Shown: positions 1 through 64,000 of the stretch, one piece after another
Position numbering within the stretch: the stretch's first letter is position 1
Layout of the letters: each line of letters begins with the position of its first letter
Assembly: GCA_945882615.1 (NCBI GenBank)
Contig: CAMCWK010000008.1
Coordinates: forward strand, 1 to 64,000
Origin: Rhizobium sp. Q54
GTDB taxonomy: Bacteria > Pseudomonadota > Alphaproteobacteria > Micropepsales > Micropepsaceae
DNA length: 64,000 bases
Reading direction: 5' to 3'
Notes under the pieces: model-generated
Database searches by the model: none
What the model was told of the DNA's origin: nothing
The model's input: only the letters and a program-made list of their open reading frames with translations
Position numbers and translations under genes: made by a program

Positions 1-10
1 CGCCGGGCCG

Positions 11-133
11 TTAGATGGTGGCGGCGACGGTCAGAAGGCCCAGCACGCCGGTCAGCGCGATGGCGGCCACGTTGAAGATGTCGGCGACGGTGGTGGTCGC
101 TTCGTCCTGCTGGGTACGGAAATTGTCGGTCAT
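11..133 (-). CDS. small hydrophobic peptide, 40 aa
   Basis: A 40-residue open frame reads MTDNFRTQQDEATTTVADIF followed by a hydrophobic stretch (about residues 20-40, rich in A, V, L, G) that ends at the stop. It looks like a single membrane-spanning or membrane-attached peptide with a short, polar, acidic N-terminus. The start is supported by an AAGGAA Shine-Dalgarno sequence 6 bases upstream of the ATG. It is transcribed leftward, away from the exonuclease gene. I do not recognise the family; peptides this short are often missed by gene callers. The function is unknown. Confidence 0.55.
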   Translation of the reverse strand: MTDNFRTQQDEATTTVADIFNVAAIALTGVLGLLTVAATI

Positions 134-402
134 GTCGTGTTCCTTTCAAAATCAATGTCGCGGTAGCTTGTATCGCACACTACCGGCTTACGCAAGATAC
201 CTTGCAATATATTCTTCAGCCACTGCGGCAACTCTTGTTGCAGTGCGATATAGGCGCCTTAGAGTTGCAGTTCAATGATGCTGAGCTATGCAATTTACGG
301 CTATATCGTGGCAAAATAAGGCGTTAACATATTGAAGTACTTGAAGTTGCAATTAAATTGCGTGGAGATATGTGATTGCTGTGCAGTTGCAGCATGGAAG
401 GG
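134..402. promoter_or_regulatory. AT-rich divergent spacer with repeated TTGCAR motifs
   Basis: This spacer separates the leftward 40-aa peptide from the rightward exonuclease gene. It is clearly richer in A+T than its surroundings and carries TTGCAA or TTGCAG at 202-207, 238-243, 265-270, 347-352 and 387-392, plus ATGCAAT at 289-295. I infer promoters for both flanking genes and perhaps binding sites of one regulator. No canonical -35/-10 pair stands out. Confidence 0.35.
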
Positions 403-1206
403 ATGCAAAGTTTGAAAATCGCCACCTGGAACGTCAACTCTGTCCGCCACCGCATCCATTTGGTGACCCGTTTTCTGCGCGACGAGCAGCCCGATGTCCT
501 GTGCCTGCAGGAAACCAAGGTGATGGATGAGCTGTTCCCCAAGCTGCCCTTTCACAAGCTGGGCTACACCCATCAGGCCATTCACGGGCAGAAGGCCTAT
601 CACGGGGTTGCCGTCCTTTCGAAAATCCCGTTCCGCGAAACCGGGGTTCAGGATTTCTGCCGCGAGGGCCATGCCCGCCATATGGGCGTGACCCTGGAAG
701 GCGGGGTGGAGCTGCACAATTTCTATGTGCCGGCGGGCGGCGACATTCCCGACCCCAAAGCCAATCCGAAGTTCGCCCACAAGCTGCACTTCCTGGAAGG
801 GATGGAGAAGTTCTTCTCCAAGCGCAGCGCCAGGAAAAGCAATCCCGTCCTGCTGATGGGCGACCTGAACGTGGCGCCGCAGGAACATGACGTGTGGAGC
901 CACAAACAACTCCTGAACATCGTCAGCCACACGCCGGTGGAGACGCGGCTGCTGGGCGAAGTCCAGGCCGCCTTCGACTGGACCGATTCCACGCGCCACT
1001 TCATTCCGCCCGACCAGAAGATCTATTCCTGGTGGAGCTATCGCGCGAGCGACTGGGAAGCATCCGACCGTGGCCGCAGGCTGGACCATGTCTGGACCAG
1101 CCCGGGGCTTAAGGGCGCGCTGAAATCGCAGCGCATCGTGAAAAAGATGCGCGGCTGGCAGAAGGCATCCGACCATGTGCCGGTGATCGTGGAGCTCGAC
1201 GTTTGA
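403..1206 (+). CDS. xthA: exodeoxyribonuclease III (AP endonuclease)
   Basis: Xth-type endonuclease/exonuclease/phosphatase fold enzyme, which cuts DNA 5' of abasic sites and degrades 3' ends during base-excision repair. The family opening KIATWNVNSVRHRI is followed by LQETKV (metal-binding Glu), the GDLNVAP block and a C-terminal SDHVPV containing the catalytic His. The length, about 267 aa, is normal. The start is uncertain: ATG 403 best fits the family N-terminus, but GGAAGGG touches it with no spacing, while a TTG at 376 has a GGAGA box 7 bases upstream and would add nine residues. It lies alone, followed by a repeat pair. Confidence 0.93.
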   Translation: MQSLKIATWNVNSVRHRIHLVTRFLRDEQPDVLCLQETKVMDELFPKLPFHKLGYTHQAIHGQKAYHGVAVLSKIPFRETGVQDFCREGHARHMGVTLEGGVELHNFYVPAGGDIPDPKANPKFAHKLHFLEGMEKFFSKRSARKSNPVLLMGDLNVAPQEHDVWSHKQLLNIVSHTPVETRLLGEVQAAFDWTDSTRHFIPPDQKIYSWWSYRASDWEASDRGRRLDHVWTSPGLKGALKSQRIVKKMRGWQKASDHVPVIVELDV

Positions 1207-1207
1207 C

Positions 1208-1302
1208 CCTTCGGCAAGCTCACCCTTCGACAAGCTCAGGGTGAAGAAATAGGTCATCCTCATGCTGAGCTTGTCGAAGCATGAGCTTGCCAAAGCATGG
1301 CC
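1208..1302. repeat. REP-like hairpin pair with TTCGACAAGCTCA loop
   Basis: Two hairpins lie between xthA and the phosphatase gene. One is TCACCC/GGGTGA around the loop TTCGACAAGCTCA (1220-1244); the other is CTCATGC/GCATGAG around the reverse-complement loop TGAGCTTGTCGAA (1259-1285). Degenerate half-copies flank them. The same loop with different stems recurs at 36.4 and 63.3 kb, so this is a dispersed family. Confidence 0.8.
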
Positions 1303-1324
1303 GTCAAAGCGTGGGGATGTCCTG

Positions 1325-1936
1325 ATGAAAATAGCTTTTCTGCGTCACGGCCCCACCGACTGGAATGCCGCCGGGCGCATCCAGGGCCATACCGATATTC
1401 CTTTAAGTGACACAGGGCTGGCGAAGATGGCGGGCTTGCGCCTGCCCTTCGCCGTGGCGCGGGTCTATTGCAGTCCCCTGCTGCGCGCCCGCCAGACGGC
1501 CGAGGCCCTGATGCTCAGGGATGCGGCGCAGGACGCGCGGCTGATGGAGCAGCATTGGGGCCAGTGGGAAGGCCTGACCCGCGAGCAGATATTCGCAGCG
1601 CATGGCGACGACGCTTTTGTTATAGCCGGATCGCAGCGCGGCGCGGAATTCCGCCCGCTGGCGGGCGAGTCCACCGGCGAACTGCACGCCCGGGTCGGCG
1701 CCTTCCTCAAGGATGTCGCCAGCGGCCAAGGCGATGCCGTGGGGATCGCGCATCTGGGCGTGCTGCGCGCGGCCTATACGCTGGCGACCGGCTGGACGAT
1801 GGACGCAGCCATGCCCGCCGATCTGGATGTGTCGAAGATAATGGTCCTGTCGCTGGACACGGCGGGCACACCGAAAATCGATCAGCTGAACGTGGAGTTC
1901 TCGGCGGTTCATCGTCATCACCCGCCGCGCGCCTAA
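1325..1936 (+). CDS. histidine phosphatase family protein
   Basis: A 203-aa member of the phosphoglycerate-mutase-like (histidine phosphatase) superfamily. The phospho-histidine motif RHGPTDWN lies at residues 7-14, CSPLLRARQTAE supplies the second phosphate-binding Arg, E is found in the EGLT segment, and IAHLGVLRA carries the second catalytic His. The substrate cannot be told from sequence; relatives dephosphorylate sugars, alpha-ribazole phosphate or nucleotides. Start ATG 1325 has a GGGGATG box upstream and gives the expected N-terminus MKIAFLRHG. No cobalamin genes lie nearby, so a CobC role has no support from context. Confidence 0.85.
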   Translation: MKIAFLRHGPTDWNAAGRIQGHTDIPLSDTGLAKMAGLRLPFAVARVYCSPLLRARQTAEALMLRDAAQDARLMEQHWGQWEGLTREQIFAAHGDDAFVIAGSQRGAEFRPLAGESTGELHARVGAFLKDVASGQGDAVGIAHLGVLRAAYTLATGWTMDAAMPADLDVSKIMVLSLDTAGTPKIDQLNVEFSAVHRHHPPRA

Positions 1937-1953
1937 GCTCGCGGCGTTGGCTT

Positions 1954-1990
1954 AGCTTTTCTTGGCAAGCGTAGCGAGCTTAGAAAAGCT
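1954..1990. terminator. hairpin between convergent genes
   Basis: Perfect inverted repeat AGCTTTTCT / AGAAAAGCT with a 19-base loop, between the rightward phosphatase gene and the leftward CHAD gene. Because the arms hold T4 and A4 runs, it could act as a terminator in both directions. This is inferred from position and symmetry only. Confidence 0.4.
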
Positions 1991-2028
1991 TGCCCCTCCC
2001 CGAGCGTTAGCGAGGGAGGCACGCGCCG

Positions 2029-2991
2029 CTACCTCACCCAAAACGGCGTGACCTTGCGGAATTTGGCGTAACGCTTCAAAGCCTGGCTTATGGCGCGCGG
2101 CGTCTGCGCCCGATGCCAGCCCACCATCGTACCGGCGGCAAAGCGCAAGCTCGCCTCATCCTCCTTGCGAACATTCCTGGGCTGGAGCTGCAGAAGCTCG
2201 CCAATCACACCGCGCACATTGGCGATGTCGTTGAGTTCGCCCATATGCTCCTGCAAGGCCTTCACGGCGCGCAAATAGCGTTTTACCGCGCCCGCGGGAT
2301 AGAGCGGGGCGAAGAATTCCGCCGTGTAGCGCAGCTTTTTCAGCGCGATGCGCAGGCGGTGCAAATCGCCTTCCTCCCGAGAGCGAGCGGTGCGGCCGCG
2401 TTTCTTCACCCGCTTCATCTGGCGGTCCAGAATGCGCGCCGCCGTCCTTGGCAGGCGGCGCTGGCGGGTCAGCGGCAATTGCGAATGCGCCAGGGCCGCC
2501 ACATCGTCCGTGAAGCGCACAAATTCGGCGCTACGGATACAGGCAGCAGCAGCATCCCAAGCGGCGTCGCGGGCGGTCTCGGCCCGGGTGCGAAGCTGGG
2601 CAATGCCCTCGCCATCCTTTTCCGACCCATTCAGCCGCTGGGCGATGAACACATCCAGGTCGCGCGCCGGGGCGAGACGTCCCGACAGGATCTTGGCGCG
2701 GCCGCGCAGGTCTTCCAGCCAGTCCTGCTTGAACTCGCGCCCGAAGGCGCCCAGCGCCACTTCCAGACGGCGAAAGCCGACACGCAGCTGATGCAGGCCT
2801 TCCGCCGTATAGCCGCTCCTGACGGTGGCGGCGTTGGCGGTGATCTGGGCCAGGCAGTCGGACAGGGTGGCGCGAAAGGCTTCGCCCGGACGCATGTCGC
2901 CGGTGACATGGGACGGCATCGCCTTGACCGGCCGGGCCGGTCCCAGATTCCGGCTGGCGAGGAAATGGATCTTGGCGCTGCTGTCGTTCAT
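2029..2991 (-). CDS. CHAD domain-containing protein
   Basis: A 320-aa protein made almost entirely of a CHAD domain (conserved histidine alpha-helical domain), a helical bundle that binds inorganic polyphosphate. The two hallmark repeats are visible: LHQLRVGFRRLEVAL near residue 66 and LHRLRIALKKLRYTAEFF near residue 210. Both place a His and a series of Arg/Lys on one helix face. No CYTH triphosphatase domain is fused or adjacent. An internal Met at residue 25 is an alternative start. A polyphosphate-related role is inferred from the family. Confidence 0.85.
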   Translation of the reverse strand: MNDSSAKIHFLASRNLGPARPVKAMPSHVTGDMRPGEAFRATLSDCLAQITANAATVRSGYTAEGLHQLRVGFRRLEVALGAFGREFKQDWLEDLRGRAKILSGRLAPARDLDVFIAQRLNGSEKDGEGIAQLRTRAETARDAAWDAAAACIRSAEFVRFTDDVAALAHSQLPLTRQRRLPRTAARILDRQMKRVKKRGRTARSREEGDLHRLRIALKKLRYTAEFFAPLYPAGAVKRYLRAVKALQEHMGELNDIANVRGVIGELLQLQPRNVRKEDEASLRFAAGTMVGWHRAQTPRAISQALKRYAKFRKVTPFWVR

Positions 2992-3041
2992 GGCCGCAAC
3001 CCTAGGACCAAATCGCCCATGCCATCAATCGCGGCGCCCGT

Positions 3042-3803
3042 TTATACAGGGCGTGTGGGCAGGCCCGCCGCCGCCAATGCTGCCTTGGCCTGCGCGATGC
3101 TGACTTCGCCGAAATGGAAGATCGAGGCTGCCAGCACGGCGCTGGCATGACCCTTGACCACGCCGTCCACCAGGTCCTGGACATTGCCCACCCCGCCCGA
3201 GGCGATCACCGGCACCGGCACCGCATCGGACACGGCGCGGGTCAGTTCCAGGTCATAACCCGATTTCACGCCGTCACGGTCCATGGAGGTGAGCAGCACT
3301 TCGCCCGCGCCATAGCCGACCAGCAGCTGCGCATGTTCCACCGCATCGATGCCGGTGGGCTGGCGCCCGCCATGGGTGAAAATCTCGTAGTTTCCGTTTT
3401 CGCCCTTCTTGGCGTCGATGGCCGCGACAATACACTGGCTGCCGAACTTCTCCGCCGCTTCCTTTATGAATTCGGGGCGCGATACGGCGGCGGTGTTGAC
3501 CGAGACCTTGTCGGCGCCCGCCAGCAGCAGGGCGCGGATGTCTTCCAGGGTGCGCACGCCGCCGCCAACGGTCAGCGGCATGAAACAGACTTCGGCGGTG
3601 CGCCGCACCACATCCAGGATGGTGCCGCGATTTTCGTGACTGGCGGTGATATCCAGAAAGCAGAGCTCATCGGCCCCGGCCTTGTCGTAGAGAATCGCCT
3701 GCTCCACCGGATCGCCGGCATCGCGCAGGCCTTCGAAGTTCACGCCCTTGACCACGCGGCCGTCTTTCACGTCCAGGCAGGGAATGATGCGAACCTTGAG
3801 CAT
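3042..3803 (-). CDS. hisF: imidazole glycerol phosphate synthase cyclase subunit HisF
   Basis: TIM-barrel cyclase of histidine biosynthesis. With HisH it converts PRFAR and ammonia to imidazole glycerol phosphate and AICAR. The catalytic aspartates are present: D11 in PCLDVKDG and D130 in AAIDAKKG, together with the phosphate-binding TVGGGVRT and ASGGVG loops. The length of 253 aa is normal. The gene shares one base with the end of holA (TAATG), so it is translationally coupled to a DNA polymerase gene rather than to his genes. HisE lies 16 kb away and no other his gene is in the window. Confidence 0.97.
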
Positions 3804-4828
3804 TACATGCGTCCCTTCGCCATGGCGGCAATGTTCATCAGGGTGCGGCCCGTCACGGCTTCGGCGGGCACGCCGGTGGTGCGGGTCAATAGTTCGGCTT
3901 CCAGCAGCATGTCCAGCGCCTCGCCGAGCTTGTCGGTATTCCAGCGCTGGGCCTGGGCCTTGAAGGCGGCGCTGCGCGAAAAATGCACCGGCGGGCGCAG
4001 CCGCTTCATCACCGTATCAAGGGCCTCGCCGCGCTGGGTACTTTCGCGCGCCTGCAGCAGCCTCTGGAAATGGCCCATGGCGCTGCGGATGATCTGGGCC
4101 GGGTTCGCGTCGGAAACCCAGAGCCGTTCCAGCTCGCGGTCCAGCTTCACCAGATCGCCGCCGGCGGCCGCATCGCAGGCGCTTTCGCTGCGGGCTTCGG
4201 CCTCGTCGCCCATCACGGCGCGGACATCTTCCAGCGCCACCTGCTTCTTGCCGTGCATGTAGAGCAGCAGCTTTTCGATTTCTTTGCGGGTCACGCCCCG
4301 GTCCGAGCCCAGCCGCGATACCGCGTCTTCCAGCGCATCGGGGGCGATGGACAGGCCTTCGGCGCGCAGCGCATCGCGCACCACATCACCCAGGTCGCGC
4401 ACGGAATCGGGATAGCACTGGATGGCGGCGGCGCTCTTGTGGTCGTCGAACAGCTTGCGCAACGCCGATGTCTTGGCCAGGTCACCGGCCTCGATCACCA
4501 CCAGCGAGTCACCCTTGGGATCGTCCATGAAGGTTTCGACGATTCCCGCCAGGTCATTGCCGGCGCCGCGCACCCGCACCACCCGGCGCCCGCCCATCAT
4601 GGAAATGGCGGCGGCTTCGTCCGCCAGGCGCGCCGGATCGGCCAGCAGAACCGCTTCGCTCAGGTCCGCGACATTGAAAGCATCGGTGAGATCGGGGGCC
4701 ACAGTCTTGAGCAGCTTTTCGGCGCGTTCCTGCACCAGACCCGCATCGGGACCATAGACCAGCGCCAGCATCAGCCCCTTGGGCGGCGAGGCGACATAGC
4801 GGTCGGCTTCGTGATTCTTGACGATCAT
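3803..4828 (-). CDS. holA: DNA polymerase III subunit delta
   Basis: Delta subunit of the clamp loader, which opens the sliding beta clamp. The 341-aa sequence shows the family pattern: an N-terminal [19 protein letters not shown] segment (a degenerate P-loop region), a middle helical lid, and the C-terminal collar containing [14 protein letters not shown]. It overlaps lptE by four bases (ATGA) upstream and hisF by one base downstream. The leuS-lptE-holA order is conserved widely in Proteobacteria, which supports the call. Confidence 0.93.
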
Positions 4829-5309
4829 TTCTGGCGCCGGAACCAGACGCCCAGTTCCAGCCGGATGCGCTCGGCCATATCCTGCACCGCCCGCTTGCCG
4901 GAATCCTGCTCGGCGGCCAAGGTGGCATAGGGTGATTGCACCACATTGTAGGACGACAATTCGCTCTGGCTGCCGCGGTACAATTCCTTGCCGCCCGCAT
5001 CGCTCAGCACATAGCGCGCTTCCATGCGGTTGTTGTAGCGGGTGATGGCGGCGTCATTCTGCAGTGCGATGCCCTGGCTGGATTCGCTCAAGCTGATCTT
5101 GAGGCGATAGCGCTTGCCCGTCACCACGCCGTCGGAATCCAGAATATCGATCAGGCGGGTGCGCAGCTCGAAGCCGTTACGCTCGGGAATATCCTCGACA
5201 TAGATGGCGGACAGCTGCGGCGCCAGATTGCCGCCATAGAGCGGCTGGAACCCGCAGGCCGAAAGCAGAAAGGGCAGCGACAGGCAGGCGGCAAGGGCAG
5301 CCAGCTTGT

Positions 5310-5313
<4 letters not shown>
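4825..5313 (-). CDS. lptE: LPS-assembly lipoprotein LptE
   Basis: Outer-membrane lipoprotein that plugs the LptD barrel during lipopolysaccharide export. A signal peptide ends in the lipobox LLSAC, giving lipidated Cys20, followed by the family signature GFQPLYGG. The mature part has the Thr/Ser-rich RLKISLSES strand and [10 protein letters not shown] segments. It has 162 aa, close to the usual size. It overlaps leuS by four bases and holA by four, so all three are probably one transcript. Confidence 0.92.
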
Positions 5314-7853
<2,540 letters not shown>

Positions 7854-7864
7854 GTCGCGAGGCC

Positions 7865-8317
7865 TTAGTTGGCGCTGACGCTGGCGAGGCGCAATTCGCG
7901 GGCGCGGGTGAGGATGGAATCTTCCAGCTTGTGCGCCGTGTCCGGGCTGGGCTGGGCTTCGGTCCAGATATTGCCCTGACGCACCTGGCGGAACACCACG
8001 ACCTTGAGCCCGTCGGCGCGCAAGGTGCGGTCCATGATGTAGACCGTCACTTTCAACCGTTCATTGGGGCTGGCGGGCGCGACATACCATTCGGAGATGA
8101 TGACGCCGCCGAACGGATCGGCCGAGGCCAGCGGCAGGAAGCGCAGCGTGTCGAGCGAGGCATGCCACAGGAAGGAATTGACGCCCAGAGTCATGCGGCT
8201 GGAACCGCTGGAAATATTGACGCCGGTTTCCATGTCCCGGGTGCCGTCATTCGAAGAACCGCAGCCGGCCAGGACCAGCGCAGACAACAGGGCAGGCAGA
8301 ACTCGCATGGACATCAT
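7865..8317 (-). CDS. DUF3576 family lipoprotein
   Basis: A 150-aa protein with a lipoprotein signal peptide ([10 protein letters not shown], lipidated Cys19). The domain matches my recollection of DUF3576, found largely in Alphaproteobacteria next to leuS and lptE; core features are [21 protein letters not shown] and an aspartate-glycine [12 protein letters not shown] segment. Start ATG 8317 is chosen because GGGA lies just upstream; ATGs at 8314 and 8308 are alternatives. Its biochemical role is unknown. Position suggests co-transcription with leuS and an envelope role. Confidence 0.85.
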
Positions 8318-8449
8318 TTTCCCAGGGTCTGAAAGGGCACGAAGCCGAAAGGCGCTTATAGCGGCGGGGCGGCATTGGCGCAACGTGCCAAGGCTTGCGC
8401 CAATGCGGCCAGTTTGGCTTATTCTGGAAGGACTTAGAGGAAAGCCGGA

Positions 8450-9652
8450 TTGCATTTTGGTAAGGCAGGACGATTGCGGGGTGGGGCTGTGGCGGTCTTG
8501 CTTGGCACCGCTCTCCCGGCGCAGGCCGCACTGCCGGATTTCGCCGTGGCGCCTTGGTCCCTTCCCGTCAGCAGTACCGAGCTGCGGCTGAACGGCGAGG
8601 CCAGCGGCGCCCTGCTGGCGCCTCACCAGCCGGGCTGGCGCGGGGCGCAAGCGAGCGGCGCCCTGCTGCTGATGCCCCAGCTCAGGCGCGACTATGACAG
8701 CGGCTTAAGTCTAGCGTTGAACGGCACCTTCGCCGCCGCCGATCCCTTGTCGCGCGGGCGCTATGACGGCGATGCGATCGAGCTTCTGTCGGCTTCGGCC
8801 CGCACCGGCCTTGGCACTTTGGAGATCGGCATCACCGACGGGGCGGGAGACGTGCTGGCTGTCGGCGGGCCCAAGGTCGATCCCAAAGTCAGCCTGGATG
8901 ATCCGCGCACCAGCTTCTATCGCGATCCTTTGACTGGTCGCGCCGTGACCAAGCTGTTTGCGCTGCGCACGCAGGTCAGCGCCTCCAGCAACTATGCCAA
9001 GTTTGTCTATACCAGTCCCTCCTTGTTCGGGGCGCAGCTGGCGCTGTCCTTCACCCCGACCGAAGGCAAGCAGCTCCCGTTCCTGGATGCAGGCCCGGAT
9101 GTACCGGGACGCCAGGCAGCGTTCTGGGAAGCCGCGCTGCGCTATGAAACCGAATTTGAGAACGCCACCATCGCGGCCACTGCGGCACTGTCGGAAAGCC
9201 GCGGCGAACACAAGCTGCCGGGACAGCAAGGCACCAGCGATTTGGGCGTGGGCGCGCGCATTGATTATCCGCTGAACGAAGAGCTCCGCGTCTCGCTGGG
9301 CGGGTCCTGGCGGCAGAGCAATGCCTATGCCTTCAATGTCCACCAGAGCTGGCAGCCATCGGTGACCCGGGCGCAGCATGTCTCGGCCGCCATCACCGAC
9401 GGGCGTTGGATCGCCGGCATGGAGTATGGCAACGGCGTTGCCAAGGAGGTTGGCATCGCGGCGCTGCCGCGCCTGGGCCTGAACGGCGCGCAAGCCTCGC
9501 TGGGCTATCGCCTCTCCCCCAGCCTGAATGTTTCGACCGGCTGGCAGCGGCTGGGCTATGGCCGCAGCAGCGGGACATTCTTCCATGGCGCGCCGCAACT
9601 GAAGATGGAGGCGGTGTACCTCCATCTCAACCTGCACACCTCAGAGCAGTGA
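8450..9652 (+). CDS. predicted outer-membrane beta-barrel (porin-like) protein
   Basis: A 400-aa secreted protein. The first 27 residues form a signal peptide ending in PAQA-A. The mature chain alternates polar and hydrophobic residues in many short strands (ELRLNGEASGALL, LSLALNGTF, NATIAATAALSES, ASLGYRLSPSLNVSTGWQRLGY), as in outer-membrane porins, and ends with a hydrophobic strand close to the C-terminus. The start is a TTG with GAGGAAAG 5 bases upstream. It overlaps the end of the opposite ThiE-like gene by 12 bases. I do not recognise a named family; the pore role is inferred. Confidence 0.6.
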   Translation: MHFGKAGRLRGGAVAVLLGTALPAQAALPDFAVAPWSLPVSSTELRLNGEASGALLAPHQPGWRGAQASGALLLMPQLRRDYDSGLSLALNGTFAAADPLSRGRYDGDAIELLSASARTGLGTLEIGITDGAGDVLAVGGPKVDPKVSLDDPRTSFYRDPLTGRAVTKLFALRTQVSASSNYAKFVYTSPSLFGAQLALSFTPTEGKQLPFLDAGPDVPGRQAAFWEAALRYETEFENATIAATAALSESRGEHKLPGQQGTSDLGVGARIDYPLNEELRVSLGGSWRQSNAYAFNVHQSWQPSVTRAQHVSAAITDGRWIAGMEYGNGVAKEVGIAALPRLGLNGAQASLGYRLSPSLNVSTGWQRLGYGRSSGTFFHGAPQLKMEAVYLHLNLHTSEQ

Positions 9653-10150
9653 CGAAATCGCCGCGATGCCGCTGAAGGCCGGGGCCAACAAAGCAGCATT
9701 GCGCCCCGTCACCCCGCCCAAGGCATAGACCGGCACCATGCCATGCTGTGCGATAAAGGCCGCGCGCACCGGCGTCAGGGCGCGCGCGCGCCTGTGACTG
9801 GTGGTGGCGAAGACCGGCGATAGGAACACCGCGTCCAGTTCGCGCGCCTGCATCAGGCTGCGCAGCGAATGCGCCGAGGCCGTGATGATCCAGTCCGGAT
9901 GTCGTGCGCGCCAATGCATCGCCTCGCGGATGCGCAGCTCGGGCAGATGCAGGCCTGCCGCGCCGATATCCGCGGCCAGTTCGGGATCACCGGCAATCAA
10001 CAGCGGCGCAATACCATGCAGACTGTAGGCCAGCGCCGCGCGCGTCCTGGCATCGCGGCTGCGCACCACCACCAGCGCACCGCGCGGCAGGCGCGCCGCC
10101 GCCGCCACCCAGTCGGCCTTGCGGTCATCGGTCATCAGCACCAGCGGCAT
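9641..10150 (-). CDS. ThiE/TenI-like thiamine phosphate synthase family protein
   Basis: TIM-barrel protein resembling thiamine phosphate synthase. Family blocks seen: an N-terminal LVLMTDDR, GLHLPE, the AHS loop (TASAHSL), FLSPVFATTSH where ThiE has GPIFPT-type residues, and VYALGGV near the C-terminus. At about 169 aa it is shorter than ThiE (around 210), and the phosphate and substrate residues are only partly conserved, so a TenI-like or altered activity is possible. The start is uncertain: ATG 10150 gives the compact family start, but ATG 10195 has a GGGA box and would overlap the start codon of the divergent yggS gene. Confidence 0.65.
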   Translation of the reverse strand: MPLVLMTDDRKADWVAAAARLPRGALVVVRSRDARTRAALAYSLHGIAPLLIAGDPELAADIGAAGLHLPELRIREAMHWRARHPDWIITASAHSLRSLMQARELDAVFLSPVFATTSHRRARALTPVRAAFIAQHGMVPVYALGGVTGRNAALLAPAFSGIAAISSLL

Positions 10151-10193
10151 CTCGTCATTGAGACCCGCCTGACGCCTTGCTAGGTTCGCCGCC

Positions 10194-10874
10194 ATGAACA
10201 TTCCCGAAAATCTGGCCGTCATATTGGCCCGCATCGATGCGGCGCGAAAGGCGGCAATCGCGCCGGCCCCGCGCACCCAGCTTGTCGCCATCGCCAAGAC
10301 GGTGGACGAAGACGGCATAGGCCAGGCCCTGCTGGCCGGCCAGCGCCTGTTCGGGGAGAACCGGGTGCAGGAGGCGCAGCGCAAGTATCCGGCGCTGAAG
10401 GCCCAGTTTCCCGACCTGGAATTGCATCTGGTCGGCCCCTTGCAGACCAACAAGGTGCGCGATGCGGCCGCCTTGTTCGATGTGATTCAGACGCTGGACC
10501 GCGAAAAGCTGGCCGATGCGCTGGCGGCGGAGCGTGAGCGCGGCGGCAAATGTCCGCGCCTGTTCATACAGGTGAACACCGGCGAGGAAGCGCAGAAGGC
10601 GGGCGTGCTGCCGCGTGACGCGGCATCGCTGATCGCCTATGCGCGGGGCAAGCACCTGCCGGTGGAAGGCCTGATGTGCATTCCGCCCGCCGATGACGAT
10701 GCTGCGCCGCATTTCGCGCTGCTGGCCAAGCTGGCGAAAGACAATGGTCTTTCCCACCTCAGCATGGGGATGAGCGGGGATTTCGAGCTGGCGGTGAAAT
10801 TCGGCGCCACGCATGTGCGCGTCGGCACGGCCATCTTCGGGATGCGCGCGCCTGTCGAAGATCAGGGTATCTGA
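10194..10874 (+). CDS. yggS: YggS family PLP-binding homeostasis protein
   Basis: Single-domain fold-type III pyridoxal-phosphate protein (YggS/PROSC/PLPBP) that balances free vitamin B6 and related amino-acid pools. It has 226 aa. The PLP lysine is K35 in AIAKTV; other signatures are FGENRVQEAQ, HLVGPLQTNK and MGMSGDFELAVKFGATHVRVGTAIFG, the phosphate-binding end. It lacks the decarboxylase domain of larger relatives. Its last 13 bases overlap the end of the opposite L,D-transpeptidase gene. Confidence 0.95.
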   Translation: MNIPENLAVILARIDAARKAAIAPAPRTQLVAIAKTVDEDGIGQALLAGQRLFGENRVQEAQRKYPALKAQFPDLELHLVGPLQTNKVRDAAALFDVIQTLDREKLADALAAERERGGKCPRLFIQVNTGEEAQKAGVLPRDAASLIAYARGKHLPVEGLMCIPPADDDAAPHFALLAKLAKDNGLSHLSMGMSGDFELAVKFGATHVRVGTAIFGMRAPVEDQGI

Positions 10875-11365
10875 ACGCTGTCGCCGGGGCGCAGCTGCTG
10901 AATGGCGGCAACCGCATCTTCGTAAGCCAGCGCCACGCAGCCATGGGTGGCGGAAAAATCGGGCCGCGCCAGATGCAGGAAGATGGCGCTGCCCTTGCCC
11001 GCCACCACCGGATCGTCGTTATAACCCAGCACCAGCACCAGATCGTAAAGATGATCCTCGCGCCACATATTCTCAGCGCTGGCGGGATAGGGCAGTTTCA
11101 CCAGCCGGTTGTAGTTGGGATCGCCCGGCGCATCGCACCAGCCATCATCTTTTTCGATTCCGCGCAGCGGCAGAACGGTTTCGGGTTTGGCGATGCGGTC
11201 GGCGCGATAGAAAACCTCGCGCACCGGCCAGGAACCGCGCGGGGTGATGCCGTCACCCTCGCCGCCCTTCATCGCAATACCGCCCGGACCAATGGCGCAG
11301 CGGCGACGCCCGGCGCCCCAGTCGAGCCAGGCGCCTTCGGCGTCGCAGGTGACAATCAGATTCAT
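10862..11365 (-). CDS. L,D-transpeptidase family (YkuD-domain) protein
   Basis: A 167-aa protein with the YkuD catalytic block: H131 in FLHLARPDFS and the HGC motif H141-G142-C143 followed by VALA, where the cysteine is the nucleophile. In this family it makes 3-3 peptidoglycan crosslinks or attaches proteins to the wall. No signal peptide or LysM domain is visible with the ATG at 11365; an upstream extension is open but not convincing. Leaderless, short YkuD proteins of this kind are common in Alphaproteobacteria. Export or localisation is therefore unclear. Confidence 0.8.
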   Translation of the reverse strand: MNLIVTCDAEGAWLDWGAGRRRCAIGPGGIAMKGGEGDGITPRGSWPVREVFYRADRIAKPETVLPLRGIEKDDGWCDAPGDPNYNRLVKLPYPASAENMWREDHLYDLVLVLGYNDDPVVAGKGSAIFLHLARPDFSATHGCVALAYEDAVAAIQQLRPGDSVQIP

Positions 11366-11381
11366 GGGCAGGATGATAGCC

Positions 11382-12017
11382 TCAATGGAGGCTGGCGATA
11401 ACCGGGGTATAGGGCGCGCCGACATTCATGCTGCGGCGATAGGCATAGAGCGCGCGGTTGGCGGTTTCGCCGTCCACACCCTTGGCCGACATGGCGCCGG
11501 TCAGAGCGAGCAGTTCGAGCGTGTCGGGCCCGGCGGAGGCCATGTCGGCATTCGCCAGATAGGGCAATTCGCCGGACGGCAGCGAAAGTTTCGGCGCGAT
11601 ATTCGCGGCCGCAATCCTGGTGGGGGCCACTTCGTCATCGCCATCCAGCCAGGCCATGACCGTGTCTTCCACGCTCTTGCCGGTCAGGGATTCAAAAGCC
11701 AGACCGGCCACGGCGCTCACCGCCCCCCACAGCCCGCCATACAGCGTGCCGCCCGCGATCTTCTCCACCGGGTCCAGGCGATCGCCGGTGGCGGCGCGAT
11801 AGATGGTGCCGATCACCGGCAGATGCTGCAGCGGATTGACCACATCCCATAAGTGATCGAAGAAATCTTCTTCCTCCGGCGCGCCGTTCACATTGGCGAT
11901 GTCAGCAGACTTGGTTTCCGCAACCCCGGCATCCGCAGACTTGGCGGGCGGCGGGCGCAGGGTGCCGTATGGCGGCATTGCCACCACCATCTTGCGCACG
12001 GGGTCGAAGGTCATCAT
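11382..12017 (-). CDS. hypothetical protein
   Basis: About 211 aa from the tandem ATGs at 12014-12017; the frame stays open further upstream. The middle region, around DFFDHLWDVVNPLQHLPVIG followed by TIYRAATGDRLDP, then a glycine/alanine-rich GGTLYGGLWGAVSAVAGLAF, suggests one amphipathic or membrane-associated hairpin flanked by low-complexity Pro/Ala segments. The C-terminus (ANRALYAYRRSMNVG) is helical. I recognise no domain. It is divergent from the atypical OmpR-type regulator across a 148-base spacer. Confidence 0.6.
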   Translation of the reverse strand: MMTFDPVRKMVVAMPPYGTLRPPPAKSADAGVAETKSADIANVNGAPEEEDFFDHLWDVVNPLQHLPVIGTIYRAATGDRLDPVEKIAGGTLYGGLWGAVSAVAGLAFESLTGKSVEDTVMAWLDGDDEVAPTRIAAANIAPKLSLPSGELPYLANADMASAGPDTLELLALTGAMSAKGVDGETANRALYAYRRSMNVGAPYTPVIASLH

Positions 12018-12165
12018 CCCAAAGGAACAAAGCAAGCGCCGCGCCAGCAATTTTTTCGCGCTATTGCTGGGATTTAATCCGAGTGCGGTGCGGTCAGCCC
12101 GGCAAGATTTGCCGCCCCACATGCGGGCGGGCTAGTCTCGGCCACCCCAACCCGCAAAGCGACTC

Positions 12166-12789
12166 ATGCCGACACGCATCCTTCTGGCAGAAAGCGATTC
12201 CGTCCTGCGCGCCAGCCTGGCCGAGCAGCTTCAGCATGAAGGCTATGACGTTATCGCCGCCCGCAATGCCGAGGATGCGGCGCATGTGGTGCGCGGCGGG
12301 TCGTTTGCGTTCGCCATCATCGGGCTGGAGGATGGCGACGGCGCCGCAGCCGCACTGCGCACGGCGGGCCTCAGCGCGCCGCTGCTGCTGCTGGGCGAAA
12401 GCACCAGCCAGGAAAGCCTGACAAAGCCGTTCCGTTTTTCCGCGCTGCTGGCGCGCATGCACGCACTTCTGACCCATCATGCCGCCAGCGGCGATGCGGC
12501 GGTCCGGATCGGGCCTTACACCTTCCATCCGTCGGCCAAACTGCTGCAGGCGGGTGGTCGCAAGGTGCGGCTGACCGAGAAGGAAACCAATATTCTCAAG
12601 TTCCTTCACGCCAATGCCGGGACGGTGCCGCGCGACATCCTGCTGCATGAAGTCTGGGGTTATGGCCCGACGGTTGCCACCCACACCCTGGAAACCCACA
12701 TTTACCGCCTGCGCAAGAAGATCGAGCAGGACCCCGCCCGGGCCCAGATTCTGCTGACCGAAGGCGGCGGGTACAGGCTTTCAGCCTGA
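12166..12789 (+). CDS. OmpR-family response regulator with degenerate receiver
   Basis: A 207-aa protein with an N-terminal receiver fold (residues 1-105) and a C-terminal winged-helix DNA-binding domain (about 112-206). The latter has the conserved LTEKETNILKFL, RDILLHEVWGYG, HTLETHIYRLRKKIE and GGGYRLS. In the receiver the lysine (K87 in LTKPF) and acidic pocket residues E9/D11 remain, but the segment that should hold the phospho-acceptor Asp reads FAFAIIGLEDGDG, placing Ile51 at that position. It is therefore probably controlled without phosphorylation at that site. No histidine kinase gene is adjacent. Confidence 0.88.
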   Translation: MPTRILLAESDSVLRASLAEQLQHEGYDVIAARNAEDAAHVVRGGSFAFAIIGLEDGDGAAAALRTAGLSAPLLLLGESTSQESLTKPFRFSALLARMHALLTHHAASGDAAVRIGPYTFHPSAKLLQAGGRKVRLTEKETNILKFLHANAGTVPRDILLHEVWGYGPTVATHTLETHIYRLRKKIEQDPARAQILLTEGGGYRLSA

Positions 12790-12790
12790 T

Positions 12791-12890
12791 TTTTGATGGT
12801 CGCGCCGAACGGGCGCGGAGCGCCCCTTGGATTAACAGCGCGCAAAGCGCGCGGAGGCCCTCGCTTCGCTCGGGTTCGCGGGCGCTCCGG
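12791..12890. repeat. dispersed GC-rich repeat (GGCGCGACCAT family), reverse copy
   Basis: Between the regulator and PBP1A. It starts with TTTTTGATGGTCGCGCCG, then GGGCGCGGAGCGCCCC, and ends with CCTCGCTTCGCTCGGG and GGGCGCTCC. Its reverse complement matches copies at 18434-18486 and 43073-43164, and its first part matches 19704-19735. Each part is a local palindrome. Confidence 0.7.
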
Positions 12891-12953
12891 AAATCCTCCG
12901 CCCGTTAACGTCTTGTTTAACGCGCGTTAACACCTGACTTCTAGAACAACGCG

Positions 12954-14975
12954 ATGGCCCGGCAACCGCCCAAACCTCCCGCACCGCCCAGCGCCCCCGC
13001 GCCGCGCCGGCGCGGCCGTGTGCAACGCCCGGCCCCGCGCGCGCAAAGCGACCATGCCGAGCCCGCGCCGCGCACCGCCCGCCGCCGCTCCACCTGGCCC
13101 TATGTGCTGGTGATGCTGTGCGCCTGGGGCCTGATCTTCGGCGGCCTGTTCTTCTCGCATTTCCTGTCCAGCCTGCCAGATGTCGGCAACCTGATGGTCT
13201 CGGGGCCATCGCAGGACATCACCATCCTGGATGATCGCGGTCGCCAGATCGCGCGCCGTGGCCTGACCCAGGGCCAGATGGTGCGCGCCGAAGACCTGCC
13301 CGATTACGTCTCCAACGCCTTCATCGCCATCGAGGATCGCCGTTTCCGCATGCATCTGGGCGTCGATCCCATCGGGCTGGTGCGCGCCGCCACCACCAAC
13401 ATGATGGCGGGACGCGTGGTGCAGGGCGGCTCGACCCTGACCCAGCAGCTGGCAAAGAACCTGTTCCTCAGCCCCAGCCGCACCTATGAGCGCAAGATAC
13501 AGGAAGCCATGCTGGCCCTGTATCTGGAGTCGCGTTACACCAAGAACCAACTTCTGACCCTCTATCTCAACCGGGTGTATTTCGGCGCGGGCGTCTATGG
13601 CATCGAAGCGGCGGCGCAGAAATTCTTTGGCAAGCGTGCGGCCGAGCTGGGCCTGACCGAAGCTGCCATGATCGCCGGCAGCGTCAAGGCGCCCGCCCGC
13701 TACAATCCGATTGCCGATACCGACGCCAGCCTCGCCCGCGCCATGATCGTGCTGCGCGCCATGCAGGATTCCGGTTTCATCGATGCGGAGACCCGCGCCC
13801 TGGCCCAGGCGACGCGGCCGCGCATCGTGCATGTCACCGGCACGCCCGGCGCCGGCTGGTTCGCCGACTGGATCGTGTCGCGCCTGCGCGACCATATCGC
13901 CGACGCCGCCGAACCGATCATTGTCGAAACCAGTTTCGACCTGGAAACCCAGACCTTGGCCGAGCGCGCGGTGACGCGCGGCCTTGCCACCGATGGCGAG
14001 GCGCTGAATGCCGGACAGGCGGCGCTGGTCGCCATGACCACCGACGGCGCGGTGCGCGCCATGGTGGGCGGGCGCAGCTATGGCGCTTCGACCTTCAACC
14101 GCGCCACCGATGCGGTGCGCCAGCCCGGCAGCGCCTTCAAGCCGTTCGTCTATCTCGCCGCGCTGGAACACGGCCACACCCCGGACGAAATCGTCAATGA
14201 CGCGCCGGTCGATATCAATGGCTGGAAACCCCAGAATTATGAAGGCCGCTTGCATGGCGAGATGCCGCTGATCCGCGCTTTCGCGCAGTCCTCCAACTCG
14301 GTCGCCGCCCAGCTCACCGCCGAAGTCGGTCCCAAGGTGGTGGCGCGCACCGCGCGGCGGCTGGGCATTGCTTCGCCGATGATGGAAGTCTCTTCCCTGG
14401 CGCTGGGCACCTCGGGCGTGACGGTGCTGGAACTGACGGGCGCCTATGCGCCATTTGCCAATGGCGGCATCGGGGTGGAGCCCTTCGGCATCCTGCGCAT
14501 CCGCACCAAGGCGGGCAAAGTCCTGTACCAGCGTCAGGCCCCCGGTCATGACGCGGTGATGAGCGCCAATGACAATATCCAGATGACGCGGCTGATGATG
14601 GAAACGCTGGCCACCGGCACCGGCAAGGCCGGACGGCTTTCGGACCGCGACAGCGCCGGCAAGACCGGCACCACCCAGGATTTTCGCGATGCCTGGTTTG
14701 TCGGCTACTCCGCCGATCTGGTCACGGGCGTGTGGATCGGCAACGACAACAACGCCCCGATGGTCAAGGCGACCGGCGGCGGTCTGCCGGCGCGCATCTT
14801 CAAGAACTTCATGGAGAATGCCGGGCAGAACCTGCCGCCGCGCCCGCTGGGCACCACCCTGGTGGCCTCGGTGGAGCAGGTCGCCGCCCCGCTCGATGCG
14901 CCAGAGCCGCAAGAGGACGACAAGCAGCGTCCTGATGCCTTCCAGCGTATCCTCAGCGGTCTGTTCGGCGGCTAA
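12954..14975 (+). CDS. penicillin-binding protein 1A family (transglycosylase/transpeptidase)
   Basis: Bifunctional class A PBP, 673 aa. Order of parts: a basic, proline-rich cytoplasmic tail (1-48), one membrane anchor (49-70), glycosyltransferase domain with catalytic E127 in [14 protein letters not shown] and [12 protein letters not shown], then the transpeptidase with S393-AFK396, SSN (446-448) and KTG (570-572). It polymerises and crosslinks peptidoglycan. It lacks the OB-like insert of large PBP1A proteins, as in many PBP1C/1A hybrids. The upstream spacer holds a dispersed repeat; the end is 21 bases from the opposite protease gene. Confidence 0.95.
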
Positions 14976-14996
14976 CGGGCGCGGATGCGCCCCATT

Positions 14997-15728
14997 TCAA
15001 CAACCAGCCGCCACGTAGCGCTGCAACGCGCGCCCGTTTTGCTTGAGCCAGTCCTGCGGCGCGTCCAGATCATCCACCAAGGAGCGAACATGGGCCCAGA
15101 AACGCGGGCTGTGATTCATCTCGTGCAGATGCGCCACCTCATGCGCCACCACATAATCCAACACGAAATCCGGCGCCAGGATCAGCCGCCAGGAAAAGGA
15201 CAGCGAGCGCGTGGAGGAGCAGGAGCCCCAGCGGCTGGCGGTGTCGCGCACCGTGATGCGTGACGGCTTGACGTTGATCCGCGCGGCAAGGGCCAGAGCC
15301 CGTTCCTCGAACAAAGCGCGCGCCTCGCGCTTCAGAAAATCCAGCACCCGGCGCGGCGCATGGGCCTCGCGCCCGCGCACCCAGATGATGCCGTCTGCAC
15401 GCCACACCGGCGCGGGCCCCTTGGCGCTGGCGCGAATTTCATGCGGCACGCCGCGGAAAGGGATCGTCGCGCCAGGCACGAGCGCCACGGGTCCGGGCAC
15501 CTTGGCAAGCTGGCCGGAGATCCATGCGGTCTCTCGCTGAGCGAAATCCAACGCCACCGCCAGAGCGCGGCGCGACGGCGCCGTGATGCTGACTTCGCCA
15601 GTGCCGGGATGGACCTTGACGATCATGCGCCGAGCGCGCGGATTGAGCCGCACCTTCACTTCCAGCATCTGCCCATCAATCTTGAGGAGCTCGCGGCGGA
15701 CCGGTTCAGGCTTGGACTTGAAAAACAC
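14997..15728 (-). CDS. YgjP-like (DUF45/SprT-type) zinc metalloprotease
   Basis: About 243 aa. The zinc motif HEVAH (residues 196-200) followed by HEMNH and SPRFW is typical of M48-like YgjP/DUF45 proteins, as is the ITVRDTASRWGSCSS block. The open frame extends far upstream, but family homology begins near ELLKIDGQMLEVKVRLNPRARRM. I chose the GTG at 15728 because GAGG lies 8 bases upstream; ATG 15668 would cut into the domain. The family is close to restriction-associated metallopeptidases, but no restriction genes are nearby. The substrate is unknown. Confidence 0.85.
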   Translation of the reverse strand: MFFKSKPEPVRRELLKIDGQMLEVKVRLNPRARRMIVKVHPGTGEVSITAPSRRALAVALDFAQRETAWISGQLAKVPGPVALVPGATIPFRGVPHEIRASAKGPAPVWRADGIIWVRGREAHAPRRVLDFLKREARALFEERALALAARINVKPSRITVRDTASRWGSCSSTRSLSFSWRLILAPDFVLDYVVAHEVAHLHEMNHSPRFWAHVRSLVDDLDAPQDWLKQNGRALQRYVAAGC

Positions 15729-15800
15729 CGGATATGCCTCGCGCGCTGATGTGTGATATGTAGCCCGGATCGCGCCTTCACCGGAAGAATTATTCACGTC

Positions 15801-16391
15801 ATGATTCGTGATGAGCAGATTGCAGGATTTGTAGGTCTTGTGGCGCTGGCGCTGCTGCTGGGCGCGCTGGGCTTTCAGTACTTCGCCCACTTGCCGCCTT
15901 GCGAGATGTGTCATTGGCAGCGCTGGCCGCATATCGCCGCAGCCACAATCGGCTTGCTGGGAACAAGCGTGTGGAAATGGGACAGCCGCATCTTGAGCGT
16001 CGGCGCGATCGCGTTGACGGCAGGGATCGGTCTTGCACTCACCGCGCCGCCGCTCTGGCCCTACATCGCGCTGGTGGCAGTGGGGCTGGCGGTTCTGGCT
16101 GTTGCACAAAGAGGCTTGCGCGGCATCGCCTGGACCGTCATCACGCTGGTTGCCGTGTCGGGCCTGATCGGCGCCTATCAGACCGGCATGCAGGTCGGGC
16201 TGCTGCCCGGACCAGAAGCCTGTGTCGTGGCCAAGCCCTATGTGATGGGCAGCGGTGCGCCTGATCCGGAAATCAGCTGCAATACGGTGACCTGGAGCCT
16301 GTTTGGCCTGTCGCTGGCGGCGCTGAACGCGATTTTCTCGCTGGGCGCGGCTGCGATCGGCGCCGGCCTGCTGTTGAAGAAGCGCGCATGA
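15801..16391 (+). CDS. dsbB: disulfide bond formation protein B
   Basis: Inner-membrane quinone reductase that reoxidises periplasmic DsbA. The 196-aa sequence has four predicted membrane helices. The first periplasmic loop carries C34-EM-C37 in PPCEMCHWQRWPH, and the second loop carries C141 and C160. Its stop overlaps the coq7 start by four bases (ATGA), pairing a quinone-using enzyme with a ubiquinone biosynthesis enzyme. No dsbA is in the window. Confidence 0.93.
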   Translation: MIRDEQIAGFVGLVALALLLGALGFQYFAHLPPCEMCHWQRWPHIAAATIGLLGTSVWKWDSRILSVGAIALTAGIGLALTAPPLWPYIALVAVGLAVLAVAQRGLRGIAWTVITLVAVSGLIGAYQTGMQVGLLPGPEACVVAKPYVMGSGAPDPEISCNTVTWSLFGLSLAALNAIFSLGAAAIGAGLLLKKRA

Positions 16392-16945
16392 CCCGAAAAC
16401 CCAAACCCCCTTCTCCTGGCGCCGCCGCCGACATCGCATCGATGATCCGGGTGGACCATGCCGGGGAATATGGCGCGGTGCGCATCTATGAAGGCCAATT
16501 GGCGGTGCTGCGGGGTCGCAAGGGCGCCGAGCGCAGTGTCGCGGCCATCGAACATATGGCCGAGCAGGAGCAGAGCCATCTGAAAGCCTTCGACACGCTG
16601 ATCAACGAGCGCAAGGTGCGGCCCACCGCGCTGGAGCCGGTATGGCGCGTCGCCGGCTTTGCGCTGGGCGCGGCCAGTGCCGCGCTGGGCGAAAAGGCCG
16701 CCTTTGCCTGCACCGCCGCGGTCGAGGAAGTGATCGACGAACATTACGCCGCCCAGATCGCGGCGTTGGAAGACGGCAAGGATCCGGCGCTGAAAGAAAA
16801 GATCGAGGACTTCCGCGCCGACGAAGCCGCCCATCGCGACACCGCGCTGGCGGAAGGGGCCGAACAGGCGCCCGGCTACAAGCTGCTGAGCGAAACGATC
16901 AAGGCCGGCTGCCGCATCGCCATCAAGCTGTCAGAGAGAATTTAG
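16388..16945 (+). CDS. coq7: 2-polyprenyl-3-methyl-6-methoxy-1,4-benzoquinone monooxygenase (Coq7)
   Basis: Di-iron carboxylate enzyme performing the last ring hydroxylation of ubiquinone biosynthesis. Metal ligands are visible in order: E27 in VDHAGEYGA, the EQEQSH segment near 59-64, EEVIDEHY, and DEAAH near the C-terminus. The length of 185 aa matches the bacterial Coq7 form. It is translationally coupled to dsbB. The downstream convergent spacer holds a large REP pair. Confidence 0.95.
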   Translation: MTRKPKPPSPGAAADIASMIRVDHAGEYGAVRIYEGQLAVLRGRKGAERSVAAIEHMAEQEQSHLKAFDTLINERKVRPTALEPVWRVAGFALGAASAALGEKAAFACTAAVEEVIDEHYAAQIAALEDGKDPALKEKIEDFRADEAAHRDTALAEGAEQAPGYKLLSETIKAGCRIAIKLSERI

Positions 16946-16947
16946 CC

Positions 16948-17080
16948 TGTCATTCCCGGCCGAGCCGTGCGCCAGCACGGCGAGGGGAAGGGAATCCAGA
17001 TACGGCGGCGCTGAGTAGCACGAGAGATGGATTCCCTTCCCCTCGCATCGCGGCGCGATGCTCGGCCGGGACTGACAGCT
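16948..17080. repeat. REP pair (GTCATTCCCGG family), inverted arrangement
   Basis: Between convergent coq7 and the HNH gene. The left arm starts TGTCATTCCCGGCCGAGC and runs to GAGGGGAAGGGAATCCA; the right arm is its inverted partner, TGGATTCCCTTCCCCTCGC to GCTCGGCCGGGACTGACA. The transcript could fold into one large hairpin and terminate both genes. Related copies lie at 32.3 and 53.5 kb. Confidence 0.85.
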
Positions 17081-17082
17081 GA

Positions 17083-17643
17083 CTAGGGTTCCAGCACCGA
17101 GTCCCAATACAGATAATCGGTCCAGCTCTCATGCAGATAGTTGGGCGGAAACCTGCGTCCATTCTCGCGCAGCTCAATCACGCTGGGCTGGTGCGGCTTG
17201 ATGCGCGGATGCATCCGGGCCTGGCTCGGCATGCGCCCGCCCTTGGTGAGGTTGCAGGGGCTGCAAGCGGTGACGACATTCTCCCAGGTGGTGCGGCCGC
17301 CTTTGCTGCGCGGGACCACATGGTCGAAGGTCAGGTCCTTGGGATCGCCGCAATACTGGCATTCGAACTGGTCGCGCAGGAACACGTTGAACCGCGTGAA
17401 AGCGGGGCGGCGCGCGGGACGGATATAGGTCTTGAGCGACACCACCGAGGGCAGCTTCATCTCGAAGCGCGCCGAATGCACCACCCGGTCATATTCCTCA
17501 AGAATGGTGACGCGCTCCAGGAACACCGCCTTGATGGTGTCCTGCCAGGACCAGAGCGAAAGGGGGTAATAGCTCAGAGGCCGGTGGTCGGCATTGAGCA
17601 CCAGCGCCGGACAATTGCCGGATGTAACCGCAGCGGCTAACAC
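17083..17643 (-). CDS. HNH endonuclease family protein
   Basis: A 186-aa HNH protein. The nuclease core runs CQYCGDPKDLTFDHVVPRSKGG, then WENVVTACSPCNLTKG, giving two CxxC zinc pairs around the DH catalytic centre. The N-terminal half (LVLNADHRPLSYYPLSLWSW) is the conserved leader of the stand-alone HNH proteins found throughout Alphaproteobacteria. These are chromosomal housekeeping-like genes, not clearly tied to mobile elements, and nothing here suggests an intron or restriction system. The biological role is not established. Confidence 0.9.
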   Translation of the reverse strand: MLAAAVTSGNCPALVLNADHRPLSYYPLSLWSWQDTIKAVFLERVTILEEYDRVVHSARFEMKLPSVVSLKTYIRPARRPAFTRFNVFLRDQFECQYCGDPKDLTFDHVVPRSKGGRTTWENVVTACSPCNLTKGGRMPSQARMHPRIKPHQPSVIELRENGRRFPPNYLHESWTDYLYWDSVLEP

Positions 17644-17725
17644 GGAAGAAATCCCCTGAAGGCAATTCTCCTTTGCCCCAGCTTAGGGCCAAGCGCTTGA
17701 ACTCCTCAAGAGGCTAGCCGATTCG

Positions 17726-18409
17726 CTATGACGGTTTGCAGACACAGCGTGTCTCGCCGGCGGTTTTCAACAGGCCCGCAAAGCCGAGATTGAGGAACTG
17801 TCCCGCCAGGGCAAGGCCGTCCGGGTCGATGCCATGGCCCATGCCGCGCGCCAGATGCCATTGCACCAGGGCGCCCGACAGGCCCAGCTGGGCGGCGGCC
17901 ATGAACAGCGCCTGAGGCGGGATGACCTGGTCGCTATCGCCATGGGTCAAGAGAATGGGCGGATAGGGCGCGTCGCTTTGGGGCGGCGGCGCCGGCAACA
18001 TGCCGGAAAAGCCCACGATCGCGGCGGGTTTGACCTTGCGCCTCAGGCCGACATGCAGCGACAGCATGGTGCCCTGGGAGAACCCCGCCAGCGCCAGATT
18101 CTCCGGCGGGATGCCAAGGCGCGCCAGTTCGGCATCGAGATACGCTTCCAGCACTGGGCCGGCCACCTCCACGCCCTTGTGCATCTCATGGGGATCGATG
18201 CGGGAAATCGGAAACCACTGGAAACCGGGAGCGCCGGGCACGCGCGTCGGCGCATTGGGCGCGGCAAAGGCCACGGTCGGCAGCAATCCCTGCCAATGCT
18301 GCGCCAATCCGATCAGGTCGTTGCCGTCAGCGCCATAGCCATGCACCAGCACCACCAGATGGGTGGCAGCGCCGCGTACGGGGGCCAGGGTCGGACCGGT
18401 CAGTGTCAT
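17726..18409 (-). CDS. alpha/beta hydrolase, carboxylesterase/phospholipase family
   Basis: A 227-aa single-domain hydrolase of the YpfH/acyl-protein-thioesterase type. The catalytic triad is visible: S111 in GFSQG, D160 in LTHGDSDQVIP and H192 in GMGHGID; the oxyanion loop is LVHGYGADGND. No signal peptide, so it is cytoplasmic. The substrate is likely a small carboxyl ester or lysophospholipid, by family. The last residues, including a CVCKPS tail with two cysteines, are unusual. Confidence 0.88.
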   Translation of the reverse strand: MTLTGPTLAPVRGAATHLVVLVHGYGADGNDLIGLAQHWQGLLPTVAFAAPNAPTRVPGAPGFQWFPISRIDPHEMHKGVEVAGPVLEAYLDAELARLGIPPENLALAGFSQGTMLSLHVGLRRKVKPAAIVGFSGMLPAPPPQSDAPYPPILLTHGDSDQVIPPQALFMAAAQLGLSGALVQWHLARGMGHGIDPDGLALAGQFLNLGFAGLLKTAGETRCVCKPS

Positions 18410-18433
18410 GTGCTTTTCTATGCGTTAGAGTCC

Positions 18434-18486
18434 AGGAGCGGCCGGCAACCCGAGCGGAGCGAGGGCCTGTCCGGCGCGACCATTAA
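18434..18486. repeat. dispersed GC-rich repeat (GGCGCGACCAT family), short forward copy
   Basis: Reads GGAGCGGCCGGCAACCCG, then AGCGGAGCGAGGGCC and ends TCCGGCGCGACCATTAAA. It matches the reverse complement of 12791-12890 but lacks the middle block. It occupies most of the divergent spacer before gluQ, so it lies within a promoter region. Confidence 0.65.
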
Positions 18487-18494
18487 AGACGCTC

Positions 18495-19340
18495 ATGATT
18501 GTCACAAGGTTCGCACCCAGTCCAACCGGGCTCTTGCATCTGGGCCACGCCCTGGCCGCCATCACCGCCCATGAGAGCGGCGACGATTTCCTGTTGCGCA
18601 TCGAGGATATCGACAAGGGCCGCAGCCGCGACACGTTCATCGAGGCGATTTTCTTCGACCTGAAATGGCTGGGCTTGTCGTGGGACGAACCAACCTTGCG
18701 CCAGTCCACCCGCATGGGCGCCTATGCCGAGGCGCTGGTGAACCTGAAAGCCCATGGCCTGGTCTATCCGTGTTTCTGCACCCGGGCCGAGATCGCGCAG
18801 GAAATCGCCCGCGCCGGCGAAGCCCAGCACTTTGATCAACTGGGCCCTTCGGGCCCGGGGCCCGAAGGGCCGCTCTATTCTGGCACCTGCCGCGCCTTGC
18901 CGCCGGAAGAAGGCCTGCGCCGGATGGGTGCGGGTGAAAGCTATGCCTTGCGGCTGGATGTCGCCAAGGCGGCGGCGATGACAGGTGCGCTGACCTTCAA
19001 GGAGCATGGCCACTTGCATCCGGTCGATCCACTGCGCTTCGGCGACATCGTGATCGCGCGCAAGGACATGCCGACCTCCTACCATCTCGCCGTGGTGGTG
19101 GATGATGCCTATCAGAAGGTGTCGCTGGTAACCCGCGGCGAGGACCTGCTGCCGGCCGCCCATATCCAGCGCCTGCTGCAGGCCCTGCTGAAGCTGCCCG
19201 AACCGGCCTATGCCCATCATCCGCTGGTGCTGGACGATTCCGGGCGCAAATTCTCCAAGCGCGACGGCGCGGTGACGCTGCAGTCCCTGCGCGAAGCCGG
19301 CCTTACCCCTGCTGACATCCGCGCCCGGATCGGTATTTAG
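18495..19340 (+). CDS. gluQ: glutamyl-Q tRNA(Asp) synthetase
   Basis: Truncated paralogue of glutamyl-tRNA synthetase that attaches glutamate to the queuosine base of tRNA-Asp. The 281-aa length lacks the anticodon-binding half, as expected. HIGH-type motif is HLGHA in FAPSPTGLLHLGHALAA; zinc ligands are the CFC pair and YSGTC; the KMSKS counterpart is KFSKR near residue 253. It is followed closely by hisE on the same strand. Confidence 0.94.
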   Translation: MIVTRFAPSPTGLLHLGHALAAITAHESGDDFLLRIEDIDKGRSRDTFIEAIFFDLKWLGLSWDEPTLRQSTRMGAYAEALVNLKAHGLVYPCFCTRAEIAQEIARAGEAQHFDQLGPSGPGPEGPLYSGTCRALPPEEGLRRMGAGESYALRLDVAKAAAMTGALTFKEHGHLHPVDPLRFGDIVIARKDMPTSYHLAVVVDDAYQKVSLVTRGEDLLPAAHIQRLLQALLKLPEPAYAHHPLVLDDSGRKFSKRDGAVTLQSLREAGLTPADIRARIGI

Positions 19341-19385
19341 GGCCTTATCTGGATATCGGCGCCGCGATTGTGCTAATCCCGCTCC

Positions 19386-19703
19386 ATGTCCGAAGTCCTC
19401 GATCAGCTGTTCGCCACCATCGCCGCCCGCAAGGGCGGTGACGCCAGCCAGTCCTACACCGCAAAATTGCTGGCGGCGGGCGTGGAAAAATGCGCCGCCA
19501 AGTTTGGCGAGGAAGCCACCGAAACGGTGATCGCCGCGATTCGCCAAGACAAGACCGAGCTGGCCAAGGAATCCGCCGACGTTCTCTATCACCTGCTGGT
19601 GCTGTGGGCGGCCAGCGGCATCACGCCGGACGATGTCTATGCGGTGCTGAAGTCGCGCGAAGGAACGTCGGGTCTGACCGAGAAAGCTTCGCGCGGGCCC
19701 TAG
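19386..19703 (+). CDS. hisE: phosphoribosyl-ATP diphosphatase
   Basis: Second enzyme of histidine biosynthesis, hydrolysing PRATP to PRAMP; an all-alpha MazG-like pyrophosphatase of 105 aa. Signature residues lie in KFGEEATETVIAA and ESADVLYHLLVLWAASG, and the usual C-terminal REGTSGLTEKASR tail is present. It stands alone, 16 kb from hisF. A second copy of the tail-coding segment lies about 95 bases downstream (see 19704-19800). Confidence 0.95.
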   Translation: MSEVLDQLFATIAARKGGDASQSYTAKLLAAGVEKCAAKFGEEATETVIAAIRQDKTELAKESADVLYHLLVLWAASGITPDDVYAVLKSREGTSGLTEKASRGP

Positions 19704-19800
19704 TTTTTGATGGTCGCACGGCGGGGCGCTACGCGTCCGCCGCTGCTCCGTGCCGCGAAGGAACCTCCGGGCTGGCCGAGAAGGCCTCGCGCTCCAAATA
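19704..19800. repeat. partial dispersed repeat plus duplicated hisE 3' segment
   Basis: The first 30 bases (TTTTTGATGGTCGCACGGCG onward) match the repeat at 12791. The second half, about 19756-19797, resembles the last 40 bases of hisE: translated in the matching frame it reads REGTSGLAEKASRSK against REGTSGLTEKASRGP in the gene. No intact gene is present; I see a remnant of a local duplication or of a replaced 3' end. Confidence 0.6.
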
Positions 19801-19802
19801 AA

Positions 19803-19911
19803 AGGCGCGAGGATTTTTGGTTGCTGAGCATGAGCGTCGCGCGGAGCGGGCTTCACGCCCGTGAGCACGCGCGACGCACTCAGCGGCCAAAAAGACCGCG
19901 CCCCGCGCCTA
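19803..19911. repeat. nested long palindrome, copy B
   Basis: Outer stem AGGCGCG (19803-19809)/CGCGCCT (19904-19910); second stem TTTTTGG (19814-19820)/CCAAAAA (19887-19893), a 2-base internal loop, then GCTGAG (19823-19828)/CTCAGC (19879-19884). Third stem GCGTCGCGCG (19834-19843)/CGCGCGACGC (19868-19877); apex CGGGC, 5-base loop, GCCCG. It ends on the TAG stop of the leftward HTH gene. Copy A is at 45629-45732. It may act as a terminator or as a structured RNA. Confidence 0.75.
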
Positions 19912-20304
19912 GGCCTTCTGTTCTTCTTCTTCGGCAAGACTTTTGACGAGGTCGAGCATGCGCTTGCGCACGCGCGCGTCCTTGATCTTCATGAAGGCCA
20001 AGGCGAGCTGCAGGCCTTCGCCGCTGGAAACAAATTCCATCACCGGCGGCGCGCTTTCGCCTTCCGGGCCGGACGAAGCGACGCCTTCATAGAAGAAGTC
20101 CACCGGCACATTGAGGATGCGCGACACCTCGTACAGGCGGCCGGCGCCGATGCGGTTCACGCCCTTTTCGTATTTCTGCACTTGCTGGAATGTCAGGCCC
20201 AGAAGGTCGCCCAACCGTTCCTGGCTCATGCCGATCAACATGCGCCGGATACGCACGCGATTGCCGACCTGAATATCGATGGGATTGGTTTGCTTTTTCG
20301 GCAC
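19909..20304 (-). CDS. Cro/CI-type HTH regulator, PraR/PhrR-like
   Basis: A 131-aa helix-turn-helix protein. The N-terminal NPIDIQVGNRVRIRRMLIGM followed by SQERLGDLLGLTFQQVQKYEKG is nearly invariant in the alphaproteobacterial family that includes rhizobial PraR/PhrR regulators. The C-terminal half is a variable helical region ending in an acidic EEEEQKA tail. By family it represses surface, attachment or stress genes; targets here are unknown. It is the downstream gene of the lnt-to-nfu gene group, 78 bases beyond lnt, and its stop codon lies inside the long palindrome. Confidence 0.88.
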   Translation of the reverse strand: MPKKQTNPIDIQVGNRVRIRRMLIGMSQERLGDLLGLTFQQVQKYEKGVNRIGAGRLYEVSRILNVPVDFFYEGVASSGPEGESAPPVMEFVSSGEGLQLALAFMKIKDARVRKRMLDLVKSLAEEEEQKA

Positions 20305-20382
20305 GCAATATACTCATATCAATACGGCCGGGAACTTGCCCCATCTATGCCCCGCCGCAAACACCTAATTTCAAATTCATCG

Positions 20383-21936
20383 TCATTTGCGCACCAAGAC
20401 AAAAGCGGCAAACGCGCCGGTAACCAAAAGAAGCAAAAACAAAAGATCGCCGAAGCGTGAATAAAGCGTTTGTGGCAATGCAGCAGGCAGGCGGGCATCC
20501 ACAACACCGGACTGGCCCAGCGATAGCGGCGCACGCAACCGTCCCAACGGATCGATCACGCTGCTGATGCCGGTATTGGCGGCGCGCGCGATGGGAATGC
20601 CTTCCTCGATGGCGCGTGTGCGGGTGATCAAGAGATGCTGGCGCGGCCCCGCCCAGGGACCGAACCAGGAATCATCGGTGATATTGACGAACCAGCCCGG
20701 CCTGGGTGCTTTGGGATCGGTCACGGCGTGAGGAAAAATCACTTCGTAGCAGATCAACGCCGTGACGGGCGGTGCGCCCCCGGCCGCCAGCAGCTTGGGG
20801 CCATCGCCGCTGGAGAAGCCCCCGCCCGTGGTCAGTTTGGTAATGCCAAGACTGCCCAGCACGTTGGCAAAGGGGACATATTCGCCGAACGGCACCAGAT
20901 GGAATTTGTCGTAGACGGTCGGCAGCCCCCCGCCCGGCAAGAACAGATAGAGGCTGTTGTAGAAGCTGAGCGTTTCACCGTTGCGCTCAATGCGGTCTGA
21001 CCCGGTCAGAAGCGTCTGGCCGCGCGCCGTGAACAGGCCGATCTGGTCCAGCGCCCCGGGGGCGCGCGCCACCGCAAAGCCCATGGCGGCTTCGGGCCAG
21101 ATGATATGGGTGGGCCGGCCCAGCGCCTTGTCGTCGGGACGCAGGCTGAGATCCATAAGCCGCTGCCAGTTGCGCAGCGTCAGGGTGCGATCATACTTCT
21201 CGGTCTGCGGAATATTAGGTTGCACCAGCCGCAGCGATACACCCGGAACGTCGGTGATGGTGGTCGACGCGATACGGTAGGCGCCATAGCCCCACAGCAG
21301 CGCAAACAGAAATGCGCAGGCAGCGGGCACGCGCCAACGCGCGCTTCCCAGCTCCGCCAGCGCGCCGCCCAACAGAATAGTGAGGAAGGAAAGACCATAG
21401 GCGCCGATCAGGCTGGCGGTCTGCAGCACGCTCAGCGACGCGCCCCAGCCATAGGCCGACAGATTCCAGGGAAAGCCCGTAAAGATGTGGCCGCGCAGCC
21501 ATTCGGCCGTCGCCAGCATCACCGCGAAAACAAAAATTCGCGCGGGTCCATCCTGCCAGAAATAGGCGGCCAACCGGCAAAACAGCGCCCCGAACAGCGC
21601 CAGTCCCGCCGGCATGGACACCAGCGCGAACGGCATCATCCACAGATGCGCATCGGGATTGATCAGGAAGGGGTACCCGATCCAGTGCAGCCCCACCAGG
21701 AACTGGCCGAAGAAAAAGAACCAGCCCGCGGAAAAAGCGCGGCGCACCGGCGCCGGCGTCGCGTCAGCCCCATCCATCAGCAGCAACAGGCCGGCATAAC
21801 CGATCAGCAGCGCCGGAAAAAAATTCAGCGGCGCGAAGCTGGTTGCGGACACCGCACCCAGCGCAAAAGCGGCCAGCCAGCGCCGCCAGCCGGTAAGGCC
21901 GCGAAGCCCCGCCGCCATGCGCAGCAGAAAACTCAT
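20383..21936 (-). CDS. lnt: apolipoprotein N-acyltransferase
   Basis: Inner-membrane enzyme that adds the third acyl chain to the lipoprotein N-terminal Cys. The 517-aa protein has about six N-terminal membrane helices, then a nitrilase-like periplasmic domain with the catalytic Glu (WPEAAM), Lys (YDKFHLVPFGEYVPF) and Cys (ICYEVIFP), and a last membrane helix at the C-terminus. It overlaps corC by four bases. The lipoproteins encoded in this window (LptE, DUF3576, LpoA-like) would be its substrates. Confidence 0.96.
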   Translation of the reverse strand: MSFLLRMAAGLRGLTGWRRWLAAFALGAVSATSFAPLNFFPALLIGYAGLLLLMDGADATPAPVRRAFSAGWFFFFGQFLVGLHWIGYPFLINPDAHLWMMPFALVSMPAGLALFGALFCRLAAYFWQDGPARIFVFAVMLATAEWLRGHIFTGFPWNLSAYGWGASLSVLQTASLIGAYGLSFLTILLGGALAELGSARWRVPAACAFLFALLWGYGAYRIASTTITDVPGVSLRLVQPNIPQTEKYDRTLTLRNWQRLMDLSLRPDDKALGRPTHIIWPEAAMGFAVARAPGALDQIGLFTARGQTLLTGSDRIERNGETLSFYNSLYLFLPGGGLPTVYDKFHLVPFGEYVPFANVLGSLGITKLTTGGGFSSGDGPKLLAAGGAPPVTALICYEVIFPHAVTDPKAPRPGWFVNITDDSWFGPWAGPRQHLLITRTRAIEEGIPIARAANTGISSVIDPLGRLRAPLSLGQSGVVDARLPAALPQTLYSRFGDLLFLLLLVTGAFAAFVLVRK

Positions 21937-22796
21937 TCCGGCTTCTTGGGCAGCTTGACGCGCAACCGGCGCACCCGGCGCGGATCGGCTTCCAGCACCT
22001 GGAATTCATAGCCACCGGGATGGGCGACGATCTCGCCGCGCTGCGGCACCCGGCCCAGAAGAGATGTTACCAGTCCGCCCAGGCTGTCGATATCCTGGTC
22101 GCCGTCCGCCACTTCCAGATCGTGGCCGGTCTGAAGCTTGAAATCGTCAAGGTCCATGCGCGCATCGGCGATGACGCCATCGCCATCCTGCTTGACGATG
22201 ACATCGGCCTCGTCATGCTCGTCGGCGATATCGCCCACGATCTCCTCGATGATGTCCTCGATCGAAACCAGGCCGTCGGTGCCGCCATACTCGTCGATCA
22301 CCAGCGCCAGATGGGTATGGGTCTGCTGCATCTTCAGCAGCAGGTCGAGCGCGCGCATCGAGGGCGGCGCAAAAAGAATGGGGCGGCGCAGCTGGGCGAT
22401 GGTGGCGGGCTCCAGACGATAGCAGTCGTCCTCCGGGTTGAGGCGCGCCAGCACGTCCTTGACATGCACCAGGCCGGTGGGATCGTCGAGGGTGTCGCGA
22501 TAAACCGGCAGGCGCGAATGCTGCGCCTCGCGAAACAGCTGCACCAGCTCGTCCAGCGTCTGGCTTTCGTCCACCGCAATGATGTCGGCGCGCGGCACCA
22601 TCACATCGCTCAGTCGCAGGTCGCCGAAGCGCAGCAGGTTGCCCAGCATCACCCGTTCCTGGGCGGAGATGGCGGGCGACTCGCGCTCGCTTTCCTCGAT
22701 CACCTCTTCCAGGCTTTCGCGGATGGCCGCCGAAGAGGCGTCCTGGCCGGTCAGGGCGTGATAGAGGCGTTTCAGAATAGGGGGATGTTCGCTCAT
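21933..22796 (-). CDS. corC: CorC/HlyC-type CBS-domain protein
   Basis: A 287-aa cytoplasmic protein with two CBS domains (about residues 60-185, including VMVPRADIIAV and VHVKDVLARL) and a C-terminal CorC/HlyC transporter-associated domain. The latter contains the acidic YGGTDGLVSIEDIIEEIVGDI motif. It lacks the membrane DUF21 part found in YfjD/CorB, so it is the soluble CorC form, linked by family to magnesium/cobalt homeostasis. It overlaps both ybeY and lnt by four bases, the conserved ybeY-corC-lnt order. Confidence 0.93.
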   Translation of the reverse strand: MSEHPPILKRLYHALTGQDASSAAIRESLEEVIEESERESPAISAQERVMLGNLLRFGDLRLSDVMVPRADIIAVDESQTLDELVQLFREAQHSRLPVYRDTLDDPTGLVHVKDVLARLNPEDDCYRLEPATIAQLRRPILFAPPSMRALDLLLKMQQTHTHLALVIDEYGGTDGLVSIEDIIEEIVGDIADEHDEADVIVKQDGDGVIADARMDLDDFKLQTGHDLEVADGDQDIDSLGGLVTSLLGRVPQRGEIVAHPGGYEFQVLEADPRRVRRLRVKLPKKPE

Positions 22797-23244
22797 TTTG
22801 CCTTGTCGGTTGCGGCGTAAGGATCGGCGATGCCGAGCGCCTTCAGAATCTTCACTTCCAGCGGCTCCATGAGCTTCGCATCCCGGGGACGCTCGTGATC
22901 ATAGCCTGCCAGATGCAGAACGCCATGCACCACCAGATGGCTGGCATGGTCGGCAAAGGCCTTTCCCGCCGCTTTTGCTTCCTTTTTGGTCACGCCATAG
23001 GCGATGGCGATATCGCCGGCATAGGCAGGGGCCGCCGACGAAAAAGACAGGACATTCGTCGGCTTGTCCTTGCCGCGAAATTCCCGGTTGAGGTCGCGCA
23101 GGCGCCTGTCGCCGGCCAGCAGAATCGAAAATTCGCCCTTCAGCCGGGCGCTGCGGCGCGCAGCATCCGCCGCCCGGGTGAGCTTTGCCTGAAGCCCGCG
23201 ATGTGAACGCCAGTTCGGGTCTTCGACCACCAGCGTGATTCCGC

Positions 23245-23248
<4 letters not shown>
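22793..23248 (-). CDS. ybeY: endoribonuclease YbeY
   Basis: Zinc-dependent endoribonuclease for 16S rRNA 3'-end maturation and ribosome quality control. The 151-aa protein carries the diagnostic HGVLHLAGYDH metal motif and the upstream NREFRGKDKPTNVLSF segment. It overlaps phoH upstream and corC downstream by four bases each. Confidence 0.96.
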
Positions 23249-25517
<2,269 letters not shown>

Positions 25518-25591
25518 TTTAAGGTGCGCCTTGGGCGCACGGGGGTTATCGGGGCCTAACGGGGCATTTTCAATACTTTAGCAGAACTCAG

Positions 25592-25668
25592 GCCCCCGCG
25601 AGCGGAGCGACCGGCGGGGGAGGTGGCCGTAGCACCGACTAGGTGCGAAGGCCCGGAGAGGGCCAAAA
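25592..25668. repeat. GGGGGAGGTGG-type hairpin repeat, copy 1
   Basis: Between plsC and miaB, inside the leftward gene group. A CCCCCG/CGGGGG arm pair is followed by AGGTGG, stem GGCC (25625-25628)/GGCC (25650-25653), and an inner hairpin GCACC-GACTA-GGTGC, then CCGGAGAGGGCC. The second copy at 54053-54145 has the same plan with different stem sequences. Confidence 0.65.
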
Positions 25669-25680
25669 ACAACGTCAAGG

Positions 25681-26463
25681 TTAAGCGCGGCCCGCAAGGG
25701 CCTCGGCCTGGCCGGTCCGCACCACATTTTCGGCCCGGCGGGCCAATTCCTTGCGGTCCATCATGTCCAGGCTGAAGGGCTCGTGGAACTGAACCACCAC
25801 ATCCAGCGGTCCGGCCATAAGCGCCTCCCACAGATGCGGCAGCATTTCCATGTCGCCATACCAGGCGAAAAGGGGGCGGTTTTCGCGCCCCATGGGCAGG
25901 CCGTGCAACCCGGTAAAGGCCGTCGATACCGGCTGGACCTTCACGAGGCACCCATTGGCCAGGACGGCTTCCGCCGCGCCCAGCAGCGCGCTTTTGAACG
26001 GCAACACGCCGTTGCCGGTATGGCTGGTGCCCTCGGGAAACAGCACCAGCGCGTCGCCTTCCAGCAGGCGGTCACGGATGGCATCGCGGGTTTCGCCGGT
26101 GGCGCTGCGCCGGGTGCGGTCCACGAACACGGTGCGCTGCAATCGCGCCAGGGTGCCGAAGAAGGGCCAGCGCGCCACTTCCGCCTTGGAGACAAAGGAA
26201 ATCGGCGCCACCGCGGAGAAAATGATGATGTCGGCCCAGCTGGGGTGATTGGCGACCAGCAGCACGCCTTCGCCGCGTACCGGCTGGCCCTTGACGGTGA
26301 TGTGGATGCCGAACAGCGCGGCCACCATGCGGTGATAGAAATGGGGGAAGGACCGGGCAGCCGGCAGGCGCAGCTTCAGCAGCAGCCATTGCAGCGGCAT
26401 GCCGACCAGGGTGACCAGGAAGAAGGCCGCCGTGATGGCGGCGGCGCGCAGCCGCGACATCAA
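25681..26463 (-). CDS. plsC: 1-acyl-sn-glycerol-3-phosphate acyltransferase
   Basis: Membrane acyltransferase making phosphatidic acid. The 260-aa protein has an N-terminal hydrophobic anchor, the catalytic NHPSWAD (family NHxxxxD) and the substrate motif LFPEGTSHTGNGVLPFKSALL. It could also be an OlsA-type enzyme in ornithine-lipid synthesis, since an OlsB-like protein is encoded at 52.6 kb, but it is not adjacent. It overlaps the Fur-family gene by four bases. Confidence 0.92.
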   Translation of the reverse strand: MMSRLRAAAITAAFFLVTLVGMPLQWLLLKLRLPAARSFPHFYHRMVAALFGIHITVKGQPVRGEGVLLVANHPSWADIIIFSAVAPISFVSKAEVARWPFFGTLARLQRTVFVDRTRRSATGETRDAIRDRLLEGDALVLFPEGTSHTGNGVLPFKSALLGAAEAVLANGCLVKVQPVSTAFTGLHGLPMGRENRPLFAWYGDMEMLPHLWEALMAGPLDVVVQFHEPFSLDMMDRKELARRAENVVRTGQAEALAGRA

Positions 26464-26879
26464 TTTTGGGGCTTGCGGCCCTTGGGAACGCCGTACAACT
26501 CCAGCCGGTGGTCGATCAGCTCGAAGCCCAGTTCTTCGGCGACACGGCGCTGCAGCTTTTCGATTTCCTCGTTGCGGAACTCGATCACGCTCCCCGTCGC
26601 CACATCGATCAGGTGATCGTGATGGGATTCGGGAACTTCCTCATAGCGCGAACGGCCATCGCGGAAATCGTGACGCTCCAGAATGCCGGCATCCTCGAAC
26701 AGCTTGACGGTGCGGTAGACGGTGGCGATGGAAATATGCGGATCGATCGCGCTGGCGCGGCGGTACAATTCCTCGGCGTCGGGATGGTCCATGGCGTCTG
26801 ACAGCACCCGCGCGATGACGCGGCGCTGGTCCGTCATGCGAAGGCCTTTGTCGACACAGAGTTTTTCGATGCGGTTCAT
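26460..26879 (-). CDS. fur: Fur/Mur-family metal-responsive repressor
   Basis: A 139-aa winged-helix regulator. The DNA-recognition helix lies in ISIATVYRTVKLFEDAGI, and the metal site in SRYEEVPESHHDHLIDVATGSVIEF. The CxxC structural zinc pair of enteric Fur is replaced by DVAT, which is normal for alphaproteobacterial Fur/Mur proteins that sense iron or manganese. Start ATG 26879 fits the family; the longer upstream frame has no homology. Its place between rimI and plsC is part of a conserved alphaproteobacterial gene block. Confidence 0.92.
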   Translation of the reverse strand: MNRIEKLCVDKGLRMTDQRRVIARVLSDAMDHPDAEELYRRASAIDPHISIATVYRTVKLFEDAGILERHDFRDGRSRYEEVPESHHDHLIDVATGSVIEFRNEEIEKLQRRVAEELGFELIDHRLELYGVPKGRKPQN

Positions 26880-26889
26880 GATGTCCAAG

Positions 26890-27324
26890 TTAGGCGAATT
26901 TGGCAGGCAGCGAAAGCCTGAGAACCAGTGCATCCCCGCCATCATAATAGGCTTTTCGCGTCCCGACCCTGGCGAATCCCAGCCCGCCATACAATGCCTG
27001 CGCGGCCGGGTTATCGACGCCGACCTCCAGAAACAGGTGGGCGGCCCCCATCTTGGCCGCTTTGGTGATAACCGCTTGCAACAAAGCGCGGCCCAGGCCC
27101 TGACCCCGCGCCAAGGGCGCGACCGCCAGGGTCAGAATTTCTGCCTCGGCCCCCGCCACCCGCGCCAGCACAAAGCCATCCTCATGGGCGAAGGCAAAGG
27201 TGCCGGGCGTAACCAGCAGCGCACTGATGGCGGCAGCATCCCAGGGCTTGGGAAAACAGACCGCATGCAGCGACGCCAGGGCGTAGGTGCCGGCACGCGA
27301 ATCGAACGGCACGACGTCAAACAA
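26890..27324 (-). CDS. rimI: ribosomal-protein-alanine N-acetyltransferase
   Basis: A 144-aa GNAT acetyltransferase of the RimI type. Motifs seen: CFPKPW near the N-terminus (typical of RimI), the acetyl-CoA loop ARGQGLGRALL, and LEVGVDNPAAQALYGGLGFARVGTRKAYY. I prefer the TTG at 27324, which gives the family-length N-terminus MFDVVPFD and overlaps the tsaB stop by 8 bases; an ATG at 27351 would add nine residues. The tsaB-rimI pairing is widely conserved. Confidence 0.9.
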   Translation of the reverse strand: MFDVVPFDSRAGTYALASLHAVCFPKPWDAAAISALLVTPGTFAFAHEDGFVLARVAGAEAEILTLAVAPLARGQGLGRALLQAVITKAAKMGAAHLFLEVGVDNPAAQALYGGLGFARVGTRKAYYDGGDALVLRLSLPAKFA

Positions 27325-27976
27325 GGGGTTTGCCCCCGGGCAATTTCGCATCGGGAGCACGCAAATAGAGCGGCCCGGGCGCTTCATTGGATTGCGGCAT
27401 GGTCTGGGCCAGCCGCGCCACCCACAAGGCGTCGGGCTGGCGGATCGAAGACAATATGAAATCCGCACCCAGCGCCTCTTTCGCGCTCTGCGCACCGGTT
27501 CCTGCCAGCGCACAGGGGCCGAAACCGCGGATGCGTTCCACCGCATCTGCAAAGCCCATCACGCAGGGCTGCTGCACCACTTCGGTGCCGTCCTTCAGCA
27601 GCAGATAGGCTTCTTCGCGGCGCGCATCGTGGATGACGGCGGCCCTGGTGTGTTTGGTTTCAGCCATCGCGGCCAGGGCGATCGCTTCCAGGGTGGTGAC
27701 ACCGGTGAGCGGAATATGCAGGGCAAGCCTGAGGCCGCGCATGAAGGCAAGGCCGACGCGCTGTCCTGTGAAGGTGCCCGGACCGGTGGTGACGGCCAGA
27801 TGGGTGAGGGCAGGAAATTGCGTGATACCGCTGCGCATCGCCTCATCCACCATCGGCGCCAGCCGTTCGGCATGACCGCGGTCCATGGCTTCAAAGATGT
27901 GGGCGAGAATCTTTTCGCCATCCAGCAGCGCCACCGAACAGCCACCAAGCGCGGTATCAACGGCGAGCAGTTTCAC
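27317..27976 (-). CDS. tsaB: tRNA threonylcarbamoyladenosine biosynthesis protein TsaB
   Basis: Partner of TsaD/TsaE in making t6A37 on ANN-decoding tRNAs. The 219-aa ASKHA-fold protein has the family opening KLLAVDTALGGCSVALLDG, HAERLAPMVDEAM and the GPGTFTGQRVGLAFMRGL segment. The start is GTG, overlapping the nitroreductase TAG by one base (TAGTG). Confidence 0.95.
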   Translation of the reverse strand: MKLLAVDTALGGCSVALLDGEKILAHIFEAMDRGHAERLAPMVDEAMRSGITQFPALTHLAVTTGPGTFTGQRVGLAFMRGLRLALHIPLTGVTTLEAIALAAMAETKHTRAAVIHDARREEAYLLLKDGTEVVQQPCVMGFADAVERIRGFGPCALAGTGAQSAKEALGADFILSSIRQPDALWVARLAQTMPQSNEAPGPLYLRAPDAKLPGGKPLV

Positions 27977-28599
27977 TAGAGAATCTTGCAGGCTTCGTCG
28001 AAGCCCAGGCGGGCGGCACGCGGACGCACGCTACCCTCGACGCCATAGCCCAGATTGCACAGGAAATAGGACTTGATGGCGGTGCCGGCGAAGAATTCCT
28101 TGTCCACCCCGTCCCGGTCAAAACCCGACATCGGACCGCAATCCAGCCCCAACGCGCGCGCCGCGACGATGAAATAGCCGCCCTGAAGACCGGCGCTGCG
28201 CATCGCCATGAAGCGCGCTCTGTCGGGATCCTGGGCGAGCGCTTCGGGCAGTGAGGTGGCGCGCGGCGCAAGCTTGGGCAGCGTCTTCGCAAACGCCAGG
28301 TCGTAACCGACAATGGCGGTGGCGGGCGCGCTCATGGTTTGCTTGCGGTTGCCTTCGTCCAGCAGCGGCTCCAGCCGCGCCTTGGCGTCTTTCGAGACCA
28401 CAAAATGAACCCGCGCCGGAGTGATGTTGGATTCGGTCGGGCCCCAGCGCATCAGGTCATAGATCGCCATCAGCAGCGCGGGGGAGACCGGCTTGTCCTG
28501 CCATTGGCGCAAGGTGCGTGCGGAACGGAAAATCGTGTCCAGCGCCGCATCGGAAATCGCGTGATCGCGTTCGGCGAGATAAGGTTCGGCGTTGGTCAT
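27976..28599 (-). CDS. nitroreductase family protein, RutE/HadB-like
   Basis: FMN-dependent oxidoreductase of 207 aa resembling malonic semialdehyde reductase RutE. Family features are the N-terminal IFRSARTLRQWQDKPV, DLMRWGPTESNITPARVHFV and the C-terminal FLCNLGYGVEGSVRPRAARL. In RutE-type enzymes it reduces malonic semialdehyde from pyrimidine breakdown; no rut genes are present here, so the substrate is open. Start ATG 28599 lies inside a perfect 16-base palindrome, which may serve as an operator. Confidence 0.85.
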   Translation of the reverse strand: MTNAEPYLAERDHAISDAALDTIFRSARTLRQWQDKPVSPALLMAIYDLMRWGPTESNITPARVHFVVSKDAKARLEPLLDEGNRKQTMSAPATAIVGYDLAFAKTLPKLAPRATSLPEALAQDPDRARFMAMRSAGLQGGYFIVAARALGLDCGPMSGFDRDGVDKEFFAGTAIKSYFLCNLGYGVEGSVRPRAARLGFDEACKIL

Positions 28600-28606
28600 G
28601 ACCAAC
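28591..28606. promoter_or_regulatory. perfect palindrome over the nitroreductase start codon
   Basis: GTTGGTCATGACCAAC is identical to its reverse complement, and the central ATG is the gene's start codon. It lies 5 bases from the end of the nfu gene. It could be a repressor site or could hide the start codon in an RNA hairpin. The function is inferred from symmetry only. Confidence 0.4.
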
Positions 28607-28610
28607 GCTA

Positions 28611-29195
28611 TCACACCGCTTCGACCGCGGTCACTTCCGGCACATAGTGGCGCAGCATGTTTTCGATGCCGTTCTTCAAGGTCATCGAGGAGGATGGGCA
28701 TCCCGCGCAGGACCCTTGCAGGTGCAGCGAGACCACGCCGCTGGTGCCGTCAAAGCCCTTGAAGATGATATCGCCGCCATCCTGTGCCACGGCAGGACGC
28801 ACCCGGGTTTCGATCAGTTCCTTGATCTGCACCACAATGTCGGAATCCTCGTCGCTGTAGCTTTCCTCGGTTTCGTCGGCGCCGCCTTCCAGGAGCGGCA
28901 GGCCGGCCGTGAAATGCTCCATCACCGCGCCCAGGATCGCGGGCTTGAGATGCTTCCAGTCGCCGTCGCGCTTGGTCACCGAAATGAAGTCGGCGCCGAA
29001 AAAGACCCGGCTGACGTCGGGGATGGAAAACAGCGCCTTGGCCAGGGGCGAGCGCCCTGCGGAAGAAGCATCGGGGAAATCCGCCACGCTGCCTTCGCCC
29101 ATCACATCCCGCCCGGGCAGGAATTTCAGGGTGGCGGGATTGGGAGTGGATTCGGTCTGGATGAACATGGCGCCGCTCGTTGACTGCTGAGCCAT
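28611..29195 (-). CDS. Nfu-type iron-sulfur cluster scaffold/carrier
   Basis: A 194-aa protein with an N-terminal Nfu_N domain (MFIQTESTPNPATLKFLPG), a short acidic linker, and a C-terminal NifU-like domain with the cluster-binding C163-AG-C166 in LQGSCAGCPSS. It carries [4Fe-4S] clusters to target enzymes; MiaB, HemW and endonuclease III encoded in this window are such enzymes. The start is supported by GAGG 6 bases upstream of ATG 29195. It is the first gene of the leftward tsaB-rimI-fur-plsC-miaB block. Confidence 0.93.
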   Translation of the reverse strand: MAQQSTSGAMFIQTESTPNPATLKFLPGRDVMGEGSVADFPDASSAGRSPLAKALFSIPDVSRVFFGADFISVTKRDGDWKHLKPAILGAVMEHFTAGLPLLEGGADETEESYSDEDSDIVVQIKELIETRVRPAVAQDGGDIIFKGFDGTSGVVSLHLQGSCAGCPSSSMTLKNGIENMLRHYVPEVTAVEAV

Positions 29196-29240
29196 AAATG
29201 AACCTCGGGCATGGCCGCATCAAGGCTTTGGTCGGATATA

Positions 29241-29283
29241 CTTTTACCCGGATGATATTGACTATAATATTTTATCCGGGTAA
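29241..29283 (+). promoter_or_regulatory. promoter with paired TTACCCGGAT operators upstream of DUF2239 gene
   Basis: Perfect inverted repeats TTACCCGGAT (29244-29253) and ATCCGGGTAA (29274-29283) flank a consensus TATAAT (29263-29268). The left arm overlaps where the -35 box would fall (CTTTTA, 29241-29246; 16-base spacing). The AT-rich core stands out from the GC-rich chromosome. The geometry fits a dimeric repressor that blocks the promoter from both sides. The regulator is not identifiable here. Confidence 0.65.
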
Positions 29284-29292
29284 TTAAAAGAA

Positions 29293-29793
29293 ATGCGCTA
29301 TTCGACCTTTTCCGGCTTCGACCATCTGGGCTCCGGCTCCTTGCACCAAGCCTATGTCGCCAGCCGGCGTATTGAAGGCGCCCTGATTTTCGACCGGGAA
29401 ACCGGGCGGGTGGTGGATATCGACCCGCGTTTTCCGCCCTCGGACGACGACGGCCCCCGGCCGGGCCGGCCCAAACTGGGGGTGGTGCCGCGGGAAGTCA
29501 CGCTGTTGCCCAAGCACTGGGACTGGCTGGCCACCCAGCCGGGCGGCGCTTCGGTCGCCCTGCGCAAGTTGGTGGAAGAGGCCAGCCGCAATCCCAAAGC
29601 CCAGATGCGCCAGCGCCGGGACGCCGCCTACCGCTTCGCCACCGCCCTGGTCGGCAATGCCCCGGGATATGAGGAGGCCATCCGCGCGCTGTATGCCGGG
29701 CAAAAAGACGAGTTCGCCGCCCATATCGAGGCCTGGCCGGCGGATGTGCGCGCCGAACTTGAGACGTTAACCGAAGAGGCGTTCGACTCTTAA
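29293..29793 (+). CDS. DUF2239 family protein
   Basis: A 166-aa protein matching DUF2239 by its core [20 protein letters not shown] followed by [19 protein letters not shown]. An N-terminal region with [12 protein letters not shown], a Pro/Asp-rich linker and a C-terminal helical part ([24 protein letters not shown]) follow. The function is unknown; the core has some look of a ribbon-helix or DNA-binding-like helix pair, but I would not claim it. It is preceded by a strong promoter/operator and overlaps the opposite SDHAF4-like gene by four bases at its end. Confidence 0.85.
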
Positions 29794-29984
29794 AAGTCCG
29801 AAACGATGCCCTTTTTCTCCCAGTCGCCATAGCGGGTGGGCTCCGGGCCTTTGGGTCCGCCCAATTCCGGCGGCAATTCCTTCTTAGATTCGGCGGCGCG
29901 GCGGGCCTCGGCTTCGGCCTTGGCGCGAGCGGCGGCCTCGGCGATCCGGGCGGCGACGGCTTCGGGCGATGCTTGATTGGCCAT
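29790..29984 (-). CDS. DUF1674/SDHAF4-family succinate dehydrogenase assembly factor
   Basis: A 64-aa protein with a basic/alanine-rich N-terminal helix and the diagnostic C-terminus [20 protein letters not shown] followed by IVSDF, shared with mitochondrial SDHAF4. Family members bind the flavinylated SdhA subunit before complex II assembles. Alphaproteobacteria are the bacterial home of this family. sdh genes are not in the window. It is convergent with the DUF2239 gene (4-base overlap) and divergent from htpX across 39 bases. Confidence 0.9.
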
Positions 29985-30023
29985 GGCGCGAGATTACATG
30001 AGTAGGGTCAGGAGAATAAAGAC

Positions 30024-30944
30024 ATGAATACCCTTCGTACCGGCATGCTGCTCGCGCTGATGACCGGCATTTTCGTGGCGGTCGGCGCGCTGATCGGCGG
30101 CAGCTCGGGCGTGATGATCGCCTTCGGCATGGCGCTGGCGATGAACCTGTTCGCCTACTGGAATTCCGACAAGGTCCTGCTGCGCATGTATGGCGCGCGC
30201 CAGGTCGATGCCGCCAGCGCGCCCGAACTGTACGCCATGGTGGAACGGCTGGCGGGCAATGCCGGCCTGCCCATGCCCAAGGTCTACATCATGGAAAATC
30301 CGCAGCCCAACGCCTTTGCCACGGGCCGCAATCCGGAAAATGCCGCCGTGGCCTTCACCACCGGCATCATGGAGCAGCTTTCGCCCGAGGAACTGGCGGG
30401 CGTGGCGGCGCACGAGCTGGCGCATATCAAGCATCGCGACACGCTGACCATGACCATCACCGCGGTGATCGCGGGCGCGATCTCGATGCTGGCCAACATG
30501 GCGATGTTCATGGGCGGCGACCGACGCAACCAGCCGGGCGGCATCGCGCTGACGCTGGTCGTGTCGCTGCTGGCGCCCATCGCCGCCATGCTGGTGCAGG
30601 CCGCGATCTCGCGTTCGCGCGAATATGAAGCCGACCGCATGGGTGCGGAAATCTCGGGCCGCCCGCAATGGCTGGCCAGCGCGCTGGGCCGGATGGAGCG
30701 CAGCGTGCGTGCTGGTACGCCCAATCCCGAAGCTGACGCCAATCCGGCCACGGCGCATCTGTTCATCATCAATCCGCTGCATGGCGGCATCTCGGGCCTG
30801 TTCTCGACCCATCCCGCCACCGAAGACCGCATCGCGCGCCTCAACGCCATGGCAGGCAGCCAGCCGGCCGTGGTGAGCGGCGGGCGCGGACCCTGGATCG
30901 GTGGTCGTGAAGTGGTTTCTTCACGTCGCGGACCTTGGGGCTGA
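30024..30944 (+). CDS. htpX: membrane zinc metalloprotease HtpX
   Basis: Stress-linked M48 protease degrading misfolded membrane proteins. The 306-aa protein has two N-terminal membrane helices, the [10 protein letters not shown] zinc motif (HExxH) near residues 130-139, two further helices, and the downstream [13 protein letters not shown] segment with the third zinc ligand Glu. It ends with an arginine/glycine-rich tail. SD GGAGAA precedes the ATG. rsmB follows 25 bases later on the same strand. Confidence 0.95.
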
Positions 30945-30969
30945 GCCGCGTCTCGTTTAAAGAGGCGCG

Positions 30970-32247
30970 ATGACCGACACAGCCGGACTGCCTGCCCGCC
31001 GCGCGGCGCTCGCCATACTGTCCGGCGTCCTGCAAAAGCGCCGTCCGCTGGATGCGGGGCTGGATCATCTTGCGGGCCTTGCACCGCGCGATGCTGGCTT
31101 CGCCCGCGCCCTGGTCAGCGAAACCTTGCGCCACATGGGCGCGCTGGATGCGGTGCTGCGCAAGTTCATCGCCAAACCGCTGGTGCCGCACAAGGCGGGC
31201 GCGACCAGCGAGATCCTGCTGCTTGGCGCCTGCGAACTGTTGATCCTGAAAGTCGCGGCCCATGCCGCGGTCGATGCCGCCAACGAACTGGCAGCCAAGG
31301 ATTCCAAGGCGGTGCATTTCAAGCCGCTGATCAATGCGGTGCTGCGCAAGGTCGCGAAGGAAGGCGAAGCCGTGCTGTCGGGGCTGGACCGCGAACGCCT
31401 GTCCACCCCCGACTGGCTGTGGACCCGCTGGGCGGCGCAGTATGACGCCGGCACGGCGCGCGTGATCGCCCGCGCCCATCAGCACGAAGCGCCCATCGAC
31501 ATCATTCTCAAATCCGCCGATGCGAGTTATCCGCCCAGCGAGGCGCTGTTCGGCAATGTGCGCCGCCTCACCGATCCCGGCCGCATCGAGGAGTTGCCGG
31601 GCTTTGCGCAAGGCGACTGGTGGGTGCAGGACTGCGCCGCCACCCTGCCGGCGCGCCTGCTCGGCGATGTGCGCGGCAAGCGCGTGATCGATCTGTGCGC
31701 CGCGCCCGGCGGCAAGACCATGCAGCTTGCCGCCAGCGGCGCACATGTGATCGCGGTGGAGATCGATGCGGCCCGCGCGGAACGCATCCAGGAGAACCTT
31801 GCCCGCACCAAACTGCCTGCTGAGATCGCCACGGCCGACGCACGCGACTTCGATACCAAAGCCCCATTCGTGCTTATCGACGCGCCCTGCACCGCCACCG
31901 GCACCATCCGCCGCCATCCCGACCTGCCCTGGATCAAGGGCGCCGCCGACGTCACGGTGTCGGCGGGGGCGGCTTACGAGATCCTGGAAAGCGGCGCCGC
32001 GCTGGTCGAGCCGGGCGGCACACTGGTGTTCGCGGTCTGCTCGCTGGAACGCGAAGAGGGCGAAGAACAGATATCGGTGTTCCTGTCGCAACATCCGGAA
32101 TTTTCGCGCAGCCCTATCAGCGCGGATGAACTGTTCGGTCACGCGGAATGGATCACGCCCGATGGCGATCTGCGCACCCTGCCCTGTTACCTCAGCGACA
32201 AGGGCGGCATGGACGGATTTTATGCGGCGCGGTTGAAACGGGCCTGA
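30970..32247 (+). CDS. rsmB: 16S rRNA (cytosine(967)-C(5))-methyltransferase family protein
   Basis: A 425-aa RsmB-type protein: an N-terminal NusB-like RNA-binding domain (ARRAALAILSGVLQKRRPLD onward, about residues 1-130), then a Rossmann methyltransferase with SAM loop DLCAAPGGKTMQLA, motif IV DAPCTATGTIRRHPDLPW and motif VI VCSLEREEGEEQ, the latter two holding the cysteines used in catalysis. It methylates C967 of 16S rRNA by family. The downstream convergent spacer holds a REP pair. Confidence 0.92.
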   Translation: MTDTAGLPARRAALAILSGVLQKRRPLDAGLDHLAGLAPRDAGFARALVSETLRHMGALDAVLRKFIAKPLVPHKAGATSEILLLGACELLILKVAAHAAVDAANELAAKDSKAVHFKPLINAVLRKVAKEGEAVLSGLDRERLSTPDWLWTRWAAQYDAGTARVIARAHQHEAPIDIILKSADASYPPSEALFGNVRRLTDPGRIEELPGFAQGDWWVQDCAATLPARLLGDVRGKRVIDLCAAPGGKTMQLAASGAHVIAVEIDAARAERIQENLARTKLPAEIATADARDFDTKAPFVLIDAPCTATGTIRRHPDLPWIKGAADVTVSAGAAYEILESGAALVEPGGTLVFAVCSLEREEGEEQISVFLSQHPEFSRSPISADELFGHAEWITPDGDLRTLPCYLSDKGGMDGFYAARLKRA

Positions 32248-32370
32248 TTGTCATTCCCGGCGAGCGCGAAGCGCGAGGGAAGGGAATCCATCCCGACACC
32301 TGGCCAAGTTTCCAGATGGATTCCCTTCCCCTCGCATTGCTGCCGCAATGCTCGGCCGGGAATGACAATG
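32248..32370. repeat. REP pair (GTCATTCCCGG family), inverted arrangement
   Basis: Between convergent rsmB and the TipN-like gene. Left arm TTGTCATTCCCGGCGAGC to GAGGGAAGGGAATCCA; right arm TGGATTCCCTTCCCCTCGC to CTCGGCCGGGAATGACAA. Same layout as 16948-17080. It probably works as a bidirectional terminator. Confidence 0.85.
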
Positions 32371-32372
32371 AG

Positions 32373-34430
32373 TTACAGACGCCCTAGCGCATAAGCTATC
32401 GCCAGATACACCTTGCCGGTATCGGCCGACAGCAGGGTCGAGGTGAGCAAGCCGCCGCCATCGCCTTCGCGCGCCCGCGCCAGCAGGGTTTCGAACTCGC
32501 CCAGATAAGCGTCGGCGGCGTCATGGAAGCGCTTGTCATCCCGATAGAGGATGGTGATGCGGTCCACCGCCTGGTCGTCTATGGTCTCGGCCAGCCGCCG
32601 CGCGAACACGGCGCGGTCGCCCGCCAGATAACGCTTCCAGTCTTCATCGCCCGGCTGGGTATCGTCCAGCGCCGACAGGTCGATCGCCATGTCGGCCAGC
32701 GCCAGTTCCAGCGCCCCAAGGGTTGCGGTGTTGTCGATACCCGATTTGGGGCCGAACTTGGCGGACAGGCGAATGTCGCCGCTATTCTGTTCGGCGGCCG
32801 CCAGCAGCGTTTTCATTTCCCAGGTCTTGCCGTCTCGCGCGCCCTTGTCCGGCGATTTGCGCGCCGTCAGCTTGCGCGCCAAACCCTTCAGCCCTTCGCT
32901 TTCGGGCTCGGCAGCCGGCTTCATCGGACCGCCCAGATCAGGCGGCGTGATCTTTTGCGTCGAGCGCGCATGGATCGTCGACATGGTGCGCGCTGACATA
33001 TCCAGCAGCTGTTCGGTTTCGGATGCCATCATCTGGCGCACCCGGCGCGCTTCTTCCTGGGCCAGGCCCGGCAGGCGGATCAGGTGCTTTTCGACATCGC
33101 GGGTGGTTTCCGACAACAGGCTGCGAATCTTGCCGGCTTCGGCACTCATCTCGCCGCTGGCCCGCAGCAACCGTTCGCATTCGGCCATCGCCTCGCCCAC
33201 CAAAAGGCGCGCGTCATGCTTGGCCTGGGCGGCGCTTTCGCCAATCAGAGTTTGCGCGCCGGTGCCCGCATCTTTCAGCGCCGCCGACAGGCTGGCCAGA
33301 ACGGTTGCCGCCGCTTCGCTGGTTTCGGTCAACCGCTCGGCCTCGCGCGCAAAGGCGCCGGTCAGCTGCGCCGCACGGTTGGCGGCATTGGACATGATCA
33401 GTTCCAGATGGCGCTCGGCATCGCCGGTGACCATCTCGAATTTTTTGGCCTCGCCGCCCAGCGATTCAATCGCCGATTCCATGCCGGTGCGCTGCTGCGA
33501 CAGCGCGGTTTCGAACGCGTCGCTTTCGTCCTTCAGCTTCTGCACCAGTTCGTGCATCTGCGCGCGATGCTTTTCCTGCCGCGCCAGCACGAATTCGGCG
33601 CGGGACATGGCGGTGTCGGACACTTCCTCGATCCGCACGGCGTGAGCTTCCAGCGTCTTGGCGGCTTGCAGCGGGGTTTCGGCAGCGGCGGTAATGGCGG
33701 CGCGGAAACCGGCGGCCTGCACATCCAGAGACTGGGTCGCCATCTTCAAGGTGCCTTCGGCCGATTCCATCATCGCCTTGAGCTGGGCGGCGCGGCCCGC
33801 CACGCTTTCGCCGGCGCGGCTGGCGGCATCGGTGAGATTGTCACCCAGCGATTCCAGACGCTGGCTTTCCTGGTTGAGGCGGGCGGCGATGGTGTCGCCG
33901 CGCACCTGGGCGCGGGCGCCGGCATCATCCAAAGTCGAAATCTGTTTTTCCAGCACCGCTTCCAACGTGCGCATGCGCTGGAAGGCGACATCGAGCCCGG
34001 TATTGAGTCCGTCGAGTTCGCGGCGCACGGCGCGCGCCAAACGCGCGGCATTGTTGGCGGCGGTTTCGTCGGCGGCGAACAGCCGGTCGCTGGCCGCCAG
34101 CATCAGCTTGGTGGCGTCCGCCATCGCGGCGCTTCGGGCCAGCGCGGCGGCGATGGCGACGAAGAGGAAGGGCGGCAGCACAATGGCGGCGGCGATCAGC
34201 GCCAGGGTGGAGAGCGGCTGCGCGCTCAAGCCCTGCGGCCCCAGCCAGCCCCAGACAAAGGCGCTCGCAATGCCGACCCAGAACAGCGACAGCAAAGTTC
34301 CCGCCACCAGCGCCAGCACGGCGAAGCGGCTTTGCTTGAGGCGCGGGATTGGCGCGGCGGCGGCAATCTGGCTGTTGGCGGGTTCCGCCGGGCTGTCCAG
34401 CGGGATGGTCTTCCCGAACGTTCTGGCCAT
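32373..34430 (-). CDS. TipN-like membrane-anchored coiled-coil protein
   Basis: A 685-aa protein with two N-terminal membrane helices (about 36-60 and 74-98), then a very long helical coiled-coil region (about 105-510), rich in Ala, Glu, Gln and Arg with heptad-like spacing. It ends with a compact C-terminal domain (about 570-685: YLAGDRAVFARRLAET, ITILYRDDKRFHDAAD, DTGKVYLAIAYALGRL). This layout and the C-terminal signature resemble the Caulobacter pole-marking protein TipN and its alphaproteobacterial relatives. A role in polarity or cell division is inferred. It is divergent from an Hpt protein gene. Confidence 0.65.
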   Translation of the reverse strand: MARTFGKTIPLDSPAEPANSQIAAAAPIPRLKQSRFAVLALVAGTLLSLFWVGIASAFVWGWLGPQGLSAQPLSTLALIAAAIVLPPFLFVAIAAALARSAAMADATKLMLAASDRLFAADETAANNAARLARAVRRELDGLNTGLDVAFQRMRTLEAVLEKQISTLDDAGARAQVRGDTIAARLNQESQRLESLGDNLTDAASRAGESVAGRAAQLKAMMESAEGTLKMATQSLDVQAAGFRAAITAAAETPLQAAKTLEAHAVRIEEVSDTAMSRAEFVLARQEKHRAQMHELVQKLKDESDAFETALSQQRTGMESAIESLGGEAKKFEMVTGDAERHLELIMSNAANRAAQLTGAFAREAERLTETSEAAATVLASLSAALKDAGTGAQTLIGESAAQAKHDARLLVGEAMAECERLLRASGEMSAEAGKIRSLLSETTRDVEKHLIRLPGLAQEEARRVRQMMASETEQLLDMSARTMSTIHARSTQKITPPDLGGPMKPAAEPESEGLKGLARKLTARKSPDKGARDGKTWEMKTLLAAAEQNSGDIRLSAKFGPKSGIDNTATLGALELALADMAIDLSALDDTQPGDEDWKRYLAGDRAVFARRLAETIDDQAVDRITILYRDDKRFHDAADAYLGEFETLLARAREGDGGGLLTSTLLSADTGKVYLAIAYALGRL

Positions 34431-34566
34431 GATCTAACGCCCTGAAATTGCCCTGTCTTTTGCCAAGTTAAGCACGACCTGCGGCGATTTCACACCGAAA
34501 AGCGCGCATTAACGCGGCTTTAGCCGCAAGGGGCGCAGGATTGGCGGGTAGTCGCAGGAAAATGCC

Positions 34567-34911
34567 ATGGCCGCCGCGCCCGTCGATCTGGACCATCTCG
34601 CCCGCTATACCGGCGGTGACAGGACCCTGAACGCCGAGATCCTCAAGCTGTTCGACGGCCAGGTCAGCGAGATGGTCGGCCAGCTGCTGGGCATTCTGGA
34701 GCAGCGCGACGCCCGCAAATGGCGCGAAGTCACCCATACCATCAAGGGCGCGGCGCGCGGCGTCGGCGCTTTTGCCATGGGTGAAGCGGCGGCGGCCGCC
34801 GAACCGGTGGATCCCGCCATCAGCCAAGACCGCGCCGTGGAAGTGATCGAGGCCCTGCGCGTCGAAGGCGAAGCGGTGCAGGCGTTTATCGCCGAGTATT
34901 TGGCCGCTTAG
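34567..34911 (+). CDS. stand-alone Hpt phosphotransfer protein
   Basis: A 114-aa single Hpt domain. The phospho-histidine is H57 in HTIKGAARGVGA, with the usual four-helix bundle layout. Such proteins relay phosphate between hybrid kinases and response regulators; the hybrid kinase at 48.7 kb ends in a receiver and lacks its own Hpt, so it is a possible but unproven partner. Its end overlaps the opposite chorismate mutase gene by four bases. It shares a 136-base divergent spacer with the TipN-like gene. Confidence 0.88.
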   Translation: MAAAPVDLDHLARYTGGDRTLNAEILKLFDGQVSEMVGQLLGILEQRDARKWREVTHTIKGAARGVGAFAMGEAAAAAEPVDPAISQDRAVEVIEALRVEGEAVQAFIAEYLAA

Positions 34912-35231
34912 CGCTTATCGAACGCGTCAAACTCATGTCTGATCGAGGCTTCGATCAGCGTCCGCCATACCGGCTCGGCAATGTCTGAACTCAGCCCCGC
35001 CTTCCTGCCTTCCGCGATCACCTTGGACACCACTTCCTCGATCCTTGCCGGATCGCGCACCTGCTCGCGGCCGGTTTTCAGCTGGGCGGCACGTTCGATA
35101 TAAGTCTGACGCACCGCCAGCAGCGCCACCAGCCGGGCATCCAGGGCGTCAATCGCCGTGCGCAATTCGGCCATGGAGGCGCAGTTTTGCGCCGGGGTCA
35201 GGCCAAGGGTCTTGGGAGCGTCATTTTGCAT
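34908..35231 (-). CDS. chorismate mutase (AroQ/PchB type)
   Basis: A 107-aa all-helical AroQ-class mutase converting chorismate to prephenate for Phe/Tyr synthesis. Family residues: LRTAIDALDARLVALLAVR in helix 1 with the active-site Arg, the middle ARIEEVVSKV and the C-terminal WRTLIEASIRHEFDAF. It is not fused to prephenate dehydratase. No other aromatic-pathway gene is adjacent. A role as isochorismate-pyruvate lyase is possible by family but lacks siderophore genes for support. Confidence 0.9.
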   Translation of the reverse strand: MQNDAPKTLGLTPAQNCASMAELRTAIDALDARLVALLAVRQTYIERAAQLKTGREQVRDPARIEEVVSKVIAEGRKAGLSSDIAEPVWRTLIEASIRHEFDAFDKR

Positions 35232-35322
35232 CGCAGCACTGTTATAGGCGGGGGTTGTTAGTCTGGCTATTTCTACATATAAAAGCGACGTTTTCCCAGC
35301 GATTACACGAACTTAGGTGTGA

Positions 35323-36372
<1,050 letters not shown>

Positions 36373-36393
36373 TCCTTCGATACGCGCATTTCC

Positions 36394-36418
36394 TCACCCT
36401 GAGCCTGTCGAAGGGTGA
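36394..36418. repeat. single REP-like hairpin (TGAGCCTGTCGA loop)
   Basis: Stem TCACCCT/AGGGTGA around loop TGAGCCTGTCGA, the same loop family as at 1.2 and 63.3 kb but a single unit. It sits in the 88-base gap between the reductase and ferredoxin genes, where it may set relative expression. Confidence 0.7.
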
Positions 36419-36460
36419 AGCGAGAGGCGCTACTCAGGACTTCCAGGGAATTCTGAACCA

Positions 36461-36769
36461 ATGAAAATTATCGCCATCGACCGCCAGGGCAAGGAACACA
36501 CGCTGGAAGGCCGTGAGGGCTGGAGCGTGATGGAAATTCTGCGCGATGGCGGGCTGGATGTAGCGGCCGAATGCGGCGGCGCCTGCGCCTGCGCCACCTG
36601 CCACGTCTATATCAATGACGGCTGGTTCGAGAAGCTGCCCGCCCCGTCGGAAGCCGAGATCGACATGCTGGACATGGCGCTGGCCGTCGAGCCGAACTCT
36701 CGCCTCTCCTGCCAGGTGATCTGCAGCGCCGAGACCGACGGCATCAAGGTCACTGTTGCTCCTGAGTAG
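36461..36769 (+). CDS. fdx: 2Fe-2S ferredoxin (adrenodoxin/ISC type)
   Basis: A 102-aa [2Fe-2S] ferredoxin. Ligands follow the adrenodoxin pattern: C38-x5-C44-x2-C47 in AECGGACACATCHVYI, with C84 in LSCQVIC as the fourth. The acidic EAEIDMLDMA segment is the usual partner-docking helix. Adjacent to an FNR-type reductase, so the two likely form an electron-transfer pair. It resembles the FdxB/Fdx of alphaproteobacterial P450 or Fe-S assembly systems. Confidence 0.95.
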   Translation: MKIIAIDRQGKEHTLEGREGWSVMEILRDGGLDVAAECGGACACATCHVYINDGWFEKLPAPSEAEIDMLDMALAVEPNSRLSCQVICSAETDGIKVTVAPE

Positions 36770-37090
36770 GGGCGCGCCGGAGTAGGCGCACAAGCGCCAC
36801 AATGGAACTTTCGCGCCCGCCATCCTTAATGCGCCCGCGCGGTTTTGGTGCCATTCCGGCGCGCGGCATCGCGCCGATGGTAAAAGCGGAACCGTGCCTG
36901 CGCACAATCCGCGTCACTTCGCCGATGCTCGATTAACGCGCCGGAAAGTCAGCGCGCACAGGATGGCTGTCGTGCGCAACCCTCCGCTCTAAAAGAAGCA
37001 GGAGGCTGCCGCACAGGAGACGCCAGTGCGGGCCATTCGGGCAGCGTTATCGGGATTGGTTTTTTTTCTGATGCCGAGACAAAGCTGGTT
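36770..37090. other. intergenic spacer upstream of truncated kinase gene
   Basis: No convincing gene. One hairpin is clear: GCGCAC (36954-36959)/GTGCGC (36972-36977). The reading frame of the downstream remnant stays open back to a TAA at 36881 with no ATG, and its last residues before 37091 (FFSDAETKLV) still look receiver-like. A 44-codon ORF at 36802-36936 is Arg/Pro-rich and lacks a ribosome-binding site. I read this as a decayed junction. Confidence 0.4.
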
Positions 37091-38074
37091 TTGATATCGT
37101 CGGCGGGCACGCATGGACTGAGCAAATCGGCCGCCGCGCTGCTGGACGCGATGCTGGATAAGCCGATTCGCCAACACGATCTGATGGGCTGCCTGCTGAA
37201 GCTGTTTTCGCCGCACGATTTGGAAATCCCGGTCGAGCCCGTCCGCCATGAACTTGCCGCCAAGCCGGCGGCCAGTCCGTCGCATCCGCTGGAAATTCTT
37301 TTGGTCGAAGACAACAGAATCAATCAGCAATTCGCCCTGGCGCTGCTGAACAAGGCCGGCCATAGCGTCGAGGTGGTGGACAATGGGCACAAGGCCGTCG
37401 ATGCGGTGCGCAAGCGCGCCTATGACGTGGTGCTGATGGATATCCAGATGCCCGAACTGGATGGTCTCGAAGCCACCAAACAGATACGCGCTTTGCCGCC
37501 ACCAGCCTGCAACGCCTATATTATCGCCATGACCGCCAACGCGATGAGCGGCGCGCGGGAAGAATATGTCGCCGCCGGCATGGACGATTATGTCTCCAAG
37601 CCCATCGACGCGGCGAACCTGCTGGCCAGGCTGCACCGCCTGCCGGCGCGGAACCGCCTGGGCGCGATCACGCCATCCGTCCCGGCGCCGACGGCCGAGC
37701 CCGTCGACATCCACAAGCTGGAGGAGCTGGCGCAGTATCTGCCCATTCGCGGCATCGTGGATCTGGTCACGCTGTTCATCGCCGAAGCCAGCAACCATGC
37801 GATGCGGATCAAAAACTATCTGGCGGCCGACGATCTTCAGAACATTGGGCGCGAGGCGCATATCCTGGTCAGCACCGCCGGCAATATCGGCGCCATGACG
37901 CTGAGCGCGACGGCGCGCCGCGTCGAGCTGGCATGCAGGGCGCGCAGCCTGGACAATTTCGGCGGTCTGGTCGCCGAACTGGACCGCGATATCAGCGCCG
38001 CGATTGCCGCCTTCACCGTCTGGGTGGAAGCGCAGAAGCCCGGCACGAGCGACGCGCAAAAACGCACGGGCTGA
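37091..38074 (+). pseudogene. 5'-truncated hybrid sensor kinase remnant (REC-REC-Hpt end)
   Basis: A 327-aa frame beginning in the middle of a receiver domain: ISSAG near the start and LDKPIRQHDLMGCLLKLF (residues 22-39) are the last strand and lysine of a first receiver. Residues 68-183 are a complete second receiver (VEDN, D117 in VVLMDIQMPELDG, K170 in VSKPID). A C-terminal Hpt-like helical domain follows, with H in GREAHILVSTAGNIGA, although the usual K-G after the His is V-S. Sensor, HisKA and ATPase domains are absent and the only starts are TTG/CTG. It may be a decayed gene or a translated REC-Hpt relay. Confidence 0.6.
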
Positions 38075-38136
38075 CGCGCCGCCCTTTACCGATGCCCGGC
38101 CGCGCCAGTAGCATCCCCGCCGGCTGAGGGCGGAAA

Positions 38137-39651
38137 ATGATGGTCGCGCACGTTTATACGGTGGCGTTTCAGGGCATCGAAGCGCGCGAAGTGGACGTGC
38201 AGGTCCATATCGGCGATTCCGGGGGCGGGCAGTTCAACATTGTCGGCCTGGCCGACAAGGCGGTGGCGGAAAGCCGCGAGCGGGTGCGCGCGGCGCTGGC
38301 GGCCATAGGCCTGGCGCTGCCCTTCAAGCGCATCACCGTCAATCTCGCCCCCGCCGACCTGCCCAAGGAAGGCTCGCATTACGATCTTCCCATTGCGCTC
38401 GGGTTGCTGGCGGCGATGGGCGTGCTGCCGGCCAGCGAAATGGCAAATTATGTCGCGCTGGGGGAATTGTCGCTGGATGCGGCGGTGACCGGCGTGGCCG
38501 GGGTGCTGCCCGCCGCACTCGCCGCCTCCGAAAGCAATCGCGGCCTGATCTGTCCTGCCGCCAACGGACCGGAAGCGGCCTTTGCCGGCGGCACCGAGAT
38601 ATTGGCGACGCCGTCACTGATCGCGCTGGTCAATCATGTGAAGGGCGCTTCGGTGCTGACGCCGCCGGTGCCGCGGGTGGTGGAGGCGGGACGCGCGGTG
38701 CCCGACCTGCGCGACGTCAAGGGGCAGGAAAGCGCCAAGCGCGCGATCGAGATCGCCGCCGCCGGTGGTCACAATCTTTTGATGATCGGCCCGCCCGGCG
38801 CGGGCAAGTCGATGATGGCGCAGCGCCTTCCCGGCGTGTTGCACCCACTGGATGCGCGCGAGGCGCTGGAACTGTCGATGGTGCAGTCGCTGGCGGGCGA
38901 ACTGGCGGGCGGTACGATTTCGCGCACGCGGCCCTTTCGCAATCCGCATCATTCGGCTTCCATGGCGGCGCTGGTGGGCGGCGGGCTGAAGGTCAAGCCG
39001 GGAGAGGTATCCCTCGCCCATCTCGGCGTGCTGTTTCTGGATGAGCTGCCGGAGTTTCAGCGCGGCGTTTTGGATTCGCTGCGCCAGCCGATTGAAACCG
39101 GCGAAGCGGTGGTGGCGCGGGCCAATGCCCATGTGCGTTATCCCGCGCGTTTCCAGCTGATCGCGGCGATGAATCCCTGCCGCTGCGGCTATCTCAGCGA
39201 TCCCACGCTGGGCTGCGGCCGCGCCCCCAAATGCGCCGGCGATTACCAGTCGCGCATTTCAGGCCCCCTGTTCGACCGCATCGACATGCATGTCGAAGTG
39301 GCGGGCGTCACCGCTGCCGATCTTTCCCTGCCGCCGCCCGCCGAAGGCAGCGCCGAGGTTGCGGCGCGCGTCGCCGCGGCACGCCAGATTCAGCGCGAGC
39401 GCTTTGCCGGAACCGGGGTGCGCACCAATGCCGAAGCCGAAGGCGAATTGCTGGACAAGGTCGCCAAGCCTGATGCGGCCGGATCAAAACTGCTGACCGA
39501 AGCCGCCGAGCGCATGAAACTGTCGGCGCGCGGCTATCATCGGGTGCTGAAAGTCGCCCGCACCATCGCCGACCTGGCCGGCGCGGCCGATGTCACCAAG
39601 GCCCATATCGCCGAGGCTTTGTCGTATCGCCGGATTACGCATCTGGCGTGA
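38137..39651 (+). CDS. comM: YifB/ComM-family Mg-chelatase-like AAA+ ATPase
   Basis: A 504-aa protein with an N-terminal Lon-like fold (KAVAESRERVRAAL and DLPKEGSHYDLPIALG), an AAA+ core with Walker A GPPGAGKSMMAQRLPG, Walker B LGVLFLDELPEF, and a C-terminal Mg-chelatase domain. A zinc-finger-like NPCRCGYLSDPTLGC is present. ComM homologues are branch-migration helicases promoting integration of transformed DNA. No other competence gene is nearby; the gene is widespread. Confidence 0.94.
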   Translation: MMVAHVYTVAFQGIEAREVDVQVHIGDSGGGQFNIVGLADKAVAESRERVRAALAAIGLALPFKRITVNLAPADLPKEGSHYDLPIALGLLAAMGVLPASEMANYVALGELSLDAAVTGVAGVLPAALAASESNRGLICPAANGPEAAFAGGTEILATPSLIALVNHVKGASVLTPPVPRVVEAGRAVPDLRDVKGQESAKRAIEIAAAGGHNLLMIGPPGAGKSMMAQRLPGVLHPLDAREALELSMVQSLAGELAGGTISRTRPFRNPHHSASMAALVGGGLKVKPGEVSLAHLGVLFLDELPEFQRGVLDSLRQPIETGEAVVARANAHVRYPARFQLIAAMNPCRCGYLSDPTLGCGRAPKCAGDYQSRISGPLFDRIDMHVEVAGVTAADLSLPPPAEGSAEVAARVAAARQIQRERFAGTGVRTNAEAEGELLDKVAKPDAAGSKLLTEAAERMKLSARGYHRVLKVARTIADLAGAADVTKAHIAEALSYRRITHLA

Positions 39652-39707
39652 TTGCGGCTATTGCGGCGCAAGAGTAGCCTTTGCCCGCAATTCGTGGAGG
39701 CACTTCC

Positions 39708-40472
39708 ATGTCCGCACATCTTCATCGCCGTCATGTCGTAATCCTGGGGCTGGCGACTCTGTTCGCCGCGCCCGCTTTCGCGCAGGAGATTCCCGCCCGG
39801 CCCTTTATCGAGGTGCCGGTGGCCCATCCGATTTCCAAGACGAAGCAGCCGATGAAGGTCGGCGTGGTGGGCGCGGGCAATATCGGCGGCACCATCGGCG
39901 AGCTGTTCGCCAAGGCCGGGCACACGGTTGTGTTTTCAGACCGCGACGAGGCCAACGCCAAAGCCCAGGCGGCGCGGGTGCCGGGCACGCGGGCGGTCAG
40001 CGGCATGGAGGCCATCGCCGCGTCCGATGTGATCGTGCTGGGCATTCCCTTTGGTGCCTGGCCGGCGGTGGCCAAACAGTATGGCGCCGCGCTCAAAGGC
40101 AAGATCGTGATCGATCCCACCAATCCCAACCCGGCGCGCGACGGCGAACTGGCCAAGACCGCGCTGACCAAGCCCGGCACCGGCGAGATGGTGGCCGAAT
40201 TCCTGCCCGGCGTGCGGATCATCCGCGCCTTCAACACCTCCAGCTATGCCAACTTTGCGCGCGAGGCGGGACGGCCCGCGCCCAGAATGGGCATTCCGGT
40301 GGCCGCCAGCGATGCGGCAACCTTGAATATCGGCGTGCGGCTGGTGAACGAGATCGGCTTTGACGCCGTACCGGTGCCGGGCGGGCTGCATGGATCAGCC
40401 AAGTTCGAACTGCGCGGACCGGCCAACGGTCTGCACACCGCCGCCGAACTTAAAACCATCATGGGTCTTTAG
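39708..40472 (+). CDS. exported NAD(P)-binding F420/NADP oxidoreductase-like protein
   Basis: A 254-aa protein. Residues 1-27 form a signal peptide, MSAHLHRRHVVILGLATLF then AAPAFAQE, with an Arg pair ahead of the hydrophobic core, as in Tat substrates. The mature part has a Rossmann fold of the NADPH:F420 reductase/NADP-oxidoreductase type: VGVVGAGNIGGTIGELFAKAGH, DVIVLGIPFGAW, VIDPTNPNP and AFNTSSYANF. SD GTGGAGG lies 7 bases upstream. Family members are normally cytoplasmic, so export is unusual. Its end overlaps the opposite oxygenase gene by four bases. Confidence 0.8.
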   Translation: MSAHLHRRHVVILGLATLFAAPAFAQEIPARPFIEVPVAHPISKTKQPMKVGVVGAGNIGGTIGELFAKAGHTVVFSDRDEANAKAQAARVPGTRAVSGMEAIAASDVIVLGIPFGAWPAVAKQYGAALKGKIVIDPTNPNPARDGELAKTALTKPGTGEMVAEFLPGVRIIRAFNTSSYANFAREAGRPAPRMGIPVAASDAATLNIGVRLVNEIGFDAVPVPGGLHGSAKFELRGPANGLHTAAELKTIMGL

Positions 40473-41938
40473 GCCCGCACGATATCGAAGGCGCAGGACA
40501 GCCGCTTGTCGTCCGACGAAAAGGGCACGGTGCCGTGCCACATGCAGGACGGGAACAGCACCAGCATCCCCGCTTGCGGCTTGATCAGATGATCGGCTTC
40601 CAGCCTGGGCGATGTCGGCGGCCCCGGCTCGCCGAATTTCAGCCAGCCTTCGGTGCCCGGCATGTCGCGCGGCACACGCACATAGAAGGCCGAAGACAGC
40701 CAGCCTTCGGGATGGACATGGTTCAGGTGAAAGCCGCCGCTGTTCAGCCGCACCGACCAGGCGCTGGCGATTCTGTAACCGCTATCCGCCCCGATGGCCG
40801 CGATGTGGCGGCGGATCGGCGCGTCAATCGCGGCGAACAGGGCGCGGATCGCAGGATCGGGATAATCAGCCAGGCCCCGCATGGTCTGGCTGCCATGGCG
40901 CAGCGACTGGCCGACCGGATGGGTCAAGGGGCCGTGAATGCGGTCCAGCGCCTGGCCAAGATCGGCCAGATAGTCTTCGAGACTGGTCCAGCCCGGCGGC
41001 GGATCGATGAAGAAGGTTCTGACCAGCCGGTCATAGTCGTACAGCGCCTTGTACCGGTCATCACCCGCCAACCGGTACGCGGTGGCCAGAAGCGCGATGG
41101 CGTGCTGGTCGTTCGGCCGCGCCGCGCGCAGCGCCTCGGCGCGCCGCACCGCCTGCTCGCTGCGCCCCAGCGCCAGATCGACTTCGGCTTCGGCCTTGGC
41201 GCGCGCCGGCGTGCCGTCGCGCGGTGATGCCGCCAGATGGCGCTCGGCGGCCTGCGGATCAAGCCCGAGCGCTGCCCGCGCCGCCAGCACATGCAAGCTG
41301 GGGTCGCGTTTTGCCCGTTCAGCGGCAAGCGCATAAGCCGCTTCGTCTTCGCCCGCCGCTTCCAGCAGGCGCACCGTCACCGCGACGATCTCATGGCTTT
41401 GCGGCGCGGCGTCCAGCCCGGCACGCGCTTTTGTGATATCGCCGGTCTGCATCCAGATCAGGTCGGCCAGTTCGCGCTGGGCCTGTGGTGACGCGGGGTT
41501 GCGCTGGACCGCCTTGCGCCATGCACCTTCCGCTTCAGCAAAGCGGCCCTGTTTGGTCAGGATGCGGCCCAGCAGCGAGGCGGAATGCACATCGTCCAGC
41601 CCCAACGCGATGGCGCGGCGGGTGGCGGCTTCGGCGTCTGCCTCATCGCCCAGCCTGAAGCTGATCGAGGCCAGCGCGAACTGCGCCGCGCCGTCATCCG
41701 GCGCTAGCCGCACCGCCTCTTTCAGCTCGCGGGCACATCCCGGGATATCGCCCAGCTGATGCAGGATGAAGCCCATCAGGCTGCGGCACGGCGCGCCGTC
41801 CAGCCCGCCCGCCATGGCAGCGGCCAGGACGTCACGCGCCTCACCGGCGCGGCCACGCTCCAGCAGGGTGCGGGCCTGATTCAGGCTATCTGCGGACGGC
41901 ATCGGCATAGCCTCATGCCGCGCGGGATCGCCTGTCAA
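40469..41938 (-). CDS. TPR protein with C-terminal 2OG-Fe(II) oxygenase domain
   Basis: A 489-aa protein. Residues about 14-290 contain TPR-like helical repeats (LERGRAGEARDVLAAAMAGG, GDIPGCARELKEAVRLAPDD, GRFAEAEGAWRKAVQRNPAS). The last 190 residues match the putative 2OG-Fe(II) oxygenase family (PF13759-like): AWSVRLNSGGFHLNHVHPEG then WLSSAFYVRVP, with an HxHP metal motif, and FPSCMWHGTVPF with the distal His. The substrate is unknown; relatives sit near protein or glycan modification genes. ATG at residue 11 is an alternative start. Confidence 0.82.
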   Translation of the reverse strand: MTGDPARHEAMPMPSADSLNQARTLLERGRAGEARDVLAAAMAGGLDGAPCRSLMGFILHQLGDIPGCARELKEAVRLAPDDGAAQFALASISFRLGDEADAEAATRRAIALGLDDVHSASLLGRILTKQGRFAEAEGAWRKAVQRNPASPQAQRELADLIWMQTGDITKARAGLDAAPQSHEIVAVTVRLLEAAGEDEAAYALAAERAKRDPSLHVLAARAALGLDPQAAERHLAASPRDGTPARAKAEAEVDLALGRSEQAVRRAEALRAARPNDQHAIALLATAYRLAGDDRYKALYDYDRLVRTFFIDPPPGWTSLEDYLADLGQALDRIHGPLTHPVGQSLRHGSQTMRGLADYPDPAIRALFAAIDAPIRRHIAAIGADSGYRIASAWSVRLNSGGFHLNHVHPEGWLSSAFYVRVPRDMPGTEGWLKFGEPGPPTSPRLEADHLIKPQAGMLVLFPSCMWHGTVPFSSDDKRLSCAFDIVRA

Positions 41939-41979
41939 TCACGCCTGCTTCACACATCAGCAGGATCGCGCCGGAAAGC

Positions 41980-42005
41980 GCCCACGGCCTATTGATGCCG
42001 TGGGC
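41980..42005. terminator. hairpin downstream of urcA-family gene
   Basis: Perfect stem GCCCACGGC/GCCGTGGGC with an 8-base loop in the gap between two leftward genes. On the + strand it is followed by GTCTTTT, on the - strand by GCTTTCC, so it is a fair but imperfect terminator for the urcA-family gene. Confidence 0.5.
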
Positions 42006-42024
42006 GTCTTTTCGGAAAAGCCGT

Positions 42025-42387
42025 TCAGGGCGTGTCGGCGCTGGCCACCTGCTGGCGCACGCTCATCAGGTTGGCGCGGATGGCGCGGTGCGGGCTGGAC
42101 TCGATCTCGGCCCAGATGTGCGACGTGGCCTTGGCGACCGCCTGATCCACGCAGCGGCGCATCAGAATCTTGCGCACGGACGGCGAGGCGTCGTTGGTCT
42201 TGGCGCAGACTTCATGCGCCGCGGCCTGCAGGCGGTCGGCCAGGATGGCGGCGTCCTGCGACTTGGACAGGTTGAGATCGCCATAGGTGACATTGATGGA
42301 GGCGACGTCGACCGGCACGACCTCCGCAGCCTGGGCGGTGGTGACGGCGAGGACGAAAAGGGCGGTGGTGGAGAGGGTACGAAGCAT
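42025..42387 (-). CDS. UrcA family protein
   Basis: A 120-aa exported protein: a signal peptide (residues 1-20, ending AQA-A), then the UrcA core INVTYGDLNLSKSQDAAILADRL followed by a Cys pair, one in HEVCAKT and the other in RRCVDQAV, likely forming a disulfide. UrcA proteins are small periplasmic proteins common in Caulobacterales and sphingomonads; the function is unknown. A GGAG box (GGAGTTTCCCC) precedes the ATG. Confidence 0.88.
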   Translation of the reverse strand: MLRTLSTTALFVLAVTTAQAAEVVPVDVASINVTYGDLNLSKSQDAAILADRLQAAAHEVCAKTNDASPSVRKILMRRCVDQAVAKATSHIWAEIESSPHRAIRANLMSVRQQVASADTP

Positions 42388-42794
42388 GGGGAAACTCCTT
42401 TACTCACGAGGTTAAGGCGTTTTTCCCTGAAGATTTGCGGCACGTACCGAAAGCCGGTGGCCTATTGCAACGCAACATCACGTTGCGCCTGAATCCATTG
42501 ATCGTCAATCATTTCTGCTGCGTTGCAGCGCGACATTTTGGGCCCATTTATGCGGCAGCAATTCGGGCGCTTTCGCGCCAGTGGTGCTTGAGCCGGGTGG
42601 CGTTGCCCCCCACGATTGCATCTGCCCGTTTCAAGAGCATGCATGAGCGTCCGACCTGCGCACGCGCTGACCAATCGCGCTGCTGCCGCAAGGAACTTTT
42701 TCCTGATCCTTCCCGTTATCGCCCCATATCAGGCCAACGACCCGGAGGAGACCGCAGGGGAGTTGGCCCATTCAATAAGAACCGGGAGACATTT
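42388..42794. promoter_or_regulatory. 407-base divergent spacer with GTTGC palindromes
   Basis: Separates the leftward urcA-family gene from a small rightward membrane protein gene. It holds a palindrome CGCAAC-ATCAC-GTTGCG (42471-42487) and a nearby GCTGCGTTGCAGC. No convincing gene: a 60-codon frame at 42616-42798 ends with a stop overlapping the next ATG, but its composition is not protein-like. Promoters for both neighbours must lie here. Confidence 0.35.
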
Positions 42795-43016
42795 ATGAAG
42801 CCGATCATGATTTTGGGCGTGGTGTTGATCATTGCCGGCATCGCCGGGCTCGTCCTGGGCAACATCAGCTGGACCGAGACCGAACCGCTGGTGAAGGCCG
42901 GTCCGCTGGAGATCAACACCCAGGAAACCCATTCCGTCTGGATTCCTACTGCCGCGGCCATCGCCGCCGTGCTGGCCGGTCTGGGTCTGGTGTTCGCGGG
43001 CCGCCGCGCGTCCTGA
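42795..43016 (+). CDS. small two-helix membrane protein
   Basis: A 73-aa protein with two membrane helices (about residues 4-22, IMILGVVLIIAGIAGLVLG, and 49-68, IPTAAAIAAVLAGLGLVFAG) joined by a polar loop with an acidic WTETEPLVKAGPLEI segment. This pattern recurs in small bacterial membrane proteins similar to DUF3185. The function is unknown. The start is fixed by GGGAGA 6 bases upstream. A dispersed repeat follows it. Confidence 0.75.
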   Translation: MKPIMILGVVLIIAGIAGLVLGNISWTETEPLVKAGPLEINTQETHSVWIPTAAAIAAVLAGLGLVFAGRRAS

Positions 43017-43072
43017 GGCCGCCGCTCCGCGTCAGACCTCGTGCTGCATCCGCGAAGATGCGCTATCTTCCG

Positions 43073-43164
43073 GGAGCGACCGGCGACGCGAGCATAGCGA
43101 GCGCCCGAGCGCCGTGCGCGCAATTATCTAAGGGGGCGCTCCGCGCCCGTCCGGCGCGACCAAT
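43073..43164. repeat. dispersed GC-rich repeat (GGCGCGACCAT family), full forward copy
   Basis: Starts GGGAGCGACCGGCGACGCG, passes GGGGCGCTCCGCGCCCG, and ends TCCGGCGCGACCAATCA. It matches the reverse complement of 12791-12890 along most of its length. It fills the spacer before the cupin gene. Confidence 0.7.
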
Positions 43165-43237
43165 CAGATAAGTCGCGTTGCGAGCCGTCACGGTTCCCGC
43201 CTATCATCCGCCCATAAAACCAAGGGAGAGGATGATC

Positions 43238-43777
43238 ATGCATTCCGTTGCCAAGTTGCTTTTGGGCGCGGCCGTGGCTGCCGGTATCGGCGCCGCCGGC
43301 TTTGCCGCCATCGCCCAGTCCGACCCCAAGGTCGGCGTCCTTGCCACCGCCCCCGAAGGTCCGCTGCCCGATCCCAAGCGGGTCGGCGTCGTGCTGCCCA
43401 AGGACATCAAATGCACCGGCGCGGTCGGCAAGCAGGAGACCTGCTATCTGTACGGCGATCCCAGCAAGCCCGGCCCGTACACCGTGCTGTATCGCTGGTA
43501 TCCCGGCAATTTCTCCAAGCCGCATTATCACAACAATGAACGCTGGGCCTATGTGATCTCCGGCATCTGGTGGACGTCTTCCAGCAGCGTTTATGACGAG
43601 CGCACCACCTATCCGGTGCGCGCCGGTACGGTCGCCATCGACCGCGTGAACGGCATTCATTGGGACGGCTCGCGCAAGGGCGACAAGGAGCCCGCCGTGC
43701 TGATCCTGTCGGGCATGGGCCCCAACCTCACCTATAGCGTGGATGAAAACGGCAAGCCGGTCGGTCCGCCGCGCTAA
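43238..43777 (+). CDS. exported cupin-domain protein
   Basis: A 179-aa protein with an N-terminal signal peptide (KLLLGAAVAAGIGAAGFAAIAQ) and a single cupin domain. The metal-type motif is in FSKPHYHNNERWAYVISGIWW, and the second block is PVRAGTVAIDRVNGIHWDGS. A Cys pair at CTGAVGKQETC may be disulfide-bonded, fitting periplasmic location. The start is ATG 43238, with GGGAGAGG 6 bases upstream; ATG 43232 is too close to it. Substrate unknown; relatives are sometimes found near sugar or aromatic uptake genes. Confidence 0.8.
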   Translation: MHSVAKLLLGAAVAAGIGAAGFAAIAQSDPKVGVLATAPEGPLPDPKRVGVVLPKDIKCTGAVGKQETCYLYGDPSKPGPYTVLYRWYPGNFSKPHYHNNERWAYVISGIWWTSSSSVYDERTTYPVRAGTVAIDRVNGIHWDGSRKGDKEPAVLILSGMGPNLTYSVDENGKPVGPPR

Positions 43778-43794
43778 AAGACTATAAGGGAATA

Positions 43795-43823
43795 CGCGCC
43801 GCCCGGTGATGCCGGGCGGCGCG
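43795..43823 (+). terminator. perfect 12-bp GC hairpin after the cupin gene
   Basis: CGCGCCGCCCGG-TGATG-CCGGGCGGCGCG. A very stable stem with a 5-base loop but no T-run, 18 bases after the cupin stop and 23 bases before the next ATG. It probably ends or pauses the cupin transcript. Confidence 0.6.
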
Positions 43824-43845
43824 CGTGTGTAATGGGGTGGGGACG

Positions 43846-44061
43846 ATGACAAGAGACAAGCCGCCGCGGCGGAAATTTCAGCCGATCTACCTGTTTCTGA
43901 TCGTGCCCTATATCGCGCTGCTCTGGGTGCCGTTCTACAACCGCATCGAGCCGACCCTGCTGGGCATCCCCTTCTTCTACTGGTTTCAGATGTGCTGGAT
44001 CGTGCTGGGCGCGCTCTGCATCCTGCCGGTCTATCTGTACCAGGAAAGCCGCCGCAAATGA
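43846..44061 (+). CDS. DUF3311 small membrane subunit
   Basis: A 71-aa protein with two membrane helices (IYLFLIVPYIALLWVPFY and PFFYWFQMCWIVLGALCILPVYLY) and the DUF3311 spacing around NRIEPTLLGIPFFYW. Genes of this family regularly precede a sodium:solute symporter and overlap it, as here by four bases (ATGA). It is probably an accessory subunit, similar to the small partner of some SSS permeases. GGGGTGGGGA lies upstream of ATG 43846. Confidence 0.88.
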   Translation: MTRDKPPRRKFQPIYLFLIVPYIALLWVPFYNRIEPTLLGIPFFYWFQMCWIVLGALCILPVYLYQESRRK

Positions 44062-45623
44062 GCATGGAGCCCAATGCCGTCACCTTGACGGTTTTCCTTG
44101 GCCTGTTCGCGCTGGTCACCGGTCTTGGCTTTGTCGCGTCGCGCTGGCGCGCGGGCGATCTTTCCCAATTGCATGAATGGGGCCTGGGCGGACGGCGCTT
44201 CGGCACCTGGGTGACCTGGTTCCTGCTGGGCGGCGATCTTTATACCGCCTATACCTTCATCGCCGTGCCCGCCCTGATGTTCGGCGCGGGGGCGCCCGGC
44301 TTCTTTGCCGTGCCCTACACCATCCTGATGTATCCGCTGCTGTTCGTCGCCTTCCCGCGCTTGTGGTCGGTGGCGCGCAAGCACGGCTATGTCACGGCGG
44401 CCGATTTCGTGCGCGGCCGCTTTGGCAGCCGCGAGCTGTCGCTGGCCATAGCCGTCACCGGCATCGTCGCCACCATGCCCTACATCGCGCTGCAGCTGGT
44501 GGGCATGCAGGTCGTGCTGGCGGCGCTGGGCATCAATTTCTCGCTGAACCTGCCGGGCTTTGGCCCGGTGGACATGCCGCTCTTGATCGCCTTCACGATT
44601 TTGGCCTTCTACACCTATTCCAGCGGCTTGCGCGCGCCGGCGCTGATCGCGGTGGTGAAGGACCTGCTGGTCTACATCACCGTCTTCGCGGCGGTCATCT
44701 TCATTCCCGCCCAGCTCGGCGGCTATGGCGCGGTGTTCGACGCGGTGCCGCAAAAGACCCTGCTGCTGGCCAAGGGCATGGGCAACAATCTGGGGGCCGA
44801 GTTCGCCTATGCCACGCTGGCACTGGGTTCGATCCTGGCGCTGTTCCTCTATCCCCATGCGGTGACGGGATTGCTGTCTTCGTCCAGCCGGCAGGTGGTG
44901 CGGCGCAACGCCATGATCCTGCCGGCCTATTCGCTGGCTTTGGCGCTGATCGCGCTTCTGGGCTACATGGCGATCGCCGCCGGGGTGCGCGACGATCCGC
45001 TCTATGCGGACGGCTTTGCCTCCTTCGGCAACAATTTCGCGGTGCCGGCGCTGTTCCTGAAGATGTTCCCGGCCTGGTTCGCAGGACTGGCCTTCGCCGC
45101 AATCGCCATCGGCGCGCTGGTGCCCGCCGCGATCATGTCGATCGCCTGCGCCAACCTGTTCACCCGCAACATCTACCGGGAGTTCATCAATCCCAAATGC
45201 ACGGCGGCGCAGGAATCCAAGGTCGCCAAGATCGTGTCGATCGTGGTCAAGTTCGGCGCGCTGATCTTCGTCTTGGAATTGCAGAGCACCTACGCCATCC
45301 AGCTGCAGCTTTTGGGCGGCATCTGGATGTGCCAGACCCTGCCTTCGGTGCTGCTGGCGCTCTACACCCGCTTCTGCCATCCCATGGCGCTGCTGGCGGG
45401 CTGGGCTACCGGCCTGATTGTGGGCACCTGGATGGTGTCGCAGCTCGACTTCAAGAGTTCGACCTTTACCATTGCGCTCTTCGGGATCGAGTTCCCCGCC
45501 TATGCCGCCGTCAGCGCGCTGCTGCTGAACCTGGCCGTCAGCTACGGCCTGACGCTGATCATCAACGCGGTGGGAAGCCCGGTGCGGCGCGACGAGACCA
45601 AGCCGGAAGATTATCTAACGTAG
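44058..45623 (+). CDS. sodium:solute symporter family permease
   Basis: A 521-aa SSS-family transporter with about 13 membrane helices. Seen are the N-terminal WGLGGRRFGTWVTWFLLGGD, the unwound-helix YTAYTFIAVPALMFG region, YPLLFVAFPRLW and the substrate/sodium segment FLYPHAVTGLLSSSSRQVVRRNA. It resembles the monocarboxylate/pantothenate branch (MctP/PanF) that pairs with DUF3311 proteins. The exact substrate is unknown, likely an organic acid. Confidence 0.9.
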   Translation: MSMEPNAVTLTVFLGLFALVTGLGFVASRWRAGDLSQLHEWGLGGRRFGTWVTWFLLGGDLYTAYTFIAVPALMFGAGAPGFFAVPYTILMYPLLFVAFPRLWSVARKHGYVTAADFVRGRFGSRELSLAIAVTGIVATMPYIALQLVGMQVVLAALGINFSLNLPGFGPVDMPLLIAFTILAFYTYSSGLRAPALIAVVKDLLVYITVFAAVIFIPAQLGGYGAVFDAVPQKTLLLAKGMGNNLGAEFAYATLALGSILALFLYPHAVTGLLSSSSRQVVRRNAMILPAYSLALALIALLGYMAIAAGVRDDPLYADGFASFGNNFAVPALFLKMFPAWFAGLAFAAIAIGALVPAAIMSIACANLFTRNIYREFINPKCTAAQESKVAKIVSIVVKFGALIFVLELQSTYAIQLQLLGGIWMCQTLPSVLLALYTRFCHPMALLAGWATGLIVGTWMVSQLDFKSSTFTIALFGIEFPAYAAVSALLLNLAVSYGLTLIINAVGSPVRRDETKPEDYLT

Positions 45624-45628
45624 ATAGA

Positions 45629-45729
45629 TAGGCGCGAGGAATTTCGGGGCCTGAGCAGGAGCGAGGAGCGCTGTGGGCAATCAGCCCATAAGCGACGAGC
45701 GACGAACTCAGGACCCGAAAGAACCGCGC

Positions 45730-45732
<3 letters not shown>
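45629..45732. repeat. nested long palindrome, copy A
   Basis: Outer stem TAGGCGCG (45629-45636)/CGCGCCTA (45725-45732); second stem TTTCGGG (45642-45648)/CCCGAAA (45714-45720), a 1-base mismatch, then CCTGAG (45650-45655)/CTCAGG (45707-45712); apex TGGGC-AATCA-GCCCA (45674-45688). It ends on the TAG stop of leftward pstB, just as copy B (19803-19911) ends on that of the HTH gene. Arms differ from copy B by paired changes that keep the folding. It probably terminates both convergent genes. Confidence 0.75.
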
Positions 45733-46536
<804 letters not shown>

Positions 46537-46539
46537 GGA

Positions 46540-47391
46540 TCAGGTCCGTTGCTTCTGATTGCCCAGAATGCGGGCGATGATGGAAAGGGTCAGCACCGTG
46601 GCGGTCACCAGCAGCGCGCCGGCCCAGGCCAGGTCGTGCCAGTCTTCGTAAGGCGACAGGGCGTACTGGAAGATCACCGCCGGCAGCGATGCCATCGGCT
46701 GGGTGACGTCGGTGGACATGAACTGGTTGTTGAGCGCGGTGAACAGGATCGGCGCGGTTTCGCCGGAGATGCGCGCCACCGCCAGAAGCGCGCCGGTGAT
46801 CATGCCGGCGCGCGCCGCCTTCCAGGTCACCATCTTGATGACATAGCTTTGCGGCGCGCCCAGCGCGCTGGCGGCTTCACGCAGGGAGTTGGGAACCAGC
46901 AGCAGCATGTTCTCGGTGGTGCGCACCACCACCGGGATCACAATCACCGTCAGGGCGGCGGCGCCGGCGATGGCCGAGAAATGACCCATCGGCACCACGA
47001 CGAGTTCATAGATGAACAGGCCGATCACGATGGACGGGGCCGATAACAGGATGTCGTTGACGAAGCGCACCACGAAGGCGAATTTTCCATAGCGCGCATA
47101 TTCCGCCAGATACGTGCCGGCGAGAATGCCGATCGGCGTACCCACCACCACCGCGGACAGGCTCATCACCACGCTGCCGAAGATGGCGTTGGCCAGGCCA
47201 CCTTCGCTGCCGGGCGGCGGCGTGGATTCGCTGAAGAGGTGCGGACCCAGGGCGGCGAGGCCGTTCGCCAGCAACTCCCACAGGATGAAAGCCAGCGATA
47301 CCAGGCCCAGCGCGGCAGCACTGAGCGACAGCACGATAAAAGCCCGGTTGGCGAGACGGCGGCGGAAATACAGGGCGCGATTGACGACCAT
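46540..47391 (-). CDS. pstA: phosphate ABC transporter permease
   Basis: Inner-membrane permease of 283 aa with six predicted helices and the binding-protein-dependent transport loop [22 protein letters not shown]. It pairs with PstC to form the phosphate channel. It starts one base after the end of pstC and ends just before pstB. Confidence 0.95.
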
Positions 47392-47392
47392 G

Positions 47393-48388
47393 TTACTTGC
47401 CCTGCCCCTTTTCCATGGAGCGCAACATCAACTGCGCCGCCGCCAGCACGATGAAGGTGATGACGAACAGCAGCAGGCCAAGCTCGATCAGCGACGCAAG
47501 ATAGACTTCGGTCGTCGCCTCGGTGAATTCATTGGCGATGGAGGCCGAGATGGAGGTGCCGGGCGCAAACAGCGAGGGCTCGATACGGTGCGCATTGCCG
47601 ATCACAAACGTAACCGCCATGGTTTCGCCCAGGGCGCGGCCCAGCGCCAGCATCGCCCCGCCCACCACGCCAGCGCGCGCATAGGGCAGCGCCACCTTTC
47701 GGATCACTTCCCAGTTGGTCGCGCCCACGCCATAGGCGGCTTCCTTCAGCACCGAGGGAACGGTTTCCAGCACGTCGCGCGTCACCGCCGCGATAAAGGG
47801 CAGGATCATGATCGAAAGGATAATTCCGGCCGTCAGGATGCCGATGCCGAATGGCGCGCCGCCAAACAGCGTGCCCAGCACCGGCACGCCGTCCAGCGCC
47901 TCGATCACCGGTTCCTGGACATAGGCCTGGAAAAAGGGCGCGAAAACGAAAAGCCCCCAGATGCCATAGATGATGGAAGGAATGCCGGCCAGCAGTTCGA
48001 TGGCGATGCCGATAGGCCGGCGCAGCATGCGCGGGCACAGTTCGGTGAGGAAGACGGCGATGCCGATGCCCACCGGCAAGGCAATGAGCATGGCGATGAC
48101 GCTTGTGACCAGCGTGCCGTAGATCGGACCAAGTGCGCCAAAGCGATCACGCGCCGGGCTCCAGGCTTCGGTCGTGAGAAAGCCAAAGCCAAAGGCTTTG
48201 AAGGCCGGCATGGCGCCAACGATCAGCGCGCCGATCACGCCGATAAAGATCAGCAGCAACAGAACAGCCGCTGCCAGGGTGGTCAGGCGGAAACGGCTGT
48301 CGCCCGCCCCAGCGCGGCGTGCGGAGTTGGCCCGGATGGTCAGGTCTGCCAAAGGAGACGAACTTTCGCTCACGCTGATATCAGTCAA
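47393..48388 (-). CDS. pstC: phosphate ABC transporter permease
   Basis: About 331-aa permease: a cytoplasmic N-terminal tail, then six helices, with [12 protein letters not shown]-type residues in the loop region ([24 protein letters not shown]) and [20 protein letters not shown] as the ATPase-coupling loop. The start is uncertain: no ATG fits; TTG 48388, GTG 48373 and an upstream TTG at 48463 are open. I chose TTG 48388, with GGGG upstream. No pstS precedes it; instead a hybrid histidine kinase is divergent. Confidence 0.92.
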
Positions 48389-48652
48389 AAGACAGGCCCC
48401 GGAAGGTCGTAGGTCGGGCGCAATCCACACCCCTCCCGCGCCACGAACATCACAGTCTTGCAAAGCTTTTGTGACAGAGACCGGTCTCGGCCAGAAACCT
48501 TTTGTAAGACATTGATACTTATGTGTTTTTCTAAAAATAGGGAAATCTTACCGCCCAGGCTGGGGCGGTTAACAAATAGAGGGGAACTTTAAGCGTTTCT
48601 GAAGGGACTGCGGGTCAGAATTGCTACGGAATATCAGGAAAAACGCCCGGCA
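48389..48652. promoter_or_regulatory. divergent control region between pstC and a hybrid kinase
   Basis: Contains a perfect palindrome GAGACCGGTCTC (48477-48488), a hairpin ACCGCCC-AGGCTG-GGGCGGT (48550-48569) and an AT-rich stretch around 48510-48545. Reading leftward, CTGTCACAAAAGC (near 48464-48476) resembles half of a PhoB box; the second half is poor. I would expect phosphate control of pstC here, but the sequence only hints at it. Confidence 0.4.
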
Positions 48653-51052
48653 ATGCCGTTTGCGCGGATCATAAGAATTGTGTTCGGGGTCGTGGCCGGC
48701 GTGATGCTGGTCGCCGCCATTGCCGACATCCTGTGGTCGGGTCATCTCACCCTGATCCCACCCTTCAGCTTTGGCGCGCTGGTGGCGGTGGCGCTGGCCT
48801 TCCTCTTGACCAACATCCTGTCGTCGCGCGAACGCGAGGAAATGCTGGAAGCCCAGAGCGCCCAGCTCAAGACCATCGCGGCGCGCCTGGAAGCGTCATT
48901 GAAGAATGCCGCCATGATCAATGCGCGGCTGAACCAGAGCGAAGCGCGCTACAAGGGGCTGGTGGATGCGCAGGGCGACGCCATCTTCCGCCGCGACGCC
49001 TCCAGCCGCCTCACCTATGGCAATGACGCCTTCCTCAAGCTGTTCGGGCTCAACGCCGCCCACGCCATCGGCTATCCCTTCGCGCCTGAGCCGCATCCCG
49101 AAAGCCGCGCGCCGCTGTTTGGCAGCTTCCTGGAATCGGGCCGCAACCGCGCCCGCTATGACCAGCATGTGAAGACAGCGCAGGGCTATCGCTGGATTGC
49201 CTGGGAGGATTTCGCGGTGCGCGATGCCCATGGCCGGTTGGTGGAAGTGCAGAGCGTCGGCCGCGACATCACCGACCGCAAGATGCTGGAAACCGCCCTG
49301 ACCGAGGCCAAGGAAAGCGCCGAGGAAGCCAGTCGCGCCAAGTCCGGCTTCCTGGCCACCATGAGCCATGAAATCCGCACACCCATGAATGGCGTGCTGG
49401 GCATGGGACGGCTGCTGCTGGAAACCGAACTGCGCCCCGAACAGCGCACCTATGCCGAAGCCATCACCCAGTCGGGCGAGGCGCTGCTGACCTTGATCGG
49501 CGACATTCTGGACTTCTCCAAGATCGAAGCCGGAATGCTGCATCTGGACGAAGACGCTGTCGACCTGCGCACCATGCTGTGCAACGTCACCGAACTTCTG
49601 TGTCCGCGCGGCCAGGCCAAGGGCGTGGAAGTCACCACCATCATCGCCGCCGACGTGCCGGCAAAGATTCAGGCCGACGAAGGCCGGCTGCGCCAGGTGA
49701 TCACCAACCTGATGGGCAATGCCGTCAAATTCACCGAAAAAGGCGGCGTCTGCGTCGAAGTCAAAACCGAGATGCGCGGCGAGCGTCCCTTCCTGCGCTT
49801 TGAAGTGCGCGACACGGGCGTCGGCGTGCCGCCCGCCAAGCGCCAGGAGATCTTCGAGGAATTCGTCCAGGCCGACGCCAGCCATGCCCGCAAGTTTGGC
49901 GGCACCGGATTGGGCCTGGCCATTTCCAAGCGCCTGGTCGACACCATGGGCGGGGAGATCGGCGTTGATGCGGCGCCCGAAGGTGGCTCCAGCTTCTGGT
50001 TCACCCTGCCAGTCACCATGGTGGAGCCGGCGCGCGAAGATCGCAGCCCGCTGAAGGGCATGCATGTGGCGGTGATGAGCAAGAACAAGGCGCTGCGCGA
50101 AGGCATGTATCTGCAGATCGCAGCCGCCGGCGGCATCCCTGCCGATCCCAAGGGTCCGATCGATGCGCTGCTGATCGACGCCGGCACCGGCCAGGTGCCG
50201 GAACTGACGGTGCATCCTGACGCATCCGTGCCGGCGTTGGTGCTGCTGACGCCGGGCGCGCGCGGCTGTCTGGAGGAGATGCGCAGCATTGGTTTTGCCG
50301 GCTATCTGGTCAAGCCGGTGCGGCAGGCCTCGCTGGTGGAGCGGCTGCTGCTGTGCTGCGGCGACCGGCGGACGGAACCCCAGCCACACACCGGGGAGCG
50401 GGAGCCTTCTGGTTGTCTCAGTGCGTATCACGCCGCATCAGAAATCGCCGCGACGGACGAGCTTCCGCCCTTCATCACCGCGCCGCCGGTGCAGGACGAA
50501 CCCTTTGTCGAAGAGCCGGTGCCGGCGCAGCAGGCCCCAGCGGATTATCCCGACTTCGATCCGCCCGCGATCCCCGCGCCATTCATGGAAGATCATCCCG
50601 CCGCCGCGCGCAGCGTTGGCCCGGCGGTCATCACGCCTTCGGCCGAAGACGGCTTGCGCATCCTCCTGGCCGAGGACAACCCCATCAACATGATGCTGAT
50701 CCGCGAGTTGCTGCGCCGGCGCGGCCATAGCGTGGTGGAGGTCACCACCGGCAATGCCGCGGTCCAGGCCATGCTGGAAGACACATTCGACCTGCTGCTG
50801 ACCGACATTCACATGCCCGGCATGGACGGGATCGAGGCGGCGCGCGCCATCCGGGCCGGTGAAGCCCGTTCGGGCCGCCGCCGCACGCCCATCGTGGCGC
50901 TGACCGCCGATGCGCTGGAAGAAGGCAAGAAGGCCTGCCAGCAGGCGGGCATGGACGGCTTCCTCACCAAGCCGGTGAACCCCGCCGAGCTGGAGGAAAT
51001 GTTCCTGATGCTGTTCCCCAGCGAAGAACGCTCCCACGCCGCGGTCGCCTGA
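48653..51052 (+). CDS. membrane-bound hybrid histidine kinase (PAS-HisKA-HATPase-REC-REC)
   Basis: A 799-aa sensor kinase. Two membrane helices (about 8-28 and 36-54), a short coiled coil, one PAS domain (95-205), HisKA with phospho-His H239 in [20 protein letters not shown], HATPase with N356 (NLMGNAVKF), DTGVGVPP and [12 protein letters not shown] divergent receiver (about 468-570, D509, K554) follows, then a Pro/Ala-rich linker and a canonical receiver (667-790, D718 in [13 protein letters not shown]773). No Hpt is fused. It is divergent from pstCAB, yet it is not the usual PhoR type. Confidence 0.93.
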
Positions 51053-51068
51053 GACGGCTCCTGTTGTT

Positions 51069-51112
51069 TAAGGGCGGCTCCGCCGCAATTTGTCTAAGGG
51101 CGGCTCCGCCGC
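51069..51112. repeat. tandem 18-bp hairpin units
   Basis: TAAGGGCGGCTCCGCCGC occurs twice with a 26-base period (51069-51086 and 51095-51112), after the kinase gene. Each unit folds as GCGG/CCGC. It probably ends the kinase transcript. Confidence 0.65.
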
Positions 51113-51186
51113 CGGGGGGACCTGAGGACTAGGCACGGCCCTGAAATGCTGTAGCTTTTCGCCGCGAAGCAGGGCGGATCTTTCTC

Positions 51187-52494
51187 ATGACAGACGCAGC
51201 GGCGAAAAGCTGGCTGGACGGCATCAAGCCCTATTTTGAGACGGCCCCCATCGCCTCCTTCTTTCTGGGCGTCTCGTCCGGCTTTCCCTATGCCATGATC
51301 GCCGCCACCCTGACGACGCGGCTGGCGCAGGATGGCATCTCCAAGCGCAGCATCACCGCCTTCACGCTGGCCTTCCTGGTCTACAATTTCAAATTCCTCT
51401 GGGCCTGGATGGTGGACGGGGTACGACTTCCCATTCTGTGGCGGCTGGGCCAGCGCGTGTCCTGGATGATCTTGGCGGGCATCCTTGTGATCGCGGCGGT
51501 GGCCAACCTCGCCTTTGTCGATCCCTCCACCAGCCTGATCCAGACCGCTTATGCCGCGATCCTGGTGGGCGCCGCCGGCGCGACCTTCGACATCGTGATC
51601 GACGCTTATCGCATCGAGATTCTCAGGCCCGATCAGATGGGCGTGGGTGCGGGCATGAATCAGTATGGCTGGCGCATCGGCTCGGTCACCGCCGCCACCC
51701 TGGCCCTCGTCCTGGCGGCGCGGATCGGCTGGGAATGGTCTTACATGGCCTGCGCGGTGCTGGCCTTCCCGGCCATGATCACCGCGCTTGTGCTGGGCGA
51801 ACCGGTGCGGCGCCAGATTGTGGCGCACAAGCAGGGCGTGTCCGAAACCATCAAGGCGATCTATGGCCCGTTCGTGGAATTCTTCTCCCGCCAGGGCGCC
51901 TTCCTGGTGCTGCTCTTTATCCTGTTCCACAAGATCGGCGACACGCTGAGCCAGCTCACGGTGCGCCTGCTGTTCAACGATCTGGGCTTCACCAATGACG
52001 AGATCGCAATTTACGATGTCGGGGTCGGCTTCTGGATGTACCTGATCGGCATTTTTGTCGGCGGCGTACTGTACGCCAAGCTTGGCATGAAGCGGTCGGT
52101 AATGATCAGCCTGGTGCTGATGGGCGTCACCAATATCAATTTCGCGATCCTGGCCAATATCGGCCATTCCAACTGGGCGCTGGCCGCCACAATGGCATTC
52201 GAGACCTTCGCCAGCGGCGTTGGCGGCGTCACGGTGGTGGCCTATTTCTCCGCCCTGACCGATCTGCGCTTTACCGCGTCGCAATATGCGCTGATCTCGG
52301 CGGCCTCCAGCATCTTCGGCCGCATCCTGACCGGAACCTCGGCAGGCGCCCTGGTCGAATCCCTGGGTTATGTGAACTTCTATCTGCTGACCACCCTGGC
52401 GGCCGTGCCCGGCATCCTGCTGTTCTGGATGCTGGTGCGCGGCGGGCTGATCGAAAGCTCGATGGGATCGGCCGGCAAGCAAAGCGGGCATTAA
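51187..52494 (+). CDS. ampG: AmpG-type MFS transporter (muropeptide permease)
   Basis: A 435-aa major-facilitator permease with about 12 helices. AmpG-like features are the N-terminal FFLGVSSGFPYAMIAATLTT, KFLWAWMVDGVRLP, DIVIDAYRIEIL and GMNQYGWRIGS. By family it imports anhydromuropeptides for cell-wall recycling, which fits the several wall genes in the window. The substrate is inferred. Confidence 0.88.
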   Translation: MTDAAAKSWLDGIKPYFETAPIASFFLGVSSGFPYAMIAATLTTRLAQDGISKRSITAFTLAFLVYNFKFLWAWMVDGVRLPILWRLGQRVSWMILAGILVIAAVANLAFVDPSTSLIQTAYAAILVGAAGATFDIVIDAYRIEILRPDQMGVGAGMNQYGWRIGSVTAATLALVLAARIGWEWSYMACAVLAFPAMITALVLGEPVRRQIVAHKQGVSETIKAIYGPFVEFFSRQGAFLVLLFILFHKIGDTLSQLTVRLLFNDLGFTNDEIAIYDVGVGFWMYLIGIFVGGVLYAKLGMKRSVMISLVLMGVTNINFAILANIGHSNWALAATMAFETFASGVGGVTVVAYFSALTDLRFTASQYALISAASSIFGRILTGTSAGALVESLGYVNFYLLTTLAAVPGILLFWMLVRGGLIESSMGSAGKQSGH

Positions 52495-52649
52495 CGCCTT
52501 TTCATGGCCGCCGTCTTCGACTGTCACAATCCATTGCTCCGGGGGTGGCGGTTGGGCTAAAATCGCCAAACTGTCGCATTTGGGGGTTACCCAAGGCACA
52601 GGATGGGTGTGGGTCGAGTCGTGCAGACCGCGCCAAACGGGAAGCGATC

Positions 52650-53492
52650 GTGGTCAACATTTACGAAGCGGGACCTTTCGAGGGACGCGTGGAGCAATGG
52701 CCGGTACTGGCGGTCTCCGGTGCGCTGGAAGTGCGCCTGGCCGAGACCGAGCTGGAAATCGAACAGGCGCAGCGCCTGCGCTATTGCGTTTTTTATGAAG
52801 AGATGAGCGCCATCCCCTCGCCCCAGATGCGCGAGTCGGGCCGGGATTTCGACAAATTCGACGAGGTCTGCGACCACCTTTTGGTGGTGGACCGCGACGC
52901 CCATGACGAAGACGGCCAGCCACTGGTGGTGGGCACCTATCGCCTGACCCGCGAACGCGACGCCGCCCGGGTCGGCGGCTTCTACACCTCCAGCGAATTC
53001 GACCTGTCGCCGATGCTGCGGGCGCTGCCGCCCGAAACCAAGTATCTGGAACTGGGCCGCTCCTGCATCATCAAAAGCTATCGCGCCCGCCCCGGTACCA
53101 TGCAGCTGTTGTGGAAAGGCCTGATGGCCTATGTCGCGCGCTTCGACATCGACATGATGTTCGGCTGCGCCTCGCTGCCCGGCACCAATGTCGAAGAGAT
53201 GACGCTGCCCTTGTCCTATCTGCACCATTTCGTGCCCATGCCCGAGCATCTGCGCGTCAAGGCACGCCCCGAACTGTTCGTGAACATGAACCGCATGCCC
53301 AAGGACGCAATCGATCCGCGCGAAGGCATTCGCAGCCTGCCCGCCATCCTCAAGGGCTATGTGCGCGCCGGCTGCGGCATCGGCGATGGCGCCGTGGTGG
53401 ACCGCCAGTTCGGCACCACCGACGTCTTCATCTATTTCCCGGTTTCGGGCCTGGATGCGCGCTACAAAAGCCGTTTCGGTCTGACGAAATGA
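52650..53492 (+). CDS. olsB: OlsB-like GNAT N-acyltransferase (L-ornithine N-alpha-acyltransferase family)
   Basis: A 280-aa protein of the hemolysin-like/OlsB GNAT family that makes lyso-ornithine lipid from acyl-ACP and ornithine. Landmarks: LAETELEIEQAQRLRYCVFYEEM, DHLLVVD, VVGTYRL, YLELGRSCI and DMMFGCASLPGTN. The GTG start at 52650 has GGGAAG 6 bases upstream. No olsA is adjacent; the plsC at 25.7 kb could serve. The family also contains other long-chain N-acyl amino-acid synthases, so ornithine is not proven. Confidence 0.87.
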   Translation: MVNIYEAGPFEGRVEQWPVLAVSGALEVRLAETELEIEQAQRLRYCVFYEEMSAIPSPQMRESGRDFDKFDEVCDHLLVVDRDAHDEDGQPLVVGTYRLTRERDAARVGGFYTSSEFDLSPMLRALPPETKYLELGRSCIIKSYRARPGTMQLLWKGLMAYVARFDIDMMFGCASLPGTNVEEMTLPLSYLHHFVPMPEHLRVKARPELFVNMNRMPKDAIDPREGIRSLPAILKGYVRAGCGIGDGAVVDRQFGTTDVFIYFPVSGLDARYKSRFGLTK

Positions 53493-53506
53493 CGACGCGC
53501 TAGCGC

Positions 53507-53560
53507 GTCGTCATCCCCGGCGAGCGGCGTCAGCCGCGAGGGAAGGGGATCCAGTTTTCG
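53507..53560. repeat. single REP unit (GTCATCCCCGG family)
   Basis: CGTCATCCCCGGCGAGCGG through CGCGAGGGAAGGGGATCCA; one arm of the pair type found at 16.9 and 32.3 kb. It lies between same-strand olsB and the RidA gene, with GACGCGCTAGCGCGTC, a 16-base palindrome, just before it at 53492-53507. Confidence 0.75.
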
Positions 53561-53576
53561 CAAAGGAGACTCCGAC

Positions 53577-54020
53577 ATGCGCAGAATTATTCTTGTCGCC
53601 GCGATGCTACTTGCCTGCGCTTCGCCCGCGCTGGCGGAAAAAACGTTGGTCCAGTCGCCCGACGCGCCCAAGGCGATCGGGCCCTATTCGCAGGCGATCA
53701 AGAGCGGCAATCTCGTGTTCGTGTCCGGCTCGCTGCCCTTCGATCCCGCCGGCAGGACCGATTACAGCCTGCTGGATGTCACCACCCAGACAAAACGGGT
53801 GATCGACAATATCGCTTTGACCCTTTCGGCGGCGGAGCTGACCCTGGACGATGTGGTCTCGGCCACCGTCTATGTTACCGATGTGAACGACTTCGCCGCC
53901 GTCAACGCCGTGTATGCCAGCTATTTCAAACCGCCCTATCCGGCCCGCACATTTGTGGAAGTCAGCAAATTGCTGCGCAATGTGAAGGTCGAAATCACCG
54001 TCATCGCCGCAACGAAGTAA
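53577..54020 (+). CDS. exported RidA family protein
   Basis: A 147-aa protein: signal peptide (RRIILVAAMLLACASPALA-E) followed by a RidA/YjgF trimer domain with the usual PKAIGPYSQAI, VFVSGSLPFDP, the active-site Arg in YPARTFVEV and the final VEITVIAA. Cytosolic RidA hydrolyses 2-aminoacrylate-type imines; this form is predicted periplasmic. Start ATG 53577 has AAGGAGA 7 bases upstream, so the leader is real coding sequence. Confidence 0.88.
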   Translation: MRRIILVAAMLLACASPALAEKTLVQSPDAPKAIGPYSQAIKSGNLVFVSGSLPFDPAGRTDYSLLDVTTQTKRVIDNIALTLSAAELTLDDVVSATVYVTDVNDFAAVNAVYASYFKPPYPARTFVEVSKLLRNVKVEITVIAATK

Positions 54021-54052
54021 ACTCAGGCCGTTCGCATGGCTGGCCGCCATGC

Positions 54053-54145
54053 TCACCCCCTGCGCGCGCGTAAGCGCGCAGGGGGGGGGGAGGTGGTTTC
54101 AGCGTGCGAAGCGAAGCTTCGCGAAAGCTGAAACCGGAGGGGGCA
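54053..54145. repeat. GGGGGAGGTGG-type hairpin repeat, copy 2
   Basis: Between convergent RidA and pirin genes. CCCCC/GGGGG arms around GCGCGC/GCGCGC, a run of ten G (54081-54090), AGGTGG, stem GGTTTCAGC (54095-54103)/GCTGAAACC (54127-54135), inner GCGAAGC-GAA-GCTTCGC, then CCGGAGGGGG. It has the same plan as 25592-25668. Confidence 0.7.
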
Positions 54146-54147
54146 TC

Positions 54148-54846
54148 TTAAGACAAATCGAACAGCAGCACTTCGCTGGGGGCTTTTGACCGCACCGTGA
54201 TCTGGGCCAGATCAGTGATGGCCGCGGCGTCGCCGGCCTTCAGGGTTTCCTCGCCAATGGTGACTTCGCCCCTGGCCACTTGCAGCCAGGCCTTGCGGCC
54301 CTGCGCCAGCGGATGAATCGCCTCGACATCGGCATCCAGCCTGGCGACCCAGATTTCCGCATCCTGCACCAGCCGCACTTCATTCTCGCGCGGCTCGGGT
54401 GCGGCGATGCGGCCGAAATGATTTTTCACCGCCTCGGCATTGATGGCCTTCTGCTCATAGCCGGGCGCGATGCCGGTCTTGGACGGCATGATCCAGATCT
54501 GCAGCAGATGGCAGGTCTCGGTCGGGCTGGCATTGAACTCGGCGTGGGTGATTCCGGTCCCGGCGCTCATGCGCTGGATTTCGCCGGGACGGATAGTTCC
54601 GCTGCCGCCGGTGGAATCCTTGTGGGCGATGGCACCGTCCAGCACATAGGTGACGATTTCCATGTCGCGGTGCTGATGGGGCGGAAAGCCGGCACCGCCC
54701 TTGATCCAGTCTTCGTTGATCACCCGCAACGGTCCAAAGCTTTCATGGGCCGGGTCGTAATAGTCGGCGAAGGAAAAGGAATGGCGCGACTCCAGCCAGT
54801 CGATCTTGTTGTAACCGCGTTCGTCGGACCGCCGCAGCGTGATCAT
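54148..54846 (-). CDS. pirin family protein
   Basis: A 232-aa bicupin of the pirin family (YhhW-like). The N-terminal cupin has the metal residues in [19 protein letters not shown] and THAEF. YhhW-type pirins act as quercetinases in vitro; the role in vivo is unclear. It overlaps gshB by four bases, suggesting co-expression with glutathione synthesis and perhaps a redox role. Confidence 0.93.
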
Positions 54847-55784
54847 TTGCGCTTTCTTTCAATGGCATCCCAGACCAATGCGGCGATGTCGGCACCGCCG
54901 AACCGCTTGACCTCGTGAATGCCGGTCGGAGAGGTAACGTTGATCTCGGTCATATAGTCGCCGATCACGTCAATTCCAGTAAAAATCAGCCCCCGTTTCT
55001 TCAACTCTGGCCCGATGGCGGCGCATATCGCCTTTTCGCGCGCCGTCAGGTCGGTGGCTTCGGGGCGGCCCCCGACATGCATGTTGGAACGGGCCTCGCC
55101 CGAGGCCGGCACCCGGTTGATGGCCCCGGCAAATTCCCCGTCCACCAGGATGATGCGCTTGTCGCCCTTGCGCACGTCTGGAAGGTAGCGCTGCACGATC
55201 ACGGGCTCGCGGTAGAATTGGGTGAACATTTCCATCAGCGCGCCGAAATTCTCATCGTCCGGCTTGACGCGGAACACGCCGGCGCCGCCATTGCCGTAGA
55301 GCGGCTTCAAGATGATGTCCTTGAACTCGTCGCGGAAGGCGCGGATTTCGCGCAGGTCCGAGGTGATCAGGGTGGGCGGAATGAACTCGGCGAATTCAGT
55401 GACGAAGAGTTTCTCCGGCGCGTTGCGCACTTCCTTCGGATCATTCACCACCAGCGTCCCGGGATGAATGCGCTCCAGGATATGGGTGGCGGTGATATAG
55501 GCCATGTCGAAGGGCGGGTCCTGGCGCATCAGCACCACGTCGGCCTGCGACAGGTCATAAACGAAATAATCGCCCAGCGCGAAATGATCGCCGCGCACCG
55601 CGCGCACGTTCAGCGGACGCACATGCGCCGTCACCTTGCCATCGCGAAAGGTCAGGTCGCGCGGCCCGTAATAGAGCATGGCATGGCCGCGCCTTTCGGC
55701 CTCCAGCGCCAGGGCGAAAGTGGAATCGCCGCCGATATCGATCTTCTCGATCGGGTCCATCTGGATTGCGACGGTCAGCGCCAT
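54843..55784 (-). CDS. gshB: glutathione synthetase
   Basis: ATP-grasp enzyme adding glycine to gamma-glutamylcysteine. The 313-aa sequence starts [20 protein letters not shown] and contains [43 protein letters not shown] and the metal-binding [10 protein letters not shown]. Start ATG 55784 matches the family; the upstream extension is not homologous. It follows yraN by 17 bases. Confidence 0.96.
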
Positions 55785-55801
55785 GAACTGTTCTCTTCTC
55801 T

Positions 55802-56170
55802 CTAGAAATCCGGCCGCCACGCATCCCGGTGATGCACCGGCAGCGCGCCGGACGCGATGGCGACAATATCAAAGCGGCTGCCGCGCCGGGAAAGATGCGG
55901 GCGGCTGGCAAGATATAAGGAGGCGGCGCGGGCAATGCGAGTCTGCTGGCTGGTCTGTACTGAGTCCGCGGCCACGCGGGCGTCGCCTCGCGCCTTGACC
56001 TCGATAAAGCAGACCGGACCAAAGGGCGCCGTCGCCACCAGGTCGATTTCCCCAGCATGGGTCTTCAGCCGCCGCGCCAGAATGCGGTAGCCCTTGAGCC
56101 TGAGCCACAGCGCCGCCAGACTCTCGCTGCGATGGCCCCGGCGTTCTGCACGCTGACGGCTAGTCGTCAT
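55802..56170 (-). CDS. yraN: YraN family (UPF0102) endonuclease-like protein
   Basis: A 122-aa protein with a PD-(D/E)XK nuclease-like fold: the core reads [20 protein letters not shown] and [10 protein letters not shown], giving E..D..ExK. The biological role is unknown; related Holliday-junction resolvase-like activity is suggested by fold only. It overlaps the end of rsmI by 11 bases, part of a widely conserved rsmI-yraN pair. Confidence 0.92.
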
Positions 56171-57065
56171 CTTTCAGTTCCAGCGCCCGGGCATAGATCA
56201 CTTTGCGCGAGCCATCGGTGAGGTCGGCGATCATGTTGGCCGCCGCCTTGACCGGCATGAAGGCCAGCGCCGCCGTCAGCGCGGCATCGATCTTGGCATT
56301 GTCGGTCACCACCGCGCCGGGCGGCCCCACCAGCAGCGTCACCTCGCCCCTGGGCGCGCCGGCCTTTTGATAATGCGCCGCCAGTTCGGACAGGCTGCCG
56401 CGCCGCACTTCTTCATGCATCTTGGTCAGTTCGCGCGTCATGGCGGCGGGCCGGTCGCCCAGTACCAAAGCCATGGCACCTAGAGAGTCCGCCAGACGCT
56501 GCGCCGATTCAAAGAAGATCAGCGTGGCGCGCACGGTCTTGAGTTCTTCCAGCACGCTTTTGCGCTCGCCCTCGCGGCTGGGAAGAAAGCCCGCGAACAG
56601 GAAGCGGTCGGACGGCAGGCCGCTCAGGGTTAGCCCCGCCAGCACCGCGGAAGGGCCCGGGATCGCCACCACGTCCAGCCCCGCCTCGACCACGGCGCGC
56701 ACCAGCTTGTAGCCGGGGTCCGACACCAGAGGCGTGCCGGCATCGCTGACCAGCACCACCGCCTCGCCCTTGGCGAGCCGCCCCAGAATCCGGGGCCGCA
56801 TTTCGGGGGCATTGTGGTCGTTATAGGCGATCAGGGGTTTGGAGACCCCATGAATGGCCAAAAGCTTGGAGGTGACGCGGGTATCCTCGGCGGCGATCAC
56901 ATCGCAACCTTTCAGGACGTCCAGCGCTCTTAAGGAAATGTCGCGGGCATTGCCGATGGGGGTGGCCAGCACATAGAGCCCCGCCGCCAAACTGCCGCGA
57001 TCCGGTGATTTACCGCCAGCGTCCAAAGGCTTAAGTTCGCCCGGCAAAGGATGTTTCGATGACAT
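56160..57065 (-). CDS. rsmI: 16S rRNA (cytidine(1402)-2'-O)-methyltransferase
   Basis: A 301-aa SAM-dependent methyltransferase of the tetrapyrrole-methylase fold. Signatures: LYVLATPIGNARDISLRALD, AAEDTRVTSKLL, LVSDAGTPLVSDPGY and AIPGPSAVLAGL. It modifies C1402 in the ribosomal P site. Start ATG 57065 has GGGA 5 bases upstream and overlaps, on the other strand, the start of the LpoA-like gene by 7 bases. Confidence 0.96.
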   Translation of the reverse strand: MSSKHPLPGELKPLDAGGKSPDRGSLAAGLYVLATPIGNARDISLRALDVLKGCDVIAAEDTRVTSKLLAIHGVSKPLIAYNDHNAPEMRPRILGRLAKGEAVVLVSDAGTPLVSDPGYKLVRAVVEAGLDVVAIPGPSAVLAGLTLSGLPSDRFLFAGFLPSREGERKSVLEELKTVRATLIFFESAQRLADSLGAMALVLGDRPAAMTRELTKMHEEVRRGSLSELAAHYQKAGAPRGEVTLLVGPPGAVVTDNAKIDAALTAALAFMPVKAAANMIADLTDGSRKVIYARALELKDDD

Positions 57066-58279
57066 TGCGTTCCCTGTCCCGCTTTTGTGCCATTGCCTTG
57101 GGTCTGGCGATAGCCGGTTGCGCCGCCCGCCCTCCCGCGCCGCCGCCGCCGCCGCCCGTGGTGGTTGCCCCCCCGGCGCCCCTGGCCGCCAACCCCCTGG
57201 ACCGGGACATGCCCAATTATCTGCGCCTGCCCGGCCTGCCCGCCGGAACCCCGGTGCGGGTCGGTGTGATCCTGCCCTTTTCCAGCACCGCACCGGGGAC
57301 CCGCGCCCTGGCCGCGTCAATGATGAAGGCTGCCCAGCTGGCGATGTTCGATGCCGGCAATCCGCGCATCCTTCTGATGACCGCCGATGAAGGCAATGGC
57401 GGCGCCAGCGCCGCCAAGGCCGCCCAGCAGCTTCTGTCGCAGGGCGCCGAGATTATCGTGGGACCGCTGTTCGGCGCCTCGGTGTCGGCGGTTGCGCCGA
57501 TCGCCCGCGACCGCGCCGTGCCGGTGCTGGCCTTTTCCACCGAGCGTACCGTGGCGGGTGATGGCGTCTATCTGCTGAGCTTCCTGCCGCGCAATGAAGT
57601 GCGCCGGGTGGTGTCCTACGCGGCCGCCAATGGACGCCGCCAGTTCGCGGCCCTGGTGCCGCAGACCGCCTATGGCGATGTTACCCAGGCCGCGTTCCAG
57701 GAATCGGTCGCTGCCGCCAAGGGCAACATCGTGGCGCTGCAGCGTTTCGCGCCCAATGCCGCCGCCGCGACCGCGCCAGCGGGGCTTGTGGCCCAGAGCG
57801 GCGCCGACGCCGTGTTCATCCCCCAGGGCGGCACCGTCCTACGCGCCATCGCGCCGACTTTGTCCCAAGCTGGAATGGCGCGTGACAGGGTGAAGCTGCT
57901 GGGCACCGGCCTTTGGGATGATGCCGGGCTGGGAAGCGAGGCGAGCTTGCAGGGCGCCTGGTATGCCGCGCCTTCGCCCAATGCCGATGCCGACTTCTCC
58001 GCCAAGTACCGCGCCGCCTTTGGCGCGGCGCCGGCACAGCTGGCGAATTTGGCCTATGACGCGGTGTCGCTGGTGGCGCTCTTGTCGCAGGGCGAACCTT
58101 ACCACCGCTTCACTCCCGCGGCGCTGATGGACCCCAACGGCTTTGCCGGGGTCACCGGCATTTTCCGCTTCGCCGCCGATGGCACATCGGAGCGCGGACT
58201 TGCGGTGCTGGAAGTGAATGCCGGCGGGCCCGTTGTGGTCAGCCCCGCGCCGACCACCTTCCTGCAGCCGGGATTCTAG
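57059..58279 (+). CDS. penicillin-binding protein activator (LpoA-like) lipoprotein
   Basis: A 406-aa lipoprotein: lipobox LAIAGC (Cys21), a Pro-rich linker (RPPAPPPPPPVVVAPPAP), and a type-1 periplasmic-binding-protein fold (VRVGVILPFSSTAPGTRALA, GAEIIVGPLFGASVSAVAPIA, RQFAALVPQTAYG, ANLAYDAVSLVALL). This matches the C-terminal domain of LpoA, the outer-membrane activator of PBP1A; the N-terminal TPR part of E. coli LpoA is missing, as usual in Alphaproteobacteria. A PBP1A-type enzyme is encoded at 13 kb. Confidence 0.88.
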   Translation: MTLRSLSRFCAIALGLAIAGCAARPPAPPPPPPVVVAPPAPLAANPLDRDMPNYLRLPGLPAGTPVRVGVILPFSSTAPGTRALAASMMKAAQLAMFDAGNPRILLMTADEGNGGASAAKAAQQLLSQGAEIIVGPLFGASVSAVAPIARDRAVPVLAFSTERTVAGDGVYLLSFLPRNEVRRVVSYAAANGRRQFAALVPQTAYGDVTQAAFQESVAAAKGNIVALQRFAPNAAAATAPAGLVAQSGADAVFIPQGGTVLRAIAPTLSQAGMARDRVKLLGTGLWDDAGLGSEASLQGAWYAAPSPNADADFSAKYRAAFGAAPAQLANLAYDAVSLVALLSQGEPYHRFTPAALMDPNGFAGVTGIFRFAADGTSERGLAVLEVNAGGPVVVSPAPTTFLQPGF

Positions 58280-59412
58280 TTTAGCAGCGCGTCTATCACG
58301 CGATTGAGCAGCAATCGCCCCTTGGGCGTCGCTGTGAGCCTGCCATTTTCCTGCGTGACAAAGCCCTGCTCGGCCATGGCGGCGATCTTCTGCGCTTGCG
58401 GCCGCGCGCCCCAGCGCTTTTCATACGCGACCAGGTCAATGCCTTCGGCCAGGCGCAGATTCATCAAAAGATGCTCGCGCGCCGCTTCATCGTTGGAAAT
58501 CACCGTTTGCTCGGCAAAGCCGTGCCCGCTTTTTCCGACCGTGTCGCGCCAGCGTTCCGGCAGCCTAATCGCGGCGGTGGCGGTGCGCCGGCCGGCCAGA
58601 TTCAACCGGCCATGCGCGCCCGGACCCACGCCGGCATAATCGCCATAGCGCCAATAGATCAGATTGTGCCGACTTTCCGCGCCGGGGCGGGCATGGTTGG
58701 AAATCTCATAGGCGGGCACGCCGGCAGCTTGCGTCAATTCCTGCGTGGTTTCGTAAAGCCCGGCGGCGATGTCGTCGTCGGGAATCTGAAGTTGGCCGTT
58801 CTTGTGCAGCAGGGCGTAAGGCGTTTCCGGCTCGATGGTCAGCTGATACAGCGACAGATGTTCGGTGCCAAATGACAAGGCTTCGCGCAGTTCCGCGCGC
58901 CACGCCGCATCCGTCTGACCCGGCCGGGCGTAAATCAGATCCAGTGAAACCCGCTCGAATTCGCCCATTGCCATTTTCAGTGCGGCCTTGGCCTCGGCGA
59001 CATCATGCAGCCGCCCCAACTTTTTCAGGTCTGCATCGTTGAGCGCCTGCACCCCCAGCGACACGCGGTTGACGCCGGCGGCGCGGTAATCGGCAAAGCG
59101 CGCCGCGTCGGCGGACGCCGGATTGGCTTCCAAAGTTATTTCCGCATCATTGGACATCGGCCATAGCGCGGCGATTTTTGAAAGGATGCGGCCTGCCGAT
59201 TTCCCGCGCATCAGCGAGGGCGTGCCGCCGCCGAAGAAAATGGTTTCCACCACCGGCCGTTCGCCTTGATTCTGGGCGACCCAGTCCAGTTCGGCGAGGA
59301 TTCCATCCACCCAGCCGTCTTCGTCGATCGCGGTGCGGACATGGGAGTTGAAATCGCAATAGGGACACTTGGCGGCGCAAAAGGGCCAATGGACATAGAC
59401 GCCGAAACTCAC
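58276..59412 (-). CDS. hemW: radical SAM heme chaperone HemW
   Basis: A 378-aa HemN-like protein. The [4Fe-4S] ligands C12-x3-C16-x2-C19 lie in [15 protein letters not shown], followed by [10 protein letters not shown] and the HemW C-terminal domain. It was long annotated as coproporphyrinogen oxidase but members with this short N-terminus deliver heme. It overlaps rdgB by four bases and, at its end, the LpoA-like gene by four on the other strand. Confidence 0.93.
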
Positions 59413-60016
59413 AAGCTCTCCGTGAAGATGCCGGAATGCAGCAACTTCTCGAACGCCCGGGCGCGGTGGCTCATGGCGTGTTTCAGCGCCGGATCGATTT
59501 CGGCAAAGGTCTGGTCCATGCCATCGGCGACGAAGATGGGATCATAGCCAAAACCGTGATCGCCGCGCGGCGGAAACGTCAGGCGGCCATGCACCTCGCC
59601 TTCGAAGGTCTGGATTTCACCCGACGGCAAGGCGATGGACAAGGCACAGACGAATTTCGCGGCACTGGTCGTAAGCCCTTTCGCGCGAAGCTCGCTTTCG
59701 ATGCGTGTCATGGCGATGCGGAAGTCTTTTGTTTCTCCCGCCCAGCGCGCCGAATAGATGCCGGGATCTCCGCCCAGCGCCTCGACACACAGACCGGAAT
59801 CATCGGCGAGAGCGGCATGGCCGCTGCCTTGCGCGCTGGCGCGTGCTTTAAGTTCAGCATTGGCGGCGAATGTCGTTCCGGTTTCTTCCGGCTCGGGCAG
59901 GCCCAGGGACTCGGCGCTGACCGGATCGATGCCGTGCGGCCCCAAGAGCGCCTTGATCTCGCGCACCTTGCCGGGGTTGTGAGAGGCGACCACCAGCTGG
60001 CTGCCGCGCGGCAGCC

Positions 60017-60020
<4 letters not shown>
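59409..60020 (-). CDS. rdgB: XTP/dITP diphosphatase (Ham1/RdgB)
   Basis: House-cleaning nucleotide pyrophosphatase of 203 aa that removes XTP and dITP. Motifs: [57 protein letters not shown] and [11 protein letters not shown]. It overlaps rph (upstream) and hemW (downstream) by four bases each. Confidence 0.96.
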
Positions 60021-60730
<710 letters not shown>

Positions 60731-60828
60731 GGAGCCTCATATATGGGTCTGCTAACGTGGGGCGTTACCTACAGTGGCCTTCGCCCAACAAGCAACCGCA
60801 AACCGAAAAATATAAGGTTTTCAATAGT

Positions 60829-61887
60829 TTGAGTCTGGAACCGCGCTCCTCTTTGGTTGTCCCGCCCGGTCTGACCGACCGGCCACGTGAGGTCTTCCGC
60901 CATCTGGTGGAAGCCTTTCTGGCGTCCGGCGAGCCCGTGGGGTCGCGTACCCTGTCCCAGCGCCTGCCTTTGGCCCTCTCCCCGGCCTCGATCCGCAACG
61001 TGATGTCGGACCTGGAATCCATGGGCCTGCTCTATGCCCCGCACACCAGTGCGGGCCGCGTACCCACGGAGAAGGGCCTGCGCCTGTTCGTCGATGGCCT
61101 GCTGGAAATCGGCGAACTGGCCCCGGACGAACGCGTCGCCATCGAAGCGCGCATGTCGGGCAGCGGCCGGGGCATCGAAGAACTTCTGACCCAGGCCACC
61201 CAATCCCTGGCGGGCCTGTCGCGCTGCGCCGGGCTGATGGTGACGGCCAAGCAGGACTCGGCGCTCAAGCATGTCGAATTCGTCGCCGTGGCGCCGGGCA
61301 AGGCGCTGGTCATCATGGTCAGCGAAGACGGCCAGGTGGAAAACCGCGTCATCGACACGCCGGCGGGCCTGCCGGTTTCGGCCCTGTCGGAAGCGTCCAA
61401 CTATCTGGGGGCACGGCTGCGGGGCCGCACCATCGACGCGGCCCGGGCCGAGATCCTGGCCGAACTGGACAGCGAAAAGCTGCAGCTCGATGCCCTGACC
61501 GCCAAGGTGGTGGCCGAGGGGCTGGCTACGATTGCCGGGCCCGAGAAAGTCCTGATCGTGCGCGGCCAGTCGCACCTGCTCGACAGCGTCGGGGCGCAGG
61601 AAGACATCGAGCGCATCCGCTCGCTGTTCGACGATATCGAACGCAAGGCCGACCTGATCCGCCTGATGGAACTGGCCAAGGAGGGCGAAGGCGTGCGGAT
61701 ATTCATCGGTTCGGAAAACCGGCTATTCTCGCTTTCGGGTTCCTCGATCGTCGCCGCGCCCTATGCCAACGCCCAGGGCAAAATCGTCGGTGTGATCGGT
61801 GTCTTGGGCCCGACCCGGCTGAATTACGGCCGCATCATTCCCATGGTCGACCATACCGCCAAAGTTATTGGACGACTGCTCGCTTAA
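60829..61887 (+). CDS. hrcA: heat-inducible transcription repressor HrcA
   Basis: A 352-aa repressor: N-terminal winged helix (REVFRHLVEAFLASGEPVGS with SPASIRNVMSDLESMGLLYAPHTSAGRVPTE trimmed here) and a C-terminal GAF-like dimer domain (LIRLMELAKEGEGVRIFIGSEN, GVIGVLGPTRLNYGRIIPMVD). No ATG exists near the family start; the TTG at 60829 gives a normal length, with AAGG 11 bases upstream. No CIRCE inverted repeat (TTAGCACTC-type) is visible upstream, so it does not obviously repress itself. grpE follows 18 bases later. Confidence 0.93.
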   Translation: MSLEPRSSLVVPPGLTDRPREVFRHLVEAFLASGEPVGSRTLSQRLPLALSPASIRNVMSDLESMGLLYAPHTSAGRVPTEKGLRLFVDGLLEIGELAPDERVAIEARMSGSGRGIEELLTQATQSLAGLSRCAGLMVTAKQDSALKHVEFVAVAPGKALVIMVSEDGQVENRVIDTPAGLPVSALSEASNYLGARLRGRTIDAARAEILAELDSEKLQLDALTAKVVAEGLATIAGPEKVLIVRGQSHLLDSVGAQEDIERIRSLFDDIERKADLIRLMELAKEGEGVRIFIGSENRLFSLSGSSIVAAPYANAQGKIVGVIGVLGPTRLNYGRIIPMVDHTAKVIGRLLA

Positions 61888-61905
61888 GGTTTAAGGACGC
61901 GCCTC

Positions 61906-62475
61906 ATGAGTAATGAACAAAATCCCGAAATGCCGGACATCGCGGAAAACCCCCACGCAGCGGAATTCGCCGTGCTGGAAGCGCTGAAGGCCGAAGTGGA
62001 ATCCCTCAAGGACCAGCGCCTGCGCGCCCTGGCAGAGGTCGAGAATATCCGCCGCCGCGCCGAAAAGGAAAAGGCCGAGGCCGGCGTCTATGCGGTGACG
62101 AAATTCGCCCGCGACATGGTGGGGATCGCCGACAATTTCTCACGCGCCCTGGCCGCCGTGCCCGCGGGCGTGCGCGACGCCGCCGATCCGCAGATCGTCG
62201 CGGTGCTGGACGGCGTCGAAGCCACCGACCGGCAGTTGCTGCAGACCCTGGAGCGCTATGGCGTCAAGCAGGTCGATACCAGCGATGGCAAGTTCGATCC
62301 CAACCTGCACCAGGCGATTGCCGAAGTGCCGGCGGGCGACAAGCCGCCCGGCAGCATCGTGGATGTGGTGCAGACCGGCTTCATGATCGGCGACCGACTG
62401 CTGCGTCCCGCCATGGTCACGGTTGCAAAAAAAGATGTGTCCGCCAGCCCGGCCAATATGGATACTAAGATTTAA
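61906..62475 (+). CDS. grpE: nucleotide exchange factor GrpE
   Basis: DnaK co-chaperone of 189 aa. It has a long N-terminal coiled coil (LEALKAEVESLKDQRLRALA, ENIRRRAEKEKAEA), a four-helix part and the C-terminal beta domain with KFDPNLHQAIAEVP and DVVQTGFMIGDRLLRPAMV. It sits directly behind hrcA as in many Alphaproteobacteria; dnaK and dnaJ are not in the window. dapB follows after 24 bases. Confidence 0.96.
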   Translation: MSNEQNPEMPDIAENPHAAEFAVLEALKAEVESLKDQRLRALAEVENIRRRAEKEKAEAGVYAVTKFARDMVGIADNFSRALAAVPAGVRDAADPQIVAVLDGVEATDRQLLQTLERYGVKQVDTSDGKFDPNLHQAIAEVPAGDKPPGSIVDVVQTGFMIGDRLLRPAMVTVAKKDVSASPANMDTKI

Positions 62476-62499
62476 GTTGGGGATCTAAGAGGGGACGCC

Positions 62500-63303
62500 A
62501 TGTCTGAACTCAAGATCGTCGTCACCGGCGCGTCCGGGCGCATGGGCCGCACCCTGATCCGCGAAATCGCGCAGGGCTCCGGCATCACACTGTGCGGTGC
62601 GCTGGAGATGGAAGGCCATCCCAATCTGGGTCTGGACAGCGGCACCCTGGCGGGGATGCAGCCCAATGGCATCAAGCTGACCGCCGACCCCCTGCCGCTT
62701 CTGGCCCATGCCCAGGCGGTGGTGGATTTCACCACACCGATGGTCTCCACCATGCTGGCGGATCTCGCGGCGCAGGCGCGCATCGTTCACGTCATCGGCA
62801 CCACCGGCTTTGACGAAAAGGGCGAGGCGCGGATCAAGGCCGCCGCCCGTCATGCCGTGATCATCAAGTCCGGCAATATGAGCATGGGCGTCAACCTGCT
62901 GGCGGCGCTGGCCGAACGGGCCGCCAAGGCGCTGGCCGATTACGATATCGAGATTCTGGAAATGCATCACCGCAACAAGGTGGATGCGCCGTCAGGCACC
63001 GCTTTGCTGCTGGGTGAGGCGGCGGCCAGGGGCCGCTCGGTTTCTCTCAGCAAGCACGCGGTCAAGTCCCGCGACGGCCATACCGGGGCGCGCAAGGATG
63101 GCGATATCGGCTTTGCGACCTTACGCGGCGGCAGTGTGGTGGGCGAGCATTCGGTGATCTTTGCCGGCACTGGCGAGCGCATCACCTTGTCCCATTCCGC
63201 CGAAGACCGCTCGATCTTCAGCCACGGCGCACTGACAGCGGCGCGCTGGGGGCACGGCCAGAAGCCCGGCCTCTATTCGATGACGGACGTGCTGGGGCTT
63301 TGA
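62500..63303 (+). CDS. dapB: 4-hydroxy-tetrahydrodipicolinate reductase
   Basis: NAD(P)H-dependent step of lysine and diaminopimelate synthesis, 267 aa. Nucleotide loop [28 protein letters not shown], and the substrate motif [20 protein letters not shown] are intact. DAP feeds peptidoglycan made by the PBP1A encoded in the window. GGGGAC lies upstream of the ATG. Confidence 0.97.
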
Positions 63304-63314
63304 GCTTGCGGCCA

Positions 63315-63377
63315 CTCATCCTTCGGCAAGCTCAGGATGAGGATAAAGTCCTCATGGTGAGCCTGTCGAACCATGAG
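63315..63377. repeat. REP-like hairpin pair (CAAGCTCA loop family)
   Basis: CTCATCC/GGATGAG around loop TTCGGCAAGCTCA (63315-63341), then CTCATGG/CCATGAG around loop TGAGCCTGTCGAA (63351-63377). The layout equals that at 1220-1285. It separates dapB from nth. Confidence 0.8.
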
Positions 63378-63388
63378 GCACCACGATA

Positions 63389-64000
63389 ATGCCCAAGCCT
63401 TTCACCCGCGCCGAAGCCGAGGAGTTCTTCGCGCGGTTGAAGAAGCTTGACCCGGAGCCCAAGACCGAACTGCACTATGTCAGCCCCTACACCTTGCTGG
63501 TGGCTGTGGCGCTGTCGGCCCAGGCCACCGACAAGGGCGTCAACAAGGCGACGACGCCGCTATTCAAGACCGTGAACACGCCCGAGGCGATGGTGGCGCT
63601 GGGCGAAGCCGGGCTGAGCGAGGCGATCAAGACCATCGGCCTGTATCGCGGCAAGGCGAAGAACGTCATCGCGCTGTCCAGAATCTTGCTGGAGCAGCAT
63701 GGCGGACAGGTACCGCAAAACCGCGAGGCCCTGGAAGCCTTGCCCGGCGTGGGACGCAAGACCGCCAACGTGGTGCTGAACGTCGCCTTCGGCGAGCCCA
63801 CCATCGCGGTGGATACGCATATCTTCCGCGTTTCCAATCGCACCAATCTGGCGCCGGGCAAGAATGTGCTGGAAGTGGAGTTCGGGCTGGAAAAAATCGT
63901 GCCCGATCACTTCAAGAGCCATGCCCATCACTGGCTGATCCTGCATGGCCGCTACACCTGCGTGGCGCGTAAACCACTATGCCCAACTTGCGTGGTGCGT
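63389..64000 (+). CDS. nth: endonuclease III (3' end beyond window)
   Basis: Bifunctional DNA glycosylase/AP lyase for oxidised pyrimidines. 204 codons are visible and the frame is still open at the window end. The helix-hairpin-helix LPGVGRKTANVVLNVAFG carries the catalytic Lys, VDTHIFRVSNRTNLA the catalytic Asp, and three of the four [4Fe-4S] ligands are seen in CVARKPLCPTC; the fourth lies beyond the edge. ATG 63389 gives a slightly short N-terminus; no strong ribosome-binding site is visible. Confidence 0.94.
   Translation, partial: MPKPFTRAEAEEFFARLKKLDPEPKTELHYVSPYTLLVAVALSAQATDKGVNKATTPLFKTVNTPEAMVALGEAGLSEAIKTIGLYRGKAKNVIALSRILLEQHGGQVPQNREALEALPGVGRKTANVVLNVAFGEPTIAVDTHIFRVSNRTNLAPGKNVLEVEFGLEKIVPDHFKSHAHHWLILHGRYTCVARKPLCPTCVVR

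Follow-up and report, generated by a model that had tools for sequence, protein, structure and literature searches.

What does an inverted repeat over the promoter of a DUF2239 gene do, and which protein reads it? The window, i.e. the whole analysed stretch of 64,000 nucleotides, carries such an element directly upstream of a gene of this family. Twin near-palindromes precede DUF2239 genes in several phyla, and for this reason we consider the protein a probable, hitherto unrecognised regulator that represses the operon in which it is encoded.

A sequence-only reading of the window had described perfect arms 20 bases apart, forming one operator pair around a TATAAT box upstream of a DUF2239 gene. 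The arms are indeed there: TTACCCGGAT occupies 29244-29253, and the perfectly inverted copy ATCCGGGTAA occupies 29274-29283. The 20 bases that separate them (29254-29273) include the TATAAT. The assignment of the gene to DUF2239 is equally sound (PF09998, E 8.2e-54; 182.6 bits against a family cut-off of 25). The bare inverted repeat, in contrast to its conservation, is unremarkable for the window: counting overlapping cases separately, there are 47 perfect inverted repeats of 10 bp whose gaps span 3-40 bp, versus 5-7 in five 2-mer shuffles. Such repeats are thus about 8 times more common window-wide than in the shuffles. If a single mismatch is tolerated, the window has two occurrences of the 10-mer, where 2.09 would be expected. 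It is the comparison with relatives, not the repeat alone, that sets the element above chance. Across the genome of the window the exact 10-mer occurs five times, two at the element and three within long open reading frames, and the paired pattern including TTGAC gives a single match, the DUF2239 element. A looser pair pattern without TTGAC gives six matches (25 in the reversed control), namely the element on both strands and four other loci, from all of which DUF2239 is absent. Coordinates of the features are collected in the table.

Table. Features of the element and of the DUF2239 gene in the window
Feature	Position	Strand	Comment
Site 1, TTACCCGGATGA	29244-29255	.	11/12 to TTAYCCGGRTAA; directly upstream of -35; kept in relatives
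Conserved TATTGAC	29256-29262	+	1.40-2.00 bits per column, 41 loci
Putative -35 hexamer, TTGACT	29258-29263	+	-35 assignment predicted
TATAAT of the sequence-only reading	29263-29268	+	Spacer, unconserved; 0.04-0.31 bits per column, 41 loci
Site 2, TTATCCGGGTAA	29272-29283	.	12/12; spans spacer and start of -10; kept in relatives; mostly the retained one in single-site genes
Putative -10 hexamer, TAATTA	29281-29286	+	17 bp past TTGACT; TAAWW columns conserved here, 41 loci
DUF2239 gene (PF09998), 166 aa	29293-29793	+	Proposed regulator and target
DUF2239 codons 58-98, GRPKLGV..RE.TLLP..W.WL..Q.GGAS..LR.LV	29464-29586	+	Most conserved part; putative DNA-binding core

Upstream regions of DUF2239 relatives share a common layout: TTAYCCGGRT, 2-3 bases, ATTGAC, about 8-10 bases and TTAYCCGGRTAA, a consensus that was fixed only after the relatives had been inspected. 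We searched 250 nt upstream of 116 genes that were less than 90% identical and had been fetched by protein or family. The 12-mer is matched at 10/12 or better in 108 of them and at 11/12 or better in 87, while 74 have two sites of at least 10/12. The sequence-only reading had named the absence of the motif upstream of DUF2239 genes in relatives as what would count against an operator pair belonging to these genes; the motif is present, and its conservation extends far beyond the genus. In a wider set of 132 genes, in which motif-fetched loci are included, a site of at least 10/12 precedes 122 genes. The controls reach this level in 5 of 660 windows taken from other parts of these loci and in 7 of 132 regions after shuffling. 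In 80 of 103 pairs the spacing is 27-29 bp. One of the DUF2239 locus sets comprises the 80 top-ranking loci from a pool of no fewer than 595 candidates, found via the conserved protein core. Since the genes are related by descent, these counts are not independent. That the operator is real and conserved is, in our view, practically certain.

Alignment of the 41 loci whose sites are spaced by 28 bp, among them that of the window, places the promoter differently from the sequence-only reading. Columns of TATTGAC carry 1.40-2.00 bits, whereas those of the supposed TATAAT -10 box carry 0.04-0.31 bits; what is conserved is a -10-like TAAWW. hexamer located 17 bp after the TTGAC hexamer, where it overlaps site 2. 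The two elements of the proposed operator pair are both conserved, but as natural units they are better read as two separate 12-bp near-palindromes (29244-29255 and 29272-29283) than as arms of one operator. With the end of the putative -10 seven bases ahead of the ATG, the DUF2239 mRNA would be leaderless, its predicted start lying near 29293, i.e. at the ATG itself. Leaders are equally short in the nearest relatives. A generic sigma-70 scan did not call this promoter. Tight control of the DUF2239 gene, also claimed at the outset, stays a prediction.

Among 20 single-site genes, sorted by our own reading, 16 retain the site at the -10 (in one of them, L143, with short spacing) and four (L013, L192, L194 and L204) retain an upstream-type site. 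Eight of the 116 genes fall below 10/12. In L081, L111, L125, L129 and L199 the pair lies 467-967 nt upstream, where it heads a same-strand GIY-YIG gene ahead of DUF2239; the redundant loci L133, L136 and L142 likewise have it at the head of a GIY-YIG-DUF2239 operon, as do the motif-fetched L154 and L234 (383-414 nt upstream). L127 has two 9/12 sites and L004 one. At the acidobacterial locus L148 no site was found. A conserved operator in its own promoter, as expected of an autoregulated local repressor, is thus present for 108 of the 116 genes, and for five more it stands at the operon head. A variant site, in which TACGG replaces YCCGG, recurs in the distant loci L078, L097 and L254.

The sites keep to genomes with DUF2239. 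Among 96 genomes of the family 40 have a DUF2239 gene, and the paired pattern gives 20 matches, each in a DUF2239 locus; this strict pattern thus misses half of the 40. In 398 genomes of the phylum, DUF2239 is found in 43. The paired pattern occurs in 17 of these 43 (the strict pattern thus missing 26) versus 8 of the 355 genomes without DUF2239, which is the control level, as the reversed control gives 7 matches. Fifteen of the 17 matches are in DUF2239 loci, and the other two (L152 in G468 and L159 in G382) precede MATE genes, the former identified by Pfam and the latter by a profile partly built from itself; both genomes carry DUF2239 at another locus, where one or two sites precede it. A looser single-site pattern was matched in 22 of 43 genomes with DUF2239 and 4 of 43 without it, but it was not relied upon because its reversed control is high (14 and 29 matches). 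Its 30 matches in DUF2239 genomes comprise 15 at DUF2239 or an operon head, one at a MATE gene, one at L254 and 13 that look like chance, of which five loci were inspected (L237, L238, L253, L255 and L256). L254 (in G292) has a pair with one degenerate half (TACGG) before an alpha/beta hydrolase gene that lies at a distance from DUF2239 and may represent a third type of target.

The element also accompanies the gene in other phyla. Two 12/12 sites precede DUF2239 on a Paenibacillus plasmid (L266, NZ_LC597664.1), and Deinococcus plasmids show 12/12 with 11/12 and 11/12 with 9/12. Matches of 12/12 and 11/12 are found in a Melainabacterium, two of 12/12 in an Armatimonadetes bin, two of 10/12 in a second one, and 11/12 with 10/12 in a Desulfovibrio bin, although bin labels may be wrong. 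Spacing is 19-20 bp in five acidobacterial loci (L087, L088, L103, L109 and L140) and 28 bp in Geothrix (L078), which has the TACGG variant. The presence of element and gene on plasmids suggests transfer. On the Paenibacillus plasmid DUF2239 is followed by DUF1330 and an alpha/beta hydrolase, beside a predicted tet(L). Two phage records contain DUF2239, both labelled Acinetobacter phage.

Neighbour genes were counted in the 116 loci by profile search, each profile being built from one to three proteins; 109 loci have 900 nt of downstream sequence, so the flank does not suffice in every locus. Clusters of neighbouring genes, made partly of out-of-frame reading frames, were set aside in favour of these counts. 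In 15 loci the gene immediately downstream of DUF2239, on the same strand, encodes a MATE protein. A GIY-YIG-like gene is near in 28, in 16 of them divergently upstream, while DUF1330 is near in five and a carotenoid oxygenase in two. The annotation of a Phyllobacterium plasmid record gives the order GIY-YIG, divergently DUF2239, then MATE; the GIY-YIG protein encoded there shares 43-50% identity with the two used in this analysis. A type II toxin-antitoxin operon was considered and rejected, as no small partner was seen to recur in most loci. In the genome of the window MatE matches occur at three places, none near the element. The genes around the element suggest no function for DUF2239: the divergent neighbour (28611-29195, minus strand) encodes an Nfu/NifU scaffold protein and the next same-strand gene (30024-30944, plus strand) an M48 peptidase. 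A convergent gene for a 64-aa protein (29790-29984, minus strand) belongs to DUF1674 (PF07896, E 1.7e-19), and its stop codon overlaps that of DUF2239.

Conserved sites lie over the promoter of these genes, are restricted to DUF2239 genomes and are linked to MATE and GIY-YIG genes, and the most economical candidate for the protein that binds this operator would be DUF2239 itself. We propose that the two near-palindromic TTAYCCGGRTAA sites, of which one directly precedes the -35 and the other spans the -10, are bound by DUF2239, which would keep RNA polymerase off the promoter. The operon would then be expressed when active DUF2239 drops or when some signal acts on it. Where a MATE efflux pump gene, a GIY-YIG gene or both belong to the operon, as in some lineages, DUF2239 would repress, locally, an operon for export or detoxification; in the lineage of the window, with no such partner beside the gene, it would control mainly itself. 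Judged from sequence, DUF2239 is a good candidate for the binder, and the effect of binding is quite likely repression, which is favoured because site 2 overlaps the -10 and is the one mostly kept in single-site genes. The explanation as a whole, that DUF2239 binds the operators and represses its own operon, we consider on balance probable.

The main rival is a separate transcription factor, encoded elsewhere and always accompanying DUF2239, which binds the sites and has DUF2239 as a mere target. Regulators encoded elsewhere in the genome are a common arrangement in bacteria, DUF2239 has no match to known DNA-binding families in Pfam or NCBIfam, and, as in an ordinary regulon, sites are also borne by MATE genes, a GIY-YIG gene and an alpha/beta hydrolase gene. 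Yet such a factor would have to vanish with DUF2239, for the paired pattern is at control level in genomes without it, would have the DUF2239 element as the only TTGAC-paired match in the genome of the window, and would have to cope with an element that travels with DUF2239 onto plasmids of other phyla. A MarR protein was the obvious candidate, its gene lying within the operon in Variovorax and near DUF2239 in L137, but none was found in L081 or L111, although operator and operon are the same there. The genome of the window offers at best a match of 31% identity over 75 residues. We regard a separate factor as unlikely.

It is still less probable that DUF2239 binds the sites in order to activate. 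Site 1, centred near -43 and directly upstream of the -35, would suit an activator, and four of the 20 single-site genes retain just this type of site; the preference of the other 16 for the site overlapping the -10 speaks against it, as does a -35 so near consensus that it needs little help. A chance palindrome, or a terminator or other RNA structure of the intergenic region, might be thought of in a window so rich in inverted repeats, but we give it almost no weight: the element is conserved over the promoter in distant genomes, no terminator-like site was found there, and the sites lie upstream of the predicted transcription start.

If DUF2239 is the binder, its conserved core is where DNA contacts would be sought. 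Of 24 invariant columns in 66 sequences, 21 fall within residues 58-93. By eye this core looks like an AT-hook-like GRP followed by a ribbon-helix-helix (RHH). The GRP core does lie in a basic segment, with G58, R59 and P60 invariant in the 66 sequences, although so short a motif proves little. An RHH core is a tentative assignment, which we hold with slightly more doubt than belief. An AlphaFold2 model of the monomer (mean pLDDT 86.8, low confidence at 56-66) has helices at 73-80 and 86-98 and no strand at 66-72; the strand of an RHH would need a dimer in order to form. Modelling the C-terminal two thirds from a single sequence gave a poor result (pLDDT 59). The combination of AT-hook and RHH stays our own reading, because no sequence, profile or fold comparison supports the RHH. 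Searches of PDB sequences gave no relative; in one of them five chains appeared with E values of 0.11-2.7, and RHH is in the name of none. Beyond its own family, DUF2239 reaches the cut-off of no model in Pfam or NCBIfam, and no TetR or MarR family match in Pfam appeared among 23 members at E up to 1. Alignment of the core with 17 RHH_1-derived segments by hhalign gave P 0.17, with one segment (L229) plainly non-RHH and a core profile that is too uniform (Neff 1.8). Foldseek gave no match at E 0.001, and a second fold comparison, which may miss folds, had other folds on top and no RHH chain among its rows.

Glycine in place of Arg67 was considered as an explanation for the missing operator of L148, but Paenibacillus L266 also has glycine and keeps two 12/12 sites. 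Apparent loss in members with VGRP instead of RGRP is explained by an operon head further upstream. Covariation between DUF2239 and its sites was not seen.

A broader reading, for which we see even chances, is that DUF2239 constitutes an unrecognised family of transcriptional autorepressors with a GRP hook and an RHH-like core. Their two-site operator, shared by several bacterial phyla, would travel together with the gene, giving a portable repressor module for export or detoxification operons (MATE, GIY-YIG, DUF1330, alpha/beta hydrolase). If true, proteins so far listed as a domain of unknown function, which occur in roughly one in ten of the sampled phylum genomes (43/398), would become transcription factors whose operator is known, and the MATE efflux operon that recurs beside them would be easier to approach. 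It is unusual for a cis element to be preserved from Alphaproteobacteria to Deinococcus and a Paenibacillus plasmid, and the element and the protein make an immediately testable protein-DNA pair. In PubMed Central we found no paper naming DUF2239, PF09998 or COG3644. Searches there with the operator 12-mers and longer pieces returned, by title, only rolling-circle replication, and among the matches listed for the 10-mers no title concerned such an operator; queries combining ribbon-helix-helix with MATE, efflux or autoregulation gave none on DUF2239 by title.

Several known systems offer a comparison. Local autorepressors of the TetR/AcrR and MarR type have the regulator gene beside an efflux gene and palindromic operators over a shared promoter. 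DUF2239 resembles them where its gene stands beside an efflux gene and in its palindromic sites over the promoter; it differs in matching neither family (Pfam, NCBIfam) and in that the efflux gene is usually absent beside it (MATE in 15/116 loci). The AT-hook consensus centres on RGRP. Like AT-hook proteins, DUF2239 has a basic segment, RG[RP]GRPKLG, ahead of its core, and A/T runs flank each site; unlike them it has a single copy, and some members have VGRP yet keep their sites. RHH repressors such as Arc, MetJ and CopG are a further comparison; to these DUF2239 has no significant sequence, profile or fold match, and it possesses additional N-terminal and C-terminal parts. What it may share with them is, by eye, a short strand-like REVTLLP followed by two helices with a Gly-rich turn, together with putative autoregulation through repeated short operators.
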